Assembly (NCBI RefSeq): GCF_018141405.1
Contig: NZ_CP058648.1
Coordinates: forward strand, 1,255,001-1,319,000
Origin: Serpentinicella alkaliphila
Lineage (GTDB): Bacteria; Bacillota; Clostridia; Peptostreptococcales; Natronincolaceae
DNA length: 64,000 nt
Direction: 5' to 3'
The notes under the pieces are model-generated. The model was given only the letters and a program-made list of their open reading frames with translations, was not told where the DNA came from and searched no databases. The number at the start of each line of letters is the position of its first letter. The first letter of the stretch is position 1. The translations under genes were made by a program, and so were the position numbers. Shown here piece by piece: positions 1-64,000 of the stretch.

Positions 1-110
1 AGAAATATATTGGTCAAAACATTGATGTTTTAGTAACTAGTGTACTACAAACAGCAGCAGGTAGAATGATTTTTGCAAAACCAAAATCACTAGTTGATAA
101 AACCGCTTAA
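1..110 (+). CDS. PIN/TRAM-domain protein (YacL-like), C-terminal end
   Basis: Only the last 35 codons are in the window (frame from base 3, stop at 108-110). The peptide contains DVLVTSVLQTAAGRMIFAKP, which resembles the C-terminal TRAM domain of YacL-type PIN-TRAM membrane proteins. In many Firmicutes this gene lies directly upstream of ispD, as here. TRAM domains bind RNA and PIN domains are nuclease folds, but the cellular role of YacL is not established. The identification rests on this tail plus gene order. A strong terminator follows at once. Confidence 0.7.
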   Translation, partial: KYIGQNIDVLVTSVLQTAAGRMIFAKPKSLVDKTA

Positions 111-116
111 ATGAAG

Positions 117-147
117 AAATTCCTTTGGTAAAACAAAGGAATTTTTT
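117..147 (+). terminator. Rho-independent terminator after the PIN/TRAM gene
   Basis: An 11-bp perfect stem (117-127 with 134-144) with the loop GTAAAA runs directly into a T run. It separates the upstream gene from ispD. Confidence 0.85.
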
Positions 148-207
148 GTTGTGAAAAGAATAGTATAATGGAGTACAATTATATATATGGCTATGGAGGG
201 AAGTTGG

Positions 208-909
208 ATGAAATCCGATAAAGTATGCGCAATTATTGTGGCAGCAGGCCAAGGAAAAAGAATGAATAAAGGATATAATAAGCAATATATTTTACTTGGA
301 GAAAAACCTATTTTAGTACATACTTTAGAAACAATCTCGGGTAATAATAATATTGACTATATAATTTTAGTAGTTCCGCAGGACGAAATTGATTATTGTA
401 AAAAAGAGATAATTGAAAAATATAATATACAAAAAGTTTTATTGGTTGTTGCCGGCGGTGAAGAAAGACAACATTCTGTATACGCGGGAATAAAAAATAT
501 AGATCCTAACACGGGAATTATTTTAATACACGATGGAGCTAGGCCATTTACAAGTAATGAAATAATAAATAGATCTATTAGAGAGGCAATAAATTACGGA
601 GCTATAGTAGTAGCCGTACCTGTAAAAGATACTATTAAGGTTGTAAATAAAGAGTTAGAGGTGGTTAATACACCAAATAGAGAGACTTTGTGGTCTATTC
701 AAACACCACAGGTTTTTAGTAGCAAAATTATAAAGCAGGCTTATGATGAAGGAATAGCTCAAAATTTTAGAGCTACTGATGATGCTATGATGGTAGAAGC
801 TATGGGACATAAAGTTAAAATAGTTTTAGGGAGCTACGAAAATATTAAGATTACAACCCCTGAGGATATAATTTTAGCTGAACAAATTTTGTTAAGAGGT
901 GAAGTATAA
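208..909 (+). CDS. ispD: 2-C-methyl-D-erythritol 4-phosphate cytidylyltransferase
   Basis: A 233-residue cytoplasmic enzyme of the MEP isoprenoid pathway that joins CTP and methylerythritol 4-phosphate to give CDP-ME. The N-terminal nucleotide-binding loop is [12 protein letters not shown] (residues 8-19) and the substrate motif HDGARPF starts at residue 108. An ATG at 187 is in frame, but the SD sequence GGAGGG (195-200) lies inside that extension and is correctly spaced for the ATG at 208, so 208 is chosen. The length matches the family. The stop is one base from the ispF start, so the two consecutive-pathway genes are translationally coupled. Confidence 0.95.
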
Positions 910-910
910 C

Positions 911-1390
911 ATGCGAGTAGGGATAGGCTATGATGTACATAAATTAGTGGATGGAAGAAAACTTATTATTGGTGGAATAACTATTCCGTTTGAGAAGGGG
1001 TTACTAGGTCATTCTGACGCTGATGTACTTGTGCATGCAATAATGGATGCTATGCTTGGGGCAGCAGCTTTGGGTGATATTGGAAAGCATTTTCCTGATA
1101 CGGATATGGAGTATAAAGGCGTGGATAGTATGGAACTCTTAAAGGAAGTTAATGAAAAAATCCTAAATAAAGGTTATAAAGTGAATAATATTGATGCGGT
1201 AATTATTGCTCAAAAACCTAAAATGGCTCCATATATTGAACAGATGGTAGAGAGAATAAGTGAAGTTATAGGGATTGAAAGGCAATGGATTAACATTAAA
1301 GCTACTACAACCGAAGGCCTAGGTTTCGCTGGTAAAGGGGAAGGTATAGCTGCACAGGCTATTGCTAGCATATTGGAGTATAAATTATAA
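911..1390 (+). CDS. ispF: 2-C-methyl-D-erythritol 2,4-cyclodiphosphate synthase
   Basis: A 159-residue enzyme that cyclises CDP-ME 2-phosphate, releasing CMP, in the MEP pathway; the family forms trimers. The metal-binding residues D8, H10 (GYDVHK) and H42 ([11 protein letters not shown]) are present, as is the FPDTD segment. A GTG at 899 is in frame but overlaps ispD. The ATG at 911 gives the usual family length and has AGGTG upstream at normal spacing. It forms an operon pair with ispD. Confidence 0.96.
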
Positions 1391-1400
1391 AAAGAAATAG

Positions 1401-1429
1401 TTGACGAAAAAACTATAATGGATTATTCT
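1401..1429 (+). promoter_or_regulatory. Probable promoter of the proS T-box transcript
   Basis: TTGACG (1401-1406) is followed after 17 bases by TATTCT (1424-1429), just upstream of the T-box leader. A TATAAT lies inside the spacer at 1414-1419 but at the wrong distance from the -35 box. Confidence 0.55.
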
Positions 1430-1439
1430 ATAAAAAAAA

Positions 1440-1666
1440 GAATATGTAAATGCAATGATAGGGAATAGTAGAAAAAAACTTAGAGAAAAAACCCTCGGCT
1501 GAAAGGTTTTTAAATTTTTGAACCCGCCCTAAAGCAGTTTACTGAAGTTAGTAGGTAGACCGGTGGACACCGATATTTGTCATAAAGTGGGCTTTTTAGT
1601 TAATTAGAGTGGTACCGCGGGAATAATATCTCTCGTCTCTAGAATAGAGATGGGGGATTTTTTGTT
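1440..1666 (+). promoter_or_regulatory. T-box leader (Pro specifier) controlling proS
   Basis: A tRNA-sensing leader. The specifier-loop hallmarks are AGTA (1467-1470) and GAA (1520-1522), followed by CCC (1523-1525), a proline codon matching the downstream ProRS gene. The T-box core AGAGTGGTACCGCGGG lies at 1606-1621. A terminator stem with several G-U pairs (about 1629-1659) ends in a T run. Uncharged tRNA-Pro is expected to stabilise the antiterminator and switch on proS. It fills the 345-base gap between ispF and proS. Confidence 0.9.
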
Positions 1667-1735
1667 ATTTTTTATGCATTGTTACATAATTAAAAGTTTA
1701 TACTTTAAATAATATGAAGTGAGAGGAGATTACAA

Positions 1736-3178
1736 ATGGGTAAAAAGGAAAAACAATTCGTAGCTGAAATTACTCCGATGGAGGTGGATTTCGCACAATG
1801 GTATACTGATGTTATATTAAAAACAGATTTAGTTGATTATTCACCTGTAAAAGGTTTTATGGTAATTAAACCATATGGTTATGCAATTTGGGAAAATATT
1901 CAACAATATATGGATAAAAGGTTTAAAGACACTGGTCATAAAAACTGTTATTTCCCACTATTAATACCTGAAAGCTTACTTCAAAAAGAGGCAGAGCACG
2001 TTGAAGGTTTTGCTCCAGAAGTTGCTTGGGTTACACATGGTGGTAAGGAAGAATTGGCAGAAAGACTTTGTGTTCGTCCGACCTCAGAAACAATAATATG
2101 TGAAATGTATTCAAGATGGTTAAAATCATATCGTGATCTACCTTTCCTATATAATCAATGGTGTAGTGTTGTTAGATGGGAGAAAAGTACAAGACCATTT
2201 TTAAGAACTTCTGAGTTTTTATGGCAAGAGGGACATACTTTACATGAAACATACGATGAGGCACAAGAAGAAACTTTAAGAATGCTTGAAATTTACAAGC
2301 AAACTGCTGAAGAGCTTTTAGCTATGCCTGTTGTTACTGGCCAAAAAAGCGAAAAAGAAAAATTTGCAGGGGCTTATGCAACATATACAATGGAAGCACT
2401 AATGCATGATGGTAAAGCACTTCAAGCTGGGACTTCTCATAACTTAGGACAACATTTTACAACTGCATTTAATATTACTTATTTAGATAGAGACGGGGAG
2501 CTAAAAAATCCATATCATACTTCTTGGGGCGTGTCTACACGTCTAATTGGAGGACTAATAATGGTTCACGGGGATAATAGGGGGTTAGTTTTACCACCTA
2601 GAGTAGCTCCGACTCAAGTTGTGATTGTTCCAATAGCAGCACATAAAGGTGGGGTTATGGAGAGAACAATGGAGCTATTTAGTGAGTTGAAAAATTCATA
2701 TAGAGTTGAACTAGATGATAGAGAAAACTATTCTCCAGGCTGGAAGTTTAATGAGTGGGAGATGAAAGGTGTACCTATTAGAGTTGAAATTGGACCTAAG
2801 GATATTGAAAATGGTCAAGCCATCCTATTTAGAAGAGATACATTAGAAAAGGAAACCGTAGCTTTAGAGGACTTAAGTGGGAGAGTACAAACTTTACTAG
2901 ATGAAATTCACAACAATATGTTATATAAGGCAAAAATGATGAGAGATGAAAAAACATATTATGTGAATAATTTTGAAGAGATGAAGGAATTAATGAAAAC
3001 TAAACCAGGTTTTGTTAAAGCTATGTGGTGTCAAGAAAGAGAGTGCGAGGACAAAATTAAAGAGGGCACTGGTATAACTGTTAGATGTCTACCATTTGAA
3101 CAGGAGAAGCTAGGGGATACTTGTGCATTCTGCGAAAAGCCTGCACATAAAATGGCATATTTTGCAAAGGCATATTAG
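1736..3178 (+). CDS. proS: Prolyl-tRNA synthetase, short archaeal/eukaryotic type
   Basis: A 480-residue class II synthetase that charges tRNA-Pro. It lacks the large editing insertion of the roughly 570-residue bacterial type and belongs to the short ProS-3 form. Class II elements visible include RPTSETI and [17 protein letters not shown] (motif 3 running into the anticodon-binding domain). The C-terminal zinc-type domain carries four cysteines within about 30 residues (CQERECED, then VRCLP and CAFC). An SD sequence precedes the ATG. The upstream Pro T-box supports the assignment independently. Confidence 0.97.
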
Positions 3179-3225
3179 AAAATAAAGAATTGATATAAAT
3201 AGAGAACATTTTAGGAGGATTCTTC

Positions 3226-4710
3226 ATGTCGGTAAGAGTAAGATTTGCACCAAGTCCTACGGGATTTGTGCATATAGGAAGCTTAAGAACAGCCTTATAT
3301 AATTATTTATATGCTAAAAAAAATGGTGGTAAATATATTTTAAGAGTAGAGGATACGGACCAAAACAGATATGTTGAAGGTGCCATTGAAAATATGTTAG
3401 GAGCAATGTCCTGGGCAAAGGTAGAGCATGATGAAGGAGTTGTAATTTCTGAAGATGGACACCTAGTTCAACGTGGGGATTTTGGGCCATATATTCAATC
3501 GGAAAGATTATCGATTTATAAGGAATATATAGAAAAACTTATTGAAAAACGTCATGCATATTACTGTTTCTGCTCAAAAGAAAGAATAGATCAGGTAAGA
3601 GAAGAACAAAAATCTCAGGGCCTTACACAACGTTACGATGGCTTCTGTAGAAGTCTATCGAAGGAAGAGGTTCAGGCTAAAATAGGTAATGGCGAATCTT
3701 ATGTTGTGAGACTAAAATTACCAGAAAATAAAGATATTGCCTTTGATGATGTAATTAGAGGTAATGTTGTTGTAAATACAAGTGATATGGACGATCAAGT
3801 ATTAATTAAATCCGACGGATTCCCTACATATCATTTTGCTGTGGTGGTAGACGATCATTTAATGGGAATTACCCACGTAATTAGAGGTGAGGAATGGCTC
3901 ATTTCTACTCCAAAACACGTATATACCTTTGAAGCCTTTGGCTGGGAAGCCCCAAAATATGCTCACTTACCAAATATATTAAATTCGGATAAAAAGAAAT
4001 TAAGTAAAAGACAAGGTGATGTGGCTGTAGAGGATTTTATGCAGAAGGGCTACTTACCTGAAGCCCTAGTAAACTATATAGCTCTCCTAGGCTGGAGTCC
4101 GGAGGATAATCAGGAAATATTTAGTTTAGAGGAATTAGAACAAAAATTCTCATTAGATAGAGTTTCAAAAGCTGGTGGAGTTTTTGATATTAATAAATTA
4201 AATTGGGTAAACTCTCATTACATTAAAGAAAAACCCCTTGAGAAAATAACTGATTTATCTATACCATATCTTGTTAAATCAGGGTATGTAAAAGAAGAGG
4301 AAATTGAGTCAAAATATGATTGGATTAAAGATATTGTTTCTGTTTTAAGGGTAAACTTAAATAATTTAAGCGAGATATCAGAAAAGGTTGACTTGTTTTT
4401 TAATGCAGAGTTTCAACTAGAGGATGCGGAGGCTGTACAGGTTTTAGAGGATGAGCAAGTACCTCAATTAATAAGTGTTTTTATAAATAAGATTGAAAAA
4501 CTTGACATTATTGATGAAGACAGTGTAAAATCCTTATTAAAGGAAATTCAGAAGGAAACAGGACTTAAAGGACCAAAACTATTCAAACCAATTAGGGTTG
4601 CGGTGACGGGCAAAGCCCATGGTCCAGATTTACCATTAGTTATGAAAATTTTAGGTAAACAAAACATACTTTCCCGCATAAACTATGTATTGAATAATTT
4701 AATATCATAA
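3226..4710 (+). CDS. gltX: Glutamyl-tRNA synthetase
   Basis: A 494-residue class I synthetase that activates glutamate; in Firmicutes it usually also charges tRNA-Gln for later amidation. The HIGH-type motif is [11 protein letters not shown] near the N-terminus, and the KMSKS-type motif is KKLSKRQGD at about residues 255-263. A small Cys cluster (YYCFCSKE and GFCR) lies in the insert at about 115-145. AGGAGG precedes the ATG. It is probably read on from proS, since the 47-base gap shows no terminator. Confidence 0.97.
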
Positions 4711-4720
4711 ATCGTTGAAT

Positions 4721-4948
4721 AGGAATAGTAAGTTTATACTGCTTATTAGAGAGGGATTATGCAGCTGAAATTAGTCCTTAAGCGTAGGTAAACTGAATGC
4801 ACCTATGAGTTTTTACTTGAACTAAAAGTAGGGTAAAACGGGTAGTTCCGTTATAGACTTTTGTAAGTGGAATATATTTAGATATATTCAAACAGGGTGG
4901 AACCGCGGATTAACTCCGTCTCTGATTTTTTTCAGAGACGGAGTTTTT
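4721..4948 (+). promoter_or_regulatory. T-box leader (Cys specifier) controlling cysE-cysS
   Basis: AGTA (4727-4730) and GAA (4795-4797) frame a specifier TGC (4798-4800), a cysteine codon. The T-box core GGGTGGAACCGCGG is at 4895-4908. The terminator is a perfect 14-bp stem (4912-4925 with 4932-4945) with a T run. This fits control of cysteine synthesis and Cys-tRNA charging by uncharged tRNA-Cys. It fills the gap between gltX and cysE. Confidence 0.93.
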
Positions 4949-4997
4949 GTTTTTGATTTTTTATGGTTTATGGGTATTATAAGTAGGAGGGCAAAAA

Positions 4998-5651
4998 ATG
5001 AGATTTGTTAGTGTTATTAAAGAAGATATTAGAGCTATATTTGAAAGAGACCCAGCTGCAAAAAATGTAGTAGAGGTATTACTTTGTTATCCAGGTTTAC
5101 ATGCAATAATAATGCATAGAATATCCCACGGTTTATACAGAAGAGGTTTGGTTATCCTTCCGAGGATAATTTCAAATATATCTAGATTTTTAACAGGTAT
5201 TGAAATTCATCCCGGAGCTAAAATAGGTAGAAAAGCATTTATTGATCATGGGACCGGAGTAGTTATTGGTGAAACATCAGAGGTTGGAAATAATGTTACA
5301 ATATACCAAGGGGCAACTTTAGGAGGGACTGGTAAAGATAAGGGGAAAAGACATCCTACCATTGGAGATAATGTTGTAATTTCTGCTGGAGCTAAAGTTT
5401 TAGGTCCCTTTACTGTAGGAGAAAACTCTCGTATAGGTGCAGGATCAGTTGTGCTTAAAGAGGTTCCGCCAAATTGTACTGTTGTTGGAGTTCCTGGACG
5501 AATTGTTGTAAAAGATAATATAAAACTAGTAGCTGACGAAATTGATTTAGAACATGGTAAATTGCCTGATCCAATATCAGATGAATTAACACTACTAAGA
5601 AATAAAATTATTGAATTAGAAAACAAGTTACAAGAAATTGAAAGGAGTTAA
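4998..5651 (+). CDS. cysE: Serine O-acetyltransferase
   Basis: A 217-residue enzyme that acetylates L-serine with acetyl-CoA, the first committed step to cysteine. It has a short helical N-terminus followed by left-handed beta-helix hexapeptide repeats from about residue 70 ([16 protein letters not shown]), including the DHG and HPTIG motifs of the active site and the VPGRI end. It starts at an ATG behind AGGAGGG. Only 5 bases separate it from cysS, and both are under the Cys T-box. Confidence 0.96.
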
Positions 5652-5656
5652 AAGGG

Positions 5657-7069
5657 ATGAGATTATATAACACTCTAACGAGAAAAAAGGAAGAATTTAT
5701 TCCTATAGAACCTGGAAAAATAAAGATGTATGCTTGTGGTCCTACGGTATACAATTATTTTCATATTGGAAATGCTAGGACGTTTTTGACATTTGATGCT
5801 ATGAGAAGGTATTTTGAATATAGAGGTTACGATGTAACCTTCATACAAAACTTTACAGATATTGATGACAAAATAATTAAAAAAGCAATTGAAGAAAATA
5901 TAACACCGGATGAGGTAAGCGAAAAATATATTCTGGCCTATTTCGAAGATGCGGATAGTCTAGGTATTAAAAGAGCAGATATGCATCCTAGAGTAACGAA
6001 AAATTTACCAGAAATAATTCATTTTGTAGAAGAACTAATTAGTAAAGAATATGCATATGTAGTGGAAGGTGATGTATATTTTGACGTATCAAAATTTAAA
6101 GAATATGGAAAGCTTTCGAAGCAAAGCTTAGAGGATTTAATGTCAGGTGCGAGGGTAGAAGTAAATGAACAAAAAAGAAATTCACTGGATTTTGCCCTGT
6201 GGAAATCAGCTAAACCAAATGAACCAAGTTGGGAAAGTCCGTGGGGTAACGGAAGACCTGGTTGGCATATCGAATGTTCTGCTATGTCACAGAAATACCT
6301 AGGTGAAACTATTGATATACATGGTGGTGGTGGGGATTTGATTTTCCCTCACCATGAAAATGAAATTGCACAAAGTGAGGCTTGTTCTGGAACGACTTTT
6401 GCAAATTTTTGGCTACATGTTGGTTACTTAAATATTGATAATAAAAAGATGTCTAAATCCTTAAACAATTTCTTTACCTTAAGGGAAATAAGAGAAGAAT
6501 TTGATTTGGAAAGTTTAAGATTATTTATGCTTTCTGCCCATTATAGAAATCCAATTAACTTTAGTAGAGAGCTTCTTGAATCCTCACAAAATGCACTTCA
6601 ACGTTTATATAATGCTAAAAATAATTTGGAGTATTTATTTGATGTGACGGAGAATAGAAATTTAACAGAAGAAGAAAATCTAAAATTAGATAATATTAAA
6701 AAGTTCAAAGATAGATTTGTAGAAGCAGTAGATGATGATTTTAATACAGCTGATGGGGTTGCTGTAATATTTGATTTAGTAAGAGAAATAAATACAGGTA
6801 TTGCAGAAAATTCACCAAAGGAAATAGTTGAAGTGTCATTAAGTATTTTAAGGGAATTAGCAGGGGTACTAGGTCTACTGCAAAAAACAGAAGATACTTT
6901 AGAGGATAAGGTTGAAGAATTAATAAGACAAAGACAGGAAGCTAGAAAAAACAAAAATTATGCCCTAGCAGACGAAATAAGAGATAAGTTAAAAGATATG
7001 GGAATAGTATTAGAAGATACTCCTTCAGGTGTTAAATGGAAAAGGGTTATACTAGAGACTAAAAATTAA
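5657..7069 (+). CDS. cysS: Cysteinyl-tRNA synthetase
   Basis: A 470-residue class I synthetase. It shows the zinc/HIGH region [17 protein letters not shown] near residue 27, GWHIECSAM and the [10 protein letters not shown] zinc segment, and [10 protein letters not shown] near residue 264. The C-terminal helical DALR-type domain is of normal length. It is co-transcribed with cysE, so one T-box couples making cysteine to charging it. Confidence 0.97.
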
Positions 7070-7156
7070 AAATCTACTAAAGTTGTTGGCATGATTATTG
7101 CAAAACAAAGGTTAGGAATTGTTTTAAGATAAATAAAAAACTATGGAGGTGTTTTT

Positions 7157-7573
7157 GTGAAAGGTATTACTATAGACCAAATGAAAATTGGAGATCAAGG
7201 TTCCTTTGAAAAAACAGTTACAGAAACAGATGTATATTTATTTGCTGGAATTACTGGAGACTTAAATCCTGCCCATTGTAATGAAAGAGTAATGGCGGAT
7301 AGTCCGTTTGGTGGAAGAATAGCACATGGAATGCTTTCTGCTGGATTTATTTCTTGTGTGCTTGGTATGCACTTCCCAGGACCAGGTACAATCTATTTAG
7401 GCCAGGAGTTGAAATTCTTAGCTCCAGTTAAAATTGGTGATACGATTAAGGCTACGGTAGAAGTTGTTGAAATGAATGTAGAAAAGAATCGTATAGTTTG
7501 TAGAACATGGTGTGAAAACCAAAATGGTAAAGTAGTTATAGATGGCAAAGCTACTGTAATGCCACCAAAATAA
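7157..7573 (+). CDS. MaoC-like hot-dog fold (R)-specific enoyl-CoA hydratase family protein
   Basis: A 138-residue single hot-dog domain. The hydratase-2 motif is seen as AGITGDLNPAH (catalytic-type Asp and His) followed by FGGRIAHGMLSA, as in PhaJ-type (R)-hydratases. Such enzymes hydrate trans-2-enoyl-CoA, but the substrate here is unknown. The start is a GTG at 7157 with GGAGGTG upstream. It lies 87 bases after cysS and is followed by a terminator, so it is probably the last gene of the cysE transcript or a single unit. It is a metabolic gene among tRNA and RNA-processing genes. Confidence 0.85.
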   Translation: MKGITIDQMKIGDQGSFEKTVTETDVYLFAGITGDLNPAHCNERVMADSPFGGRIAHGMLSAGFISCVLGMHFPGPGTIYLGQELKFLAPVKIGDTIKATVEVVEMNVEKNRIVCRTWCENQNGKVVIDGKATVMPPK

Positions 7574-7638
7574 TTTAAAGTATTTAGTACATAGAGAGTA
7601 CTTTTAAGTGCATTAAATGTGTACACTATTTAAAATGT

Positions 7639-7670
7639 GAGGGGAGCTGGTAAAACCAACTCCTCTTTTT
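7639..7670 (+). terminator. Terminator after the MaoC-like gene
   Basis: The GC-rich stem (about 7639-7651 with 7655-7666, one mismatch) closes with the loop TAAAA or similar and is followed by TTTTT. Confidence 0.8.
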
Positions 7671-8030
7671 GTGGGAGTAAAAATAGTATTCCTTTGCTAT
7701 TCCTATAATTTAAGATAATACTAGTTGATTCCATATAGTAAGCTATGGTAAAGTATGAAGATATATAGTAATCTATAAACTAAAAAAATTTTGATATGTA
7801 AGGCTAATAGTATGATACATGCTCAAAAAATGAACAATGTTCTATAAAGTTTGAAATACTTAAATCTTAATTGGAATTACATGGTTAAACCAGTGGAAAT
7901 GTCCATTTTATTTCCATTAACAGGTTAATCCATATGAAATAAAAAAGATTACTTCAAAAAATAAACTAGATAAAAGAATTATTATGAAAGATAATAATAA
8001 AAAGTAAATTAGAATATAGGGTGATGTAAT
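7671..8030. other. AT-rich intergenic region without recognisable gene
   Basis: About 360 bases between a terminator and mrnC. I see no coding pattern on either strand. A short imperfect hairpin (CCATA/TATGG, 7731-7747) is the only structure noted, and no clear promoter could be chosen. Confidence 0.5.
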
Positions 8031-8480
8031 ATGACAGATATTTTACATAGTTTTTTATGTAATGGAAAACCAAAAACGGAGGCAGAGGTTAAAATGATGG
8101 CCCCTTTGGTTTTAGCGTATATGGGTGATGCCATATATGAGGTGTTCATTCGAAGTTATTTAGTGTCAAAAAGAAATGTTTCTGTTAATGAGCTTCACAA
8201 AGAGGCCACCTCTTATGTAAAAGCGAAATCTCAGGCAGAGGTGGTACATGCTTTAGAGAATCAACTAAGTGAGGATGAGTGGGCTGTAATTAAAAAGGGT
8301 AGAAATCAGAAGAGCTCAACTGTGCCCAAAAACGCTGTCCTAAGTGATTATAAATATGCTACGGGATTTGAAACACTAGTAGGTTACTTGTTTTATACAG
8401 GTAAGTTAGATCGGCTATGTGAAATTTTAAATAAATCTGTTCAAATAATAAACGAAAAGAAAATAGGTACAATTCCTTAG
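8031..8480 (+). CDS. mrnC: Mini-ribonuclease III
   Basis: A 149-residue RNase III catalytic domain without a dsRNA-binding domain. The signature half-sites are LAYMGDAIYE (about residues 28-37) and ATGFETLVGYLF (about 111-122), carrying the acidic metal-binding residues. In Bacillus this enzyme matures 23S rRNA, and its position after cysS is conserved in Firmicutes. The ATG at 8031 follows GGGTGATG. A perfect palindrome follows the stop codon directly. Confidence 0.95.
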   Translation: MTDILHSFLCNGKPKTEAEVKMMAPLVLAYMGDAIYEVFIRSYLVSKRNVSVNELHKEATSYVKAKSQAEVVHALENQLSEDEWAVIKKGRNQKSSTVPKNAVLSDYKYATGFETLVGYLFYTGKLDRLCEILNKSVQIINEKKIGTIP

Positions 8481-8496
8481 CCCACTTATAAGTGGG
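8481..8496 (+). terminator. Perfect 16-bp palindrome directly after the mrnC stop
   Basis: CCCACTTATAAGTGGG would form a 6-bp stem with a four-base loop. The following sequence is only moderately T-rich (TAATTGTTGTTT), so it is a weak terminator or an RNA-stabilising hairpin. Confidence 0.45.
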
Positions 8497-8608
8497 TAAT
8501 TGTTGTTTCGTTTCAGGTTGTTGTTAAAGCAAGTTCGTTCTTTCTAAGACTTTAGTTTTAATATATAATTTAATTGATAATATAATAGCCAATAATTTGG
8601 AGGTTTCT

Positions 8609-9955
8609 ATGAGAATAACAAATTTTGAAAGTACAGGATTGGATAAGATAGAATCATGGCTTGAAAAAAATAACATTAATAGTATAGATGAAGCTACGTT
8701 AAAAGAAGTATTAAAAGTTGTAAATATTGCATTTGTTGCAGAAAAAATTGACAGGGTACAAAGTACATTACTATGTGAACTAAAGGACTCATATGTGCAG
8801 CAAAGCCAGAGGTATGTTACTATGGACGATAACTCTTATAGTTTACCCTTATTATCAACAGAGGATAATAATAAAGCTATTCAATTAACAAAAAAAGCCT
8901 TTGCATTATATGAAAGGATGTCCCAGTTAAATGATGGACAATTCATAGGTAGGCCTAAAGTAGAAAATTATAAGTATGGTATCCCTATTGAAGATGCACG
9001 ATATATTCTACCTTTAAGTACTCTAACAAATTTATCGATTGCTATGACCGGTAATAAGTTATTTAATCTATATTCTTTGTTTAATAATAGTAAATACATA
9101 GGGATATTTAAGGATATGGAAAGTCAATTAAGCAGAAATTTACCCAAAAAACTAGTGGAATTATTAACCAATTTTGATATACATAGTGGAACAAAAAGCG
9201 ATCTTGTAGAATCTTTATATGATGAAGAGTTTGGAAAATTAAGTAATACTGACAATATGATATTATTTAGTACTTTTAAAGATCTGGATTTAAAGGTGGG
9301 CTTAGGTGCTCTTACGAGTACGTTGAAAGAAACGCCTTCGGAGCGCCTTGAGGATTGGGGTAATTTAGCCTCTGAAAAGGCAAAAGCCGTGGCAAATAGG
9401 GTTTTAGGGTACGGACACGATAGTATTGCTGAGCAGGCAAGGACGGTATTTGGAATGATGTGTAGTATGGTGACTTATCATCAGCAAATTAGACATAGAC
9501 TTTCTGAAAATGTTAGGGAAGATTTATTAAATCTAATATTAGATAAGGAAAGACAGGTTATTGTCCCCCTAAGCATTGAAAATTCAGTGTTCTATGAAGA
9601 GTATTTGGAAGTTGTACAAGCTATAAAGGAATTTAGAATTTATGTTTTAGAAAAATATGATAATGCAAAGGCCCTACCATTTTTACTAAATTGTGATGCT
9701 GTTAAATTAATTATATCTACAAATGCCAGAGTAGATCGTACAATGCTATCTGAGCGCATTTGTAAAAATTCACAATGGGAAATTAGGGAATTAGCTATTA
9801 AGAAGCTAAGTGAATTAAAAAGTATGTCTGAGGTACTTTATGAAAAGGCCTTACCTTCTTGCGTCTATGGAAAGTGCAAAGAGGGTAAAATGACCTGTGG
9901 CAAGCAACTTGAAATGCAACAACAGTTTGCATCTAAGGTATCTGTTAAGTCATAA
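8609..9955 (+). CDS. thyX: ThyX-like flavin-dependent thymidylate synthase family, tandem two-domain form
   Basis: A 448-residue protein, about twice the usual ThyX length. The N-terminal half has SQRYV (about residue 68) and a GIPIEDARYILPLS segment typical of the ThyX substrate/flavin region, but no RHR motif. The C-terminal half has GYGHDSIAEQAR, then IRHRLSEN (the RHR-x2-S motif), and ends with NSQWEIRELA and C-x4-C-type cysteines, but it lacks SQRY and ARYLLP. ThyX makes dTMP from dUMP with methylene-folate and FAD. ThyX genes occupy this place before rlmB in related Clostridia. An in-frame TTG at 8597 lies within the SD (GGAGGT, 8599-8604), so the ATG at 8609 is used. Activity is uncertain. 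Confidence 0.75.
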   Translation: MRITNFESTGLDKIESWLEKNNINSIDEATLKEVLKVVNIAFVAEKIDRVQSTLLCELKDSYVQQSQRYVTMDDNSYSLPLLSTEDNNKAIQLTKKAFALYERMSQLNDGQFIGRPKVENYKYGIPIEDARYILPLSTLTNLSIAMTGNKLFNLYSLFNNSKYIGIFKDMESQLSRNLPKKLVELLTNFDIHSGTKSDLVESLYDEEFGKLSNTDNMILFSTFKDLDLKVGLGALTSTLKETPSERLEDWGNLASEKAKAVANRVLGYGHDSIAEQARTVFGMMCSMVTYHQQIRHRLSENVREDLLNLILDKERQVIVPLSIENSVFYEEYLEVVQAIKEFRIYVLEKYDNAKALPFLLNCDAVKLIISTNARVDRTMLSERICKNSQWEIRELAIKKLSELKSMSEVLYEKALPSCVYGKCKEGKMTCGKQLEMQQQFASKVSVKS

Positions 9956-10010
9956 GTTTAGAAATATATAAATTGGTTAAAATATTTAAAAATATATCAG
10001 GGGTGATTAA

Positions 10011-10748
10011 GTGAATAGTGATAGAATTGAAGGAAGGAATCCTGTGCTCGAAGCTCTTAAATCTGGCAGAGAAATAGATAAGATTTTAATTGCTAAAGGA
10101 GCTGGAGAGGGTTCAATTAATAAAATTATTGGAATAGCAAAAGAAAAGGGACTTACCATCCAGTACGTAGAAAAACAAAAGCTTAACGAAATGTCTGAAA
10201 CAAATTCACACCAAGGAGTTATCGCTTTAGTTGCTGCATATGAATATAGTACATTAGAGGATATAATTGATGCTGCTAAAAATAAAGATGAGCAGCCCTT
10301 TATATTGATTTTAGACGAGATTATGGACCCTCATAATTTAGGATCGATTATGAGAACTGCAGATGCGGTAGGTGTAAATGGTATAATAATACCTAAAAGA
10401 CGTTCTGTAGGATTAACTGCAACTGTAGCCAAAACCTCTGCTGGGGCCATTGAATATGTTCCAGTAGCTAAAGTTGCGAATATAGCACAGACTATTGATA
10501 AGCTTAAGGACCAGGGAATTTGGGTAGCTGGAGCTGATATGGCTGGAGAAAAAACTCACTTTGAAGAGAATTTTAAAGGGCCAATTGCAATCGTTTTAGG
10601 TAGTGAGGGGCAGGGTCTATCAAGACTAGTCAAGGAAAAATGTGATTTTCTGATCAATATACCTATGAAAGGCAAGGTTTCATCTCTAAATGCCTCAGTA
10701 GCTGCAAGTATAATTATGTATGAAGTTTTTAGACAAAGACTTTCTTAA
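10011..10748 (+). CDS. rlmB: 23S rRNA (guanosine-2'-O-)-methyltransferase RlmB (TrmH/SpoU family)
   Basis: A 245-residue SPOUT methyltransferase using S-adenosylmethionine. It has an N-terminal substrate-binding domain, then SpoU motif 1 (LDEIMDPHNLGSIMRTADA), motif 2 (IVLGSEGQGLS) and motif 3 (IPMKGKVSSLNASVAA). The GTG start at 10011 follows GGGGTG. It belongs to the conserved mrnC-rlmB-rae1-sigH neighbourhood. The exact rRNA target in this organism is inferred. Confidence 0.93.
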   Translation: MNSDRIEGRNPVLEALKSGREIDKILIAKGAGEGSINKIIGIAKEKGLTIQYVEKQKLNEMSETNSHQGVIALVAAYEYSTLEDIIDAAKNKDEQPFILILDEIMDPHNLGSIMRTADAVGVNGIIIPKRRSVGLTATVAKTSAGAIEYVPVAKVANIAQTIDKLKDQGIWVAGADMAGEKTHFEENFKGPIAIVLGSEGQGLSRLVKEKCDFLINIPMKGKVSSLNASVAASIIMYEVFRQRLS

Positions 10749-10787
10749 ATAGAAACCCAGAAATATTTATAGAAGGGGGAATATTCA

Positions 10788-11294
10788 TTGAAAGAGTACT
10801 TAATTTTAGACGGATACAATGTTATCAATGCATGGCCCTCTTTGAAGAAAAACGCAGATGTAGATCTAGAAGGAGCTAGAGAGGAATTAGCTGCTAGAAT
10901 GGCAGAATATAGTAGTTATACTGGGAAAAATATAATTATTGTATTTGATGCTCATTTAGTTAAGGGAAATAACGGAAGTAAAGAAGTGTTAAGAGGAGTC
11001 AAAATTGTTTATACTAAAGAACGAGAAACCGCAGACTCATATATTGAAAAAGCAATAATGTCTATAGCTAAAACAAATAGAGTTGTCGTTGCCACCAATG
11101 ATTGGGCAGAACAACAAATGGTTTTGGGTGGAGGGGCTACAAGAGTCTCAGTTCGTGAACTAATAATTGACTTTGAAAATATAAAAAATAAGATAAAAAT
11201 AAAAACCTCAAAAACAAAAACCGAAAAAGATATTCTGTCAACCCGAATTGACCCTGTATTACTTAGAAAGCTTGAAAAACTAAGAAGAAGCTAA
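10788..11294 (+). CDS. rae1: NYN-domain ribosome-associated endoribonuclease Rae1 (YacP)
   Basis: A 168-residue NYN/PIN-like nuclease. The acidic catalytic residues are in YLILDGYNVINAW (N-terminus), VFDAH, RETADSYIEK and VATNDWAEQ. The family protein in Bacillus cleaves mRNA in the ribosomal A site. The C-terminus is lysine-rich (about residues 130-168), suiting ribosome association. The TTG start at 10788 has GGGGG at normal distance. It is the last gene before a separate sigH promoter. Confidence 0.9.
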   Translation: MKEYLILDGYNVINAWPSLKKNADVDLEGAREELAARMAEYSSYTGKNIIIVFDAHLVKGNNGSKEVLRGVKIVYTKERETADSYIEKAIMSIAKTNRVVVATNDWAEQQMVLGGGATRVSVRELIIDFENIKNKIKIKTSKTKTEKDILSTRIDPVLLRKLEKLRRS

Positions 11295-11304
11295 CTATTT
11301 TATG

Positions 11305-11334
11305 TTGACTTTGGTTCTGTAGTTAATGTATAAT
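11305..11334 (+). promoter_or_regulatory. sigA-type promoter of sigH
   Basis: TTGACT (11305-11310), 18-base spacer, TATAAT (11329-11334). The start site would fall near 11341, which rules out the in-frame TTG at 11339 as the start of sigH. Confidence 0.75.
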
Positions 11335-11410
11335 TAATTTGAAGTTTTTTGGGTTGGAAGATGGACAGGCCTTGAAAAAGAAGTTTTCTAAAAGGGTGGA
11401 GGAGATGGGT

Positions 11411-12058
11411 GTGCATAGTATAGTTATGAATGGGGAAGTAATTGAGGAACAAGAGGTTTTAGATGAAACCATAGTTGAGTCTGCAAAGGGCGGAAATAAC
11501 GAAGCACTTGATTTAATTATAACAAAATATAAAAATTTTGTTAGGGCAAAGGCAAGATCCTATTTTTTAATTGGAGCAGATCGGGAGGATATTATACAGG
11601 AAGGTATGATAGGCTTATATAAGGCTATTAGAGACTATAGACCGGACAAGCTAACTTCTTTTAGAGCCTTTGCAGAACTATGCATAACTAGACAAATAAT
11701 TACTGCAATTAAAACAGCTACAAGGCAAAAGCATATACCACTTAACTCTTATGTTTCATTAAATAAACCCATTTATGATGAAGAGTCTGATAGAACTCTT
11801 TTAGATATTATATCAGGGCATAAAATCACTGATCCTGAAGAGCTGATTATTTGTAGGGAAGAGCTACTCAGTATGGAAGACAAAATTGGAGAAATCTTAA
11901 GTGACTTAGAACTTAAAGTTCTAATGCTCTACTTGCAGGGGAGATCATATCAAGAAATTGCTAAGGATTTAAGACGACACGTTAAGTCTATTGATAATGC
12001 GCTTCAAAGAGTGAAAAGAAAACTTGAAAGATATCTTGAAACAGTGAATAATAAATAG
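11411..12058 (+). CDS. sigH: RNA polymerase sigma-H factor
   Basis: A 215-residue sigma-70 family factor for transition-state and early sporulation transcription. Region 2 is shown by FVRAKARSYFLIGADREDIIQEGMIGLYKAIRDY. The following RQKHIPLNSYVSLNKPI is characteristic of SigH, and region 4 with its helix-turn-helix (GRSYQEIAKDL) is at the C-terminus. Open frame extends up to 11339, but the promoter and the SD GGAGG (11398-11402) favour the GTG at 11411 (8-base spacing) over the ATG at 11405 (2-base spacing). Confidence 0.93.
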   Translation: MHSIVMNGEVIEEQEVLDETIVESAKGGNNEALDLIITKYKNFVRAKARSYFLIGADREDIIQEGMIGLYKAIRDYRPDKLTSFRAFAELCITRQIITAIKTATRQKHIPLNSYVSLNKPIYDEESDRTLLDIISGHKITDPEELIICREELLSMEDKIGEILSDLELKVLMLYLQGRSYQEIAKDLRRHVKSIDNALQRVKRKLERYLETVNNK

Positions 12059-12117
12059 AACATATATAAATAATAGAAAATCATAGAATGTACATATACT
12101 AAGGAGGAATTATTAAG

Positions 12118-13311
12118 ATGGCAAAGGCAAAGTTTGAAAGAAATAAGCCGCACGTAAATATTGGAACTATTGGACACGTAGACCATGGTAAAACAACATT
12201 AACAGCAGCTATAACAATGACATTAAACAAAAGATACGGAACAGGAAATGCAGTAGCATTTGACCAAATCGATAAAGCACCAGAAGAAAGAGAAAGAGGA
12301 ATTACAATCTCAACAGCACACGTTGAGTACGAGACTCCAAACAGACACTACGCACACGTTGACTGCCCAGGACATGCTGACTATGTTAAAAACATGATCA
12401 CAGGAGCAGCACAAATGGACGGAGCTATCTTAGTTTGTTCAGCAGCAGATGGTCCAATGCCTCAAACAAGAGAGCATATCCTATTATCAAGACAAGTAGG
12501 GGTACCATACATCGTAGTATTCCTAAACAAATGTGATATGGTAGATGACGAAGAGTTATTAGAATTAGTAGAAATGGAAGTAAGAGACTTATTAAATATG
12601 TATGAGTTCCCAGGAGATGACACTCCAATAATCAGAGGATCAGCACTTCAAGCATTAAATGATCCAATGGGACCATGGGGAGACAAAATTGTTGAGTTAT
12701 TCGAGCAAGTTGACACATATATTCCAGAGCCAGAAAGAGCAATTGACAGACCATTCTTAATGCCAGTAGAGGACGTATTCTCTATAACAGGAAGAGGAAC
12801 AGTTGCAACAGGAAGAGTAGAAAGAGGAATCGTAAAAGTACAAGACGAGGTAGAGTTAGTAGGATTATCAGAAGCTCCAAGAAAGTTAGTAGTAACAGGA
12901 GTAGAGATGTTCAGAAAACTATTAGATCAAGCACAAGCTGGAGATAACATCGGAGCACTTTTAAGAGGGGTTCAAAGAACAGAGATTGAAAGAGGACAAG
13001 TATTAGCTAAGCCAGGAACAATCAAACCACATACAAAATTCATGGCAGAAGTATACGTTCTTAAAAAAGAAGAGGGTGGAAGACATACTCCATTCTTCGA
13101 TGGATACAGACCACAATTCTATTTCAGAACAACTGACGTAACAGGATCAATCAAGTTACCAGATGGAATGGAAATGGTTATGCCAGGAGATAACGTAACT
13201 ATGGAAATCGAATTAATCAGCCCAATCGCTACAGAAGAAGGATTAAGATTCGCTATCCGTGAGGGTGGAAGAACTGTAGGAGCTGGAGTTGTAGCTTCAA
13301 TTATCGAGTAG
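12118..13311 (+). CDS. tuf: Elongation factor Tu (copy 1)
   Basis: A 397-residue GTPase that delivers aminoacyl-tRNA to the ribosome. GTP-binding motifs are GHVDHGKTT (P-loop, about residues 18-26), DCPGH and NKCD, followed by the two beta-barrel domains. The predicted protein is identical to the copy at 28330-29523. The SD and start context (AAGGAGGAATTATTAAG before the ATG) is also shared. Codon use is more biased than in its neighbours, as expected for very high expression. Confidence 0.98.
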
Positions 13312-13324
13312 TTAAATGTTAAAA

Positions 13325-13353
13325 AAAGGGACTAGGGGGGAACCTAGTCCTTT
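13325..13353 (+). terminator. Hairpin terminator after tuf copy 1
   Basis: An 8-bp perfect core stem (13329-13336 with 13343-13350) is flanked by an A run upstream and a short TTT downstream. The T run is short, so termination may be partial. Confidence 0.65.
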
Positions 13354-13404
13354 AGATGTTAAAATTATGAATATAATATTAATATTTTGACAGAGCCTTT
13401 TTTA

Positions 13405-13433
13405 TTGACATACAAAAAAAAATATGATAGATT
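13405..13433 (+). promoter_or_regulatory. Promoter region for rpmG-secE-nusG
   Basis: TTGACA (13405-13410) with TAGATT (13428-13433) at 17 bases; an overlapping TATGAT (13423-13428) is closer to consensus but too near. A second TTGACA at 13388-13393 lies just upstream. The -35 box is clear and the -10 box ambiguous. Confidence 0.5.
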
Positions 13434-13572
13434 TTATAAGATGGCTTTTATAGAATGAGTGTGGTTTGTGTATTTTCAGTAGCTATATTAGTTACTTACA
13501 CAATAAGCTTATAATCATAAGGCAGTAAATAATACTTATGAAGTTGCTCGTTAAAGGTAGGAGGTGTAACAA

Positions 13573-13722
13573 TTGAGAGTTAAAGTAACACTTGCTTGTA
13601 CAGAGTGCAAACAAAGAAACTACAATACAACAAAAAACAAAAAAACTAATCCTGATCGTATTGAGTTAAAAAAATACTGTAGGTTTTGTAAAACTCATGT
13701 AGCACACAAAGAAACAAAATAA
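13573..13722 (+). CDS. rpmG: 50S ribosomal protein L33 (zinc form)
   Basis: A 49-residue protein of the large subunit. Two C-x2-C pairs (ACTECK near residue 9 and YCRFCK near residue 36) mark the zinc-binding form. It starts at TTG 13573 behind AGGAGGTG (13559-13565) and ends at TAA 13720-13722. The order tuf-rpmG-secE-nusG is conserved. Confidence 0.96.
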
Positions 13723-13769
13723 TTAAAGGTTGGGGATTTAAAATTTTTTGTTAAAAGGAAGTGAGTATT

Positions 13770-13979
13770 ATGTCAACCCAAGCAAATACTAATAATAAAG
13801 CAGGACTTGGGAAATACTTTAAAGGCGTAAAGTCTGAGCTTAAAAAAGTTATTTGGCCAAACAAAAAAGAGTTATCTAACCATACAGGGGTAGTAATTGT
13901 AACCTGTGTTATTGCAACTGCAATTATTTGGATTTTAGACACAGTTTTTGGTTCAGGGTTAGGTTTAATTATTAAATAA
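13770..13979 (+). CDS. secE: Preprotein translocase subunit SecE
   Basis: A 69-residue membrane protein, part of the SecYEG channel. The amphipathic KGVKSELKKVIWPNKKEL segment precedes a single transmembrane helix (about residues 40-60, VVIVTCVIATAIIWIL). A GTG at 13761 is in frame but abuts the SD AAGGAAG. The ATG at 13770 has proper spacing and is used. It is followed by nusG. Confidence 0.94.
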   Translation: MSTQANTNNKAGLGKYFKGVKSELKKVIWPNKKELSNHTGVVIVTCVIATAIIWILDTVFGSGLGLIIK

Positions 13980-14005
13980 TCAATTTGTTTAAAAGGAGGG
14001 GAGCA

Positions 14006-14026
14006 CTATCTATCTCAGATAGATAG
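14006..14026 (+). promoter_or_regulatory. Hairpin between the SD and start codon of nusG
   Basis: CTATCTATCT (14006-14015) and AGATAGATAG (14017-14026) form an inverted repeat whose real loop would be 3-5 bases. The strong SD AAAAGGAGGGG (13991-14001) ends 33 bases before the ATG at 14035, too far for normal initiation. Folding of this hairpin would bring the SD to roughly normal distance. Confidence 0.7.
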
Positions 14027-14034
14027 GTCCACAT

Positions 14035-14556
14035 ATGTCCCAACAACAAGCGAAATGGTATGTTGTCCATACCTATTCTGGCCATGAAAACAAGGTTAAA
14101 ACAAACATAGAGAAAATAGTTGAGAATAGAGGCATGGATGACGTAATACTTGAAGTAAAAGTACCGACCGAGGAAAGAGTAGAGATTAAAAACGGTAAGA
14201 AAAAGATTAAGGAAACAAAATTGTACCCTGGTTATGTTATTGTAAAAATGATAATGACTGATGAGTCTTGGTATTTAGTTAGAAATACGAGAGGGGTTAC
14301 AGGTTTTGTAGGCCCTAGTTCTAAACCAATTCCATTAACGGATGCGGAAGTAAGAGCTATGGGAGTTGAAGTTATTCGTCAGGAAGTTTATATAAAACGT
14401 GGAGATTCAGTGCGTGTTATTTCTGGACCATTCGAGAGTTTTGTAGGTACTGTTGAAAATGTAAGCTTAGAAAAGCAAACATTTAAAGTTCGCATCTCTA
14501 TGTTTGGAAGAGAGACTCCTGTTGAATTAGGTTTTGATCAAGTAGTTTCAATTTAA
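14035..14556 (+). CDS. nusG: Transcription termination/antitermination factor NusG
   Basis: A 173-residue factor with an N-terminal NGN domain ([36 protein letters not shown]) that binds RNA polymerase, and a C-terminal KOW domain ([18 protein letters not shown], about residues 125-142). The ATG at 14035 gives the standard family N-terminus. A TAG at 14020-14022 blocks upstream extension. The SD is unusually distant with a hairpin between. Confidence 0.97.
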
Positions 14557-14614
14557 TTTTGGATTATATTTTACAAAGGATATAACCATCAATATATTAA
14601 GGAGGTGTAGTAAA

Positions 14615-15040
14615 ATGGCAAAAAAAATTACAGGACAAATTAAATTACAAATACCAGCAGGAAAGGCAACTCCAGCACCACCGGTAGGGCCAGCATTAGG
14701 ACAACACGGGGTTAACATCATGGGATTCTGTAAAGAATTCAATGCTAAAACAGCTGATCAAGCTGGATTAATTATTCCAGTAGTAATATCTGTTTACCAA
14801 GACAGATCATATACTTTCATTACAAAAACTCCACCAGCTGCAGTTTTAATTAAAAAAGCAATTGGTATTGAATCAGCATCAGGTGAGCCAAACAAAAAGA
14901 AAGTTGGAAAAATTACTAAAGCTAAAATCAGAGAAATCGCTGAGTTAAAAATGCCTGACTTAAATGCTGCTTCAGTAGAAACAGCTATGAGCATGATTGC
15001 TGGTACAGCAAGAAGCATGGGAATTGAAGTTATTGACTAA
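14615..15040 (+). CDS. rplK: 50S ribosomal protein L11
   Basis: A 141-residue protein of the GTPase-associated centre. The signature [20 protein letters not shown] is near residue 12, and the C-terminal rRNA-binding domain ends in the usual GTARSMGI segment. AAGGAGGTG precedes the ATG. It is in an operon with rplA downstream. Confidence 0.98.
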
Positions 15041-15108
15041 GAACTATCGTTTAGTTTAGTGGGAGGTTCTCACAAATAAACCGTTAAAACCACAAGGAGG
15101 GAATTAAA

Positions 15109-15807
15109 ATGGCTAAAAAAGGCAAAAAGTATTTAGAAGCAATGAAGCTAGTAGATAAAACTAAAGCTTATGGATTAGCTGAGGCAGTAGAATTAGCTAA
15201 AAAGACTGCAGTAGCAAAATTTGATGAAACAATAGAGTTGCATCTTAAATTAGGTGTTGATTCAAGACATGCAGATCAACAAGTAAGAGGAGCAATTGTA
15301 CTACCACATGGAACTGGTAAAACAGCAAAAGTGTTAGTTTTTGCTAAAGGTGAAAAAGCAACAGAAGCAGAAAAAGCTGGTGCTGACTTTGTAGGAGCAG
15401 ACGAATTAGTAACTAAAATCCAGGGAGAAAACTGGTTTGATTTTGACGTTGTTGTTGCAACACCTGACATGATGGGTGTAGTTGGAAGATTAGGTAGAGT
15501 GTTAGGACCAAAAGGTTTAATGCCAAACCCAAAATCAGGTACAGTAACGTTTGACGTTGAGAAAGCAGTTAAAGAAATTAAAGCAGGTAAAGTTGAATAT
15601 AGACTTGATAAAACAAATATTATTCACGTACCAGTAGGAAAAGCTTCTTTTGAGCAAGATAAACTTGTTGACAATATTAAAACATTAGTTGAAGCTGTTG
15701 TTAAAGCGAAACCAGCTGCGGCTAAGGGACAATATTTAAAAAGCGTAACTATTACTAGTACAATGGGACCTGGAATCAAAGTTAATCCAGCAAAAGCTGC
15801 GGAGTAA
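15109..15807 (+). CDS. rplA: 50S ribosomal protein L1
   Basis: A 232-residue protein of the L1 stalk. It shows the rRNA-binding motif region [13 protein letters not shown] and the signature [21 protein letters not shown] (about residues 125-145). The length is normal. It follows rplK by 68 bases with AAGGAGGG before the ATG. In many bacteria L1 represses its own rplK-rplA mRNA, but no clear L1 site was identified here. Confidence 0.98.
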
Positions 15808-15818
15808 TAAATTAACAG

Positions 15819-15848
15819 TTGACAAAGGTTGAATATATTTGCTAGAAT
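15819..15848 (+). promoter_or_regulatory. Promoter of the rplJ-rplL transcript
   Basis: TTGACA (15819-15824), 18-base spacer, TAGAAT (15843-15848), just downstream of rplA and upstream of the L10 leader. Confidence 0.75.
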
Positions 15849-15869
15849 TATCAAGACATTAAAAGTTGA

Positions 15870-15985
15870 ATATTTGCCGTAGACAGTAGGTGCATTAAGC
15901 TTAATATCCTACCGAGGTTTTTAATAAATTTGTTAAAAACAAGACCTCTTCATGTCTACACATCAAGGGGTCTTTTATATTATCG
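15870..15985 (+). promoter_or_regulatory. L10 (L12) ribosomal protein leader
   Basis: It has the conserved segments GCCGTAGACAGTAGGTGC (from 15876) and ATCCTACCGAGGT (15906-15918) of the L10-leader family, which binds the L10-L12 complex. Downstream is a terminator-like stem (15941-15950 with 15965-15974) followed by TTTTA, so feedback by attenuation is likely. It fills most of the gap between rplA and rplJ. Confidence 0.88.
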
Positions 15986-16021
15986 GCAAAGGTTTACAAG
16001 AATGAGGAGGTGGGTTAACGG

Positions 16022-16522
16022 ATGTCAAATGCAAAGGATTTAAAGTCTCAAGTAGTTAATGAAATTACCGAAAAACTTCAAAAATCTGCGGCTGCGATTG
16101 TAGTGGATTATAGAGGATTAAAGGTAGAGCAAGTTACTGAGTTAAGAAAAAGATGTAGAGAGCAAGGCGTTGAATACAAAGTATATAAAAATACTTTAGT
16201 AAGAATGGCTGCTAAAAATGCAAACATGGAAGAACTAGTGAGTGAGTTAGTTGGACCAAATGCAATTGTTTTCGGATATGATGACCCAGTTGCACCTGCT
16301 AAAATTGCAGGAGAGTTTGCTAAAGATAATAAGGCTTTAGAATTAAAATTTGGTATAGTAGAAGGAACTTTCTACAATGAAGATAAGATAAAAGAATTAT
16401 CAACTGTACCATCAAAAGAAGTTCTAATAGCGAAATTATTAGGAAGCTTAAAAGCTCCAGTTTCAAACTTTGCTTACTTAGTTAAGGCAATTGCAGAGAA
16501 AAAAGAAGCTGAAGGGCAATAG
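16022..16522 (+). CDS. rplJ: 50S ribosomal protein L10
   Basis: A 166-residue protein that anchors the L7/L12 stalk. It shows AIVVDYRGLKVEQVTELRK (about residues 24-42), YKVYKNTLVRMAA and a C-terminal L12-binding helix region. AGGAGGTG precedes the ATG. It is preceded by its own autoregulatory leader and followed by rplL. Confidence 0.98.
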   Translation: MSNAKDLKSQVVNEITEKLQKSAAAIVVDYRGLKVEQVTELRKRCREQGVEYKVYKNTLVRMAAKNANMEELVSELVGPNAIVFGYDDPVAPAKIAGEFAKDNKALELKFGIVEGTFYNEDKIKELSTVPSKEVLIAKLLGSLKAPVSNFAYLVKAIAEKKEAEGQ

Positions 16523-16571
16523 TATTAAAAAAACAAATTAAATTAATTTAAAAATTATGGAGGTGCCTATA

Positions 16572-16931
16572 ATGACAATTGAACAAATTTTAGAAGCAAT
16601 TGAAAATATGAAGGTTTTAGAATTAAACGAGTTAGTTAAAGCGGCAGAAGAGAAGTTTGGAGTATCTGCATCTGCGCCAGTAGTTGTTGGTGGAGCAGCA
16701 GCAGCAGTAGTAGAAGAAAAAACTGAGTTTGATGTAATCCTTGCTAACCCAGGAGCATCAAAAATCAACGTTATTAAAGTAGTTAGAGAACTTACTGGTT
16801 TAGGATTAAAAGAAGCTAAAGAATTAGTTGACAATACTCCTAAAGCTTTAAAAGAAGGTATTGCTAAAGAAGAAGCAGATGCAATCAAAGCTAAATTAGA
16901 AGAAGCTGGTGCAGCTGTAGAAGTTAAGTAA
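16572..16931 (+). CDS. rplL: 50S ribosomal protein L7/L12
   Basis: A 119-residue stalk protein that recruits translation factors. It has the N-terminal dimerisation domain, an Ala-rich hinge (about residues 38-50) and the C-terminal domain with [20 protein letters not shown]. An ATG at 16557 is in frame, but the SD GGAGGTG lies inside that stretch. The ATG at 16572 is correctly spaced. Confidence 0.98.
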
Positions 16932-16946
16932 TTAACTGATTAAATT

Positions 16947-16978
16947 TAAAAGGGACTCCTTAGGGAGTACCTTTTATC
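16947..16978 (+). terminator. Terminator after rplL
   Basis: The stem AAAGGGACTCC / GGGAGTACCTTT has one mismatch (16950-16959 with 16963-16974) and a T-rich tail. Confidence 0.75.
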
Positions 16979-17028
16979 ATTTTTTGAAAAATTTTTCTAT
17001 TGAAGAAAATTTACTGAATAACATAATA

Positions 17029-17058
17029 TTGACAATTCATAAAACATTATGATAGAAT
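17029..17058 (+). promoter_or_regulatory. Promoter for rpoB-rpoC
   Basis: TTGACA (17029-17034), 18-base spacer, TAGAAT (17053-17058). The remaining 230 bases up to rpoB are an AT-rich untranslated leader. A small T-rich hairpin-like segment (GCTTTATATCTTCTTAAGGG, near 17214-17233) is present, but no known leader family was recognised. Confidence 0.7.
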
Positions 17059-17289
17059 AGTAAATTGCATTATAGTGTTTTTTTTAGTTGTATAAATATA
17101 GAAAATGTTGTCAATAGTATATGTGTAGTGACAAATTTTTGGCCTTATATTTAGTAAAAATTATACTACTTAATTACAATAAATTTATTTACTGCAAAAA
17201 CTAATCTTTAGTTAGCTTTATATCTTCTTAAGGGAAGATTTGATTAAAAATTGTTTAATTTATTACAGTTACAAGGAGTGAATATTAGC

Positions 17290-20200
17290 ATGCCACATCC
17301 TGTCAAAGTTGGTAAGAAAGAAAGAATGAGCTATTCTAGAATTAAAGAAGTACTTGAGGCACCATATTTAATTGAACTTCAAAAAGAATCCTTCAAATGG
17401 TTTTTAGATGAAGGATTAAGAGAAGTTCTTGAAGACGTATCTCCTATAGTAGATTACTCAGGTAATTTAATATTGGAGTTCGTGGACTATCACTTAGATG
17501 AGAAGCCAAAATATGACGTCGAGGAGTCAAAGGAAAGAGATGTGACCTATGCTGCTGCATTAAAAGTAAAGGTTCGTTTGATTAACAAAGAAACTGGTGA
17601 AGTTAAGGAACAGGAAGTTTTTATGGGTGAATTGCCTTTGATGACTGAAACAGGAACCTTTGTTATTAATGGTGCAGAGAGGGTTATAGTAAGTCAGCTA
17701 GTACGATCTCCAGGGGTTTACTATTCAAAAGAAATAGATAAAACCGGTAAGCAACTATTTTCTTCAACAGTTATTCCTAACAGGGGAGCCTGGTTAGAGT
17801 ACGAAACAGATTCAAATGATATTGTTTCTGTAAGGATTGATAGAACAAGAAAACAACCGGTTACAGTACTATTGAGAGCCTTAGGTTACAGTACAAATGA
17901 AGAAATTAAAAATCTTTTAGGTGAAGACGAGAGAGTTTTAGCAACACTGGATAAGGATAGTACTGATAGTAGTGAAAGTGCACTACTTGAAATTTACAAA
18001 AAACTTAGACCTGGAGAACCACCTACATTAGACAGTGCAACTAATTTAATTAATTCTCTGTTTTTTGATGCTAAGCGGTATGATTTAGCTAAGGTTGGAA
18101 GATACAAATTTAATAAAAAGCTTTCAATTGCTAATAGAATTTACAATAAAAAAGCTGCTGAGAACATAGTTGATCCTAGAACTGGAGAAATAATTGTAGA
18201 AGAAGGACAACTTATAGACAGAGAAAAATCTTTATTTATTCAAAATATAGGTATAAATGAAGCAAGAGTATTTTCTGAAGACCACAAAGTGGTTAAGGTA
18301 ATCGGCAATAGCTTTGTTGACATAAGTGAGCATATTAATTTCAATGTTGATGATTTAAAAATTAAAGAAAAGGTATACTATCCAGTTTTACAGGAAATTC
18401 TACATAAGTATGAGAATGAGGATGAGATTAAAGAAGCTATCTCAGAACGCATGAGAGAATTAATACCGAAGCATATAATCGTTGCAGATATTATTTCATC
18501 TATAAACTATGCATTTAACTTAGCTCACGGCATCGGAAATATAGATGATATTGACCATTTAGGAAATAGAAGGCTACGTTCTGTTGGTGAGCTTTTACAA
18601 AACCAATATAGAATTGGACTTTCTAGAATGGAAAGAGTAGTAAGAGAAAGAATGACAATACAGGATGTTGAGCTAGTGACGCCAAATGCACTTATCAATA
18701 TTAGACCTGTAGTAGCTTCTATAAAAGAGTTTTTTGGTAGCTCACAGTTATCTCAGTTTATGGATCAAACAAATCCATTAGCTGAACTTACACATAAAAG
18801 ACGTCTTTCTGCTCTAGGGCCTGGAGGACTATCTAGAGAGAGAGCTGGATTCGAGGTTCGTGACGTACATCATTCACATTATGGTCGTATGTGTCCTATC
18901 GAGACTCCAGAGGGACCAAACATCGGTCTTATCAACTCATTAAGTTCCTATGCTCGTGTAAACGAATATGGATTTATTGAGTCCCCATATAGGAAAGTAG
19001 ATAAAAAGAGGTTTGTAGTTTCCAGTAATGTAGAGTACTTAACTGCAGACGAAGAGGATTTATTTATCATTGCCCAGGCTAATGAGCCTTTAGATGATGA
19101 GGGTAGATTCGCAAATAAAAAAGTAACTGCTAGAACATACTTTGGTGGCATTGATATTGTTCCATTTGAAGAGGTAGATTATATGGACGTATCTCCAAAG
19201 CAAGTAGTTTCGATTGCTACTGCAATGATTCCTTTCTTAGAAAATGACGATGCTAACCGTGCCCTAATGGGTTCGAACATGCAAAGACAGGCAGTTCCAT
19301 TACTTAAACCTCAGGCACCTGTAATAGGGACTGGTATGGAATATAAGGCTGCCAAAGATTCAGGGGTAGTAATAGTAGCAAGAAACAGTGGAGTTATCGA
19401 TAAGGTAACAGCAAAAGAGATAATTATTAAAACAGATGAAGGTACTAAAGATAGATATAAGCTACTGAAGTTTAAACGTTCAAACCAAGGAACCTGCATT
19501 AATCAAAAACCAATTGTTAAAAAAGGAGAAATAATTAAAGCCGGGGATGTAATAGCTGATGGACCTTCTACTGAAAATGGTGAAATAGCCTTAGGTAGAA
19601 ACATATTAATCGGCTTTATGACTTGGGAAGGATATAACTATGAGGATGCTATCCTAATTAGTGAGAAGCTAGTGAAAGAGGATGCACTGACATCCATTCA
19701 TATAGAAGAGTATGAGGCCGATGCTAGGGATACTAAGCTAGGACCAGAGGAAATTACAAGGGATATCCCAAATGTTAGCGAAGATGCACTTAAGGATTTA
19801 GATGAAAGAGGAATTATTAGAGTCGGAGCCGAGGTTAAATCTGGAGATATTTTAGTAGGAAAAGTAACTCCTAAGGGTGAAACTGAACTTACGGCAGAAG
19901 AAAGACTTTTAAGAGCTATTTTCGGAGAAAAAGCTAGAGAGGTAAGAGATACTTCATTGAAGGTACCTCACGGTGAGTCTGGAATAATAGTTGATATTAA
20001 AGTGTTCTCTAGAGAAAACGGAGACGAGTTACCACCTGGAGTTAATGAACTAGTTAGGGTGTATATAGCTAAAAAGAGAAAAATCAATGTTGGAGATAAA
20101 ATTGCCGGAAGACATGGTAATAAAGGGGTAATTTCTAGAGTACTACCTGAAGAAGATATGCCATTCTTAGCTGACGGAACTCCACTAGAGATTGTATTAA

Positions 20201-21003
20201 ATCCACTGGGTGTACCATCTCGTATGAACATTGGTCAGGTTTTAGAAATCCATTTAGGGCTTGCGGCTAAAGCTCTAGGTTGGGAAGTTGCAACTTCAGT
20301 ATTCGATGGGGCATCTGAGATAGATGTTATGGATGCGCTAGAGGAGGCTGGATATCCTCGTGAAGGTAAAATTACTTTATATGATGGCCGAACAGGAGAG
20401 CCTTTTGATAATCCTGTAACCGTAGGTTATATGTATATGCTTAAACTGCATCACTTAGTTGATGACAAAATTCATGCTAGAAGTACAGGGCCATACTCTT
20501 TAGTTACTCAGCAGCCATTAGGTGGAAAAGCACAGTTTGGTGGTCAAAGGTTCGGAGAGATGGAGGTTTGGGCACTAGAGGCATACGGGGCAGCCCATAC
20601 GCTACAAGAAATATTAACTGTTAAATCTGATGATATTGTTGGGCGTGTTAAGACTTATGAGTGTATTGTTAAAGGAGAGAATATTCCTGAACCAGGAGTA
20701 CCGGAGTCCTTTAAAGTACTTATAAAAGAATTACAGAGTTTATGTTTAGATGTAAAGGTGTTAACGGAAGAGGATGCTGAATTAGAGATTAAAGAATCTA
20801 TTGATGATGACATCAGCGATTTAGATCTTGAAAATAGCGAATTCCCTTATGATTCTGTTGACGGAGAACTTAGTGATCAAGAGGTAGATGAAGATATTGA
20901 AGAGGATTACGAAGAAGAATATGAAACGACTGACATCGATGAAGAATACATTAAAGATGACGTATTTGACTTAGACGATTATGACGATGGATATGATAAG
21001 TAA
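17290..21003 (+). CDS. rpoB: DNA-directed RNA polymerase subunit beta
   Basis: A 1237-residue core subunit. Conserved blocks include the rifampicin-pocket region ([20 protein letters not shown] and [10 protein letters not shown]), [17 protein letters not shown], and the C-terminal [20 protein letters not shown]. The frame is open up to 17251, but the SD AAGGAG (17272-17277) supports the ATG at 17290. The last 79 residues (from about 20763) are a strongly acidic tail, about half Asp/Glu, beyond the conserved end. It is followed by rpoC after 61 bases. Confidence 0.98.
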
Positions 21004-21064
21004 AATTAAACATTGGGAACTGTAAACAAATAAGTAATAGATTATAAGAAGGGAGAGAGACCCC

Positions 21065-24000
21065 TTGTACGAGTTAAACAATTTTGAATCTATACAAATA
21101 GCTTTGGCTTCTCCAGAAAAAATAAGACAGTGGTCTAAAGGGGAAGTTAAGAAGCCGGAAACGATTAACTATAGAACTTTAAAGCCTGAAAAAGAGGGTT
21201 TATTCTGTGAAAAAATCTTCGGACCTACGAAGGACTGGGAATGTCACTGTGGTAAATACAAAAGAGTAAGATATAAAGGTGTAGTGTGTGATCGTTGTGG
21301 TGTTGAAGTAACAAAGTCTAAGGTTAGAAGAGAAAGAATAGGACATATTGAGTTGGCAGCTTCTGTTTCTCATATTTGGTATTTCAAAGGAATACCAAGT
21401 AGAATGGGATTACTTTTAGATATGTCACCTAGAACTTTAGAAAAAGTTCTATACTTTGCTGCATATATTGTAGTTGATCCGGGGGAAACGGATTTAACAG
21501 AAAAACAAATTCTAACTGAGAAAGAATATAGCGAGTATGTAGAGAAATATGGGTCAAGTAGATTTAAGGCTAAAATGGGTGCTGAAGCTATCCAAGAGGT
21601 TTTAAGAAAAATTGACTTAGAAGAACTATCAAAGGATTTAAGAAAGAAACTTAAGGAAAGTACAGGACAGAAAAGAGTAAGAACCATAAGAAGACTGGAG
21701 GTTGTTGAAGCCTTTAGAAAATCAGGGAATAAGCCAGAGTGGATGATTCTTGATGTAATACCAGTAATCCCTCCGGAAATAAGACCGATGGTTCAGTTAG
21801 ATGGTGGAAGATTTGCTACATCTGACCTTAATGACCTATATAGAAGAGTTATTAATAGAAATAATAGATTAAAAAAATTACTGGACTTAGGTGCTCCTGA
21901 TATTATCGTTAGAAATGAGAAGAGGATGCTTCAAGAGGCAGTTGATGCTTTAATAGATAACGGTAGAAGAGGAAAGCCGGTTACTGGTCCTGGAAATAGA
22001 CCATTAAAATCCCTATCAGATATGCTTAAAGGTAAGCAAGGTCGTTTCAGACAAAATCTATTAGGTAAGAGGGTAGATTACTCCGGTCGTTCAGTTATCG
22101 TAGTTGGTCCAGAATTAAAATTCTACCAATGTGGATTACCGAAGAAGATGGCACTAGAGCTATTTAAGCCTTTCGTTATGAAAAAGCTTGTAGAAGAAGG
22201 CCATGCCCATAATATTAAGAGTGCAAAGAGAATGGTAGAAAAGGTTAAGCCTGAGGTTTGGGATGTATTAGAAGAGGTTATAAGTAATCATCCAGTTCTT
22301 CTTAACCGTGCCCCTACTCTGCATAGACTTGGTATTCAAGCCTTTGAACCGGTACTAGTAGAAGGAAAAGCTATTAAGCTTCATCCACTGGTTTGTACAG
22401 CGTACAATGCGGATTTCGATGGAGACCAAATGGCGGTTCACGTGCCACTTTCAGTAGAAGCACAGGCTGAAGCTAGATTTTTAATGCTATCACCTAATAA
22501 TATATTAGCACCTAAGGATGGACACCCGATTACTACCCCAACACAGGATATGGTTCTTGGTAGCTACTACTTAACTATAGAAATACCTGGAGCTAAGGGC
22601 GAAGGTATGATCTTTAAAGATTTTGAAGAAATGCTATTAGCCTATGGCAATGGAGTGGTGGATCTTCATGCTAGAGTTAAAGTTAGAATGAAGTTAAATA
22701 AAGACGATAGAGGAAAACTAGTTGAAAGTACTGTAGGAAGATTTATCTTCAATGAAAAAATTCCTCAGGACCTGGGCTTTGTTAACCGTGAAGAGGATAA
22801 ATACGCCTTAGAAGTAGATTTCCTATGTGATAAAAAGGCTTTAGGACTTGTAGTTGACAAATGCTTTAGAAAGCATGCTAACACGAAAACTTCTGTAGTT
22901 CTTGACTATATTAAACAAACAGGCTTTAAGTATTCAACTAAAGGTGCCATAACAATAGCTGTATCAGATATGGAAATTCCAAAGGAAAAGGCAGAACTTA
23001 TTTCAGAGGCAGAGGAAAAGGTTGATAAATTTGAAATGGCCTTCAGAAGAGGACTAATTTCAGATGAAGAGAGATATGAAAAGGTTATCGAGACTTGGAC
23101 TAAAACTACTGAAAAAGTAACAGATGCCCTAATGAATAACTTAGATAGCTTAAATAACGTATTTATAATGGCTCACTCAGGAGCGAGGGGAAGCAAAAAC
23201 CAAATAAGACAGCTTGGTGGAATGAGGGGACTTATGGCAAATGCAACTGGTCATACGGTTGAAATGCCAATTAAAGCTAACTTCCGTGAAGGTCTGTCAG
23301 TACTAGAGTACTTCATATCTACTCACGGTGCCAGAAAAGGTCTAGCGGATACTGCCCTAAGAACAGCGGACTCTGGTTACTTAACAAGAAGACTTGTTGA
23401 CGTAAGTCAAGATGTTATAGTAAGAGAGATTGATTGTGGTACTGATGATATAACTGTAGTATCAGCTTTCAAAGATGGTAATGAAGTAATAGAAGAGCTA
23501 TACGATAGAATTGTAGGAAGACACGCAGCTGAAGATGTTATTAATCCGGAAACGGGCGAAGTAATCGTTCCGAAAAACCATATGATTCTTGAAGATGACG
23601 CTACTAAGATTGTTAAATTAGGCATAGAAAAAGTAACACTAAGAGCAATCTTGAACTGTAAAACAAAACATGGAGTATGTGCTACTTGCTATGGAAGAAA
23701 CTTAGCAACTGGCGAACCTGTAAAGGTTGGAGAAGCAGTTGGTATTATAGCTGCTCAATCCATAGGAGAGCCTGGAACACAGCTTACGATGAGAACCTTC
23801 CATACAGGCGGAGTTGCAGGTGCGGATATTACTCAAGGTTTACCGAGGGTTGAAGAGTTATTCGAGGCTCGTAAACCTAAAGGGCTTGCAATCATCAGTG
23901 AAATTGGCGGTACGGTTCAAATAACTGAATCTAAGAAGAAGAAAGAAGTTATTGTTACAAATGGAAACGAAGAAAGCAAATATGAAATCCCATACACTGC

Positions 24001-24601
24001 AAGAATTAAGGTTAAAAATGGCCAAGTGATTGAAGCAGGGGATGAAATTACTGAGGGTTCAGTAAATCCACACGACATTCTAAGAATAAAGGGTGTTGAA
24101 GGCGTACAAAACTACATTATTAGAGAAGTACAGCGTGTTTATAGAATGCAGGGTGTAGATATTAATGATAAACATATTGAAGTTATTGTTAGACAAATGC
24201 TAAGTAGGGTAAAAATAGAAGAAGAAGGGGATACGGATTTATTACCAGGTGCTCTTGAGAGTATATTCATAGTTGATGATATCAATAAGGCAGTAGAGGA
24301 CCAAGGAAACGAACCAGCTCAATATAATAGAACTCTGCTTGGAATAACAAAGGCTTCACTAGCAACAGAATCCTTCTTATCTGCAGCTTCATTCCAAGAA
24401 ACTACTAGAGTATTAACAGAAGCGGCTATTAAAGGAAAAGAAGATTTCTTAATCGGTTTAAAAGAGAACGTTATAATTGGAAAACTTGTTCCAGCAGGTA
24501 CGGGTATGAAACGTTATAAGAATATTATGTTAAATACTGAGGAAGAAAAATTGGAAGAAGTTAAACTGGATGAAGAAGAATTAGTTGATTTATCCGAATA
24601 G
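21065..24601 (+). CDS. rpoC: DNA-directed RNA polymerase subunit beta'
   Basis: A 1178-residue catalytic subunit. The N-terminal zinc ribbon ([20 protein letters not shown]), the active-site [12 protein letters not shown] near residue 450 with three Mg-binding Asp, and a second zinc cluster ([19 protein letters not shown]) are all present. It starts at TTG 21065, the only suitable start behind AAGGGAGAG. The length is normal for Firmicutes. Confidence 0.98.
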
Positions 24602-24618
24602 TTCTAAATATATTTTAG

Positions 24619-24656
24619 TGGTACTTCGGAGAATTTTCCGGAGTACCCATTTATTT
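24619..24656 (+). terminator. Hairpin after rpoC
   Basis: The stem GGTACTTCGG / CCGGAGTACC (24620-24629 with 24638-24647, one G-U pair) is followed by CATTTATTTT. The T run is imperfect. It separates rpoBC from the next promoter. Confidence 0.65.
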
Positions 24657-24683
24657 TCAATATCTGATTTTACAAAGAAGATG

Positions 24684-24712
24684 TTGACACAACTTTTTAC
24701 GAGTGTTAGAAT
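24684..24712 (+). promoter_or_regulatory. Promoter of the rplGB-rpsL-rpsG-fusA (str) operon
   Basis: TTGACA (24684-24689), exactly 17 bases, TAGAAT (24707-24712). Confidence 0.75.
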
Positions 24713-24812
24713 ATTTAAGTGTGTTATTTGTAAGGAAATCTATAAAGTTGACTTTTTTAGAATCTGAGAAAGAGTTATCTTTTTTAGGAGCTTAAAAAAG
24801 GAGGATGCTTTT

Positions 24813-25055
24813 ATGTTAGAAGAACTAAAAAATCTAAACAAAGTAGTAGGCCTGAAACAAGTAGCTAAGGCTATTAATGAAGAAGGCGTTAAGGCTCTGT
24901 ATATTGCAGAAGATGCAGATCCAAAGGTAGTTGAAAAGATAAAACTGGCTGCAAAACAAAAGAATATAGAGACTATTTACGTAGAATCTATGAAAAAGCT
25001 TGGAAAAGCTTGTGGTATTGATGTTGGTGCAGCAACTGCTGCTACATTAAAATAA
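24813..25055 (+). CDS. rplGB: L7Ae-family K-turn-binding ribosomal protein (YbxF/RplGB)
   Basis: An 80-residue single L7Ae/L30e/S12e-fold domain. In Bacillus the orthologue binds K-turn RNA and associates with ribosomes. The pattern VVGLKQVAKAINEEGVKALYIAEDADPKV near the N-terminus matches the family, and the place between rpoC and rpsL is conserved. AAAAGGAGG precedes the ATG. Its function in the ribosome is auxiliary. Confidence 0.92.
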   Translation: MLEELKNLNKVVGLKQVAKAINEEGVKALYIAEDADPKVVEKIKLAAKQKNIETIYVESMKKLGKACGIDVGAATAATLK

Positions 25056-25090
25056 TAAGAAGTTTTGAACTTTGGAAGGAGGTGCAATAG

Positions 25091-25531
25091 ATGCCTACAA
25101 TGAGTCAATTAGTAAGAAAAGGTAGAAAAGAAATTGAAGACAAATCAACAGCTCCAGCGTTACAAAAAGGATTTAACTCGTTAAGAAGAAAATCTACAAA
25201 TCAGAGCGCGCCTCAAAAAAGAGGAGTTTGTACTTCTGTTAAAACAGTTACTCCAAAAAAACCAAACTCAGCATTAAGAAAAGTAGCTAGGGTAAGATTA
25301 ACAAATGGTATTGAGGTAACAGCTTACATTCCAGGTATTGGACACAATCTTCAAGAACACAGCGTTGTTCTTATCAGAGGTGGTAGGGTAAAAGACTTAC
25401 CAGGGGTTAGATACCACATTGTAAGAGGAACACTTGATACAGCAGGAGTAAACAACAGAAAGCAAGCAAGATCTAAGTATGGTGCGAAAAGACCAAAAGC
25501 AGGAAAAGCTGCAACAACAGGTAAAAAGTAG
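25091..25531 (+). CDS. rpsL: 30S ribosomal protein S12
   Basis: A 146-residue decoding-centre protein. Streptomycin-region signatures [17 protein letters not shown] and [20 protein letters not shown] are intact, with the usual K and not a resistance residue (as far as the motif shows). The N-terminal region carries a few more residues than the shortest orthologues ([18 protein letters not shown]). AAGGAGGTG precedes the ATG. Confidence 0.98.
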
Positions 25532-25646
25532 ATTATGTCGCTGAGCGTTAATGCATATATATGATAAGCATTAGTTGCACACGACGGCAATCTTTGGTTG
25601 TCGAGTACCGATGAACTTTAATTAGTTATTTAAGGAGGGAAGAAAG

Positions 25647-26117
25647 GTGCCTAGAAAAGGAAATGTACCTAAAAGAGAAGTATTAGCAGATCCAATGTAT
25701 GGAAGCAAAGTAGTTTCAAAATTAATTAATGGTATTATGTTAGATGGTAAAAAAGGAACAGCTCAAAGAATAGTTTATGATGCTTTTGAACTAGTTAACC
25801 AAAGAACAGGTCAAGAAGCATTAGAAGTATTTGAAAAAGCAATGAATAATATTATGCCTATCTTAGAGGTTAAAGCTCGCCGTGTTGGTGGTGCGAACTA
25901 CCAAGTACCAGTTGAGGTTAGACCTGAAAGAAGACAGACTCTAGGAATTAGATGGTTAGTAAGATATACAAGAGCTAGAGGCGAAAAAGGCATGGTAGAA
26001 AGATTAGCTAAAGAAATTATGGATGCAGCAAACAATGCAGGAGCATCAGTTAAAAAGAGAGAAGACACTCATAAAATGGCAGAGGCAAACAAAGCATTTG
26101 CTCACTATAGATGGTAA
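25647..26117 (+). CDS. rpsG: 30S ribosomal protein S7
   Basis: A 156-residue primary 16S rRNA-binding protein. It shows the signature [23 protein letters not shown] and [17 protein letters not shown]. The GTG start at 25647 lies behind AAGGAGGG. The preceding 115-base spacer is longer than others in this operon and contains a hairpin-prone segment (about 25582-25603). Confidence 0.98.
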
Positions 26118-26152
26118 GATTTTAAGATTGTTTTTACGGAAGGAGGATAAAT

Positions 26153-28228
26153 GTGCCTAGGCAGTTTCCACTAGATAAAACTAGAAATATAGGAATTATG
26201 GCTCACATCGATGCTGGTAAAACAACAACTACAGAGAGAATATTGTTTTACACAGGTAAAGTTCGTAAGTTAGGAGAAACTCATGAAGGAGCTTCTCAAA
26301 TGGACTGGATGGAGCAAGAGAAAGAAAGAGGTATTACAATTACTTCTGCTGCAACTACGTGCCAATGGAATAACCATAGAATCAACATTATAGATACACC
26401 AGGTCACGTGGACTTTACTGTAGAGGTAGAAAGATCACTTAGGGTATTAGACGGATCTGTTGCAGTATTCTGTGCTAAAGGCGGGGTTGAGCCTCAGTCT
26501 GAGACAGTATGGAGACAAGCGGATAAATATAGAGTACCAAGAATGGCTTTTGTTAACAAAATGGATATGTTAGGTGCTGACTTCTTTAACGTTGTTAATA
26601 TGATGAAAGTTAGACTTGGAGCTAATGCAGTTCCAATTCAATTACCAATAGGTAAAGAAGATACTTTCAAGGGTATTATCGACTTAGTGAAGATGAAGGC
26701 AACTATGTACAAAGATGACTTAGGTCAAGATCAAGAAGTGGTTGATATACCTGAGGACATGATGGAATTAGCTCAAGAGTACAGAACTATCCTTGTAGAG
26801 GCAGTTGCAGAAACTGACGAAGAATTAATGATGAAATATCTTGAAGGTGAAGAACTTACAGAAGAAGAGATTATGAATGGGATAAGAAAAGGAACAAACT
26901 TAACTCAAATGACTCCTGTATTCTGTGGTTCAGCTTACAAAAACAAAGGTGTTCAATTACTTCTTGACGCAGTTGTTGCATTTATGCCATCTCCATTAGA
27001 TATTCCTGCTATTAAAGGGGTATCTGCAGATGATGAAGAGGAAGAAATAGAAAGACATGCAGATGATAGCGAGCCATTCTCTGCTTTAGCATTTAAAATT
27101 ATGGCTGACCCATATGTAGGTAAACTTGCTTTTTTCAGAGTTTACTCAGGAAGACTTGAGTCAGGTTCATATGTTTTAAATTCAACTAAGAATAAAAAAG
27201 AGAGAATCGGACGTATTCTTCAAATGCATGCTAACACTAGAGAAGAAATAACTGAAGTATTTGCTGGAGATATTGCTGCGGCAGTAGGTCTTAAAGATAC
27301 AACTACAGGAGATACTTTATGTGATCCTAACCATGCTGTAATTTTAGAGTCAATGGAATTCCCAGAGCCAGTTATCTCTGTAGCTATTGAGCCTAAAACT
27401 AAAGCTGGCCAAGAGAAAATGGGTATGGCTCTACAAAAACTTGCAGAAGAGGATCCAACGTTCAGAACATATACTGACGAGGAAACTGGTCAAACAATTA
27501 TCGCTGGAATGGGTGAGCTTCACTTAGAGATAATCGTAGACAGAATGCTTAGAGAGTTTAAAGTAGAAGCTAACATTGGTAAACCACAAGTAGCTTACAA
27601 AGAGACTATTACTCAAACAGCAGAAGTTGATTCTAAATACTCAAGACAATCTGGTGGTCGTGGACAATACGGACACGTTAAGCTTAGAGTTACACCTCAA
27701 GAACCAGGTCAAGGTTATGTATTTGTTAACAGCGTAGTTGGAGGAGCTATTCCGAAAGAATATATTCCTGCAGTAGATGCTGGTATCCAAGAAGCTATGA
27801 AAAATGGTGTTCTTGCTGGTTATGAAGTAGTTGACTTAAAAGTTGAAGTATACGATGGTTCATACCATGAGGTTGACTCTTCTGAGATGGCATTTAAAAT
27901 TGCCGGATCTATGGGTATTAAAGATGCTATGAGAAAGGCAAAAGCTGTATTACTTGAGCCATATATGAAGGTAGAAGTAGTTACTCCTGAAGAGTATATG
28001 GGAGACGTTATTGGTGACTTAAACTCAAGAAGAGGTAAAATTGAGGGTATGGAGCCAAGAATCGGTGGAGTTCAAGCAATCAGATGTTTTGTTCCACTTT
28101 CAGAAATGTTTGGATATGCAACTGACTTAAGATCTAAATCTCAAGGTCGTGCAAACTACTCTATGCAATTTGACCATTTCGAGCAAGTACCAAATAGCAT
28201 AGCTGAAAAAATAATGGCTGGAAAATAG
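26153..28228 (+). CDS. fusA: Elongation factor G
   Basis: A 691-residue translocase GTPase. The P-loop [15 protein letters not shown] (about residues 18-32), [21 protein letters not shown] and NKMD mark the G domain; [12 protein letters not shown] and the C-terminal domains are complete. It starts at GTG 26153 behind AAGGAGG. It is followed by the second tuf gene, the classical str operon end. Confidence 0.98.
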
Positions 28229-28238
28229 TTTTAAATTT

Positions 28239-28272
28239 TGGATAGTAGTGGGCTCTTAGCAACTACTATCCA
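28239..28272 (+). other. Stem-loop between fusA and tuf copy 2
   Basis: A 10-bp perfect stem (28240-28249 with 28262-28271) has a 12-base loop. There is no T run after it, so it is more likely an RNA-processing or stability hairpin than a terminator. Confidence 0.5.
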
Positions 28273-28329
28273 TCCAAATAAAAAATTACTTATATTAATA
28301 AAGATTTAATTTAAGGAGGAATTATTAAG

Positions 28330-29523
28330 ATGGCAAAGGCAAAGTTTGAAAGAAATAAGCCGCACGTAAATATTGGAACTATTGGACACGTAGACCATGG
28401 TAAAACAACATTAACAGCAGCTATAACAATGACATTAAACAAAAGATACGGAACAGGAAATGCAGTAGCATTTGACCAAATCGATAAAGCACCAGAAGAA
28501 AGAGAAAGAGGAATTACAATCTCAACAGCACACGTTGAGTACGAGACTCCAAACAGACACTACGCACACGTTGACTGCCCAGGACATGCTGACTATGTTA
28601 AAAACATGATCACAGGAGCAGCACAAATGGACGGAGCTATCTTAGTTTGTTCAGCAGCAGATGGTCCAATGCCTCAAACAAGAGAGCATATCCTATTATC
28701 AAGACAAGTAGGGGTACCATACATCGTAGTATTCTTAAATAAATGTGATATGGTAGATGACGAAGAGTTATTAGAATTAGTAGAAATGGAAGTAAGAGAC
28801 TTATTAAATATGTATGAGTTCCCAGGAGATGACACTCCAATAATCAGAGGATCAGCACTTCAAGCATTAAATGATCCAATGGGACCATGGGGAGACAAAA
28901 TTGTTGAGTTATTCGAGCAAGTTGACACATACATTCCAGAGCCAGAAAGAGCAATTGACAGACCATTCTTAATGCCAGTAGAGGACGTATTCTCTATAAC
29001 AGGAAGAGGAACAGTTGCAACAGGAAGAGTAGAAAGAGGAATCGTAAAAGTACAAGACGAGGTAGAGTTAGTAGGATTATCAGAAGCTCCAAGAAAGTTA
29101 GTAGTAACAGGAGTAGAGATGTTCAGAAAACTATTAGATCAAGCACAAGCTGGAGATAACATCGGAGCACTTTTAAGAGGGGTTCAAAGAACAGAGATTG
29201 AAAGAGGACAAGTATTAGCTAAGCCAGGAACAATCAAACCACATACAAAATTCATGGCAGAAGTATACGTTCTTAAAAAAGAAGAGGGTGGAAGACATAC
29301 TCCATTCTTCGATGGATACAGACCACAATTCTATTTCAGAACAACTGACGTAACAGGATCAATCAAGTTACCAGATGGAATGGAAATGGTTATGCCAGGA
29401 GATAACGTAACTATGGAAATCGAATTAATCAGCCCAATCGCTACAGAAGAAGGATTAAGATTCGCTATCCGTGAGGGTGGAAGAACTGTAGGAGCTGGAG
29501 TTGTAGCTTCGATTATCGAGTAA
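28330..29523 (+). CDS. tuf: Elongation factor Tu (copy 2)
   Basis: A 397-residue EF-Tu identical in predicted protein to the copy at 12118-13311. By eye the two genes differ at only four synonymous bases and in the stop codon (TAA here, TAG in copy 1), and they share the 17 bases before the ATG. The motifs [14 protein letters not shown] and NKCD are present. It is the last gene of the str operon, with a strong terminator after it. Confidence 0.98.
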
Positions 29524-29554
29524 TCAAGCAATAGCTTATACAATGATGCTTATA

Positions 29555-29590
29555 TTTAGAAGGAGAGTATTTTACTCTTCTTCTAAATTT
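29555..29590 (+). terminator. Terminator after tuf copy 2
   Basis: A 15-bp stem (29555-29569 with 29573-29587, one G-U pair), three-base loop, then TTT. Confidence 0.7.
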
Positions 29591-29651
29591 GCATTGTTAA
29601 CATATAAAGAAACAAGAAAAAATCAATAAAAAAATTAATTTAACACTTGTA

Positions 29652-29680
29652 TTTACAACCTATTTGTTGTAAACTATATT
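29652..29680 (+). promoter_or_regulatory. S10-operon promoter with overlapping inverted repeat
   Basis: TTTACA (29652-29657), 17-base spacer, TATATT (29675-29680). A perfect inverted repeat TTTACAAC (29652-29659) / GTTGTAAA (29666-29673) covers the -35 box and spacer, as an operator would. Confidence 0.65.
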
Positions 29681-29877
29681 AGTGTGCTTTATTGGGTTGC
29701 GATGAAGCGAAAGGTTGCTCCTTAAGGGAATTTTCGTGGAGAATGTCTTGATCAATGAATCGGGCGACAAGACTATTGAATGCTTTTTTTTGAGAGAAAC
29801 ATCAACACACACGGAACAGTGTTCAATGTCTAGGTCGTACGTAAAAAAATCGCGTGCGATAGAAGGAGGTTATTTAA
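29681..29877 (+). promoter_or_regulatory. Long untranslated leader of the S10 operon
   Basis: About 190 bases between the predicted start site and rpsJ. It is less AT-rich than the surrounding spacers, with segments such as GTTGCGATGAAGCGAAAGG (29697 onwards) and TCGTGGAGAATGTCTTGATC (29734 onwards) that look structured, and a T8 tract near 29784-29791. It may serve r-protein feedback. I could not assign a named leader family. Confidence 0.5.
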
Positions 29878-30192
29878 ATGAGCAAGGGTAAACAAAAAAT
29901 CAGAATCAGATTAAAAGCTTATGATCATAAATTATTAGATCAATCAGCAGAGAAAATCGTTGAAACAGCAAAAAGAAGTGGTGCAGAGGTATCTGGTCCA
30001 GTACCGTTACCAACTGAAAAACAAATCATTACTATCTTAAGAGCTGTTCATAAGTACAAAGATTCTAGAGAGCAGTTCGAACAAAGAACTCACAAAAGAC
30101 TTATTGATATTTTAAGTCCAACACCTAAAACAGTTGATTCTTTAATGAGATTAGACTTACCAGCTGGTGTGGACATTGAAATAAAACTTTAA
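29878..30192 (+). CDS. rpsJ: 30S ribosomal protein S10
   Basis: A 104-residue small-subunit protein and NusB partner in antitermination. Signatures are [28 protein letters not shown] in part and [16 protein letters not shown]. It starts the S10 operon, with AAGGAGG before the ATG. Confidence 0.98.
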
Positions 30193-30287
30193 TTTTAAAA
30201 ATAAAAGAGATGGTTATATATAGATCCTTCTCTTAGTATGATTGTACATTGTGTATAATCCGCTGTAAGAATAATGGAGGTGTAAAG

Positions 30288-30920
30288 ATGAAAGGTATAA
30301 TTGGAAGAAAAATTGGCATGACTCAAATCTTCAACGAAGCAGGTGTTGTAATACCTGTAACGGTTATTGAAGTTGAGCCAAATGTTGTAACTCAAGTTAA
30401 AACTGCTGAAAAAGATGGATATACTGCAGTTCAATTAGGTTACGAAACAGTAAGAGAGAAATTAACTAACAAACCTTTAAAAGGACACTTTGAAAAAGCA
30501 GGAACTGCACCAAAGAGAAAAGTTAAAGAGTTTAGACTTGACAGTGTAGAGAACTTTACAGTAGGTCAAGAATTAACAGTTGAAACTTTCGAAGCTGGAG
30601 AAAAAGTAGATATTACTGGAGTTACAAAAGGAAAAGGATTCCAAGGCGTAATCAAGAGACATGGTCAAAGTAGAGGACCAATGGCTCACGGTTCTAGATA
30701 TCATAGAAGACCAGGTTCAATGGGAGCTGCTACTTCGCCAGGAAGAGTATTCAAAGGTAAAAAATTACCTGGACATATGGGGAATGTACAAGTAACTGTA
30801 CAAAACTTAGAAGTTGTTCAAGTAATGGCTGATAAAAACATTATCTTAGTAAAAGGTGCTGTACCAGGGCCGAAACGTGGTACGTTAACTATAAAACAAT
30901 CTAAAAAACAATCTAAATAG
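30288..30920 (+). CDS. rplC: 50S ribosomal protein L3
   Basis: A 210-residue early assembly protein near the peptidyl-transferase centre. It begins [15 protein letters not shown] and contains the [12 protein letters not shown] region. Open frame extends to 30249, but GGAGGTG directly precedes the ATG at 30288, which gives the standard N-terminus. Confidence 0.98.
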
Positions 30921-30948
30921 TTTGTTTTTAGAAAGGAGGATTTAGAAA

Positions 30949-31572
30949 ATGCCTAAAGTAGCGGTATATAATGTGTCAGGACAACAGGTAAGTGAAATGG
31001 AACTTAGCGAAAATATATTCGCAGTTGAAGTAAATCAATTTGCTATATATGAAGTTGTAAAAAATCATTTAGCAAACAGAAGACAAGGAACTCAATCTGC
31101 TAAAACAAGATCAGAAGTAAGAGGTGGAGGCAGAAAGCCTTGGAGACAAAAAGGAACTGGTAGAGCTCGTGCTGGTACTATAAGATCACCATTATGGGTT
31201 GGTGGTGGAACTGTGTTCGCACCAAAGCCAAGAGATTATAGATACACTGTTCCTAAAAAAGTAAGAAGGTTAGCTATGAAATCAGCGTTAACTTCAAAGG
31301 TTAATAGCCAAGATATAATAGTATTAGATGAATTAGCATTTGACGCACCAAAAACTAAACAAATGGTTTCAGTATTAAACAACTTAAAAGTTGATAAAAA
31401 AGTTTTAATTGTAATTGCTGACAACAACGAAGCAATCGTTAAATCAGCAAGCAATATCCCAGGAGTTCAAACTGCATCAGTAAACACTTTAAACGTATAT
31501 GACATTGTAAACTATGATAAATTTATCATTACAAAAGATGCGGTTCAAAAAGTGGAGGAGGTGTACGCATAA
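30949..31572 (+). CDS. rplD: 50S ribosomal protein L4
   Basis: A 207-residue protein whose extended loop ([19 protein letters not shown], about residues 60-80) lines the exit tunnel. In E. coli L4 also regulates the S10 operon. The stop TAA overlaps the rplW ATG by one base, giving tight coupling. Confidence 0.98.
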
Positions 31573-31862
31573 TGACAAATCCACACGATATTATAATCAG
31601 ACCTTTAGTATCAGAACAAAGCATGAACGCAATGGCTGAGAAAAAATATACATTCGTTGTGAGCAAAAAAGCTAACAAAATAGACATCAAAAGAGCTGTG
31701 GAAGTTATTTTTGGTGTTAAGGTAGAAAAAGTTAATACAATGAATATGATTGGTAAAACTAAAAGAATGGGTAAACATGAAGGTAAAAGAGCGGACTGGA
31801 AAAAAGCAGTTGTTAAGCTAAAAGCGGATAGCAAAGAAATCGAATTCTTTGATGGAATGTAA
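31572..31862 (+). CDS. rplW: 50S ribosomal protein L23
   Basis: A 96-residue exit-site protein that docks trigger factor and SRP. It shows [13 protein letters not shown] at the N-terminus and [20 protein letters not shown]. It overlaps rplD by one base, with GGAGGTG inside the end of rplD as SD. Confidence 0.98.
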
Positions 31863-31894
31863 TTACCGCAATTCAATGAAGGAGGGAAACCTAA

Positions 31895-32725
31895 ATGGCT
31901 ATTAAGAAGTTTAAACCTACTTCACCGGGTGTTAGATCTAAAACGGTTTTAACATTTGATGAGATTACTAAAGTAGAGCCAGAAAAATCTCTTGTTGAGA
32001 TTCTAACTAAAACTGGTGGACGTAACGTTCATGGTAAAATCACTACTCGTCACAGAGGCGGTGGAGCAAAAAGAAAATATAGAATAATTGACTTTAAAAG
32101 AAACAAAGATGGTATACCTGCAAAGGTTGCATCTATTGAATATGATCCAAACAGATCTGCTAACATTGCACTACTGCACTATGTAGACGGTGAAAAAAGA
32201 TACATCATTGCACCAGCAGGATTAAAAGCTGGGGATATGGTTGAGTCTGGACCAAATGCAGATATTAAAGTTGGAAATGCACTACCACTTAAAAACATTC
32301 CTGTTGGTACAGTAGTACACAACATTGAAATGAAGCCTGAAAAAGGTGGCCAAATTGCAAGAGCAGCTGGAAACTCTGCACAATTAATGGCTAAAGAAGG
32401 TAAAAATGCTTTATTAAGATTACCATCTGGAGAAATCAGATATATAAATATTGACTGTAAAGCAACAGTAGGTCAAGTAGGAAACTTAGATCATGAAAAT
32501 GTTACAATAGGTAAAGCAGGAAGAAAAAGACATATGGGTATTAGACCTACAGTTAGAGGTTCTGCGATGAATCCTAATGACCATCCACACGGTGGTGGTG
32601 AGGGTAGATCTCCAATCGGACGTCCAAGTCCAGTTACACCATGGGGTAAACCAGCACTTGGTTACAAAACTCGTGATAAGAAAAAAGCTTCGAACAAAGC
32701 TATTGTATCAAGAAGAAAGAAATAA
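31895..32725 (+). CDS. rplB: 50S ribosomal protein L2
   Basis: A 276-residue core protein of the peptidyl-transferase region. The motif [19 protein letters not shown] and the C-terminal [19 protein letters not shown] (with the conserved His) are present. AAGGAGGG precedes the ATG. Confidence 0.98.
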
Positions 32726-32775
32726 TCTAGCTGCATAAAGATTCAGTTAGAATCTTGTGGAAGGAGGATGTTTAA

Positions 32776-33057
32776 ATGAGCAGATCAACTAAAAAAGGAC
32801 CTTTTATTCATAAAGGACTTCTTAAGAAAATAGAAGAAATGAACCAAAACAACGAGAAAAAAGTTTTAAAGACTTGGTCAAGATCATCAACGATATTCCC
32901 AGATATGATCGGACATACAATAGCTGTACATGATGGAAGAAAACATGTTCCAGTTTATGTAACAGAGGATATGGTTGGACATAAGTTAGGTGAGTTTGCA
33001 CCTACAAGAACGTACAGAGGACACGCAGATAACGAAAAAACAACTAAAAAGAAATAG
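32776..33057 (+). CDS. rpsS: 30S ribosomal protein S19
   Basis: A 93-residue head protein of the small subunit. It begins [11 protein letters not shown] and contains the signature [30 protein letters not shown] precedes the ATG. It is in the S10 operon between rplB and rplV. Confidence 0.98.
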
Positions 33058-33087
33058 TTTTTTCTCATATTGAAAGGAGGTTGCCTA

Positions 33088-33420
33088 ATGGAAGCCAGAG
33101 CAATAGTTAAACACGTTAGAATTGCTCCTAGAAAAGCTCAACAAGTTGTTGATCTAGTAAGAGGAAAGCAAGTTGATGAAGCTTTAGCGATATTAAAATA
33201 TGTACCTAGAGCAGGTGCTGTTATAGTTGAAAAATTAATTAAGTCTGCAGCAGCTAATGCTGAGAACAATCACAATATGAATAGAGATCAATTATTTGTT
33301 GCGGAAATTTATGCAAATCAAGGACCAACAATGAAACGTTTTAGACCTCGCGCTATGGGTCGTGCAACAACTATATTAAAAAGAACAAGTCACATCGGCG
33401 TAGTATTAAAAGAAAAATAG
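33088..33420 (+). CDS. rplV: 50S ribosomal protein L22
   Basis: A 110-residue exit-tunnel protein. It has [18 protein letters not shown] near the N-terminus and the loop region [19 protein letters not shown]. An upstream in-frame start at 33070 is rejected because AAAGGAGG (33073-33080) is the SD for the ATG at 33088. Confidence 0.97.
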
Positions 33421-33439
33421 GACGAGGAGGGAAAAATAT

Positions 33440-34123
33440 ATGGGTCAAAAGGTTAGCCCTCACGGGTTGAGAGTTGGAATTATTAAGGACTGGGATGCAA
33501 AATGGTATGCTAACAAAAAAGACTTTTCAGATCTTTTAGTTGAAGACTATAAAATCCGTGTATATGTAAAGAAGAAACTTTTTACCTCTGGTGTTTCAAA
33601 AGTGGAGATCGAAAGAGCTGCTAATAACAGAGTTAAAGTAAACGTACACACTGCAAAACCAGGTATGGTAATTGGTAAAGGTGGTCTTGGAGTAGAAGAA
33701 GTTAAAAAAGACCTAGAAAAAATGACTAAGAAAAATGTAGTAGTAAATGTTGTAGAAGTAAAACGTCCTGAAATAGATTCTCAGTTAGTTGCAGAAAGCA
33801 TTGCATTCGCTTTAGAGAGAAGAATCTCATTTAGAAGAGCTATGAAACAAGCTATGCAAAGAGCAATGAGAGCTGGAGCTAAAGGAATCAAAGTTTCAAC
33901 TTCTGGAAGATTAGGTGGAGCAGAGATGGCTAGAACTGAAGGATACAGTGAAGGAACTGTGCCACTGCATACACTAAGAGCAGATATTGATTACGGAACT
34001 GCTGAAGCAGATACTACCTACGGAAAATTAGGTATTAAAGTTTGGATATATAAAGGTGAGGTATTACCTACTAGAGCAAGAAAAGTAGTAAAAGAAGATA
34101 ATAACCAAGAAGTAAACGCGTAA
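33440..34123 (+). CDS. rpsC: 30S ribosomal protein S3
   Basis: A 227-residue protein with a KH domain ([20 protein letters not shown], about residues 60-85) and the C-terminal S3 signature ([20 protein letters not shown]). It begins [13 protein letters not shown] as usual. It helps form the mRNA entry channel. Confidence 0.98.
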
Positions 34124-34150
34124 TTAGCCTTACAGGAAGGAGGAAATGTT

Positions 34151-34594
34151 ATGTTAATGCCTAAAAGAGTGAAACGTCGTAGAGTTCATAGAGGTAAAAT
34201 GGCTGGAAAAGCGACTAAAGGAAACACTGTATCTTACGGTGAATTCGGTTTAATGGCGCTTGAACCATCATGGATTACTTCTAATCAGATAGAAGCTGCC
34301 CGTATTGCGATGACAAGATCCATCAAAAGAGGGGGTAAAGTGTGGATTAAAATATTCCCACACAAACCAGTAACTAAAAAACCTGCTGAAACAAGAATGG
34401 GTGCCGGTAAAGGTTCTCCAGAATTTTGGGTAGCAGTTGTTAAGCCGGGAAGAATTATGTTTGAGATTGCCGGAGTTTCAGAAGAGAAAGCTAGAGAAGC
34501 TATGAGACTTGCAATGCACAAACTGCCAATCAAATGTAAGTTTGTAACAAGAGAGGAAACTGAAGTGAAGGGGGTTGAAGCTGATGAAAGCTAA
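34151..34594 (+). CDS. rplP: 50S ribosomal protein L16
   Basis: A 147-residue protein near the A-site tRNA elbow. It begins [17 protein letters not shown] and has [19 protein letters not shown]. Orthologues normally start MLMPKR, so the ATG at 34151 is kept rather than 34157. It overlaps rpmC by 11 bases. Confidence 0.98.
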
Positions 34595-34787
34595 TTTAGT
34601 TAGAGATATGTCTGATATGGAATTATCACAAAAACTAGCGGACTTAAAAGGTGAATTGTTTAACTTGCGTTTTCAATTAGCGACAGGACAGCTTGAAAAC
34701 CCACTTAGAATCAGAAATGTTCGTAAGGATATTGCAAGAATTAAGACAATCATTAGAGAACGTGAAATTAAACAACAAAACGCTTAA
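34584..34787 (+). CDS. rpmC: 50S ribosomal protein L29
   Basis: A 67-residue two-helix protein at the exit site. The signature is [29 protein letters not shown]. The ATG at 34584 (MKANLVRDM) is preceded by GGGGG inside rplP. The extension to TTG 34575 is not needed. Confidence 0.96.
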
Positions 34788-34822
34788 AAATATAATTTAA
34801 ATCGTGAAGGGAGGCTTATGCT

Positions 34823-35077
34823 GTGGAAAGAGGATTAAGAAAAACAAGAGTCGGCCGTGTAGTAAGTGATAAAATGGATAAAACTATCGTTGTGGCTGTT
34901 GAAGACTTTGTACGTCATCCTTTATATGGAAAAGCCGTTAAAAGAACAAAAAAGTTTAAAGCACATGATGAGTTAAATACATGCCAAATTGGTGATAAAG
35001 TAAGAATTATGGAAACAAGACCATTATCGAAAGATAAAAGATGGAGACTTGTAACAATAATTGAAAAAGCTAAGTAA
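34823..35077 (+). CDS. rpsQ: 30S ribosomal protein S17
   Basis: An 84-residue OB-fold 16S rRNA-binding protein. It shows [19 protein letters not shown] at the N-terminus and the signature [20 protein letters not shown]. It starts at GTG 34823 behind GGGAGG. Confidence 0.98.
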
Positions 35078-35104
35078 GCCTTATTATTGAAGGGAGGTAC
35101 TACT

Positions 35105-35473
35105 ATGATCCAACAGGAATCACGTCTTAGAGTGGCTGATAATTCAGGCGCAAAAGAATTATTATGTATTAGAGTATTAGGTGGAACTAAAAGAAGATAT
35201 GCAAGAGTAGGAGATATAATAATTTGTTCTGTTAAAAGCGCAACACCTGGTGGTGTTGTAAAGAAAGGTCAAGTTGTTAAGGCAGTTGTAGTAAGAACAA
35301 CTGCAACGACAAGACGTAAAGATGGAACATATATTAGATTCGATGAAAATGCAGCGGTTATTATAAAAGATGATAAACAACCAGTAGGCACACGTATATT
35401 TGGACCGGTTACAAGAGAATTAAGAGACAGAGAGTTTATGAAAATTGTATCCCTAGCTCCAGAAGTACTGTAA
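35105..35473 (+). CDS. rplN: 50S ribosomal protein L14
   Basis: A 122-residue subunit-interface protein. It begins [18 protein letters not shown] and ends in the usual [13 protein letters not shown]. The SD GGGAGG (35092-35097) selects the ATG at 35105 over an in-frame start at 35087. It is the first gene after rpsQ in the spc part of the cluster. Confidence 0.98.
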
Positions 35474-35493
35474 AAGAGGAGGTGCATTGATCC

Positions 35494-35805
35494 ATGCGTA
35501 TAAAAAAAGGAGATTCTGTGGTTGTAATCGCAGGTAAAGATAAAGGTAAAAAAGGCAAAGTGCTTCAAGTTATCCCTAAAAACAATAAAGTGATCGTTGA
35601 GGGAGTAAACATTATAACTAAGCACCAAAAACCGACAGGACAAAACCAACAAGGTGGAATCATTAAACGTGAAGCGGCAATTGATGCTTCAAACGTAATG
35701 TACTTCGAAAAGAAAGCGGACCAAGGAGTAAGAATTGGTTTCAAATTCTTAGAGAACGGAGACAAAGTAAGAGTAAGCAAGAAAACTGGAGAAGTTATAG
35801 ATTAA
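35494..35805 (+). CDS. rplX: 50S ribosomal protein L24
   Basis: A 103-residue assembly-initiator protein with an N-terminal KOW motif ([20 protein letters not shown]). AGGAGGTG precedes the ATG. It lies between rplN and rplE, the conserved order. Confidence 0.98.
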
Positions 35806-35833
35806 TATTTATTGAAGGGAGGTCAGAACCTTA

Positions 35834-36373
35834 ATGGCTAGGTTAAGAGACTTATATAAAGAACAAGTTGTTCCAGCTTTAGTTGAAAAGTTTGGATATA
35901 AAAATATAATGGAAGTACCTAAGTTAGAAAAAATCGTTATCAATATGGGTTTAGGCGATGCGAAAGATAATGCTAAGGCATTAGAAGTAGCAGTTAAGGA
36001 ATTAGGAATAATTGCTGGTCAAAAGCCTGTAACTACAAGAGCTAAAAAATCAGTATCTAACTTTAAAGTACGTGAAGGAATGCCGATAGGTGCAAAAGTA
36101 ACTTTAAGAGGAAATATTATGTATGAGTTTGCTGATAAACTTATGAATATTTCACTTCCAAGGGTAAGAGACTTTAGAGGTGTTAGTGCAAAAGCCTTTG
36201 ACGGAAGAGGTAATTACTCACTTGGAATTAAGGAGCAGTTAATTTTCCCAGAGATCGAATACGATAAAGTTGAAAAAGTAAGAGGAATGGACATCATCTT
36301 CGTAACTACTGCGAAAACAGATGAAGAGTCTAGAGAACTATTGAAACTAATGGGTATGCCATTTACTAAATAG
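35834..36373 (+). CDS. rplE: 50S ribosomal protein L5
   Basis: A 179-residue 5S rRNA-binding protein. The signature region [19 protein letters not shown] and the LRVRDFRG-like segment [11 protein letters not shown] are present. GGGAGGT precedes the ATG. It is followed by the zinc-type S14 gene after 14 bases. Confidence 0.98.
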
Positions 36374-36387
36374 GGAGGGAAATATTA

Positions 36388-36573
36388 GTGGCTAAAACGT
36401 CTTTAAAAGTTAAACAAGCGAGAAAGCAAAAATATAAAACACAAGAATATACAAGATGTAAAATCTGTGGAAGACCACACGGCTATTTAAGAAAATTTGG
36501 TATTTGCCGTATATGTTTTAGAAATTTAGCCTATAAAGGTCAAATCCCAGGCGTTAAAAAAGCAAGCTGGTAG
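36388..36573 (+). CDS. rpsZ: 30S ribosomal protein S14, zinc-binding type Z
   Basis: A 61-residue short S14 with two C-x2-C pairs (RCKICGRPH and GICRICF), the zinc-dependent form. The GTG start at 36388 lies behind AGGGAGGG. The longer zinc-independent S14 is not in this window. Confidence 0.97.
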
Positions 36574-36595
36574 ATTTAGGAAGGAGGTAAGGGCT

Positions 36596-36994
36596 ATGAC
36601 AATGACAGATCCAATAGCGGATATGCTAACACGGATTAGAAATGCAAGTGCAGTTAAACATGAGACAGTTGATGTTCCTGCTTCAAATATAAAACGAGAA
36701 ATAGCAAACATTCTTTTAGAGGAAGGGTTTGTTAAAGGTTTCGATGTAATTGATGATGGGAAACAAGGTATTATTAGAGTTCAATTAAAATACGGTAAAA
36801 ACAATGAGAAGGTTATTACTGGTATTAAAAGAATATCTAAACCAGGATTAAGAGTATATGCTAAAAGAGATGAGATTCCTAAAGTACTTGGAGGTCTAGG
36901 AATTGCTATAATTTCTACTTCAAAAGGAATCATTACAGATAAAATTGCAAGAAAAGAAGGCGTTGGCGGCGAGGTTGTTGCTTACATCTGGTAA
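36596..36994 (+). CDS. rpsH: 30S ribosomal protein S8
   Basis: A 132-residue 16S rRNA-binding protein. It begins [13 protein letters not shown] and ends with the signature [20 protein letters not shown]. In E. coli S8 represses the spc operon. AAGGAGGT lies before ATG 36596; ATG 36602 is a possible alternative. Confidence 0.97.
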
Positions 36995-37022
36995 TAGAAG
37001 TCACAATTAAGGAGGTGTAACT

Positions 37023-37565
37023 ATGTCAAGGATTGGATTAAAGCCAATTGAGATACCACAGGGCGTAGAAGTAAATGTTGATGAGAAAAATTTAGTAACA
37101 GTTAAAGGCCCTAAGGGAACTTTAAGTGAAAAAATAAGTACTGATTTAACAATCGCAATCGAAGGTAACGTATTAAACGTTGAGAGACCTACTAACAATA
37201 AAAAGCATAAATCATTACATGGTTTATCTAGAACTTTAATTAATAATATGGTTGATGGTGTAACTAAAGGATTCGAAAAGAAGTTACAACTTGTTGGTGT
37301 TGGATATAGAGCAAATAAACAAGGAAACAAACTTGTATTAAGCTTAGGATTTTCACATCCAGTAGAGCTTGTTGATCCTGAAGGATTAACAGTTGAAGCA
37401 CCTACTCAAACGGAGATTATTATTAAAGGAATCAACAAGCAAGAAGTAGGAAACTATGCTGCGAAAATTCGTGAATTAAGAAAACCAGAGCCATACAAAG
37501 GTAAAGGTATAAGATACTCCGACGAAGTCGTAAGACGTAAAGAGGGTAAAACAGGTAAGAAATAA
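37023..37565 (+). CDS. rplF: 50S ribosomal protein L6
   Basis: A 180-residue two-domain protein near the sarcin-ricin loop. It begins [15 protein letters not shown] and ends with the signature [20 protein letters not shown] precedes the ATG. Confidence 0.98.
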
Positions 37566-37582
37566 GAAAGGAGTGAAGTCAG

Positions 37583-37951
37583 TTGTTTAAAAAGGTAAGC
37601 AAAAACCTTACAAGACTAAAAAGACATAAAAGAGTTCGTAATAAAGTAGCGGGAACTCCTGTAAGACCAAGATTAAATGTTTACAGAAGCTTAAATAACA
37701 TTTATGCACAAATTATAGATGACGTGGCTGGCAACACACTAGTTGCAGCATCATCTTTAGATAAAGAAATAAAAGATCAAGTAAAAACAACTGGAAATAA
37801 AGAAGCTGCGCAACTTGTAGGAAAACTTGTAGCTCAAAAAGCTCTTGAAAAAGGAATTACTACAGTAACTTTTGATCGTGGGGGATATATCTACCACGGA
37901 AGAGTTAAGGCATTAGCTGAGAGTGCAAGAGAAAACGGGTTGAATTTCTAG
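37583..37951 (+). CDS. rplR: 50S ribosomal protein L18
   Basis: A 122-residue 5S rRNA-binding protein. It shows [20 protein letters not shown] and the C-terminal [23 protein letters not shown]. It starts at TTG 37583 behind AAAGGAGTG. Confidence 0.98.
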
Positions 37952-37969
37952 GAGAAAAGGAGGTTAATT

Positions 37970-38473
37970 ATGCAAAAACGTATTGATGCGAGCCAACTAG
38001 ACGTAAAAGAACAAGTTGTTGCTATTAGACGTGTAACTAAAGTAGTAAAAGGCGGTAGAAACTTTAGATTTGCTGCACTAGTTGTTGTAGGAGACGAGAA
38101 CGGACATGTGGGCATTGGTACTGGTAAAGCAATGGAGATACCAGATGCTATTAGAAAAGGAATCCAAGATGCTAAGAAAAACATGATCCAGGTTCCAATA
38201 GTTGGAACTACTATTCCACACCAAGTAAGTGGTCATTTCGGAGCAGGAAATGTTTTAATAATGCCAGCTAAAGAAGGTACAGGAATCATAGCTGGGGGGC
38301 CAGTTCGTGCCGTACTTGAGTTATCAGGATTAAAAGATGTTAGAGCTAAATCTCTAGGATCTAATAACTCAAGAAATATGGTTAATGCTACTATCGATGG
38401 TTTAAGCCAACTTAAAAGAGCTCAAGATGTAGCAAAACTAAGAGGTAAAACAGTTGAAGAACTCTTAGGTTAG
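37970..38473 (+). CDS. rpsE: 30S ribosomal protein S5
   Basis: A 167-residue protein at the mRNA entry and decoding region. The dsRBD-like motif [19 protein letters not shown] is followed by [10 protein letters not shown] and a C-terminal domain with [26 protein letters not shown] precedes the ATG. Confidence 0.98.
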
Positions 38474-38486
38474 GAGGGAAAAAGCG

Positions 38487-38666
38487 ATGTCAACTTTAAA
38501 TATAAAGCTTGTAAGAAGCGTTATTGGTACTTTACCAAACCAAAGAAAAACAGTTGAAGCATTAGGTTTAAGAAAAATTGGTCAATCAGTTGAAAAACCA
38601 GACAATGCTCAAACTAGAGGTATGATAGAAGTAGTAAAACATTTAGTAGAAGTTAAAGAAGCATAA
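38487..38666 (+). CDS. rpmD: 50S ribosomal protein L30
   Basis: A 59-residue protein. The translation begins MSTLNIKLVRSVIGTLPNQR and continues KTVEALGLRKIGQSVEKPD, typical of L30. The ATG at 38487 follows GGAGGG (38473-38478) and the stop TAA is at 38664-38666. It lies between rpsE and rplO as expected. Confidence 0.97.
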   Translation: MSTLNIKLVRSVIGTLPNQRKTVEALGLRKIGQSVEKPDNAQTRGMIEVVKHLVEVKEA

Positions 38667-38683
38667 ACTGAGGAGGTGTTAAC

Positions 38684-39127
38684 ATGAAGCTACATGAACT
38701 TAGACCTGCTAAGGGAGCTGTAAAAGAAGCTAAGAGAAAAGGTAGAGGAACAGGTTCTGGACTTGGTAAATCTGCTGGACGTGGTGGCGACGGACAAAAG
38801 TCTAGAAGCGGCGGCGGCGTTAGAGTAGGCTTCGAGGGCGGACAAATGCCTTTAATTAGAAGACTTCCTAAGCGTGGTTTTAATAATCCATTCAAAAAAC
38901 AGTTCAATATAGTTAATATAGAGTCATTAAATAAGTTTGATAACGGTACGGAGATTACTGCTGAGTTCCTTAAAAAAGTAGGAGTTATTAGTAAAATTGA
39001 GAAAGATGGTTTAAAAATCTTAGGCGAAGGTAATTTAGAAAAAAGCTTAACGGTTAAAGCTAATAAATTTACTAAAACAGCAGCTGAGAAAATTGAAGCG
39101 GCTGGAGGAAAGGTCGAGGTGATTTAG
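38684..39127 (+). CDS. rplO: 50S ribosomal protein L15
   Basis: A 147-residue assembly protein. The Gly-rich N-terminal region ([20 protein letters not shown], about residues 20-40) and the C-terminal [15 protein letters not shown] signature are present. AGGAGGTG precedes the ATG. The stop is directly followed by the GTG of secY. Confidence 0.98.
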
Positions 39128-40402
39128 GTGTTATCTACCCTAATGAATGCTTGGAAAATCCCCGAATTACGCAGTAAGATTAAATACACTTTTTTACTAT
39201 TAATAATATTTAGACTTGGTGCAGTTATACCAGTTCCTGGGATAAACATTGAAAGTGTAAGGGCTATTGTAGAAAGTGCAGGTCTACTTTCAATGTTTGA
39301 CATGTTTTCTGGAGGAGCCTTCGGAAATATGACTATATTTGCACTAAGTATTACTCCATATATTACTGCTAGTATCATTATGAATCTGTTAACTGTTGCA
39401 ATACCAAGTCTTGAAGAGTTAGCTAAAGAGGGTGAAGAGGGAAGACAGAAAATTTCTCAATATACTCGTTATGCTACAATTGTTTTAGCACTTATTCAAG
39501 CTGTTGGTATTACAGTAGGATTGTTTAATCAGGCATTAATGACAAGAGATGCATTTAGCATAACTGTAGTAGTTTTAACACTAGTTGCAGGAACAGCATT
39601 CTTAATGTGGCTAGGAGAGCAAATTACTGAAAAAGGAATTGGTAATGGAATTTCTTTAATTATTTTTGCTGGTATTGTTTCAGGTATTCCGGGTGGAGTT
39701 TACAGAACTATATTGCTAACACAACAAGGTGAAGTCTCAATATTAAATATATTAGTATTTATTGTTATAGTAGCTGCAATTGTAGCTGGTGTAGTTGCAA
39801 TTCAAGAAGGAACAAGAAAAATTCCAGTACAATACGCAAAAAGAGTTGTAGGAAGAAAAATGTACGGTGGTCAAAGTACACATATACCTTTGAAAGTTAA
39901 TCAATCAGGGGTAATTCCGGTAATCTTTGCTATGTCTGTATTAGCGTTCCCACAAACTATAGCTATGTTCTTTGGTAGCGAAACTGGATTTGGTAGATTT
40001 GTTTCAGTATGGCTATCACCACAGGCTAGCCCTGGAATCTATGTTTATACAATATTAACAGCATTTTTAATTGTATTTTTCACTTACTTCTATACAGCGA
40101 TTACTTTTAATCCGATTGAAGTTGCGACAAATATGAAAAAGTATGGTGGCTTTATCCCAGGTATAAGACCAGGCAAGCCAACATCTGAGTATTTAACTAA
40201 AGTTTTAAATAGAATTACATTAGCTGGAGCAATTTTCCTAGCTGCGATTACAATTTTCCCAATGATTTTAATGCCTTATCTTAACATCCCAGTTCACTTT
40301 GGTGGAACTGCAATTCTAATTGTAGTTGGGGTTGCTTTAGAAACTATGAAACAAATTGAATCTCAGATGTTAATGAGACATTATCAAGGGTTCTTAAAAT
40401 AA
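39128..40402 (+). CDS. secY: Preprotein translocase subunit SecY
   Basis: A 424-residue membrane channel with ten hydrophobic segments. It shows the plug region GGAFGNMTIFALSITPYITASI, GEQITEKGIGNGISLIIF and PVQYAKRVVGRKMYGGQ. It starts at GTG 39128 with zero spacing after rplO, and GGAAAGGTCGAGGTG in rplO provides the SD. Confidence 0.98.
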   Translation: MLSTLMNAWKIPELRSKIKYTFLLLIIFRLGAVIPVPGINIESVRAIVESAGLLSMFDMFSGGAFGNMTIFALSITPYITASIIMNLLTVAIPSLEELAKEGEEGRQKISQYTRYATIVLALIQAVGITVGLFNQALMTRDAFSITVVVLTLVAGTAFLMWLGEQITEKGIGNGISLIIFAGIVSGIPGGVYRTILLTQQGEVSILNILVFIVIVAAIVAGVVAIQEGTRKIPVQYAKRVVGRKMYGGQSTHIPLKVNQSGVIPVIFAMSVLAFPQTIAMFFGSETGFGRFVSVWLSPQASPGIYVYTILTAFLIVFFTYFYTAITFNPIEVATNMKKYGGFIPGIRPGKPTSEYLTKVLNRITLAGAIFLAAITIFPMILMPYLNIPVHFGGTAILIVVGVALETMKQIESQMLMRHYQGFLK

Positions 40403-40459
40403 TAAATAGGGCATGGGGTTTAACCCCATGTGACTAATAACTTACCAGGAGATGGTTTA

Positions 40460-41107
40460 ATGAGAACTATTCTATTAGGACCTCCAGGTGCTGGAAAAGG
40501 AACACAGGCTGAGGTTATTGTTAATGAATTTAACATACCCCATATATCTACCGGAGACATTTTCCGATATAATATAAAGCAAGGTACTGAACTAGGACTT
40601 AAGGCTAAAGAATATATGAACCAAGGACTATTAGTACCAGATGAGCTTGTAGTTGCAATTGTAGAGGATCGTCTAAAACAAAAGGACTGCGAAAACGGAT
40701 TTCTGTTAGATGGCTTTCCTAGAACTGCTGTTCAAGCTGAAGCTTTAGACGAAGTCCTTAGAAATATGGGAGTTCAATTAAATAGAGTTATTAATATAGA
40801 AGTTGATAAGCAAATGCTTATTAAAAGAGCTGTTGGAAGAAGAATTTGCAAAGAGTGTGGTGCAACTTTCCATATTGAATTCAATCCTTCTGAGAAGGTA
40901 GATACCTGTGACAAATGCAAGGGGAACCTTCACCAACGTGAAGATGACACAGAAGAAACAGTTACGAAAAGAATCGAAGTATATATGAATGAAACCAAAC
41001 CATTAATAGACTACTATAGAGCTAAAGGTTTATTGGAAGTAATTGATGGTGAGTTACCTATTACTGTAGTATCAGAAAAGATTATTAAAGTCTTGAAGGA
41101 AGATTAA
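40460..41107 (+). CDS. adk: Adenylate kinase (zinc-binding lid)
   Basis: A 215-residue enzyme that equilibrates ATP, AMP and ADP. P-loop GPPGAGKGT (residues 7-15), DGFPRT and a long LID with two C-x2-C pairs ([11 protein letters not shown] and DTCDKCKGN), the zinc form seen in Gram-positives. An in-frame GTG at 40430 is possible, but CAGGAG (40446-40451) supports the ATG at 40460. Confidence 0.97.
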
Positions 41108-41108
41108 A

Positions 41109-41855
41109 ATGATATATATAAAGTCTCACCAAGAAATCGAAATAATGCGAGAAGCCGGAAAAATTGTTGCTGAAACGCATGAGCTACTAAAAAAATCTAT
41201 AAAGCCTGGTATTACAACAATAGAACTTGATAAAATCGCAGAAGACTTTATACGAGGAAAAGGGGCTATACCAGCTTTTAAAGGATATAATGGATTTCCA
41301 GCAAGCATATGTACATCTATAAATCATGAAGTAGTTCATGGTATTCCGGGATTAAAAACTTTACAGGATGGCGATATTATAAGTATAGATATTGGGGTAC
41401 TGCATAAAGGCTATTATGGAGATGCTGCAGAAACACATCCTGTAGGAAATATTTCACCGGAGGCCCAGAAACTAATTGATGTGACTAGACAGAGCTTTTA
41501 CGAAGGCATAAAATTTGCTAAAGAAGGATATAGGCTTTCAGACATATCCCATGCTATTCAAAGCTATGTAGAATCTTTTAACTTAGCTGTTGTAAGAAAC
41601 TACGTAGGACATGGCATAGGAATTAATATGCATGAAGAACCTCAAATACCTAATTATGGCCTGCCTGGAAAGGGACCTAGGTTAAAAGCAAATATGGTGT
41701 TTGCAATAGAGCCGATGATAAACATTGGTACTTATGACGTGAAAGTATTATCTGATGGTTGGACGGTCGTAACATTGGATGGCGAATACTCAGCTCATTA
41801 TGAACATACAGTTGCAATTACTGATGGAGAGCCTGAAATTCTAACTGCGTTATAA
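41109..41855 (+). CDS. map: Methionine aminopeptidase, type I
   Basis: A 248-residue metalloprotease that removes the initiator Met. Metal ligands are in [19 protein letters not shown] (two Asp), YVGHGIG (His), FAIEPM (Glu) and HYEHTVAI (Glu). It starts one base after adk, and both are in the spc-cluster tail. Confidence 0.97.
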
Positions 41856-41877
41856 TGATTTAAAACGAGGTGACATT

Positions 41878-42182
41878 GTGGAACAAGGAGATTTAGATGT
41901 AGGTCAAGTAGTTCAGTCAGCAATGGGAAGAGACAAAGGTAAACATTTTATTGTTCTAGATATAGTAGATGATCAACATGTAGTAGTTGTTGATGGTTAT
42001 TTGAGAAGGGTTGAAAAACCTAAGAAGAAGAAAATAAAACATCTATTAAGACTAAATTTGTACTCAGGGGAAATCCGCAAAAGCATATTAGAAAATAAAA
42101 AAATTAATAATGCTTTTGTTAGAAAGGAACTTGAGCGGCTTGGTTTTCAGCCAAAAGCCAAGAATGGAGGTTCGGAAAACGC

Positions 42183-42201
<19 letters not shown>
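41878..42201 (+). CDS. KOW-domain RNA-binding protein (L14e-like)
   Basis: A 107-residue protein with an N-terminal KOW-like beta fold ([20 protein letters not shown] and [21 protein letters not shown], residues 5-60). Genes of this type sit between map and infA in many Clostridia; their role is presumed ribosomal or RNA-binding but unproven. It starts at GTG 41878 behind GAGGTG. The 3' end overlaps infA by 19 bases. Confidence 0.85.
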
Positions 42202-42531
<330 letters not shown>

Positions 42532-42709
42532 TGTAGATTAATATAAGGTTTTATAGTATAATACCATAATGTGATCATTAGTTCTTAAGAGCGGCTGCTC
42601 AGTGACACACTGACACTTAAGGATTAATTCATATATATTTCTCAAAATAGATTAAGTAAAACTGTATTTTAAAATAATTATTAATAGTTGAATTAGGAGG
42701 TGCAATTTA
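42532..42709 (+). promoter_or_regulatory. Leader region of the alpha operon (rpsM-rplQ)
   Basis: A possible -10 TATAAT (42557-42562) without a good -35 box is followed by a structured segment. CAGTG/CACTG (42600-42604 with 42608-42612) forms a small hairpin, and two CTTAAG copies flank it (42584 and 42617 regions). In E. coli, S4 represses this operon at its leader, and rpsD is in the operon here too. The regulatory role is inference. Confidence 0.45.
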
Positions 42710-43081
42710 ATGGCCAGAATCGCTGGTGTTGACTTACCAAGAGATAAGCGTGCTGAAATTGGATTAACATATATATATGGTATTGGTAGAAAAACTTCTA
42801 ACAAAATCCTTGCTAGTGCAGGTATTAATCCTGATACAAGAGTTAAGGACTTAACTGAGGAAGAAGTAAATGCATTAAGAAAAATTATCGATACTGATTA
42901 TCAAGTTGAAGGTGATCTAAGAAGAGAGATTTCCCTAAACATTAAGAGATTAAAAGAAATTAGATGTTATAGAGGTCTTCGTCATATTAAAGGTTTACCT
43001 GTGAGAGGACAAAAAACTAAAACAAATGCTAGAACAAGAAAAGGTCCTAAGAGAACAGTAGGACGTAAGAAGAAAAAATAG
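42710..43081 (+). CDS. rpsM: 30S ribosomal protein S13
   Basis: A 123-residue head protein contacting P-site tRNA. It begins [21 protein letters not shown] and has the C-terminal [26 protein letters not shown] precedes the ATG. It is the first gene of the alpha operon. Confidence 0.98.
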
Positions 43082-43104
43082 TCATAAGAAGGAGGGTTTA
43101 AGGA

Positions 43105-43506
43105 ATGGCTAAGGCTGTTAAAAGAAAGACTACAACACGTAAAAAAAGAGAACGTAAAAATATAGAACGTGGCCAAGCTCATATCCAGTCAACATTTAAC
43201 AACTCAATTGTTACATTGACAGATATGCAAGGAAATACTTTATCATGGTCAAGTGCTGGTCAATTAGGCTTCAAAGGATCTAGAAAATCTACTCCTTTTG
43301 CTGCTCAAATGGCTGCAGAGGCTGCTGCTAAAGGCGCTATGGAACACGGATTAAGAACTATTGACGTTTATGTAAAAGGTCCTGGAGCAGGAAGAGAAGC
43401 TGCTATTAGATCATTACAAGCTGCTGGATTAGAGGTTACACTTATTAAGGACGTAACTCCAGTTCCACATAACGGATGTAGACCACCAAAAAGAAGAAGA
43501 GTTTAG
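43105..43506 (+). CDS. rpsK: 30S ribosomal protein S11
   Basis: A 133-residue platform protein. It shows [15 protein letters not shown] and the signature [19 protein letters not shown] at the C-terminus. AAGGAGGG precedes the ATG. Confidence 0.98.
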
Positions 43507-43533
43507 TAATTAAAGGATTAGGAGGTGTAATCG

Positions 43534-44157
43534 ATGGCAAGATATAAAGACGCAGTATGTAGATTATGTCGTAGAGAAGGACTTAAGCTATATTTAAAAG
43601 GTGAAAGATGTTATACAGATAAATGCGCTGTTACTAAAAGAGCTTACGCTCCAGGTCAACATGGTAACAACAAAAGAAAACTTTCTAACTACGGTATGCA
43701 GTTAAGAGAGAAACAAAAAGCGAAAAGATTCTATGGAGTTTTAGAGACTCAATTTAGAAAATACTTTGAAATGGCTGATAAGCAACCAGGAATTACTGGG
43801 GATAACTTATTAAGACTACTTGAAACTAGATTAGATAACGTTGTTTATAGATTAGGTTTTGCAACGTCAAGACCAGAGGCTAGACAATTAGTTGTTCATG
43901 GACACTTCACAGTTAACGGTGGAAAAGTAGATATCCCATCTTACTTAGTAAGTGTTGGAGATGTTATTGCTGTTAAAGATAAGTCAAAAGCGTCACCAAA
44001 GTTCAAAGAGCTTGTTGAGGCTGCTAAAGCTACTACACCACAATGGGTTAGTGCAGATGCAGAGAAGTTAGAGGGGAAAATAGTTTCTCTACCTACTAGA
44101 GAAGATATTGATCTACCAATTGCAGAAAACTTAATCGTAGAGTTATATTCAAGATAA
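43534..44157 (+). CDS. rpsD: 30S ribosomal protein S4 (zinc form)
   Basis: A 207-residue primary 16S rRNA-binding protein. The N-terminal zinc cluster is CRLC...CYTDKC (residues 9-31), followed by the S4 domain ([20 protein letters not shown]). Here it is inside the alpha operon, unlike Bacillus where rpsD is separate. Confidence 0.98.
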
Positions 44158-44174
44158 TATAAAAAGCAAACGAT

Positions 44175-44200
44175 CCAAAATCTTCGAGATAGAATTTTGG
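44175..44200 (+). other. Small stem-loop upstream of rpoA
   Basis: A 7-bp stem (44175-44181 with 44194-44200) lies in the 125-base rpsD-rpoA spacer, which is longer than other spacers in the operon. It may tune the level of rpoA relative to r-proteins. Confidence 0.4.
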
Positions 44201-44282
44201 GCTTACTGCTTGGAGCATTAACTATTAGAATCAGTTGCCCTCAATATAGTAGATAAATAGAACAAAAGGAGGGTTTCAATTT

Positions 44283-45230
44283 ATGTTGGAAATGGAAAAG
44301 CCAAAAGTAGAGATTGCTGAAATAAGTGAAGACAATACTTATGGTAAGTTTGTTGTTGAACCACTTGAAAGAGGGTATGGGACCACATTAGGGAATTCTT
44401 TAAGAAGAATAATGCTATCTTCACTACCTGGTGCTGCAGTTACATCAATTAAAATAGATACTGTTTTACATGAGTTTTCTACAATACCAGGTGTTAAGGA
44501 AGATGTTACTGAAATTATTCTAAACTTAAAGGATTTAGCATTAAAACTTCATTCTAATGAGCCTAAAACTATTAGAATAGAGGCTGAAGGTGAAGGTTCT
44601 GTAACTGCAGGTGATATTATTTCAGATGCGGATGTTGAAATTCTAAATCCTAATATGCATATAGCAACTTTAGATGCTGGTGGAAAGTTATCAATGGATA
44701 TTAATGTTGCAAAAGGAAGAGGTTATATTCCTGCTGAAAACAATAAAACTCCGGGAATGCCAATTGGGGTTATTCCTGTAGACTCAATTTTTACGCCAGT
44801 AAAAAAGGTAAGCTACAGTGTAGAAAATACTAGGGTTGGTCAGGTTACTGACTTTGACAGACTTGTTATTGACTTATATACTGATGGAAGCATCAAACCT
44901 GATGAAGCAATTTCTTTAGCTGCAAAAATAATGAATGAACACTTGAACCTATTCATTACTTTAACAGACCATGTTGGGGATGTTGAAATCATGGTTCAAA
45001 AAGAAGAAGACAAGAAAGAAAAAGTAATGGAAATGACAATAGAGGAATTAGACCTTTCAGTTAGATCTTACAACTGTTTGAAAAGAGCTGGAATAAATAC
45101 AGTTCAAGAGTTAACAACTAGGGCAGAAGAAGATATGATGAAAGTTCGCAACTTAGGTAAGAAGTCTCTTGAAGAGGTACAAAAGAAGCTTAAAGAGCTT
45201 GGACTTAACTTAAAACCGAGTGATGAGTAA
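44283..45230 (+). CDS. rpoA: DNA-directed RNA polymerase subunit alpha
   Basis: A 315-residue subunit. The N-terminal assembly domain has [21 protein letters not shown], and the C-terminal domain binding DNA/activators has [19 protein letters not shown] and [15 protein letters not shown] 44283 lies 9 bases after AAAGGAGGG. The length is normal. Confidence 0.98.
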
Positions 45231-45252
45231 TAAGCAGTAAGGAGGGATAGAC

Positions 45253-45594
45253 ATGGCTGTACAAAGAAAACTAGGACGTGAAACGGCACATAGAAACTTA
45301 ATGTTAAGAAACTTAGTTACTAGCTTAATTAAAAGTGGACGTATAGAAACAACAGAAGCAAAAGCTAAAGAAGCTAGAAGACTTGCTGATAAAATGATAA
45401 CTTTAGCTAAAAGAGGAGACTTACATGCTAAGCGTCAAGCTTTAGCTTTTATGACTGATGAAACAGTTGTAAAAAATATGTTTGATGAAATCGCACCGAA
45501 GTACGCTGAGAGAAACGGTGGATATACTAGGATAATGAAGTTAGGACCTAGAAAAGGCGATGCTGCAGAAATGGTAATTATTGAGTTAGTATAA
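45253..45594 (+). CDS. rplQ: 50S ribosomal protein L17
   Basis: A 113-residue protein. It shows [20 protein letters not shown] at the N-terminus and the signature [27 protein letters not shown] precedes the ATG. It is the last gene of the alpha operon and is followed by a long hairpin. Confidence 0.98.
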
Positions 45595-45626
45595 TAGGGA
45601 GAGGGATTAAGGTTGGAATACTTTAG

Positions 45627-45674
45627 TCCCTGTTTTTATAGTTTAACTAATATTTTAAACTATAAAAACAGGGA
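45627..45674 (+). terminator. Long hairpin after rplQ
   Basis: A perfect 20-bp stem (45627-45646 with 45655-45674) with an 8-base loop, extendable by about 4 pairs including G-U. It ends the ribosomal cluster. The following sequence is AT-rich rather than a clean T run, so it may act in both directions. Confidence 0.75.
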
Positions 45675-45752
45675 TTAATTAATATATTTTAAATATATTA
45701 TATTAAATATATAATTAATATAGATAAATATAGTAGTTAGAAGGGTGAAATA

Positions 45753-46586
45753 ATGAGCAGTATAATCGAAATCAAAAATTTGACATATCAATATACGAAT
45801 GAGGATAGGGATTTAGCAATAAAGGAAATAACAAAGGAAATTAAGGTTGGAGAGTTTGTAGCAATAATTGGACATAATGGCTCGGGCAAGTCAACTTTAG
45901 CAAAGCTATTAAATGCTCTTTTAATGCCTACTACCGGTGATATCACTGTTGACGGTTTGAATACAAAGGATGAAGATTCTATTTGGGAAGTAAGACAAAC
46001 AGCTGGTATGGTATTTCAAAACCCAGATAATCAAATTGTTGCTACAATAGTTGAAGAAGATGTAGCTTTTGGTCCAGAAAATCTAGGTTTAGAGCCAAAA
46101 ATAATTGTAGAGAGAGTAAATGAGGCACTTCAAATAGTTGATATGGATCATCATAGGCATCGTGCCCCTCATCTTTTATCTGGGGGACAAAAGCAGAGAA
46201 TAGCTATTGCTGGGGTAATTGCAATGAAACCTAAATGTATAATCTTTGATGAGCCTACAGCTATGCTAGATCCATCTGGTAGAAGAGAAGTACTAAAGAC
46301 AATAAAAAAACTAAATAGAGAAGAAAACATGACAATTATTCACATTACGCATTTTATGGAAGAAGCAGTAGATGCGGATAGAATTATAGTTATGGAGGAA
46401 GGAAAGATAATTCTAGAGGGTACTCCTAGAGAGGTATTTTCAGAAGTTAGCAAATTGAAAGAATTAGGTTTAGATGTCCCACAAGTAACAGAATTAGCAC
46501 ATGAATTAATAAAAGAGGGAGTTAATATACCGAAGGATATATTAACTGTGGATGAAATGGTGATGCACTTATGTCAATTAAAATAG
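45753..46586 (+). CDS. ecfA1: ECF transporter ATP-binding subunit EcfA1
   Basis: A 277-residue ABC ATPase of the energy-coupling-factor vitamin/metal transporter module. Walker [13 protein letters not shown] (about residues 37-48), signature [14 protein letters not shown] and Walker [13 protein letters not shown] are present. It overlaps ecfA2 by 16 bases. The substrate is set by S components, none of which is in this window. Confidence 0.95.
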
Positions 46587-47434
46587 AGAATTTAACTCAT
46601 ATATATAATCCGAAAAGTCCATTTGAGACTAAAGCATTAGATAACATTAACTTACAAATAGAAAGTGGAGAATTTATTGGACTTATAGGACATACTGGAT
46701 CAGGTAAATCTACACTTATTCAGCATTTAAATGGGCTTTTGAAGTCTACAGAGGGTAAGGTTATAATAAATGGTTTAGATATAACTAATAAGGATACGAA
46801 ACTGAGCGATATAAGGAAGAAGGTAGGCTTAGTTTTTCAATATCCTGAATACCAACTCTTTGAGGAAACAATATTTAAGGATATTGCATTTGGACCAACA
46901 AACTTAAATCTGTCTGAAGAAGAAATAGAAAAAAGAGTTAAGGAATCTATGCAGCAGGTTAATTTAGATTTTGAAGAATTGAAAGACCGCTCCCCATTTG
47001 AGCTTAGTGGGGGTCAGAAACGTAGAGTAGCAATTGCAGGTATTCTTGCAATGAAGCCAGAAATTTTAATTTTAGACGAGCCAACGGCAGGTTTAGACCC
47101 TAAGGGAAGAGACGAAATCTTAGAACAGATAAATAGTCTTCACAAGGAAAATAATATTACAATTATTCTAGTTTCTCATAGTATGGAGGATATAGCTAGA
47201 TATGTTAATAGAATTATTGTTATGCATAAATCTAAGGTTGTTTTAACAGGGCCACCAAAGGAGATTTTTAAAGAGTATGAAATGCTTGAAGGTATTGGCC
47301 TAGGTGTACCACAAGTAACTGATTTAACGAAAAAGTTACTGGATAATGGTATAGAACTAAACAACGAGATAATTACAGTGGAGGAAGCAAAACAGGAAAT
47401 ATTGAAATGGATAAGGAGAAAAAATAATGCTTAA
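46571..47434 (+). CDS. ecfA2: ECF transporter ATP-binding subunit EcfA2
   Basis: A 287-residue paralogue of the preceding ATPase; the two form a heterodimer in the family. Walker [14 protein letters not shown]-loop [10 protein letters not shown], signature [14 protein letters not shown] and Walker [13 protein letters not shown]. It overlaps ecfT by 8 bases. Confidence 0.95.
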
Positions 47435-48224
47435 GGATATAACAATCGGTCAATACTATCCTACTGGATCGATAATACATAAATTAGATCCTAGAACGAA
47501 GCTACTAATAACATTTTCTCTAATAGTAGGACTGTTTATCATAAATAAATTTATAGCCTATGGAATTATTATTGCATTTATACTAGGAGCCATGTTTCTA
47601 TCAAAAATACCCATAAGATACATGACTAAAGGTTTAAAGCCTTTAATGTTTATTATAATCATCACATTTATAATTAACGTGTTCATGACTACTGGGGAAA
47701 TAATCTACACTATGGGGCCACTAAATGTTACGAGGGAAGGATTAAGCCAGGCTATATTTATGGCTTTAAGACTTATTCTTTTAGTAGTAGGAACTTCTTT
47801 ATTAACTTTAACAACAACTCCTATTCAGTTAACTGATGGGATTGAATACATGTTAAACCCTTTTAAGAAAATTGGGGTTCCAGCCCATGAACTAGCTATG
47901 ATGATGACAATTGCATTAAGGTTTATTCCTACATTATTAGAAGAGACAGACAAGATAATGAAAGCACAAATTGCACGAGGCGCAGACTTTGAGAGTGGCA
48001 ATATTTTAAGTAGAGCAAAGAGTTTAGTCCCTTTATTAGTACCTTTATTTATTAGTGCATTTAGAAGAGCAGATGATTTAGCTATGGCAATGGAAGCTAG
48101 ATGTTATAGGGGTGGAGATAATAGGACAAGAATGAAGGAATTAAAAATGACATCAAAGGATAGCATTGGTATAGTAATAACAGCCTTAATGTTAGTTATG
48201 CTATTATATAGTAGATATATGTAG
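47427..48224 (+). CDS. ecfT: ECF transporter transmembrane subunit EcfT
   Basis: A 265-residue membrane protein with several hydrophobic helices (from about residue 27) and the two coupling-helix motifs QIARGAD and [14 protein letters not shown] (residues about 180-190 and 215-230) that contact the ATPases. It completes the ecfA1-A2-T module, conserved downstream of rplQ in Firmicutes. Confidence 0.95.
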
Positions 48225-48258
48225 GGACTCTAAATTAAATATTGTGGGGTCGATAAAA

Positions 48259-48999
48259 ATGAGAAATATTATGATTGAAATAGAGTATGATGGGACAAAC
48301 TATTCAGGGTGGCAAATACAACCAAATGCCAGGTCAGTTCAAGAAGAAATAATGAAGGCTCTAAAGAAAATTACTAATGAAGAAATTAAGCTTAATGCTG
48401 CAGGAAGGACAGATGCAGGGGTACATGCAAAAGGACAGGTAGCTAACTTTTATCTTAATGCAAGCATACCTACAAATCGTATAGTGCCTGCACTAAACAG
48501 TAATCTGGCTCAGGACATTACAGTTTTGAACGCTAAAGAGGTTCCTTTAGATTTTCATGCAAGATATTCCGCAGAAAGTAAAAAGTATTTATATAACATA
48601 TATAATTCCTCTACTAGAAGCTCTTTATTTAGAAATTACAGCTATCATGTGACAAATAAACTTAGTATTTCTAAGATGGAGAATGCTGCAAAAAAATTAA
48701 TAGGAACCCATGATTTCAAAGCTTTTATGTCTAGTGGGAGCAGTGTTCAAGATACAGTCAGGACCATTTATACAATAAAAATTGACAAACATAATAACAA
48801 TATATGTCTAAGTTTCCATGGTAATGGTTTTTTATATAATATGGTAAGAATTATTGTAGGAACTTTAGTTGAAATTGGGACTGATAAACGTCCTATTGAG
48901 GATATAGAACAGATACTTTTAAGTAAGGACAGAAGAAAAGCAGGCCACACTGCTCCACCTCAAGGATTAATATTAGAGAAAGTGTATTATCCTTCTTGA
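48259..48999 (+). CDS. truA: tRNA pseudouridine(38-40) synthase
   Basis: A 246-residue enzyme that modifies the anticodon stem-loop. The catalytic Asp is in AAGRTDAGVHAKGQVANF (about residue 52), and the family C-terminus GHTAPPQGLILEKVYY is complete. An in-frame GTG at 48244 is possible; TGTGGGG upstream suits the ATG at 48259. It sits between ecfT and rplM, the conserved order. Confidence 0.96.
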   Translation: MRNIMIEIEYDGTNYSGWQIQPNARSVQEEIMKALKKITNEEIKLNAAGRTDAGVHAKGQVANFYLNASIPTNRIVPALNSNLAQDITVLNAKEVPLDFHARYSAESKKYLYNIYNSSTRSSLFRNYSYHVTNKLSISKMENAAKKLIGTHDFKAFMSSGSSVQDTVRTIYTIKIDKHNNNICLSFHGNGFLYNMVRIIVGTLVEIGTDKRPIEDIEQILLSKDRRKAGHTAPPQGLILEKVYYPS

Positions 49000-49024
49000 C
49001 ACACGTGGTACAATGTATTACAAT
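48996..49024 (+). promoter_or_regulatory. Promoter of rplM-rpsI
   Basis: TTGACA (48996-49001), exactly 17 bases, TACAAT (49019-49024). The -35 box overlaps the end of truA. Confidence 0.75.
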
Positions 49025-49029
49025 TAATT

Positions 49030-49141
49030 AGTGTTAGCTAACAATGATCCAGAGCCCCGGATCTTGAAGCATATAGATAACGACAAAATTGGATATTAAA
49101 AAAACAAACTGAAAGTAGAACTTTTCAGAGGAGGGAAAAAA
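49030..49141 (+). promoter_or_regulatory. Probable L13 (rplM) leader
   Basis: About 110 bases of structured 5' UTR. A hairpin GATCC...GGATC (about 49045-49063) and a second stem CTGAAAG/CTTTTCAG (about 49110-49129) lie just before the SD GAGGAGGG. Position and structure fit the known L13 autoregulatory leader of Firmicutes; a covariance search is needed to confirm. Confidence 0.6.
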
Positions 49142-49570
49142 ATGAAATCATATATGGCAAAACCTAATGAAGTTGAAAAGAAGTGGTATATAGTAGATGC
49201 AGAAGGTAAATCATTAGGTCGTCTAAGTTCAGAGGTTGCTAAAATCCTAAGAGGTAAGCATAAACCAGAATATACACCACATGTGGACTCAGGCGATTTT
49301 GTTATCGTACTTAATGCAGAAAAAGTTGTATTAACAGGAAAAAAATTAGACCAAAACTTCTACACTTATCATACAGGACATCCAGGTGGATTAAAAGAAA
49401 TTTCTTTTAGAAGAATGTTACAAGAAAAACCTGAGCAATTAGTTTACCACGCTGTTAAAGGTATGTTACCAAAAACAAGACTTGGAAGACAAATGCTTAA
49501 AAAACTAAGAGTATATACTGGTACAACTCATATTCATGAGGCTCAACAACCAGAAGCTTTAGAAGTATAA
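49142..49570 (+). CDS. rplM: 50S ribosomal protein L13
   Basis: A 142-residue early assembly protein. It shows [38 protein letters not shown] and [26 protein letters not shown] precedes the ATG. It pairs with rpsI. Confidence 0.98.
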
Positions 49571-49595
49571 TAATATCTGGAGGGAGGATAAGATA

Positions 49596-49988
49596 ATGGC
49601 TAAAGTTGCCTACTATGGAACTGGAAGAAGAAAAAAATCAATAGCTAGAGTAAGATTACTTCCTGGTGACGGGAATATAACAATAAATAAAAGAGATATC
49701 GAAGAGTACCTTAACTATGAGACTCTTAAGAGAGAAGTTAGAAGACCTTTAGAGTTAACAGAAACTTTAGGTAAATTCGATGTTATCGCAACTGTAAAAG
49801 GTGGCGGATACACAGGTCAAGCAGGAGCATTAAGACATGGTATTTCTAGAGCATTAATCAAAGCTGACGAAACTTTAAGAGGAACTCTTAAAAAAGCTGG
49901 TTTCTTAACTAGAGATGCAAGAATGAAAGAAAGAAAGAAATATGGTTTAAAAGCAGCAAGACGTGCACCACAGTTCTCAAAGAGATAA
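49596..49988 (+). CDS. rpsI: 30S ribosomal protein S9
   Basis: A 130-residue protein whose C-terminal tail (RRAPQFSKR) reaches the P-site tRNA. It shows [16 protein letters not shown] and the signature [24 protein letters not shown] precedes the ATG. It is the last core ribosomal gene in the window. Confidence 0.98.
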
Positions 49989-50007
49989 TTGGTATATTTA
50001 TTCAATC

Positions 50008-50040
50008 AAAAGAGCTACAGAAATGTGGCTCTTTTATTTT
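50008..50040 (+). terminator. Terminator after rpsI
   Basis: Stem AAAGAGCTACA / TGTGGCTCTTT (50009-50019 with 50024-50034, one G-U pair), then TTATTTTTT. Confidence 0.85.
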
Positions 50041-50420
50041 TTAGATTTACATACTGAATACAGTGCACGTAGCTATAGTTGAGACTACATATAGTGGAAA
50101 TGAAGGAGACATTTTAAAAGGAAACTACCAAGATAAAATTTATTGAACATGGCTAAATGTTGCTCATTATCGGTTGTTGTGGGTGAATGATGACACCTTT
50201 TTACACACGCTAAAATAGTGTGTGTAAATTATTTTAGAGCAAAGAGTAATAGGGATATAGGAAAGATCATCATATAACGTGAACTACTCTTACAAAGATA
50301 AAATTATATTAGCTGATACATTGAATTACAACCATGATACTTGTACTAAGTATTAATGGTCTTTTTTATTTGTATGATGTTGTATATTGCATATGTTTAA
50401 GTATATTGCATATGTTTAAG
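50041..50420. other. Non-coding stretch with small inverted repeat and 19-bp tandem repeat
   Basis: No gene seen. A 9-bp inverted repeat TTTACACAC/GTGTGTAAA lies at 50200-50208 and 50220-50228. Two exact 19-base copies of TATATTGCATATGTTTAAG follow each other at 50383-50401 and 50402-50420, with the first seven bases repeated again to 50427. Confidence 0.6.
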
Positions 50421-50593
50421 TATATTGATGAGCATCAGGAAGGCAACCTAAGAGAAATAATAGATACCCCATCCTCTAGGGAAGACATTGTTGGTGCAAC
50501 TGACCGCTGGATATCGGCTTGGCTGAATCTATAGAGAATGCTGAAGAAGTAATTGTGCAGCTTCAAAAGATGATAAAAAGATATTATAAATAA
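50421..50593 (+). pseudogene. Frameshifted gene remnant, unknown function
   Basis: One frame reads YIDEHQEGNLREIID, then TPSSREDIVGATDRWISAW up to a TAG at 50532-50534. The frame beginning at 50522 continues AESIENAEEVIVQLQKMIKRYYK to a TAA at 50591-50593. Together they look like the C-terminal 55-60 residues of one protein split by a frameshift. No start codon or SD belongs to it; the tandem repeat abuts its 5' side. I do not recognise the family. Confidence 0.5.
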
Positions 50594-50609
50594 TGCTCTC
50601 TTACAATAT

Positions 50610-50668
50610 TCAAATGCACCCCGTAGGGTAGACGATTGGAAAAAGTCTACTCTACGAGGTGCATTTGA
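50610..50668. repeat. Strong 24-bp inverted repeat (hairpin)
   Basis: Arms 50610-50633 and 50645-50668 match at 22 of 24 positions with the two differences forming G-U pairs in RNA; the loop is 11 bases. There is no T run. It lies between a gene remnant and the truncated DUF89 gene and could be the end of a lost mobile element. Confidence 0.75.
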
Positions 50669-50820
50669 AATGTTAAATGGCCCTTTATTTTCCAAAAAAT
50701 TCATGGGATAATAGTAGCTAGATGGGATGTAGCTTTAACAGTCTGACGACATATTAAAAGAGGGTTGTCAGATCCTACTAAAAGTATTTCAAACAGTTGA
50801 CAACAATAGGAGAGGATTAT

Positions 50821-51336
50821 ATGAAAATATCACGGGCCTGCATTTACTGTCTTGCTCGACAAGCAGTAGAAATAGCAGAAGAAGCGACAAAGAATGTAAC
50901 AATGCAAGAAGAAATAATAAAGAGATCTTTGAAAGAATTAGGAGATATGGACTTCAAGCAAACAGCGCCAGAAATAGCTTTTAGGATGCATCAGCATGCT
51001 AAAAATAATACAGGGGTTCATGATCCATACTTGAGATTAAAAGATCAGTACAATGAAATTGCTAAAGAAATCTACGAGAGAATTATTGAGGAAAAATGGT
51101 TACATAAGGCGGAAGATCGCTTTGATAGGGCTTGTAGGCTAGCTATTGCAGCAAATATTATAGATTTTTCAGTTGGTTTAAAGTTAGAGCATGCAGATGT
51201 TGTTAAGTCAGTAGAGGACAGTATCAAGCATGATATTTTTGGGACTGATTCCTTTTACACATTCATTAAGGCAATAACAGTTTCTGACCTGCATAAATCA
51301 TGTCAGGACTCTCAAAACTATATGGTTTGTAAATGA
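50821..51336 (+). pseudogene. DUF89 (ARMT1-like) protein, truncated after the N-terminal half
   Basis: A 171-residue ORF whose first roughly 145 residues match the start of the DUF89 metal-dependent phosphatase family (KISRACIYCLARQAVEIAEE and RLAIAANIIDFSVG). Family members are usually about 280-300 residues, with the metal-binding DNAGE-type site in the C-terminal half, which is absent. The tail after about residue 145 does not look like the family. ATG 50821 lies behind GGAGAGG. A palindromic element begins 79 bases after its stop. It is likely non-functional. Confidence 0.7.
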
Positions 51337-51414
51337 CAAAACAAAAATGCATGTAAATGGCATTAATTATGTATCAAAAATAATGTCAAAAACGTACAAT
51401 GATTTGGTCTGCGC

Positions 51415-51989
51415 ACCATTTACATTGAGATGTATGCATGGTAGACTTTGTGACGTCAGGCATTGATTTTTCAAGTGGCCCTTAAATGCTCTAACCATGT
51501 ATACAGAGGCTCAATGTCAATGGCAAATCATCTTGTATTGCTAAAACACTACATATTTTTAGAATGCCATAAAACAACAATTTTTAAGTGCCATGTACAT
51601 GGTTCACTATAGACATATATTGAGAGTATGGTATTTCTAGCAACAAATATCCTTATATGCTCCCTCATATCGAGCTAGGAGGGATTTTACTATGGATAGC
51701 GTCATAGCATATTTATAAGAAGAAAGTTGAATCCAGAAATGATACAAAACCATGGGACGATTTATTCAGCTACTAGCAATGTAGTAAAACAAAACCAGGT
51801 ATTTTGTAAATTACAATGCAATTTTGTATAAAAATTATAATCTCAAAATGTTCAAAAAATATAAATGAAAATATTAGCCATTGACATTGAGCCTCTGCAT
51901 ATGTAGTTCTAAAGCCTTACACTCAAGCCTTACAACGAAGGCAATGCCTATATTTGAGGCTACTACATATGTCTCTCAATGTAAATGGT
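51415..51989. mobile_element. 575-bp non-coding element with nested inverted repeats at both ends
   Basis: The outer 16-bp perfect inverted repeat is 51415-51430 with 51974-51989. The inner 21-bp perfect inverted repeat is 51504-51524 with 51877-51897. Each end is itself an imperfect roughly 110-base hairpin: 51415-51442 can pair with 51494-51523, and 51878-51908 with 51961-51988. The motif CCATT(G/T)ACATTGAG thus occurs four times. No transposase is inside. It may be a MITE-like or otherwise non-autonomous element. Confidence 0.55.
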
Positions 51990-52118
51990 TCACTTCGTCT
52001 AATATTTTAGATTGTAATATTTGTACATTTTTTTAAAAAGCATTAAAAATACAATAATTGTACATTTTTAAATTATAATTTACATATTTTACTTATGCAT
52101 AAAGTAAAGGAGGTTATA

Positions 52119-52539
52119 TTGCATATAATTGAAAAGATTTTATTGATAGTCATTTCATTAGGATTGGTTTATATTCTTATAAAGATAATTTCACAGAAGA
52201 AGACAATGCAGGTAATGAATAAAATTGGCAAAGAGATGATTTCTTCAGGTGCAAATTTCTTTGGACAAGAATCAGCACGTTTTACGCAAATTAGAGGAAA
52301 TGGTGTTCTGGCATTAACAAAGGATAAAATCTATTTTCAACTCCTTTTACAAAATAAAGTTATTGAAATGCCTTTAGAAAAGATAGAAAGGATTGAAGAA
52401 TGTAGAAGCCATCTTGGCAAAACAGTAGGAAGTATTAATGAAAATTGTTTACAGAAATGAATCGAACAAAATAGATTCTTGTGCTTGGTTAGTGAGACAC
52501 CATAAAGAGTGGATCAATAAATTAGAACAACTGGGATAA
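52119..52539 (+). pseudogene. Small membrane protein with PH-like domain, frameshifted
   Basis: TTG 52119 lies behind AAAGGAGG. The product begins with a transmembrane helix (residues about 5-22, LLIVISLGLVYILIKII), then a beta-rich segment with GNGVLALTKDKIYFQLLLQ and MPLEKIERIE, resembling bacterial PH-like domains. Frame 1 stops at 52460, but the frame from 52441 continues KIVYRNESNKIDSCAWLVRH, then HKEWINKLEQLG to TAA 52537-52539, which is the expected family end. So one frameshift near 52425-52441 splits it. Function unknown. Confidence 0.6.
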
Positions 52540-52549
52540 CAAAGTTATT

Positions 52550-52840
52550 TTTAAATCAAAAGGATATAGGGACCGGGTACAAGGTTCCTCATTCAAGTAT
52601 GATGATCTTAGTAGCGTCGTATCCATCCCCTTGTCCTGTATAGCAAGATCGGCAGGCAAATGAAGTACTAACTTTGCAACTTGACAAAGACCTGCACAAG
52701 CTCTGGATAATAGTCATCGAAAGTAGGATAGCGATCTAGATTGTCAAGGTAATAAGAAATCGACTCCACCAACTCATCGATATATTTAAATCCTAGGTAT
52801 CTATTGCGGGTAGCCTTTTTGATTACTAAGAAATTAAAAG
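52550..52840 (-). pseudogene. Degenerate coding remnant on the minus strand, unknown
   Basis: The minus strand from 52840 reads KKATRNRYLGFKYIDELVES, then ISYYLDNLDRYPTFDDYYPE, stopping at 52668-52670. A second frame continues LHLPADLAIQDKGMDTTLLR towards 52550. It has no start codon or SD. The composition looks coding, but the family is not recognised. It occupies the gap before the FIST regulator gene. Confidence 0.4.
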
Positions 52841-52924
52841 TTTACTAGTAAAATTATGGGGAAATTCAATGAATAATTATCTGAATGCTGTTTGAAAGAT
52901 AGAGAAATCAGGGAGTGGTGAAGT

Positions 52925-54940
52925 GTGAAGCAAAAAATATATCAATTAGACAATATCAATGAATTAAAAGAAGAACTCAAAAAAGATGCAGCCGATTTAC
53001 AATCAGATGAGTTTGAGACTGTATTTATACAAATTTTCAGTTCAGTAAATGAAGGTGAATGGTTTAAAATTATTTCAAATGAGTTATTGAAAAAAATTCC
53101 AACAGCGGTTATTGTAGGTGCTTCCTCGGTTGGGGAGATTTGTAATGGGAAAACGATAAGGGGAAAGACGGTCGTTTCAATCACATTATTCGAATCGTCC
53201 CATGTTAAAGTGATTTCCCACAAATGTATCTCTGGAGAAGAAAGGGAGCTAGGCCACCTAATTGGGCAGCAGATTAATTCAATAGAGGATGATATCGCGG
53301 GGATCATGCTACTTGCTACACCATTAAGCATAGATACAAGCGAGTTGGTTAAGGGTCTAGCTAAGCGTAATGAATGCTTGAATTTTTTTGGTGGTGGTGC
53401 AGGAAATTATGAAGCTGCTAGAAACTCATTAATTATCCATGACTTAGAAGTTATTAAACAGGGGGCTCTTGCAGTAATATTTTATGGTCCTAAACTACAG
53501 ATTAAGGCAATGACCTACTTAGGATGGAAAGCTGTAAGCAAGGAAATGAGAATTACAGAATCTGAAGGAATGATTGTAAAGACCATAGATGGGAAAGAAG
53601 CTTTTATGGTTTATGATAAATATTTGAATATACCAAGGAACGAACAATTCTTCCTGAACGCTATTGGATTTACATTTCTGTTTAACCGTGGAGGAGAGAT
53701 GGTCTCAAGGGTACCCATAGCGGTTGATGAACATGGCGCCCTTACATTTATAGCGGATATGTACGAAGGTGAAACATTCAGCTTAGGATATGGAGATCCT
53801 GCAACCATCCTAAAAAATGCAGAAGAGGTTCATGGAAAAATGAAAAATTTCAATCCTGATAGCATATATTTATATTCTTGTTCATCAAGACATACCCTTA
53901 TGGGCGGAGCTGTAGAGATTGAGACTATACCATTTCAAGAGATAGCACCAACATCTGGTTTCTATACATATGGCGAATACTTTGGAAGCGAGAAAAACTT
54001 AAATGTACTGAATTCAACCATGGTGGCAGTAGGGCTAAGAGAAAATGCACAGGATGACACTGACATTAACGAGGGAAAGTATGACTCAGCGAACAGTATA
54101 ATTATACCGACGTTTTCACAATTAGATCTATTAAATCATAAGGATTATACAGGTGCCAGCAAATTAGCTCATTTAATTGAAAAAGCAAAAGAAGAAATTG
54201 TACAAAATAGTTCTCCAAAATTATTTGTTCAGTGTTTAGGCGGCTTTACATGCTCTTCAGATGATGCTCAAAATAAATATATACGTTGGAGAACATCAAA
54301 GGTTGAAGAGCTTTTTGGGTTCTTAATTCATCATGAAGGAAACCTTGTTTCAAGAGAACAAATTATAGAAGCGTTGTGGCCTGATTGGGAATTTAACAAG
54401 GCTGCAAAAATCTTTCATACTACAAGCTATTACATGCGTAAAGAATTAGAAATACATGGACAGAAAGACATCTTGATTAAATCTCAAGGGAAGTATGCAT
54501 TAAATATGCAGCATTTTAATTGTGATAAGCTGGAATTCATAAACTTAATTAAGAAGATGGATCTGGAAAAAACAAGCATAGAAACATTAGAGAAGGCCAG
54601 TTGCCTTTATAAAGGACCTTATTTTGGATTATCATGCTATGAGTGGGCTTCGGCTCAACAAACGTGGCTTGAGAATAAATATTTAAAACTTAGTTTAACC
54701 TTGGCTAAACAGTATGGAGAGATTGGAGATATCAATAAATCGGCTGAGATACTAAATAGTATAATTCTTGAAAATCCCCTTTCGGATGAAGCCTATAAGG
54801 CGTTGATAGTATTACTTATTAATAGTGGGTATGTGGCAGAGGCTGTTCGGTGCTACAAAAAATATGAAGTGATTTTGAGTCAAGAGATTGGCATCAATCC
54901 CTCAGTAGAAATAAAAAGCCTAATGAGACCTTTTCTTTAA
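52925..54940 (+). CDS. FIST-domain sensor fused to winged-helix/BTAD (SARP-like) transcription regulator
   Basis: A 671-residue soluble protein. FIST N (about residues 30-215) has AVIVGASSVGEI and a GGGAGNYEAARNS loop; FIST C (about 225-375) has NEQFFLNAIGFTFLFNR, ADMYEGETFSLGYGDP and TSGFYTYGEYFG. FIST domains are predicted small-ligand sensors. Residues about 452-530 look like an OmpR-type winged helix (NLVSREQIIEALWPDWEFNK, YYMRKELE), and 535-671 like a BTAD helical domain ending in EAVRCYKKYEVILSQEIGIN. No kinase or receiver is present, so ligand sensing and DNA binding appear to be in one chain. It starts at GTG 52925 behind GGGAG. A paralogous FIST gene lies 7 kb downstream. Confidence 0.85.
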   Translation: MKQKIYQLDNINELKEELKKDAADLQSDEFETVFIQIFSSVNEGEWFKIISNELLKKIPTAVIVGASSVGEICNGKTIRGKTVVSITLFESSHVKVISHKCISGEERELGHLIGQQINSIEDDIAGIMLLATPLSIDTSELVKGLAKRNECLNFFGGGAGNYEAARNSLIIHDLEVIKQGALAVIFYGPKLQIKAMTYLGWKAVSKEMRITESEGMIVKTIDGKEAFMVYDKYLNIPRNEQFFLNAIGFTFLFNRGGEMVSRVPIAVDEHGALTFIADMYEGETFSLGYGDPATILKNAEEVHGKMKNFNPDSIYLYSCSSRHTLMGGAVEIETIPFQEIAPTSGFYTYGEYFGSEKNLNVLNSTMVAVGLRENAQDDTDINEGKYDSANSIIIPTFSQLDLLNHKDYTGASKLAHLIEKAKEEIVQNSSPKLFVQCLGGFTCSSDDAQNKYIRWRTSKVEELFGFLIHHEGNLVSREQIIEALWPDWEFNKAAKIFHTTSYYMRKELEIHGQKDILIKSQGKYALNMQHFNCDKLEFINLIKKMDLEKTSIETLEKASCLYKGPYFGLSCYEWASAQQTWLENKYLKLSLTLAKQYGEIGDINKSAEILNSIILENPLSDEAYKALIVLLINSGYVAEAVRCYKKYEVILSQEIGINPSVEIKSLMRPFL

Positions 54941-54947
54941 TATGAAT

Positions 54948-54996
54948 CTACAAAAAGAAGCATTTTTCAAAAAATGAAAAATGCTTCTTTTTGTAG
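54948..54996 (+). terminator. 22-bp perfect hairpin after the FIST-SARP gene
   Basis: Arms 54948-54969 and 54975-54996 pair perfectly with a 5-base A loop. The A-run/T-run design could terminate transcription in either direction. Confidence 0.8.
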
Positions 54997-55098
54997 TAAT
55001 AAGTCGGTTTTTGTTGAGGTTTTGTTGAGTTCAGTTTGATAGAATTCATAAGGTATATAAATTTAATCTCTAAAAAATCAGGCAAGGGGGTATTTAGC

Positions 55099-58000
55099 GT
55101 GAAAATCAAAAGAAAGATTTCACTATTATTAGTCTTTGTATTGACTGTCAGCTTGTTTTCAGGACTATCTGTACAGACCGTACAAGCCAGCGAGACAGTC
55201 ATTCTTGACGAGCACTTAACATGGAGTGATAATGAAGATGGAACAGCAACAATAACAGGCTACACTGGAGGACCAATAGCTGACCCTACCGTTGCTGAAG
55301 TCGTTTACGACGCTTCAGCGGGAAATTTATCGGTGGTTGGGATTGATAATAACGCATTCACTAATAAAAGCTTAACTGGTGTGTTAACAATTCCGAATGG
55401 TGTGACAAGCATTGGGGACGCCGTATTTTCCGGAAATCAACTTACAGAAGTAAATATTCCTACTAGTGTTAACAGCATTGGTTCTAGCGCGTTTAAAGGT
55501 AACGTCCTTACAAGCGTTACTATACCTGACAGTGTTACAAGTATTGGATATTCAGCTTTTGAACAGAACAAACTGCAAAATATAAGTATTAGCAATAACA
55601 TTTCAATAATTGCAATGTCAGCCTTTGCTAATAATGAACTAAGAAGGGTGACAATTCCTAAAGGTGTTATTACCCTTGGAATGTTTGCATTTTCAAATAA
55701 TAGCATTGAAAATGTTGAAATACCAGACAGCGTTACAACAATTAATATGTCAGCCTTCACTAATAATGAACTTAGCAGTGTATTGATTCCTGATAGTGTG
55801 AAGACCATAGAAGACTTCGCATTTTTTGGTAATAATATTACGAAGATTACCATCGGAAGCGATGTATCCTTGGGTTTTGAATCGATTCCCCATAATTTTA
55901 AAGTATTTTATGATGATGTAAGTGGTGTTAATAAACAAGCAGGTAATTATGTATATGATACAGATGCTGAAACCTGGAGCTTAGCAGATGCAGATGTAAC
56001 AACAACTTTTAACGGTACATTGAGAGATGAATCAAGGTTTTTAAGACCTGCTCCTAATGAGACTTATGAAGAAAATTTTGATGCAATCTTAAGTGCATCT
56101 GATGTTGTAGAAGGAGATGAAGAATACAATTATTTTGTAATAAAAATGACACCGGAAGTTTCAGGTACATATGCAATAGAAGTCACGGATTCAGACTTAC
56201 TCGAAAGTGATGGAACAGAATCAAATGACACATTTCTTCTTCTATATGAAGGAGACTTCGATAAGGATCAACCGTTGATAAATCTGTTAGCGGCTAATGA
56301 TGATATAGCCATGGAAGGAGACAACTTGCATTCTTGGTTGCCGGAACAAGCTTTGGAAGAGGGTACTGACTATTATATTGTCGTAACATCTTATATATCT
56401 GGTACTACCGGAGAAGTAACCTTCAGGGTAGTAGGTCCTGGAAGTGTTACAGTAGAACAAATAGATCTAGGCTCGGGTGGCGAATTCGCCGGTGGCTCCG
56501 GTACGGAAGAAGATCCATACCAGGTGGCAACAGCGGAGCAATTAGGGAATGTAAGAAATCACAAGGATAAGCATTTTATTCAGACAGCAGAAATCGATTT
56601 GCAAAATGATATTAATGGTTTCGATGCTGAAGGCTGGGAGCCTATCGGCACATCAGAGCAGCCATTCACAGGTACATATGATGGGTCTAGCTATGAAATT
56701 ATTTCAATGGATATTAACCGGCCAAATGATGATTATCAGGGATTATTTGGAAAAGTTAGCGGTGCAACAATTAAAAATATAAGACTATTCAATTTCGATA
56801 TAACCGGAAAAACTAATGTGGGCGGTTTGGCAGGCCAAGTGGAATATACTTCTACTATAGCAGACGCATATGCAATTGGTAATATTACTGCTGAAGGCAA
56901 TGCCGGAGTCTTGGTTGGATGGAACTCAGGGGACATTGTAAGATGTTATACCTCAGGAAGCATAACATCTTCTGATACATCTTTGAATTATACAGGTGGC
57001 TTAGTCGGCTTTAATGGAATGATGGTCGGTGGGTTAATTTCAGACTCTTATTCTTCTGCCGATGTAACAGGAACAAGAGTAGGTGGCTTAGTGGGTTGGA
57101 ATGCCTATGGTACAGTAGAAAACTCTTATGCTACCGGCCTTGTGACCCAAACTCGTCAAGAACCTGGAGATTATAAGGGTGGACTTGTGGGCAGGAACCA
57201 ATGGACTGTAACAAACTCCTTTTACAGTTCAGAAACTACTGGCGCGGACGACACAGGCAAAGGAACACCAAAAACTAGTTTTGAAATGAAACAGCAGGAT
57301 ACCTTTGCTGCATGGAATTTTGTTGATGTTTGGGAAATAACAATAGGGGCAACCTATCCTACTTTAAAGGGTGTAACAAGAGCAGCAGATTTAGATATGG
57401 CACCTCCGTTTTTAGTGAGTGCAAGCGTTGAAGATGCCAACCCAAATCAAGTTATTTTGACCTTTGATGAAAATATTGAGGTCGTAGACGAGGCTTCCGC
57501 CAAAGCGGATATGACAGTAAAAGTTGATGGAGTGGATCGGGAAATCAGCATAGTAACCGGGTATGGAAGCAAGACTTTAACGGTTGCCTTAAGTCAAAGG
57601 GTGTCAAATGGTCAAACAGTTATATTTTCATTTGCGAATTCGGCGTTTAATATCTATGATGGTATATATCAAAGACTACAAAAGATTGTAGATTTTCCAG
57701 TAGATAATAATGTCAGTGAGGCAGATGAGAGCGGAGATTTTGTCTTTGATCCTGCTACTGGAACTATTACTGACTATATTGGCTCAGCCACAGATATCAC
57801 TATACCCGATACCATTGACGGAGTATCGGTAGCGGAAATCGGTACTAGAGCATTTGCATATAATAATTTAACATCAGTCACTGTACCAGATAGTGTAACC
57901 ACAATAGAAAGTTACGCATTTGAAGGTAACCAGATAACAACGGTCATGATTCCAAACAGTGTGACATATATAGGATTAAATGCTTTTTGGGGTAATAAGT

Positions 58001-59829
58001 TGAATAGCATTGTGATTCCGGATAGTGTTGAAGAAACCGGAAATCGGGTTTTCGAAAACAATCAGTTGAAATCTGTTACTATTGGCAACAGTTTAAATGA
58101 GTTGGCTCTAGGTATGTTTAAAGATAACCAACTAACGACGGTGGTTATCCCTGATAACGTTACGTCAATCCGTAATGAAGTTTTTTCAGGCAATCCATTG
58201 ACCAGTATCACTATCGGAAGCTATGTTTCAATAACTAATAATAACTCAATGGGTATGTATGGCGCTCAATTTAAAAATGATTATTGGGAATATGGGTATG
58301 CTGCAGGTACCTATAATTATGACAGCAATCTTAATAAATGGGTGCTGCAATTGACAGAATTCGCAGGTGGCTCCGGTACGGAAGAAGATCCATACCAGGT
58401 GGCAACTGCAAATCATCTGAACAATGTAAGAAATCACTTAGACAAGCATTTTATCCAAATTGCAGATATCGATCTTGATGGGTATAATGAGAGCAACTGG
58501 CTACCAATTGGTACGAATATTACCCCGTATACAGGTTCATATGACGGAAAAAATCATAGTATCATTGATATGCAAATTATTCGACATACACAAGATAATG
58601 TCGGCTTGTTTGGGTATGTTGCATCAGGAACCATTAAGAATGTGAATCTTGATAATGTAGACATCAGCGGAAAATCAAATGTTGGTGGGCTTATTGGACG
58701 TATGTATATCAACAACCCATCCCTTGAAGGTGAAATTTCCAATGTAAGTGTGACGGGAGTTATCACTGGACGATACTCCGTTGGAGGGCTTGCTGGATAT
58801 ATATGGCACAATGAAAATGGGAAACTAGAAATTTCTGATTGTTCTTCAAATGTCGATATAGAGGGTACAAACAATGGACTAGGAGGTCTTGTGGGGAGCA
58901 TTGGTAGAGCCATAGTAGTAAACAGTTATGCAACAGGAGACGTAATCGGTGATTCAGACAATAGCGATCAGGTGGGCGGCTTGATAGGTTATGCACAAAG
59001 TGTTACTATTTTAAATACCTATGCCACGGGAAATGTTGCTGGAAATGGAGCAAATGGATTTGGCGGTGTTGGTGGATTAGTTGGTGTGCTGCACGAATAC
59101 GATGAAACTGGCATACTAAACAGCTATGCTACAGGAAATGTTTCGGGAAGCATGGCTCAAGAAGAACTTCATTATGGTGGCATAGGCGGCTTGGTTGGTG
59201 TGATGAATGGGTATGACCAAATTGCCATATTAAATAGTTATGCAACTGGAGATGTCACGGGAAATAAAGCAGGGGGCTTTGTGGGTGCTATTATGCAGGG
59301 TGGACTCATATTCCACAGTTATTCAACGGGTAAAGTAAGCGGTGGAAATAATATCGGCGGATTGGTGGGATATGATGAGCACATGGATCCAGAGACAACG
59401 ATAAATATAGTCGCTTCATTTTGGAACACAGAAACATCAGGTCTTTCCTTCAGCGTAGGGGGAGAAGGTAAAACCGCTGATGAAATGATAGATATCAAAA
59501 CATATACCGACGCTGGATGGACAATCGAAGCTGTTAGTGACGACGGTTATGAGGGCTATCCCTATCCGGGATTGAAACAGGTGCAGTATGGGGAGAGCCC
59601 CTGGAGGATTTGGGCAGATATTGATGAAGAGGAACCTGGAGGTGAAGAGCTAACCATACCTGGAGCTCCGACTAATGTAACAGCATCAGCAGGGAACGAA
59701 CAAGCTACGTTGAGCTTTGTAGCTCCTGAAAATGATGGAGGTAGTCCGATAATAGAATATATTATAAATCAAGCCCGGGCAACATCTCAGCCAAAGGCAG
59801 TGGTAGCCCGATCGTCGTTACAGGATTGA
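55099..59829 (+). CDS. Giant secreted surface protein: LRR_5 and GLUG repeats, N-terminal part of a frameshifted gene
   Basis: Start GTG 55099 behind AAGGGGG (55084-55090); upstream in-frame starts lack an SD. Signal peptide: KIKRKISLLLVFVLTVSLFS, cleavage likely after VQA near residue 34. BspA-type leucine-rich repeats (VTIPDSVTSIGYSAFEQNKL) span about residues 78-254, a pre-peptidase-like domain 294-447, GLUG-type repeats 461-760, an SwmB-like domain 768-867, a second LRR set 881-1048, second GLUG set 1088-1488, then an FN3 domain that breaks off. The frame ends at TGA 59827-59829, but the FN3 domain continues in another frame, joining the SLH-bearing ORF downstream. Probably cell-wall-attached adhesin-like protein. 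Confidence 0.85.
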   Translation: MKIKRKISLLLVFVLTVSLFSGLSVQTVQASETVILDEHLTWSDNEDGTATITGYTGGPIADPTVAEVVYDASAGNLSVVGIDNNAFTNKSLTGVLTIPNGVTSIGDAVFSGNQLTEVNIPTSVNSIGSSAFKGNVLTSVTIPDSVTSIGYSAFEQNKLQNISISNNISIIAMSAFANNELRRVTIPKGVITLGMFAFSNNSIENVEIPDSVTTINMSAFTNNELSSVLIPDSVKTIEDFAFFGNNITKITIGSDVSLGFESIPHNFKVFYDDVSGVNKQAGNYVYDTDAETWSLADADVTTTFNGTLRDESRFLRPAPNETYEENFDAILSASDVVEGDEEYNYFVIKMTPEVSGTYAIEVTDSDLLESDGTESNDTFLLLYEGDFDKDQPLINLLAANDDIAMEGDNLHSWLPEQALEEGTDYYIVVTSYISGTTGEVTFRVVGPGSVTVEQIDLGSGGEFAGGSGTEEDPYQVATAEQLGNVRNHKDKHFIQTAEIDLQNDINGFDAEGWEPIGTSEQPFTGTYDGSSYEIISMDINRPNDDYQGLFGKVSGATIKNIRLFNFDITGKTNVGGLAGQVEYTSTIADAYAIGNITAEGNAGVLVGWNSGDIVRCYTSGSITSSDTSLNYTGGLVGFNGMMVGGLISDSYSSADVTGTRVGGLVGWNAYGTVENSYATGLVTQTRQEPGDYKGGLVGRNQWTVTNSFYSSETTGADDTGKGTPKTSFEMKQQDTFAAWNFVDVWEITIGATYPTLKGVTRAADLDMAPPFLVSASVEDANPNQVILTFDENIEVVDEASAKADMTVKVDGVDREISIVTGYGSKTLTVALSQRVSNGQTVIFSFANSAFNIYDGIYQRLQKIVDFPVDNNVSEADESGDFVFDPATGTITDYIGSATDITIPDTIDGVSVAEIGTRAFAYNNLTSVTVPDSVTTIESYAFEGNQITTVMIPNSVTYIGLNAFWGNKLNSIVIPDSVEETGNRVFENNQLKSVTIGNSLNELALGMFKDNQLTTVVIPDNVTSIRNEVFSGNPLTSITIGSYVSITNNNSMGMYGAQFKNDYWEYGYAAGTYNYDSNLNKWVLQLTEFAGGSGTEEDPYQVATANHLNNVRNHLDKHFIQIADIDLDGYNESNWLPIGTNITPYTGSYDGKNHSIIDMQIIRHTQDNVGLFGYVASGTIKNVNLDNVDISGKSNVGGLIGRMYINNPSLEGEISNVSVTGVITGRYSVGGLAGYIWHNENGKLEISDCSSNVDIEGTNNGLGGLVGSIGRAIVVNSYATGDVIGDSDNSDQVGGLIGYAQSVTILNTYATGNVAGNGANGFGGVGGLVGVLHEYDETGILNSYATGNVSGSMAQEELHYGGIGGLVGVMNGYDQIAILNSYATGDVTGNKAGGFVGAIMQGGLIFHSYSTGKVSGGNNIGGLVGYDEHMDPETTINIVASFWNTETSGLSFSVGGEGKTADEMIDIKTYTDAGWTIEAVSDDGYEGYPYPGLKQVQYGESPWRIWADIDEEEPGGEELTIPGAPTNVTASAGNEQATLSFVAPENDGGSPIIEYIINQARATSQPKAVVARSSLQD

Positions 59830-61232
59830 CCAATGGTACTACTTATACCTTTACAGTACAGGCGAGAAATGAAGAAGGAACAGGACCTAGTTCTATACCT
59901 TCAAACGCGGTAACACCTTATAAGCCTTCAAAAGGAGGCAGTGGTGGAGGGAGCACGACAACAACACCTGCATCGACAGATACTTCAGTCAAAGTCCTAG
60001 TAAACGGCAAAGTTGAGAATGCAGGGACGGTAACAACTACGACGAAAGGTAACCAAACAGTGACAACAGTTAAGCTTGATCAGCAGAAGCTGGAGCAGAA
60101 ACTGGCAAGCGAAGGATATAAAGCGGTAGTGACTATCCCTGTCAGTACAAAATCCGATATAGTAATCGGTGAACTGAATGGACAGATGGTTAAAAACATG
60201 GAAAGCAAGCAGGCAGTATTGGAAATAAAGACAGGAGCAGCTATTTATACCTTGCCTGCACAGCAGATAAACATAGATGCCATATCTGAGCAAATCGGAA
60301 GAAATGTGGCATTACATGATATAAAGATCCAGGTAGAGATAGCAAAGTCAACGGAAGAAACCGTTAAAGTAGTAGAAAATTCTCGGAAAAAAGGAGGATT
60401 TACCATCGTAGCCGCTCCAATCGATTTTACCATTAAAGGTATTTATGATGGAAAAGCGGTAGAAATAAGTAAATTCAACGCCTATGTAGAAAGATTGATG
60501 GCAATACCTGAAGGTATTGACCCATCCAAAGTTACTACGGGTATTGTAGTAGAAGCTGATGGAACGGTACGGCATGTACCAACAGAGGTAATCGTAATAG
60601 ACGGAAAATACTATGCAAAAATCAACAGTTTGACCAACAGTACCTATTCAGTTGTATGGCATCCATTAGAATTCAAAGATGCAGAAAATCACTGGGCAAA
60701 AGCTGCCATAAACGACATGGGTTCCAGAATGGTTGTCAGCGGAGTTGACAATGACATGTACGAACCTGATAGAGACATCACCCGTGCAGAATTTGCAGCT
60801 ATCATGGTAAGAGCATTAGGACTGAAGCCAGGAGAGGGAATGAATCCATTTGAGGATGTAAAAGTTTCTGACTGGTATAGTGATTACATCGAGACAGCAG
60901 TTGCGTACAAGATTATTTCAGGCTATGGCAATGGCAATTTTGGACCAATGGATAAGATTACCAGGGAACAGGCTATGACAATGATCTCCAGGGCAATGAA
61001 CATCACAGAGCTAAAGGCAGAGCTTGTTAACGGCGAAATAGAAAAACTCCTTGAGGGCTTTGGTGATGGGGTACAGTCAGCGGATTATGCTAAAAGAGCT
61101 ATTGCAGCTTGTGTCAAATCAGGAATAGTTTCCGGTAGAAGCGATAATATGATAGCGCCAAAAGATAATATTACTAGAGCTAAGGTGGCAGCAATCATGC
61201 AAAGACTGTTAAAAAAATCCAAACTGATTTAA
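59826..61232 (+). CDS. C-terminal part of the same surface protein, with three SLH domains
   Basis: This frame really begins before its nominal TTG: upstream codons read SSPGNISAKGSGSPIVVTGL, the middle of the FN3 domain cut off in the preceding ORF. It continues LTNGTTYTFTVQARNEEGTG, a Gly/Ser/Thr linker (about 59930-59980), a beta-rich domain, and three SLH modules from about 60660 (KDAENHWAKAAINDMG, EDVKVSDWYSDYIETAVAYK, SADYAKRAIAACVKSG) that anchor to secondary wall polymers. Joined by one frameshift near 59764-59769 the protein would be about 2,044 residues. No SD precedes it as a separate gene. Confidence 0.85.
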   Translation: MTNGTTYTFTVQARNEEGTGPSSIPSNAVTPYKPSKGGSGGGSTTTTPASTDTSVKVLVNGKVENAGTVTTTTKGNQTVTTVKLDQQKLEQKLASEGYKAVVTIPVSTKSDIVIGELNGQMVKNMESKQAVLEIKTGAAIYTLPAQQINIDAISEQIGRNVALHDIKIQVEIAKSTEETVKVVENSRKKGGFTIVAAPIDFTIKGIYDGKAVEISKFNAYVERLMAIPEGIDPSKVTTGIVVEADGTVRHVPTEVIVIDGKYYAKINSLTNSTYSVVWHPLEFKDAENHWAKAAINDMGSRMVVSGVDNDMYEPDRDITRAEFAAIMVRALGLKPGEGMNPFEDVKVSDWYSDYIETAVAYKIISGYGNGNFGPMDKITREQAMTMISRAMNITELKAELVNGEIEKLLEGFGDGVQSADYAKRAIAACVKSGIVSGRSDNMIAPKDNITRAKVAAIMQRLLKKSKLI

Positions 61233-61319
61233 AAACCAATTAAAAAGTGTAGAGAATACCTTACAAGGATAAGGGCCAGATTGTGCCTATCTACCTTAAA
61301 CTCATAGCACTATCAAAGT

Positions 61320-61364
61320 AAAACCCGTGGCGCTCTTTTCAGTGGAGAGCCACGGGTTTTATAC
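61320..61364 (+). terminator. Terminator after the surface protein gene
   Basis: GC-rich stem AAAACCCGTGGC/GCCACGGGTTTT with an extra inner CTC/GAG pairing (61320-61335 with 61345-61360), ending in TTTTAT. The rest of 61233-61529 shows no gene; SD GGAGGTGG precedes the next start. Confidence 0.9.
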
Positions 61365-61529
61365 CTTGAAGGAATCAGGGGTCGGGTTTTGTATCATAAC
61401 GGGTAATATTTGATTGATTTAAGAAAGTTCTAGTTCAAAATTTAGCTCCAGGAGTTGTAAAGACTAGCCTGTTAAAGCAGCTAGAAGTTATTTTATAAAA
61501 GATTTTGCAGTTATAGATGGAGGTGGAAA

Positions 61530-63302
61530 ATGAAGCAAGAAATTATTAATGTTAATAATCTTGAAGATATAAAACATTTTCTGAGTCAAAAGAACATTTA
61601 TATGGAAGCACAGAAGTCAAAATCAACTCTTGTACAAGTATACTCATCTAACAATGATATAACATGGTATACATCAGTTGTAGAGTGTATTCTTGGTATA
61701 ATCCCGAATGTCTATATAGTTGGAGCGTCAACTGTAGGAGAAATTATTAAAGGAAAAACGAGTAGGGGAGAAACCGTCATTGCATTATCTTTTTTTGAAT
61801 TGACAGAAATAAAAGTCATTGCTGAAGATTGTTCAAAAAAAGACGAGGCTGATTGTGGTTTTGATCTAGGAAAACAGTTAGAAAGTATAAAGAATAGGAT
61901 TGCTGGAATTCAATTGCTTACGACTCCCCTTAGCATAAACACAGAAAAGCTGTTAAAAGGATTGCGAAGTTATACTAAAAAAACAAGTGTATTTGGTGGA
62001 GGGGCCGGTGACTATTATGCAACGTCTAACACTATCGTTATTGCAGGAAGAGACAAATTGAAAAAGGGAATAGTTGCTGTTGCGTATATAGGTGAAGACT
62101 TGCTGATTGAAACTTGCATGTACTTAGGATGAAAACCGTTTAGCCCTGAAATGATGATCACTGAATCTAAGGATATGCTTGTAAAAAAGGTGAATGGTAG
62201 GCCGGCCTTTGAAATTTACAACAAGTACCTCAATATTAAAAGCGATGATCAATTTTTCTTAAATGTACTAGGGTATTCTTTTCTTGTAAATAGACAAGGA
62301 GAGTATCAATCTAGAGTTCCTATCAGTGTGAATAATGAAGGTGCTATCCAGTTTATTGCAGATATTAGAGAAGGGGAGACTTTCCGTATTGGATATGCTG
62401 ACCCAGTAACTATGATTCACAATGCCCATGATGTACACCAAAAGATGAGATGTTTTCAACCTCAAGCAATCTGTTTGTTTTCTTGCGGATCACGACATAC
62501 GCTTCTTAATGATGACATTGATCTTGAGACAGAACCTTTTCAAAAGATAGCTCCAACTTTTGGATTTTATACATACGGAGAGTATAGTGGAACAATGATG
62601 AATTTAAAGTCACTGAATTCAACTTTGGTGATTGCTGGATTTAGAGAAGGTGGGAAGAGTCATAACGGATGTTATGACAAAAAGAGTAATACCATAGAGA
62701 AAAATGAGGAGGACGATTCTCTTATATTATATAGAGACTCTCGTGCAGTAGCTAGATTAATCCACTTTATTGAAGTCATCACGGAGGAATATGAAGAATT
62801 AAACCGTCAATTAAGGTTAATATCAATCACCGATAACTTAACTGGCTTATTCAATAGAGGAAAGTTGGATAAAGTTATTCAAAAAGAAATTGCGAGAGCA
62901 TTAGATAGAGATATATGTTTTTCTATTGTAATAGCTGATATTGACAATTTTAAAAGCATTAATGATGTTTACGGTCATTTAGCTGGTGATGCAGTGCTAG
63001 TTGAAATAGGAAGACTTTTTTTATCTGTTTTTGAACGTGAGAGTGATGTTATTGGAAGATGGGGTGGAGAAGAATATTTAGTTGTTCTTCCCGAAACAAG
63101 TATCCAAAAAGCATATCGTAAGACAGAAGAGTTACGGAATAAGATTGAAAAGCACATTTTTAATGGAAACTTACGAGTGACGTGTAGCTTTGGAATTTCA
63201 ACATATAAACGTGGTGATACAGTCAATGACTTAATATGGAGGGCTGACAAGGCACTATATGATGCTAAAGGTAGTGGAAAGAATAAAGTCATACAGGAGT
63301 AA
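61530..63302 (+). pseudogene. FIST-domain diguanylate cyclase (GGDEF), interrupted by in-frame TGA at codon 201
   Basis: The same frame is open from ATG 61530 to 63302 except for TGA at 62130-62132. The FIST N part (IVGASTVGEIIKGK, FGGGAGDYYATSNT) and the FIST C part (DQFFLNVLGYSFLVNRQGEY, TFGFYTYGEYSG) are paralogous to the gene at 52925. The paralogue has Trp (TGG) at codon 201, exactly where this gene has TGA (YLG*KPFSPEM against YLGWKAVSKEM). The C-terminal GGDEF domain is complete: DNLTGLFNRGKLD, DIDNFKSINDVYGH and GGEEY at about residues 512-516, so it should make cyclic di-GMP if translated. A restart at ATG 62151 would yield FIST C plus GGDEF. SD GGAGGTGG precedes 61530. Confidence 0.85.
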
Positions 63303-63408
63303 TTTAACTTAATGTGCTACTTGCTAAGATTTATGCTGAGGAATATTATGGTAAACAAGAAAGATATAATACTCCCTTAATCCTAAGTACTCTAATTAAA
63401 TGGATACA

Positions 63409-64000
63409 TTATCCGAATATTAGGTCTTTAATCTTTGCTATATCGCTGGTTTTGCCTAATACTCTATTAATAAAATGACAGAGATTATAGGCTAAGACCT
63501 TTGTTTTGATTCTTGTGTTCAATCTCCATAGGAATTTTGCCAATACTTTTTCGATATTGAGTTGCTCTGTTAGCTGCGAAGCAGTGGTTTCAATTCTCCT
63601 TCTGAGTTTGAAGATTATCTGCCTGAGTTCTTTAGGATACTGGTTCTTGCTATTTTTCTTTTGTAAAGGAAGCAGATCAATATTCTTTTCAACCTTAAGT
63701 TCTGGAGATAGATTACTACTTGTATAGCCCTTATCTCCAAGGACGGTAATAGAATCGTAGGATTCAAGGAGTTCCCATACAGGCCTTCTGTCATCAATAT
63801 CTGCTGGTGTAAGGACGAAATCAGTAACATAACCACCCAGGTTAACAAGCATGTGTAGCTTATATCCAAGGTACGTTTCCTTCTTTGAAGGACAATTACC
63901 ATAGGCTGCGCCATAACCCCTAAAGGTTTTATGAAAACGTGCTCTACCGAACTTACAGACAGGTATTTGAATACTATCGATAATCCTGTAAGAATTATCA
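63409..64000 (-). CDS. DDE transposase of an insertion sequence (IS982-like), 5' end beyond the window
   Basis: The minus-strand frame is open from the window edge to TAA at 63409-63411, about 197 codons. Visible motifs: KFGRARFHKTFRGYG, GYKLHMLVNLGGYVTDFVLT, DDRRPVWELLESYDSITVLG with DKGYTS (second catalytic Asp region), then FKLRRRIETTASQLTEQLNI with the catalytic Glu, and NTRIKTKVLAYNLCHFINRV. This C-terminal pattern is that of IS982/IS4-superfamily transposases. The ATG at 63852 is internal and not the true start. The terminal inverted repeat was not identified. Confidence 0.8.
   Translation of the reverse strand, partial: DNSYRIIDSIQIPVCKFGRARFHKTFRGYGAAYGNCPSKKETYLGYKLHMLVNLGGYVTDFVLTPADIDDRRPVWELLESYDSITVLGDKGYTSSNLSPELKVEKNIDLLPLQKKNSKNQYPKELRQIIFKLRRRIETTASQLTEQLNIEKVLAKFLWRLNTRIKTKVLAYNLCHFINRVLGKTSDIAKIKDLIFG

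Follow-up and report, generated by a model that had tools for sequence, protein, structure and literature searches.

A FIST-SARP fusion in Serpentinicella alkaliphila as a predicted one-component, FIST-gated activator of an adjacent surface-protein gene

FIST proteins have been reported as sensors of nitric oxide via heme, or of heme itself (PMC12570481, PMC8846402), and one of them, NosP, binds and controls a kinase (PMC12570481). Regulators of the SARP family combine an OmpR-type winged helix with a following BTAD domain; in Streptomyces they bind direct repeats spaced by 11 or 22 bp, the 3' repeat lying 8 bp from the -10 element, and AfsR covers the -35 as a side-by-side dimer (PMC10936776). 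Here we describe a gene in which these two families are joined on one chain, located at 52925-54940 of a 64,000-nucleotide stretch of the S. alkaliphila genome (NZ_CP058648.1, positions 1,255,001 to 1,319,000; the window).

Four groups of described proteins resemble this regulator in part. FIST-FIST_C-GGDEF proteins, including a neighbour at 61530-63302 and members from Acetobacterium and others, belong to the same FIST subfamily (35-45% identity, with homology running through the linker helix), but their output is a diguanylate cyclase rather than a winged helix and BTAD. Bacillota response regulators with a receiver-winged helix-BTAD order carry the same output module (identity up to 38%) and share the downstream surface-protein gene and the 11-bp-repeat promoter class; however, their input is a receiver, usually with a kinase-like gene upstream, whereas here the input is FIST and no kinase is adjacent. 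The Streptomyces SARPs, AfsR among them, and EmbR have the fold of residues 431-671, and an 11-bp direct-repeat site near the -10, as described for Streptomyces SARPs (PMC10936776), is predicted in the window; yet identity to AfsR and EmbR is about 20%, and their NOD-TPR and FHA domains follow the SARP module, while FIST precedes it here. NosP likewise has a FIST_N plus FIST_C sensor, although it is a separate protein that acts on a kinase. Assignment as an AfsR orthologue was rejected (32.2 bits against the NCBIfam NF053617 cut-off of 1430), as was assignment as a NosP equivalog (22.3 bits against the NF041558 cut-off of 450).

Architecture, rarity and origin of the regulator

The regulator is encoded on the forward strand by a single intact, unbroken open reading frame of 671 residues with a GTG start. 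Its sensor half comprises FIST_N (53024-53596, residues 34-224; PF08495) and FIST_C (53600-53983, residues 226-353; PF10442), which scored 101.7 and 80.8 bits, above the Pfam cut-offs of 23.2 and 28.5. A flexible linker and helix (residues 376-428) lead from there to the OmpR-type winged helix (54215-54514, residues 431-530), the helix itself occupying residues 411-428 (54155-54208) behind disorder at 382-412. Within the winged helix, the recognition helix falls at about residues 490-510 (NKAAKIFHTTSYYMRKELEIH), and the Trans_reg_C match at 457-519 reached 26.2 bits, equal to its cut-off. The all-helical BTAD activator domain completes the chain (54515-54937, residues 531-671), with a Pfam match of 55.6 bits at 550-668 (cut-off 22.1). 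An AlphaFold2 model computed from 67 aligned sequences gave a mean pLDDT of 89.7, with disorder confined to residues 382-412. In structure comparisons of this model, residues 1-375 matched the FIST domain of FBXO22 (Z 23.0, 256 aligned residues, 2.9 A), while residues 431-671 matched the SARP domain of AfsR (Z 21.5, 234 residues, 2.8 A) and EmbR (Z 19.6), and these latter matches resolve the borderline Trans_reg_C call.

The sequence-only reading of this gene had proposed a FIST sensor joined directly to an OmpR-type winged helix and BTAD as a one-component factor, and the profile matches and modelled folds bear this out: FIST, FIST_C and BTAD lie above their cut-offs with Trans_reg_C exactly at its own, the C-terminal half adopts a SARP fold in the model, and, given the AfsR, EmbR and Pfam matches, neither winged helix nor BTAD is missing from residues 450-671. 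Pfam found no Response_reg domain on the chain, so that it is not a two-component response regulator, and no kinase domain either; sensor and DNA-binding domain are instead combined on one polypeptide lacking a phosphotransfer domain, as in a one-component regulator. We regard the architecture as practically beyond doubt.

The same reading had doubted that such a pairing is a standard architecture, and this judgement holds within our searches. The genome of S. alkaliphila has three FIST genes, of which the regulator is one, and the regulator is the only BTAD protein found there. Searches with the full protein covered about 1,200 Bacillota genomes, drawn as overlapping samples from the family (20), order (394), class (391) and phylum (398), and returned many separate FIST and BTAD matches but no protein spanning both. 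Beyond Bacillota, coverage consisted of a pattern scan together with plasmid, phage and viral searches. The scan, built from a three-row alignment and run over 84,980 species, yielded 229 FIST relatives, and none of the best 80 (79 loci) had a BTAD in the same frame; no fusion was found in plasmids, phages or viral contigs. In the part of the literature covered we found no account of FIST-BTAD fusions, the sole paper containing both words being unrelated. The FIST-SARP pairing, known from one genome, is thus apparently a domain combination so far unreported, made from known families. A FIST-GGDEF protein with 46% identity to the window FIST is encoded on three contigs of the viral collection (L177, L178, L179).

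Both halves have identifiable relatives. In a tree of 76 FIST domains, the regulator's FIST is sister to that of the FIST-GGDEF gene at 61530-63302 (support 100/99), to which it is 45% identical across residues 2-427. The regulator can be aligned with its FIST-GGDEF relatives to about residue 425, and since this homology runs through the linker helix, the point of exchange lies directly after that helix. The neighbouring gene is interrupted on the forward strand, its FIST part (61530-62132) ending at an in-frame TGA at 62130 and its FIST_C and GGDEF parts occupying 62133-63302. FIST-GGDEF relatives in other genomes are intact, and an IS-type transposase (DDE_Tnp_1) at 63409-63999 adjoins the broken gene.

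In a tree of 70 winged helix-BTAD domains, the output half is nested among 59 receiver-SARP rows, although its placement within them is weak and the rows were assigned to that class by length and domain position. Pfam detected a receiver in each of the four rows sampled for it, while one protein classed as a receiver row (G555, from L077 and L224) is in fact PAS-winged helix-BTAD. That protein (L077:829-2181, and L224) represents a second one-component sensor swap in place of the receiver. The regulator is a clear exchange of output domains, with the source of its sensor half 6.6 kb downstream and the source class of its output half identifiable. We infer that a duplicate of the FIST from the FIST-GGDEF gene present in the genome became fused to the DNA-binding half of a receiver-SARP whose target was already a surface protein, so that a FIST input would have come to stand where a kinase-receiver input had been.

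Predicted operator and surface-protein target

The first gene downstream of the regulator encodes a large surface protein with LRR_5, GLUG, SWM, fn3 and SLH domains (Pfam). It is read in two frames: a secreted LRR_5/GLUG/SWM part with a signal peptide-like start (55099-59829, forward strand), and a continuation holding the fn3 remainder and three SLH domains (59826-61232, forward strand). The frameshift lies inside fn3, ahead of the SLH anchor, and the frames overlap at 59826-59829. Across 59700-59920 the break between the LRR/GLUG and SLH parts may be a frameshift, an error or a switch. Together with the TGA at 62130, it could reflect either a decaying locus or sequence errors. A direct reading of the leader reveals a Shine-Dalgarno-like AAGGGGG (55084-55090) preceding the GTG at 55099. 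A perfect 22-bp inverted repeat, a likely terminator (54948-54996, annotated on the forward strand), lies between the regulator and the surface-protein gene and was scored terminator-like on the minus strand.

Beginning 69 bp beyond the end of the regulator gene is a predicted SARP operator, TTTTGTTGAG-G-TTTTGTTGAG (55009-55029, forward strand), an exact 10-mer repeat at 11-bp pitch. A predicted -10 hexamer, TAGAAT (55040-55045), follows 10 nt past the 3' repeat core, so that by sequence the box conforms to SARP sites, defined as 11- or 22-bp direct repeats near a -10. A 10-mer repeat at this pitch arose with a frequency of 0.001 when the intergenic region was dinucleotide-shuffled, and the 21-mer is the sole site in the genome with up to 3 mismatches. 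Taken alone, such a repeat is only moderately unlikely by chance, with an expectation of about 0.13 per 64 kb. Across the genome, relaxed matches do not rise above background, numbering 35 compared with 41 for the reversed pattern. The DNA upstream of the regulator gene showed no direct repeat, and there is therefore no sign of autoregulation through a box of this type.

Comparison with related regulators places this arrangement in a wider context. We fetched 65 stretches around the closest relatives and analysed 64, excluding one of 10 bases. A kinase-like gene, so called by similarity to two kinases, lay directly upstream of 51 of 63 related regulators. The next gene downstream was a giant, signal-peptide-bearing non-kinase for 23 of the 63, compared with 17 of 455 other genes (Fisher P 3e-13; signal peptides assigned by a crude rule), and those giants sampled with Pfam were SLH, Big, cadherin, fn3 or LRR_5/GLUG surface proteins. 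The usual order in receiver-SARP loci is histidine kinase, regulator, giant surface-protein gene; at the window locus FIST takes the receiver's place and no kinase gene adjoins the regulator. In the part of the literature covered, nothing was found on SARP control of surface proteins in Bacillota. Relatives of the window LRR/SLH protein likewise occur downstream of receiver-SARPs (L187:9732-14842, L189, L194 and L200), and the L187 relative, like the window protein, has its LRR and SLH parts in separate frames. L187 also has a small receiver-like protein (PF00072; 9340-9738) between the repeat box and the surface-protein gene, and similar small open reading frames occupy the same position at L189:7432-7806 and L200:8984-9355.

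The promoter class emerged from a motif-free count of exact repeats of at least 9 bases, at spacings of 7 to 40, in the non-coding DNA lying up to 5.5 kb from each related regulator. Repeats spaced by 11 bp occurred at 16 of 64 loci, compared with 0-5 loci for each other spacing, and many lay 50-160 bp past their regulator, a range that includes the 69 bp of the window repeat. At 13 of 21 sites, a hexamer agreeing with TATAAT in 4 or more of its 6 positions stood exactly 10 nt after the 3' core (next best offset, 6); the core limits were judged visually once the blind spacing count was complete, and some loci supplied two or more of the sites. At L194 two SLH surface-protein genes (2605 and 9220) flank one kinase/receiver-SARP pair, and the promoters of both contain near-identical TTGTTTAT repeats followed after 10 nt by TATAAT, an arrangement that may represent a small two-gene regulon.

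Box sequences also appear to vary with the regulators. Those of L190 and L195 have a K-x-x-H-T-S recognition helix and TTGTTGAG boxes; the window regulator, with K-x-x-H-T-T, has the same TTGTTGAG core in its box, and an H-N-G helix goes with boxes of the TTTGGGAG type. A permutation test of helix against box was positive (r 0.39 for the helix versus 0.37 for BTAD), but as this correlation is no better than that of overall relatedness, we treat a helix-to-box code as a lead only.

Proposed mechanism and alternative explanations

On balance we consider it likely that the regulator is a one-component, FIST-signal-gated SARP activator of the adjacent surface-protein gene, the regulatory part of this proposal being computational. 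In the mechanism we envisage, binding or loss of a signal at FIST would allow two SARP modules to dimerise side by side on 55009-55029; the pair, seated on the tandem 11-bp repeat, would stand in for a -35 element and bring RNA polymerase to TAGAAT at 55040, switching on the LRR/GLUG/SLH gene that starts with the GTG at 55099. Action of the regulator on this box is probable, and gating of activation by FIST is equally so.

The FIST half would by this account sense a small ligand. C319, R322, E333 and E351 of FIST_C are invariant in an alignment of 34 FIST relatives. Heme or nitric oxide is a possible but doubtful candidate for the ligand. Further structural matches to the model of this half (residues 1-375, window 52925-54049) were chorismatase (Z 13.6) and, at Z about 11, cyanuric acid hydrolases, a likeness that may hint at an enzyme-like ancestral pocket. 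C319 and E351 (window 53879-53977), separated by 32 residues, are reminiscent of a pair in human FBXO22, the ligandable C326 and the adjacent E362, whose separation is 36; they are possible counterparts, and a profile comparison gave no sequence-level match to FBXO22.

FIST could alternatively serve for docking, with the signal coming from a partner protein, in the manner of NosP and its kinase (PMC12570481), and the best structural match, FBXO22, does bind proteins with its FIST fold. Neither a kinase nor an obvious partner gene adjoins the regulator, however, and the invariance of the four FIST_C residues across relatives with different outputs suggests a conserved site, so that we think docking unlikely. 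The breaks in the adjacent FIST-GGDEF and surface-protein genes raise the further prospect of a real fusion stranded in a decaying operon, its regulator vestigial or nearly so; this seems to us rather improbable, as nothing is broken in the regulator frame, in either fold, in the promoter repeat or in the -10, and the two interruptions may have arisen recently or through sequencing error.

The background level of relaxed box matches leaves room for a wider, degenerate regulon, in which case the regulator would control other genes and the repeat at 55009 would be a chance or unrelated element. Against this stand the genome's only exact site, 69 bp behind the regulator gene, and a box position and promoter geometry like those beside related regulators, which together make it an improbable reading. 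OmpR-type winged helices can act as repressors, and the predicted box does lie within the core promoter, but the regulator has a BTAD, and a promoter without a good -35 that carries the repeat in its place has the geometry of AfsR activation; repression of the surface-protein gene is accordingly very improbable. That the fusion is an assembly artefact, as its presence in one genome only might suggest, is barely credible, given that the genome is on a single contig, the frame is continuous and FIST-GGDEF homology runs through the linker helix into the joint.

Our preferred reading, FIST-gated activation of the neighbouring gene, goes beyond the sequence-only reading in its predicted regulated promoter, its sister FIST-GGDEF gene and its receiver-SARP/surface-protein module as the source of the output half. 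Its broader form would wire a FIST signal straight to transcription of a giant surface protein via a SARP, bypassing both c-di-GMP and the kinase-receiver phosphorelay, within an undescribed, Bacillota-wide class in which each SARP drives a neighbouring surface gene through an 11-bp box 10 bp from the -10 whose sequence follows the recognition helix; we lean slightly towards this form. The fusion makes FIST, a sensor class with poorly known ligands, readable by a simple promoter reporter. The wider value lies in a target class and a common, testable promoter rule for the many uncharacterised SARP-type response regulators beside Bacillota surface-protein genes.

Upstream of the regulator, a long AT-rich stretch without large frames (51340-52090) contains repeated pieces such as ATTGACATTGAG/CTCAATGTCAATGG and precedes a 121-residue membrane-like open reading frame at 52095.
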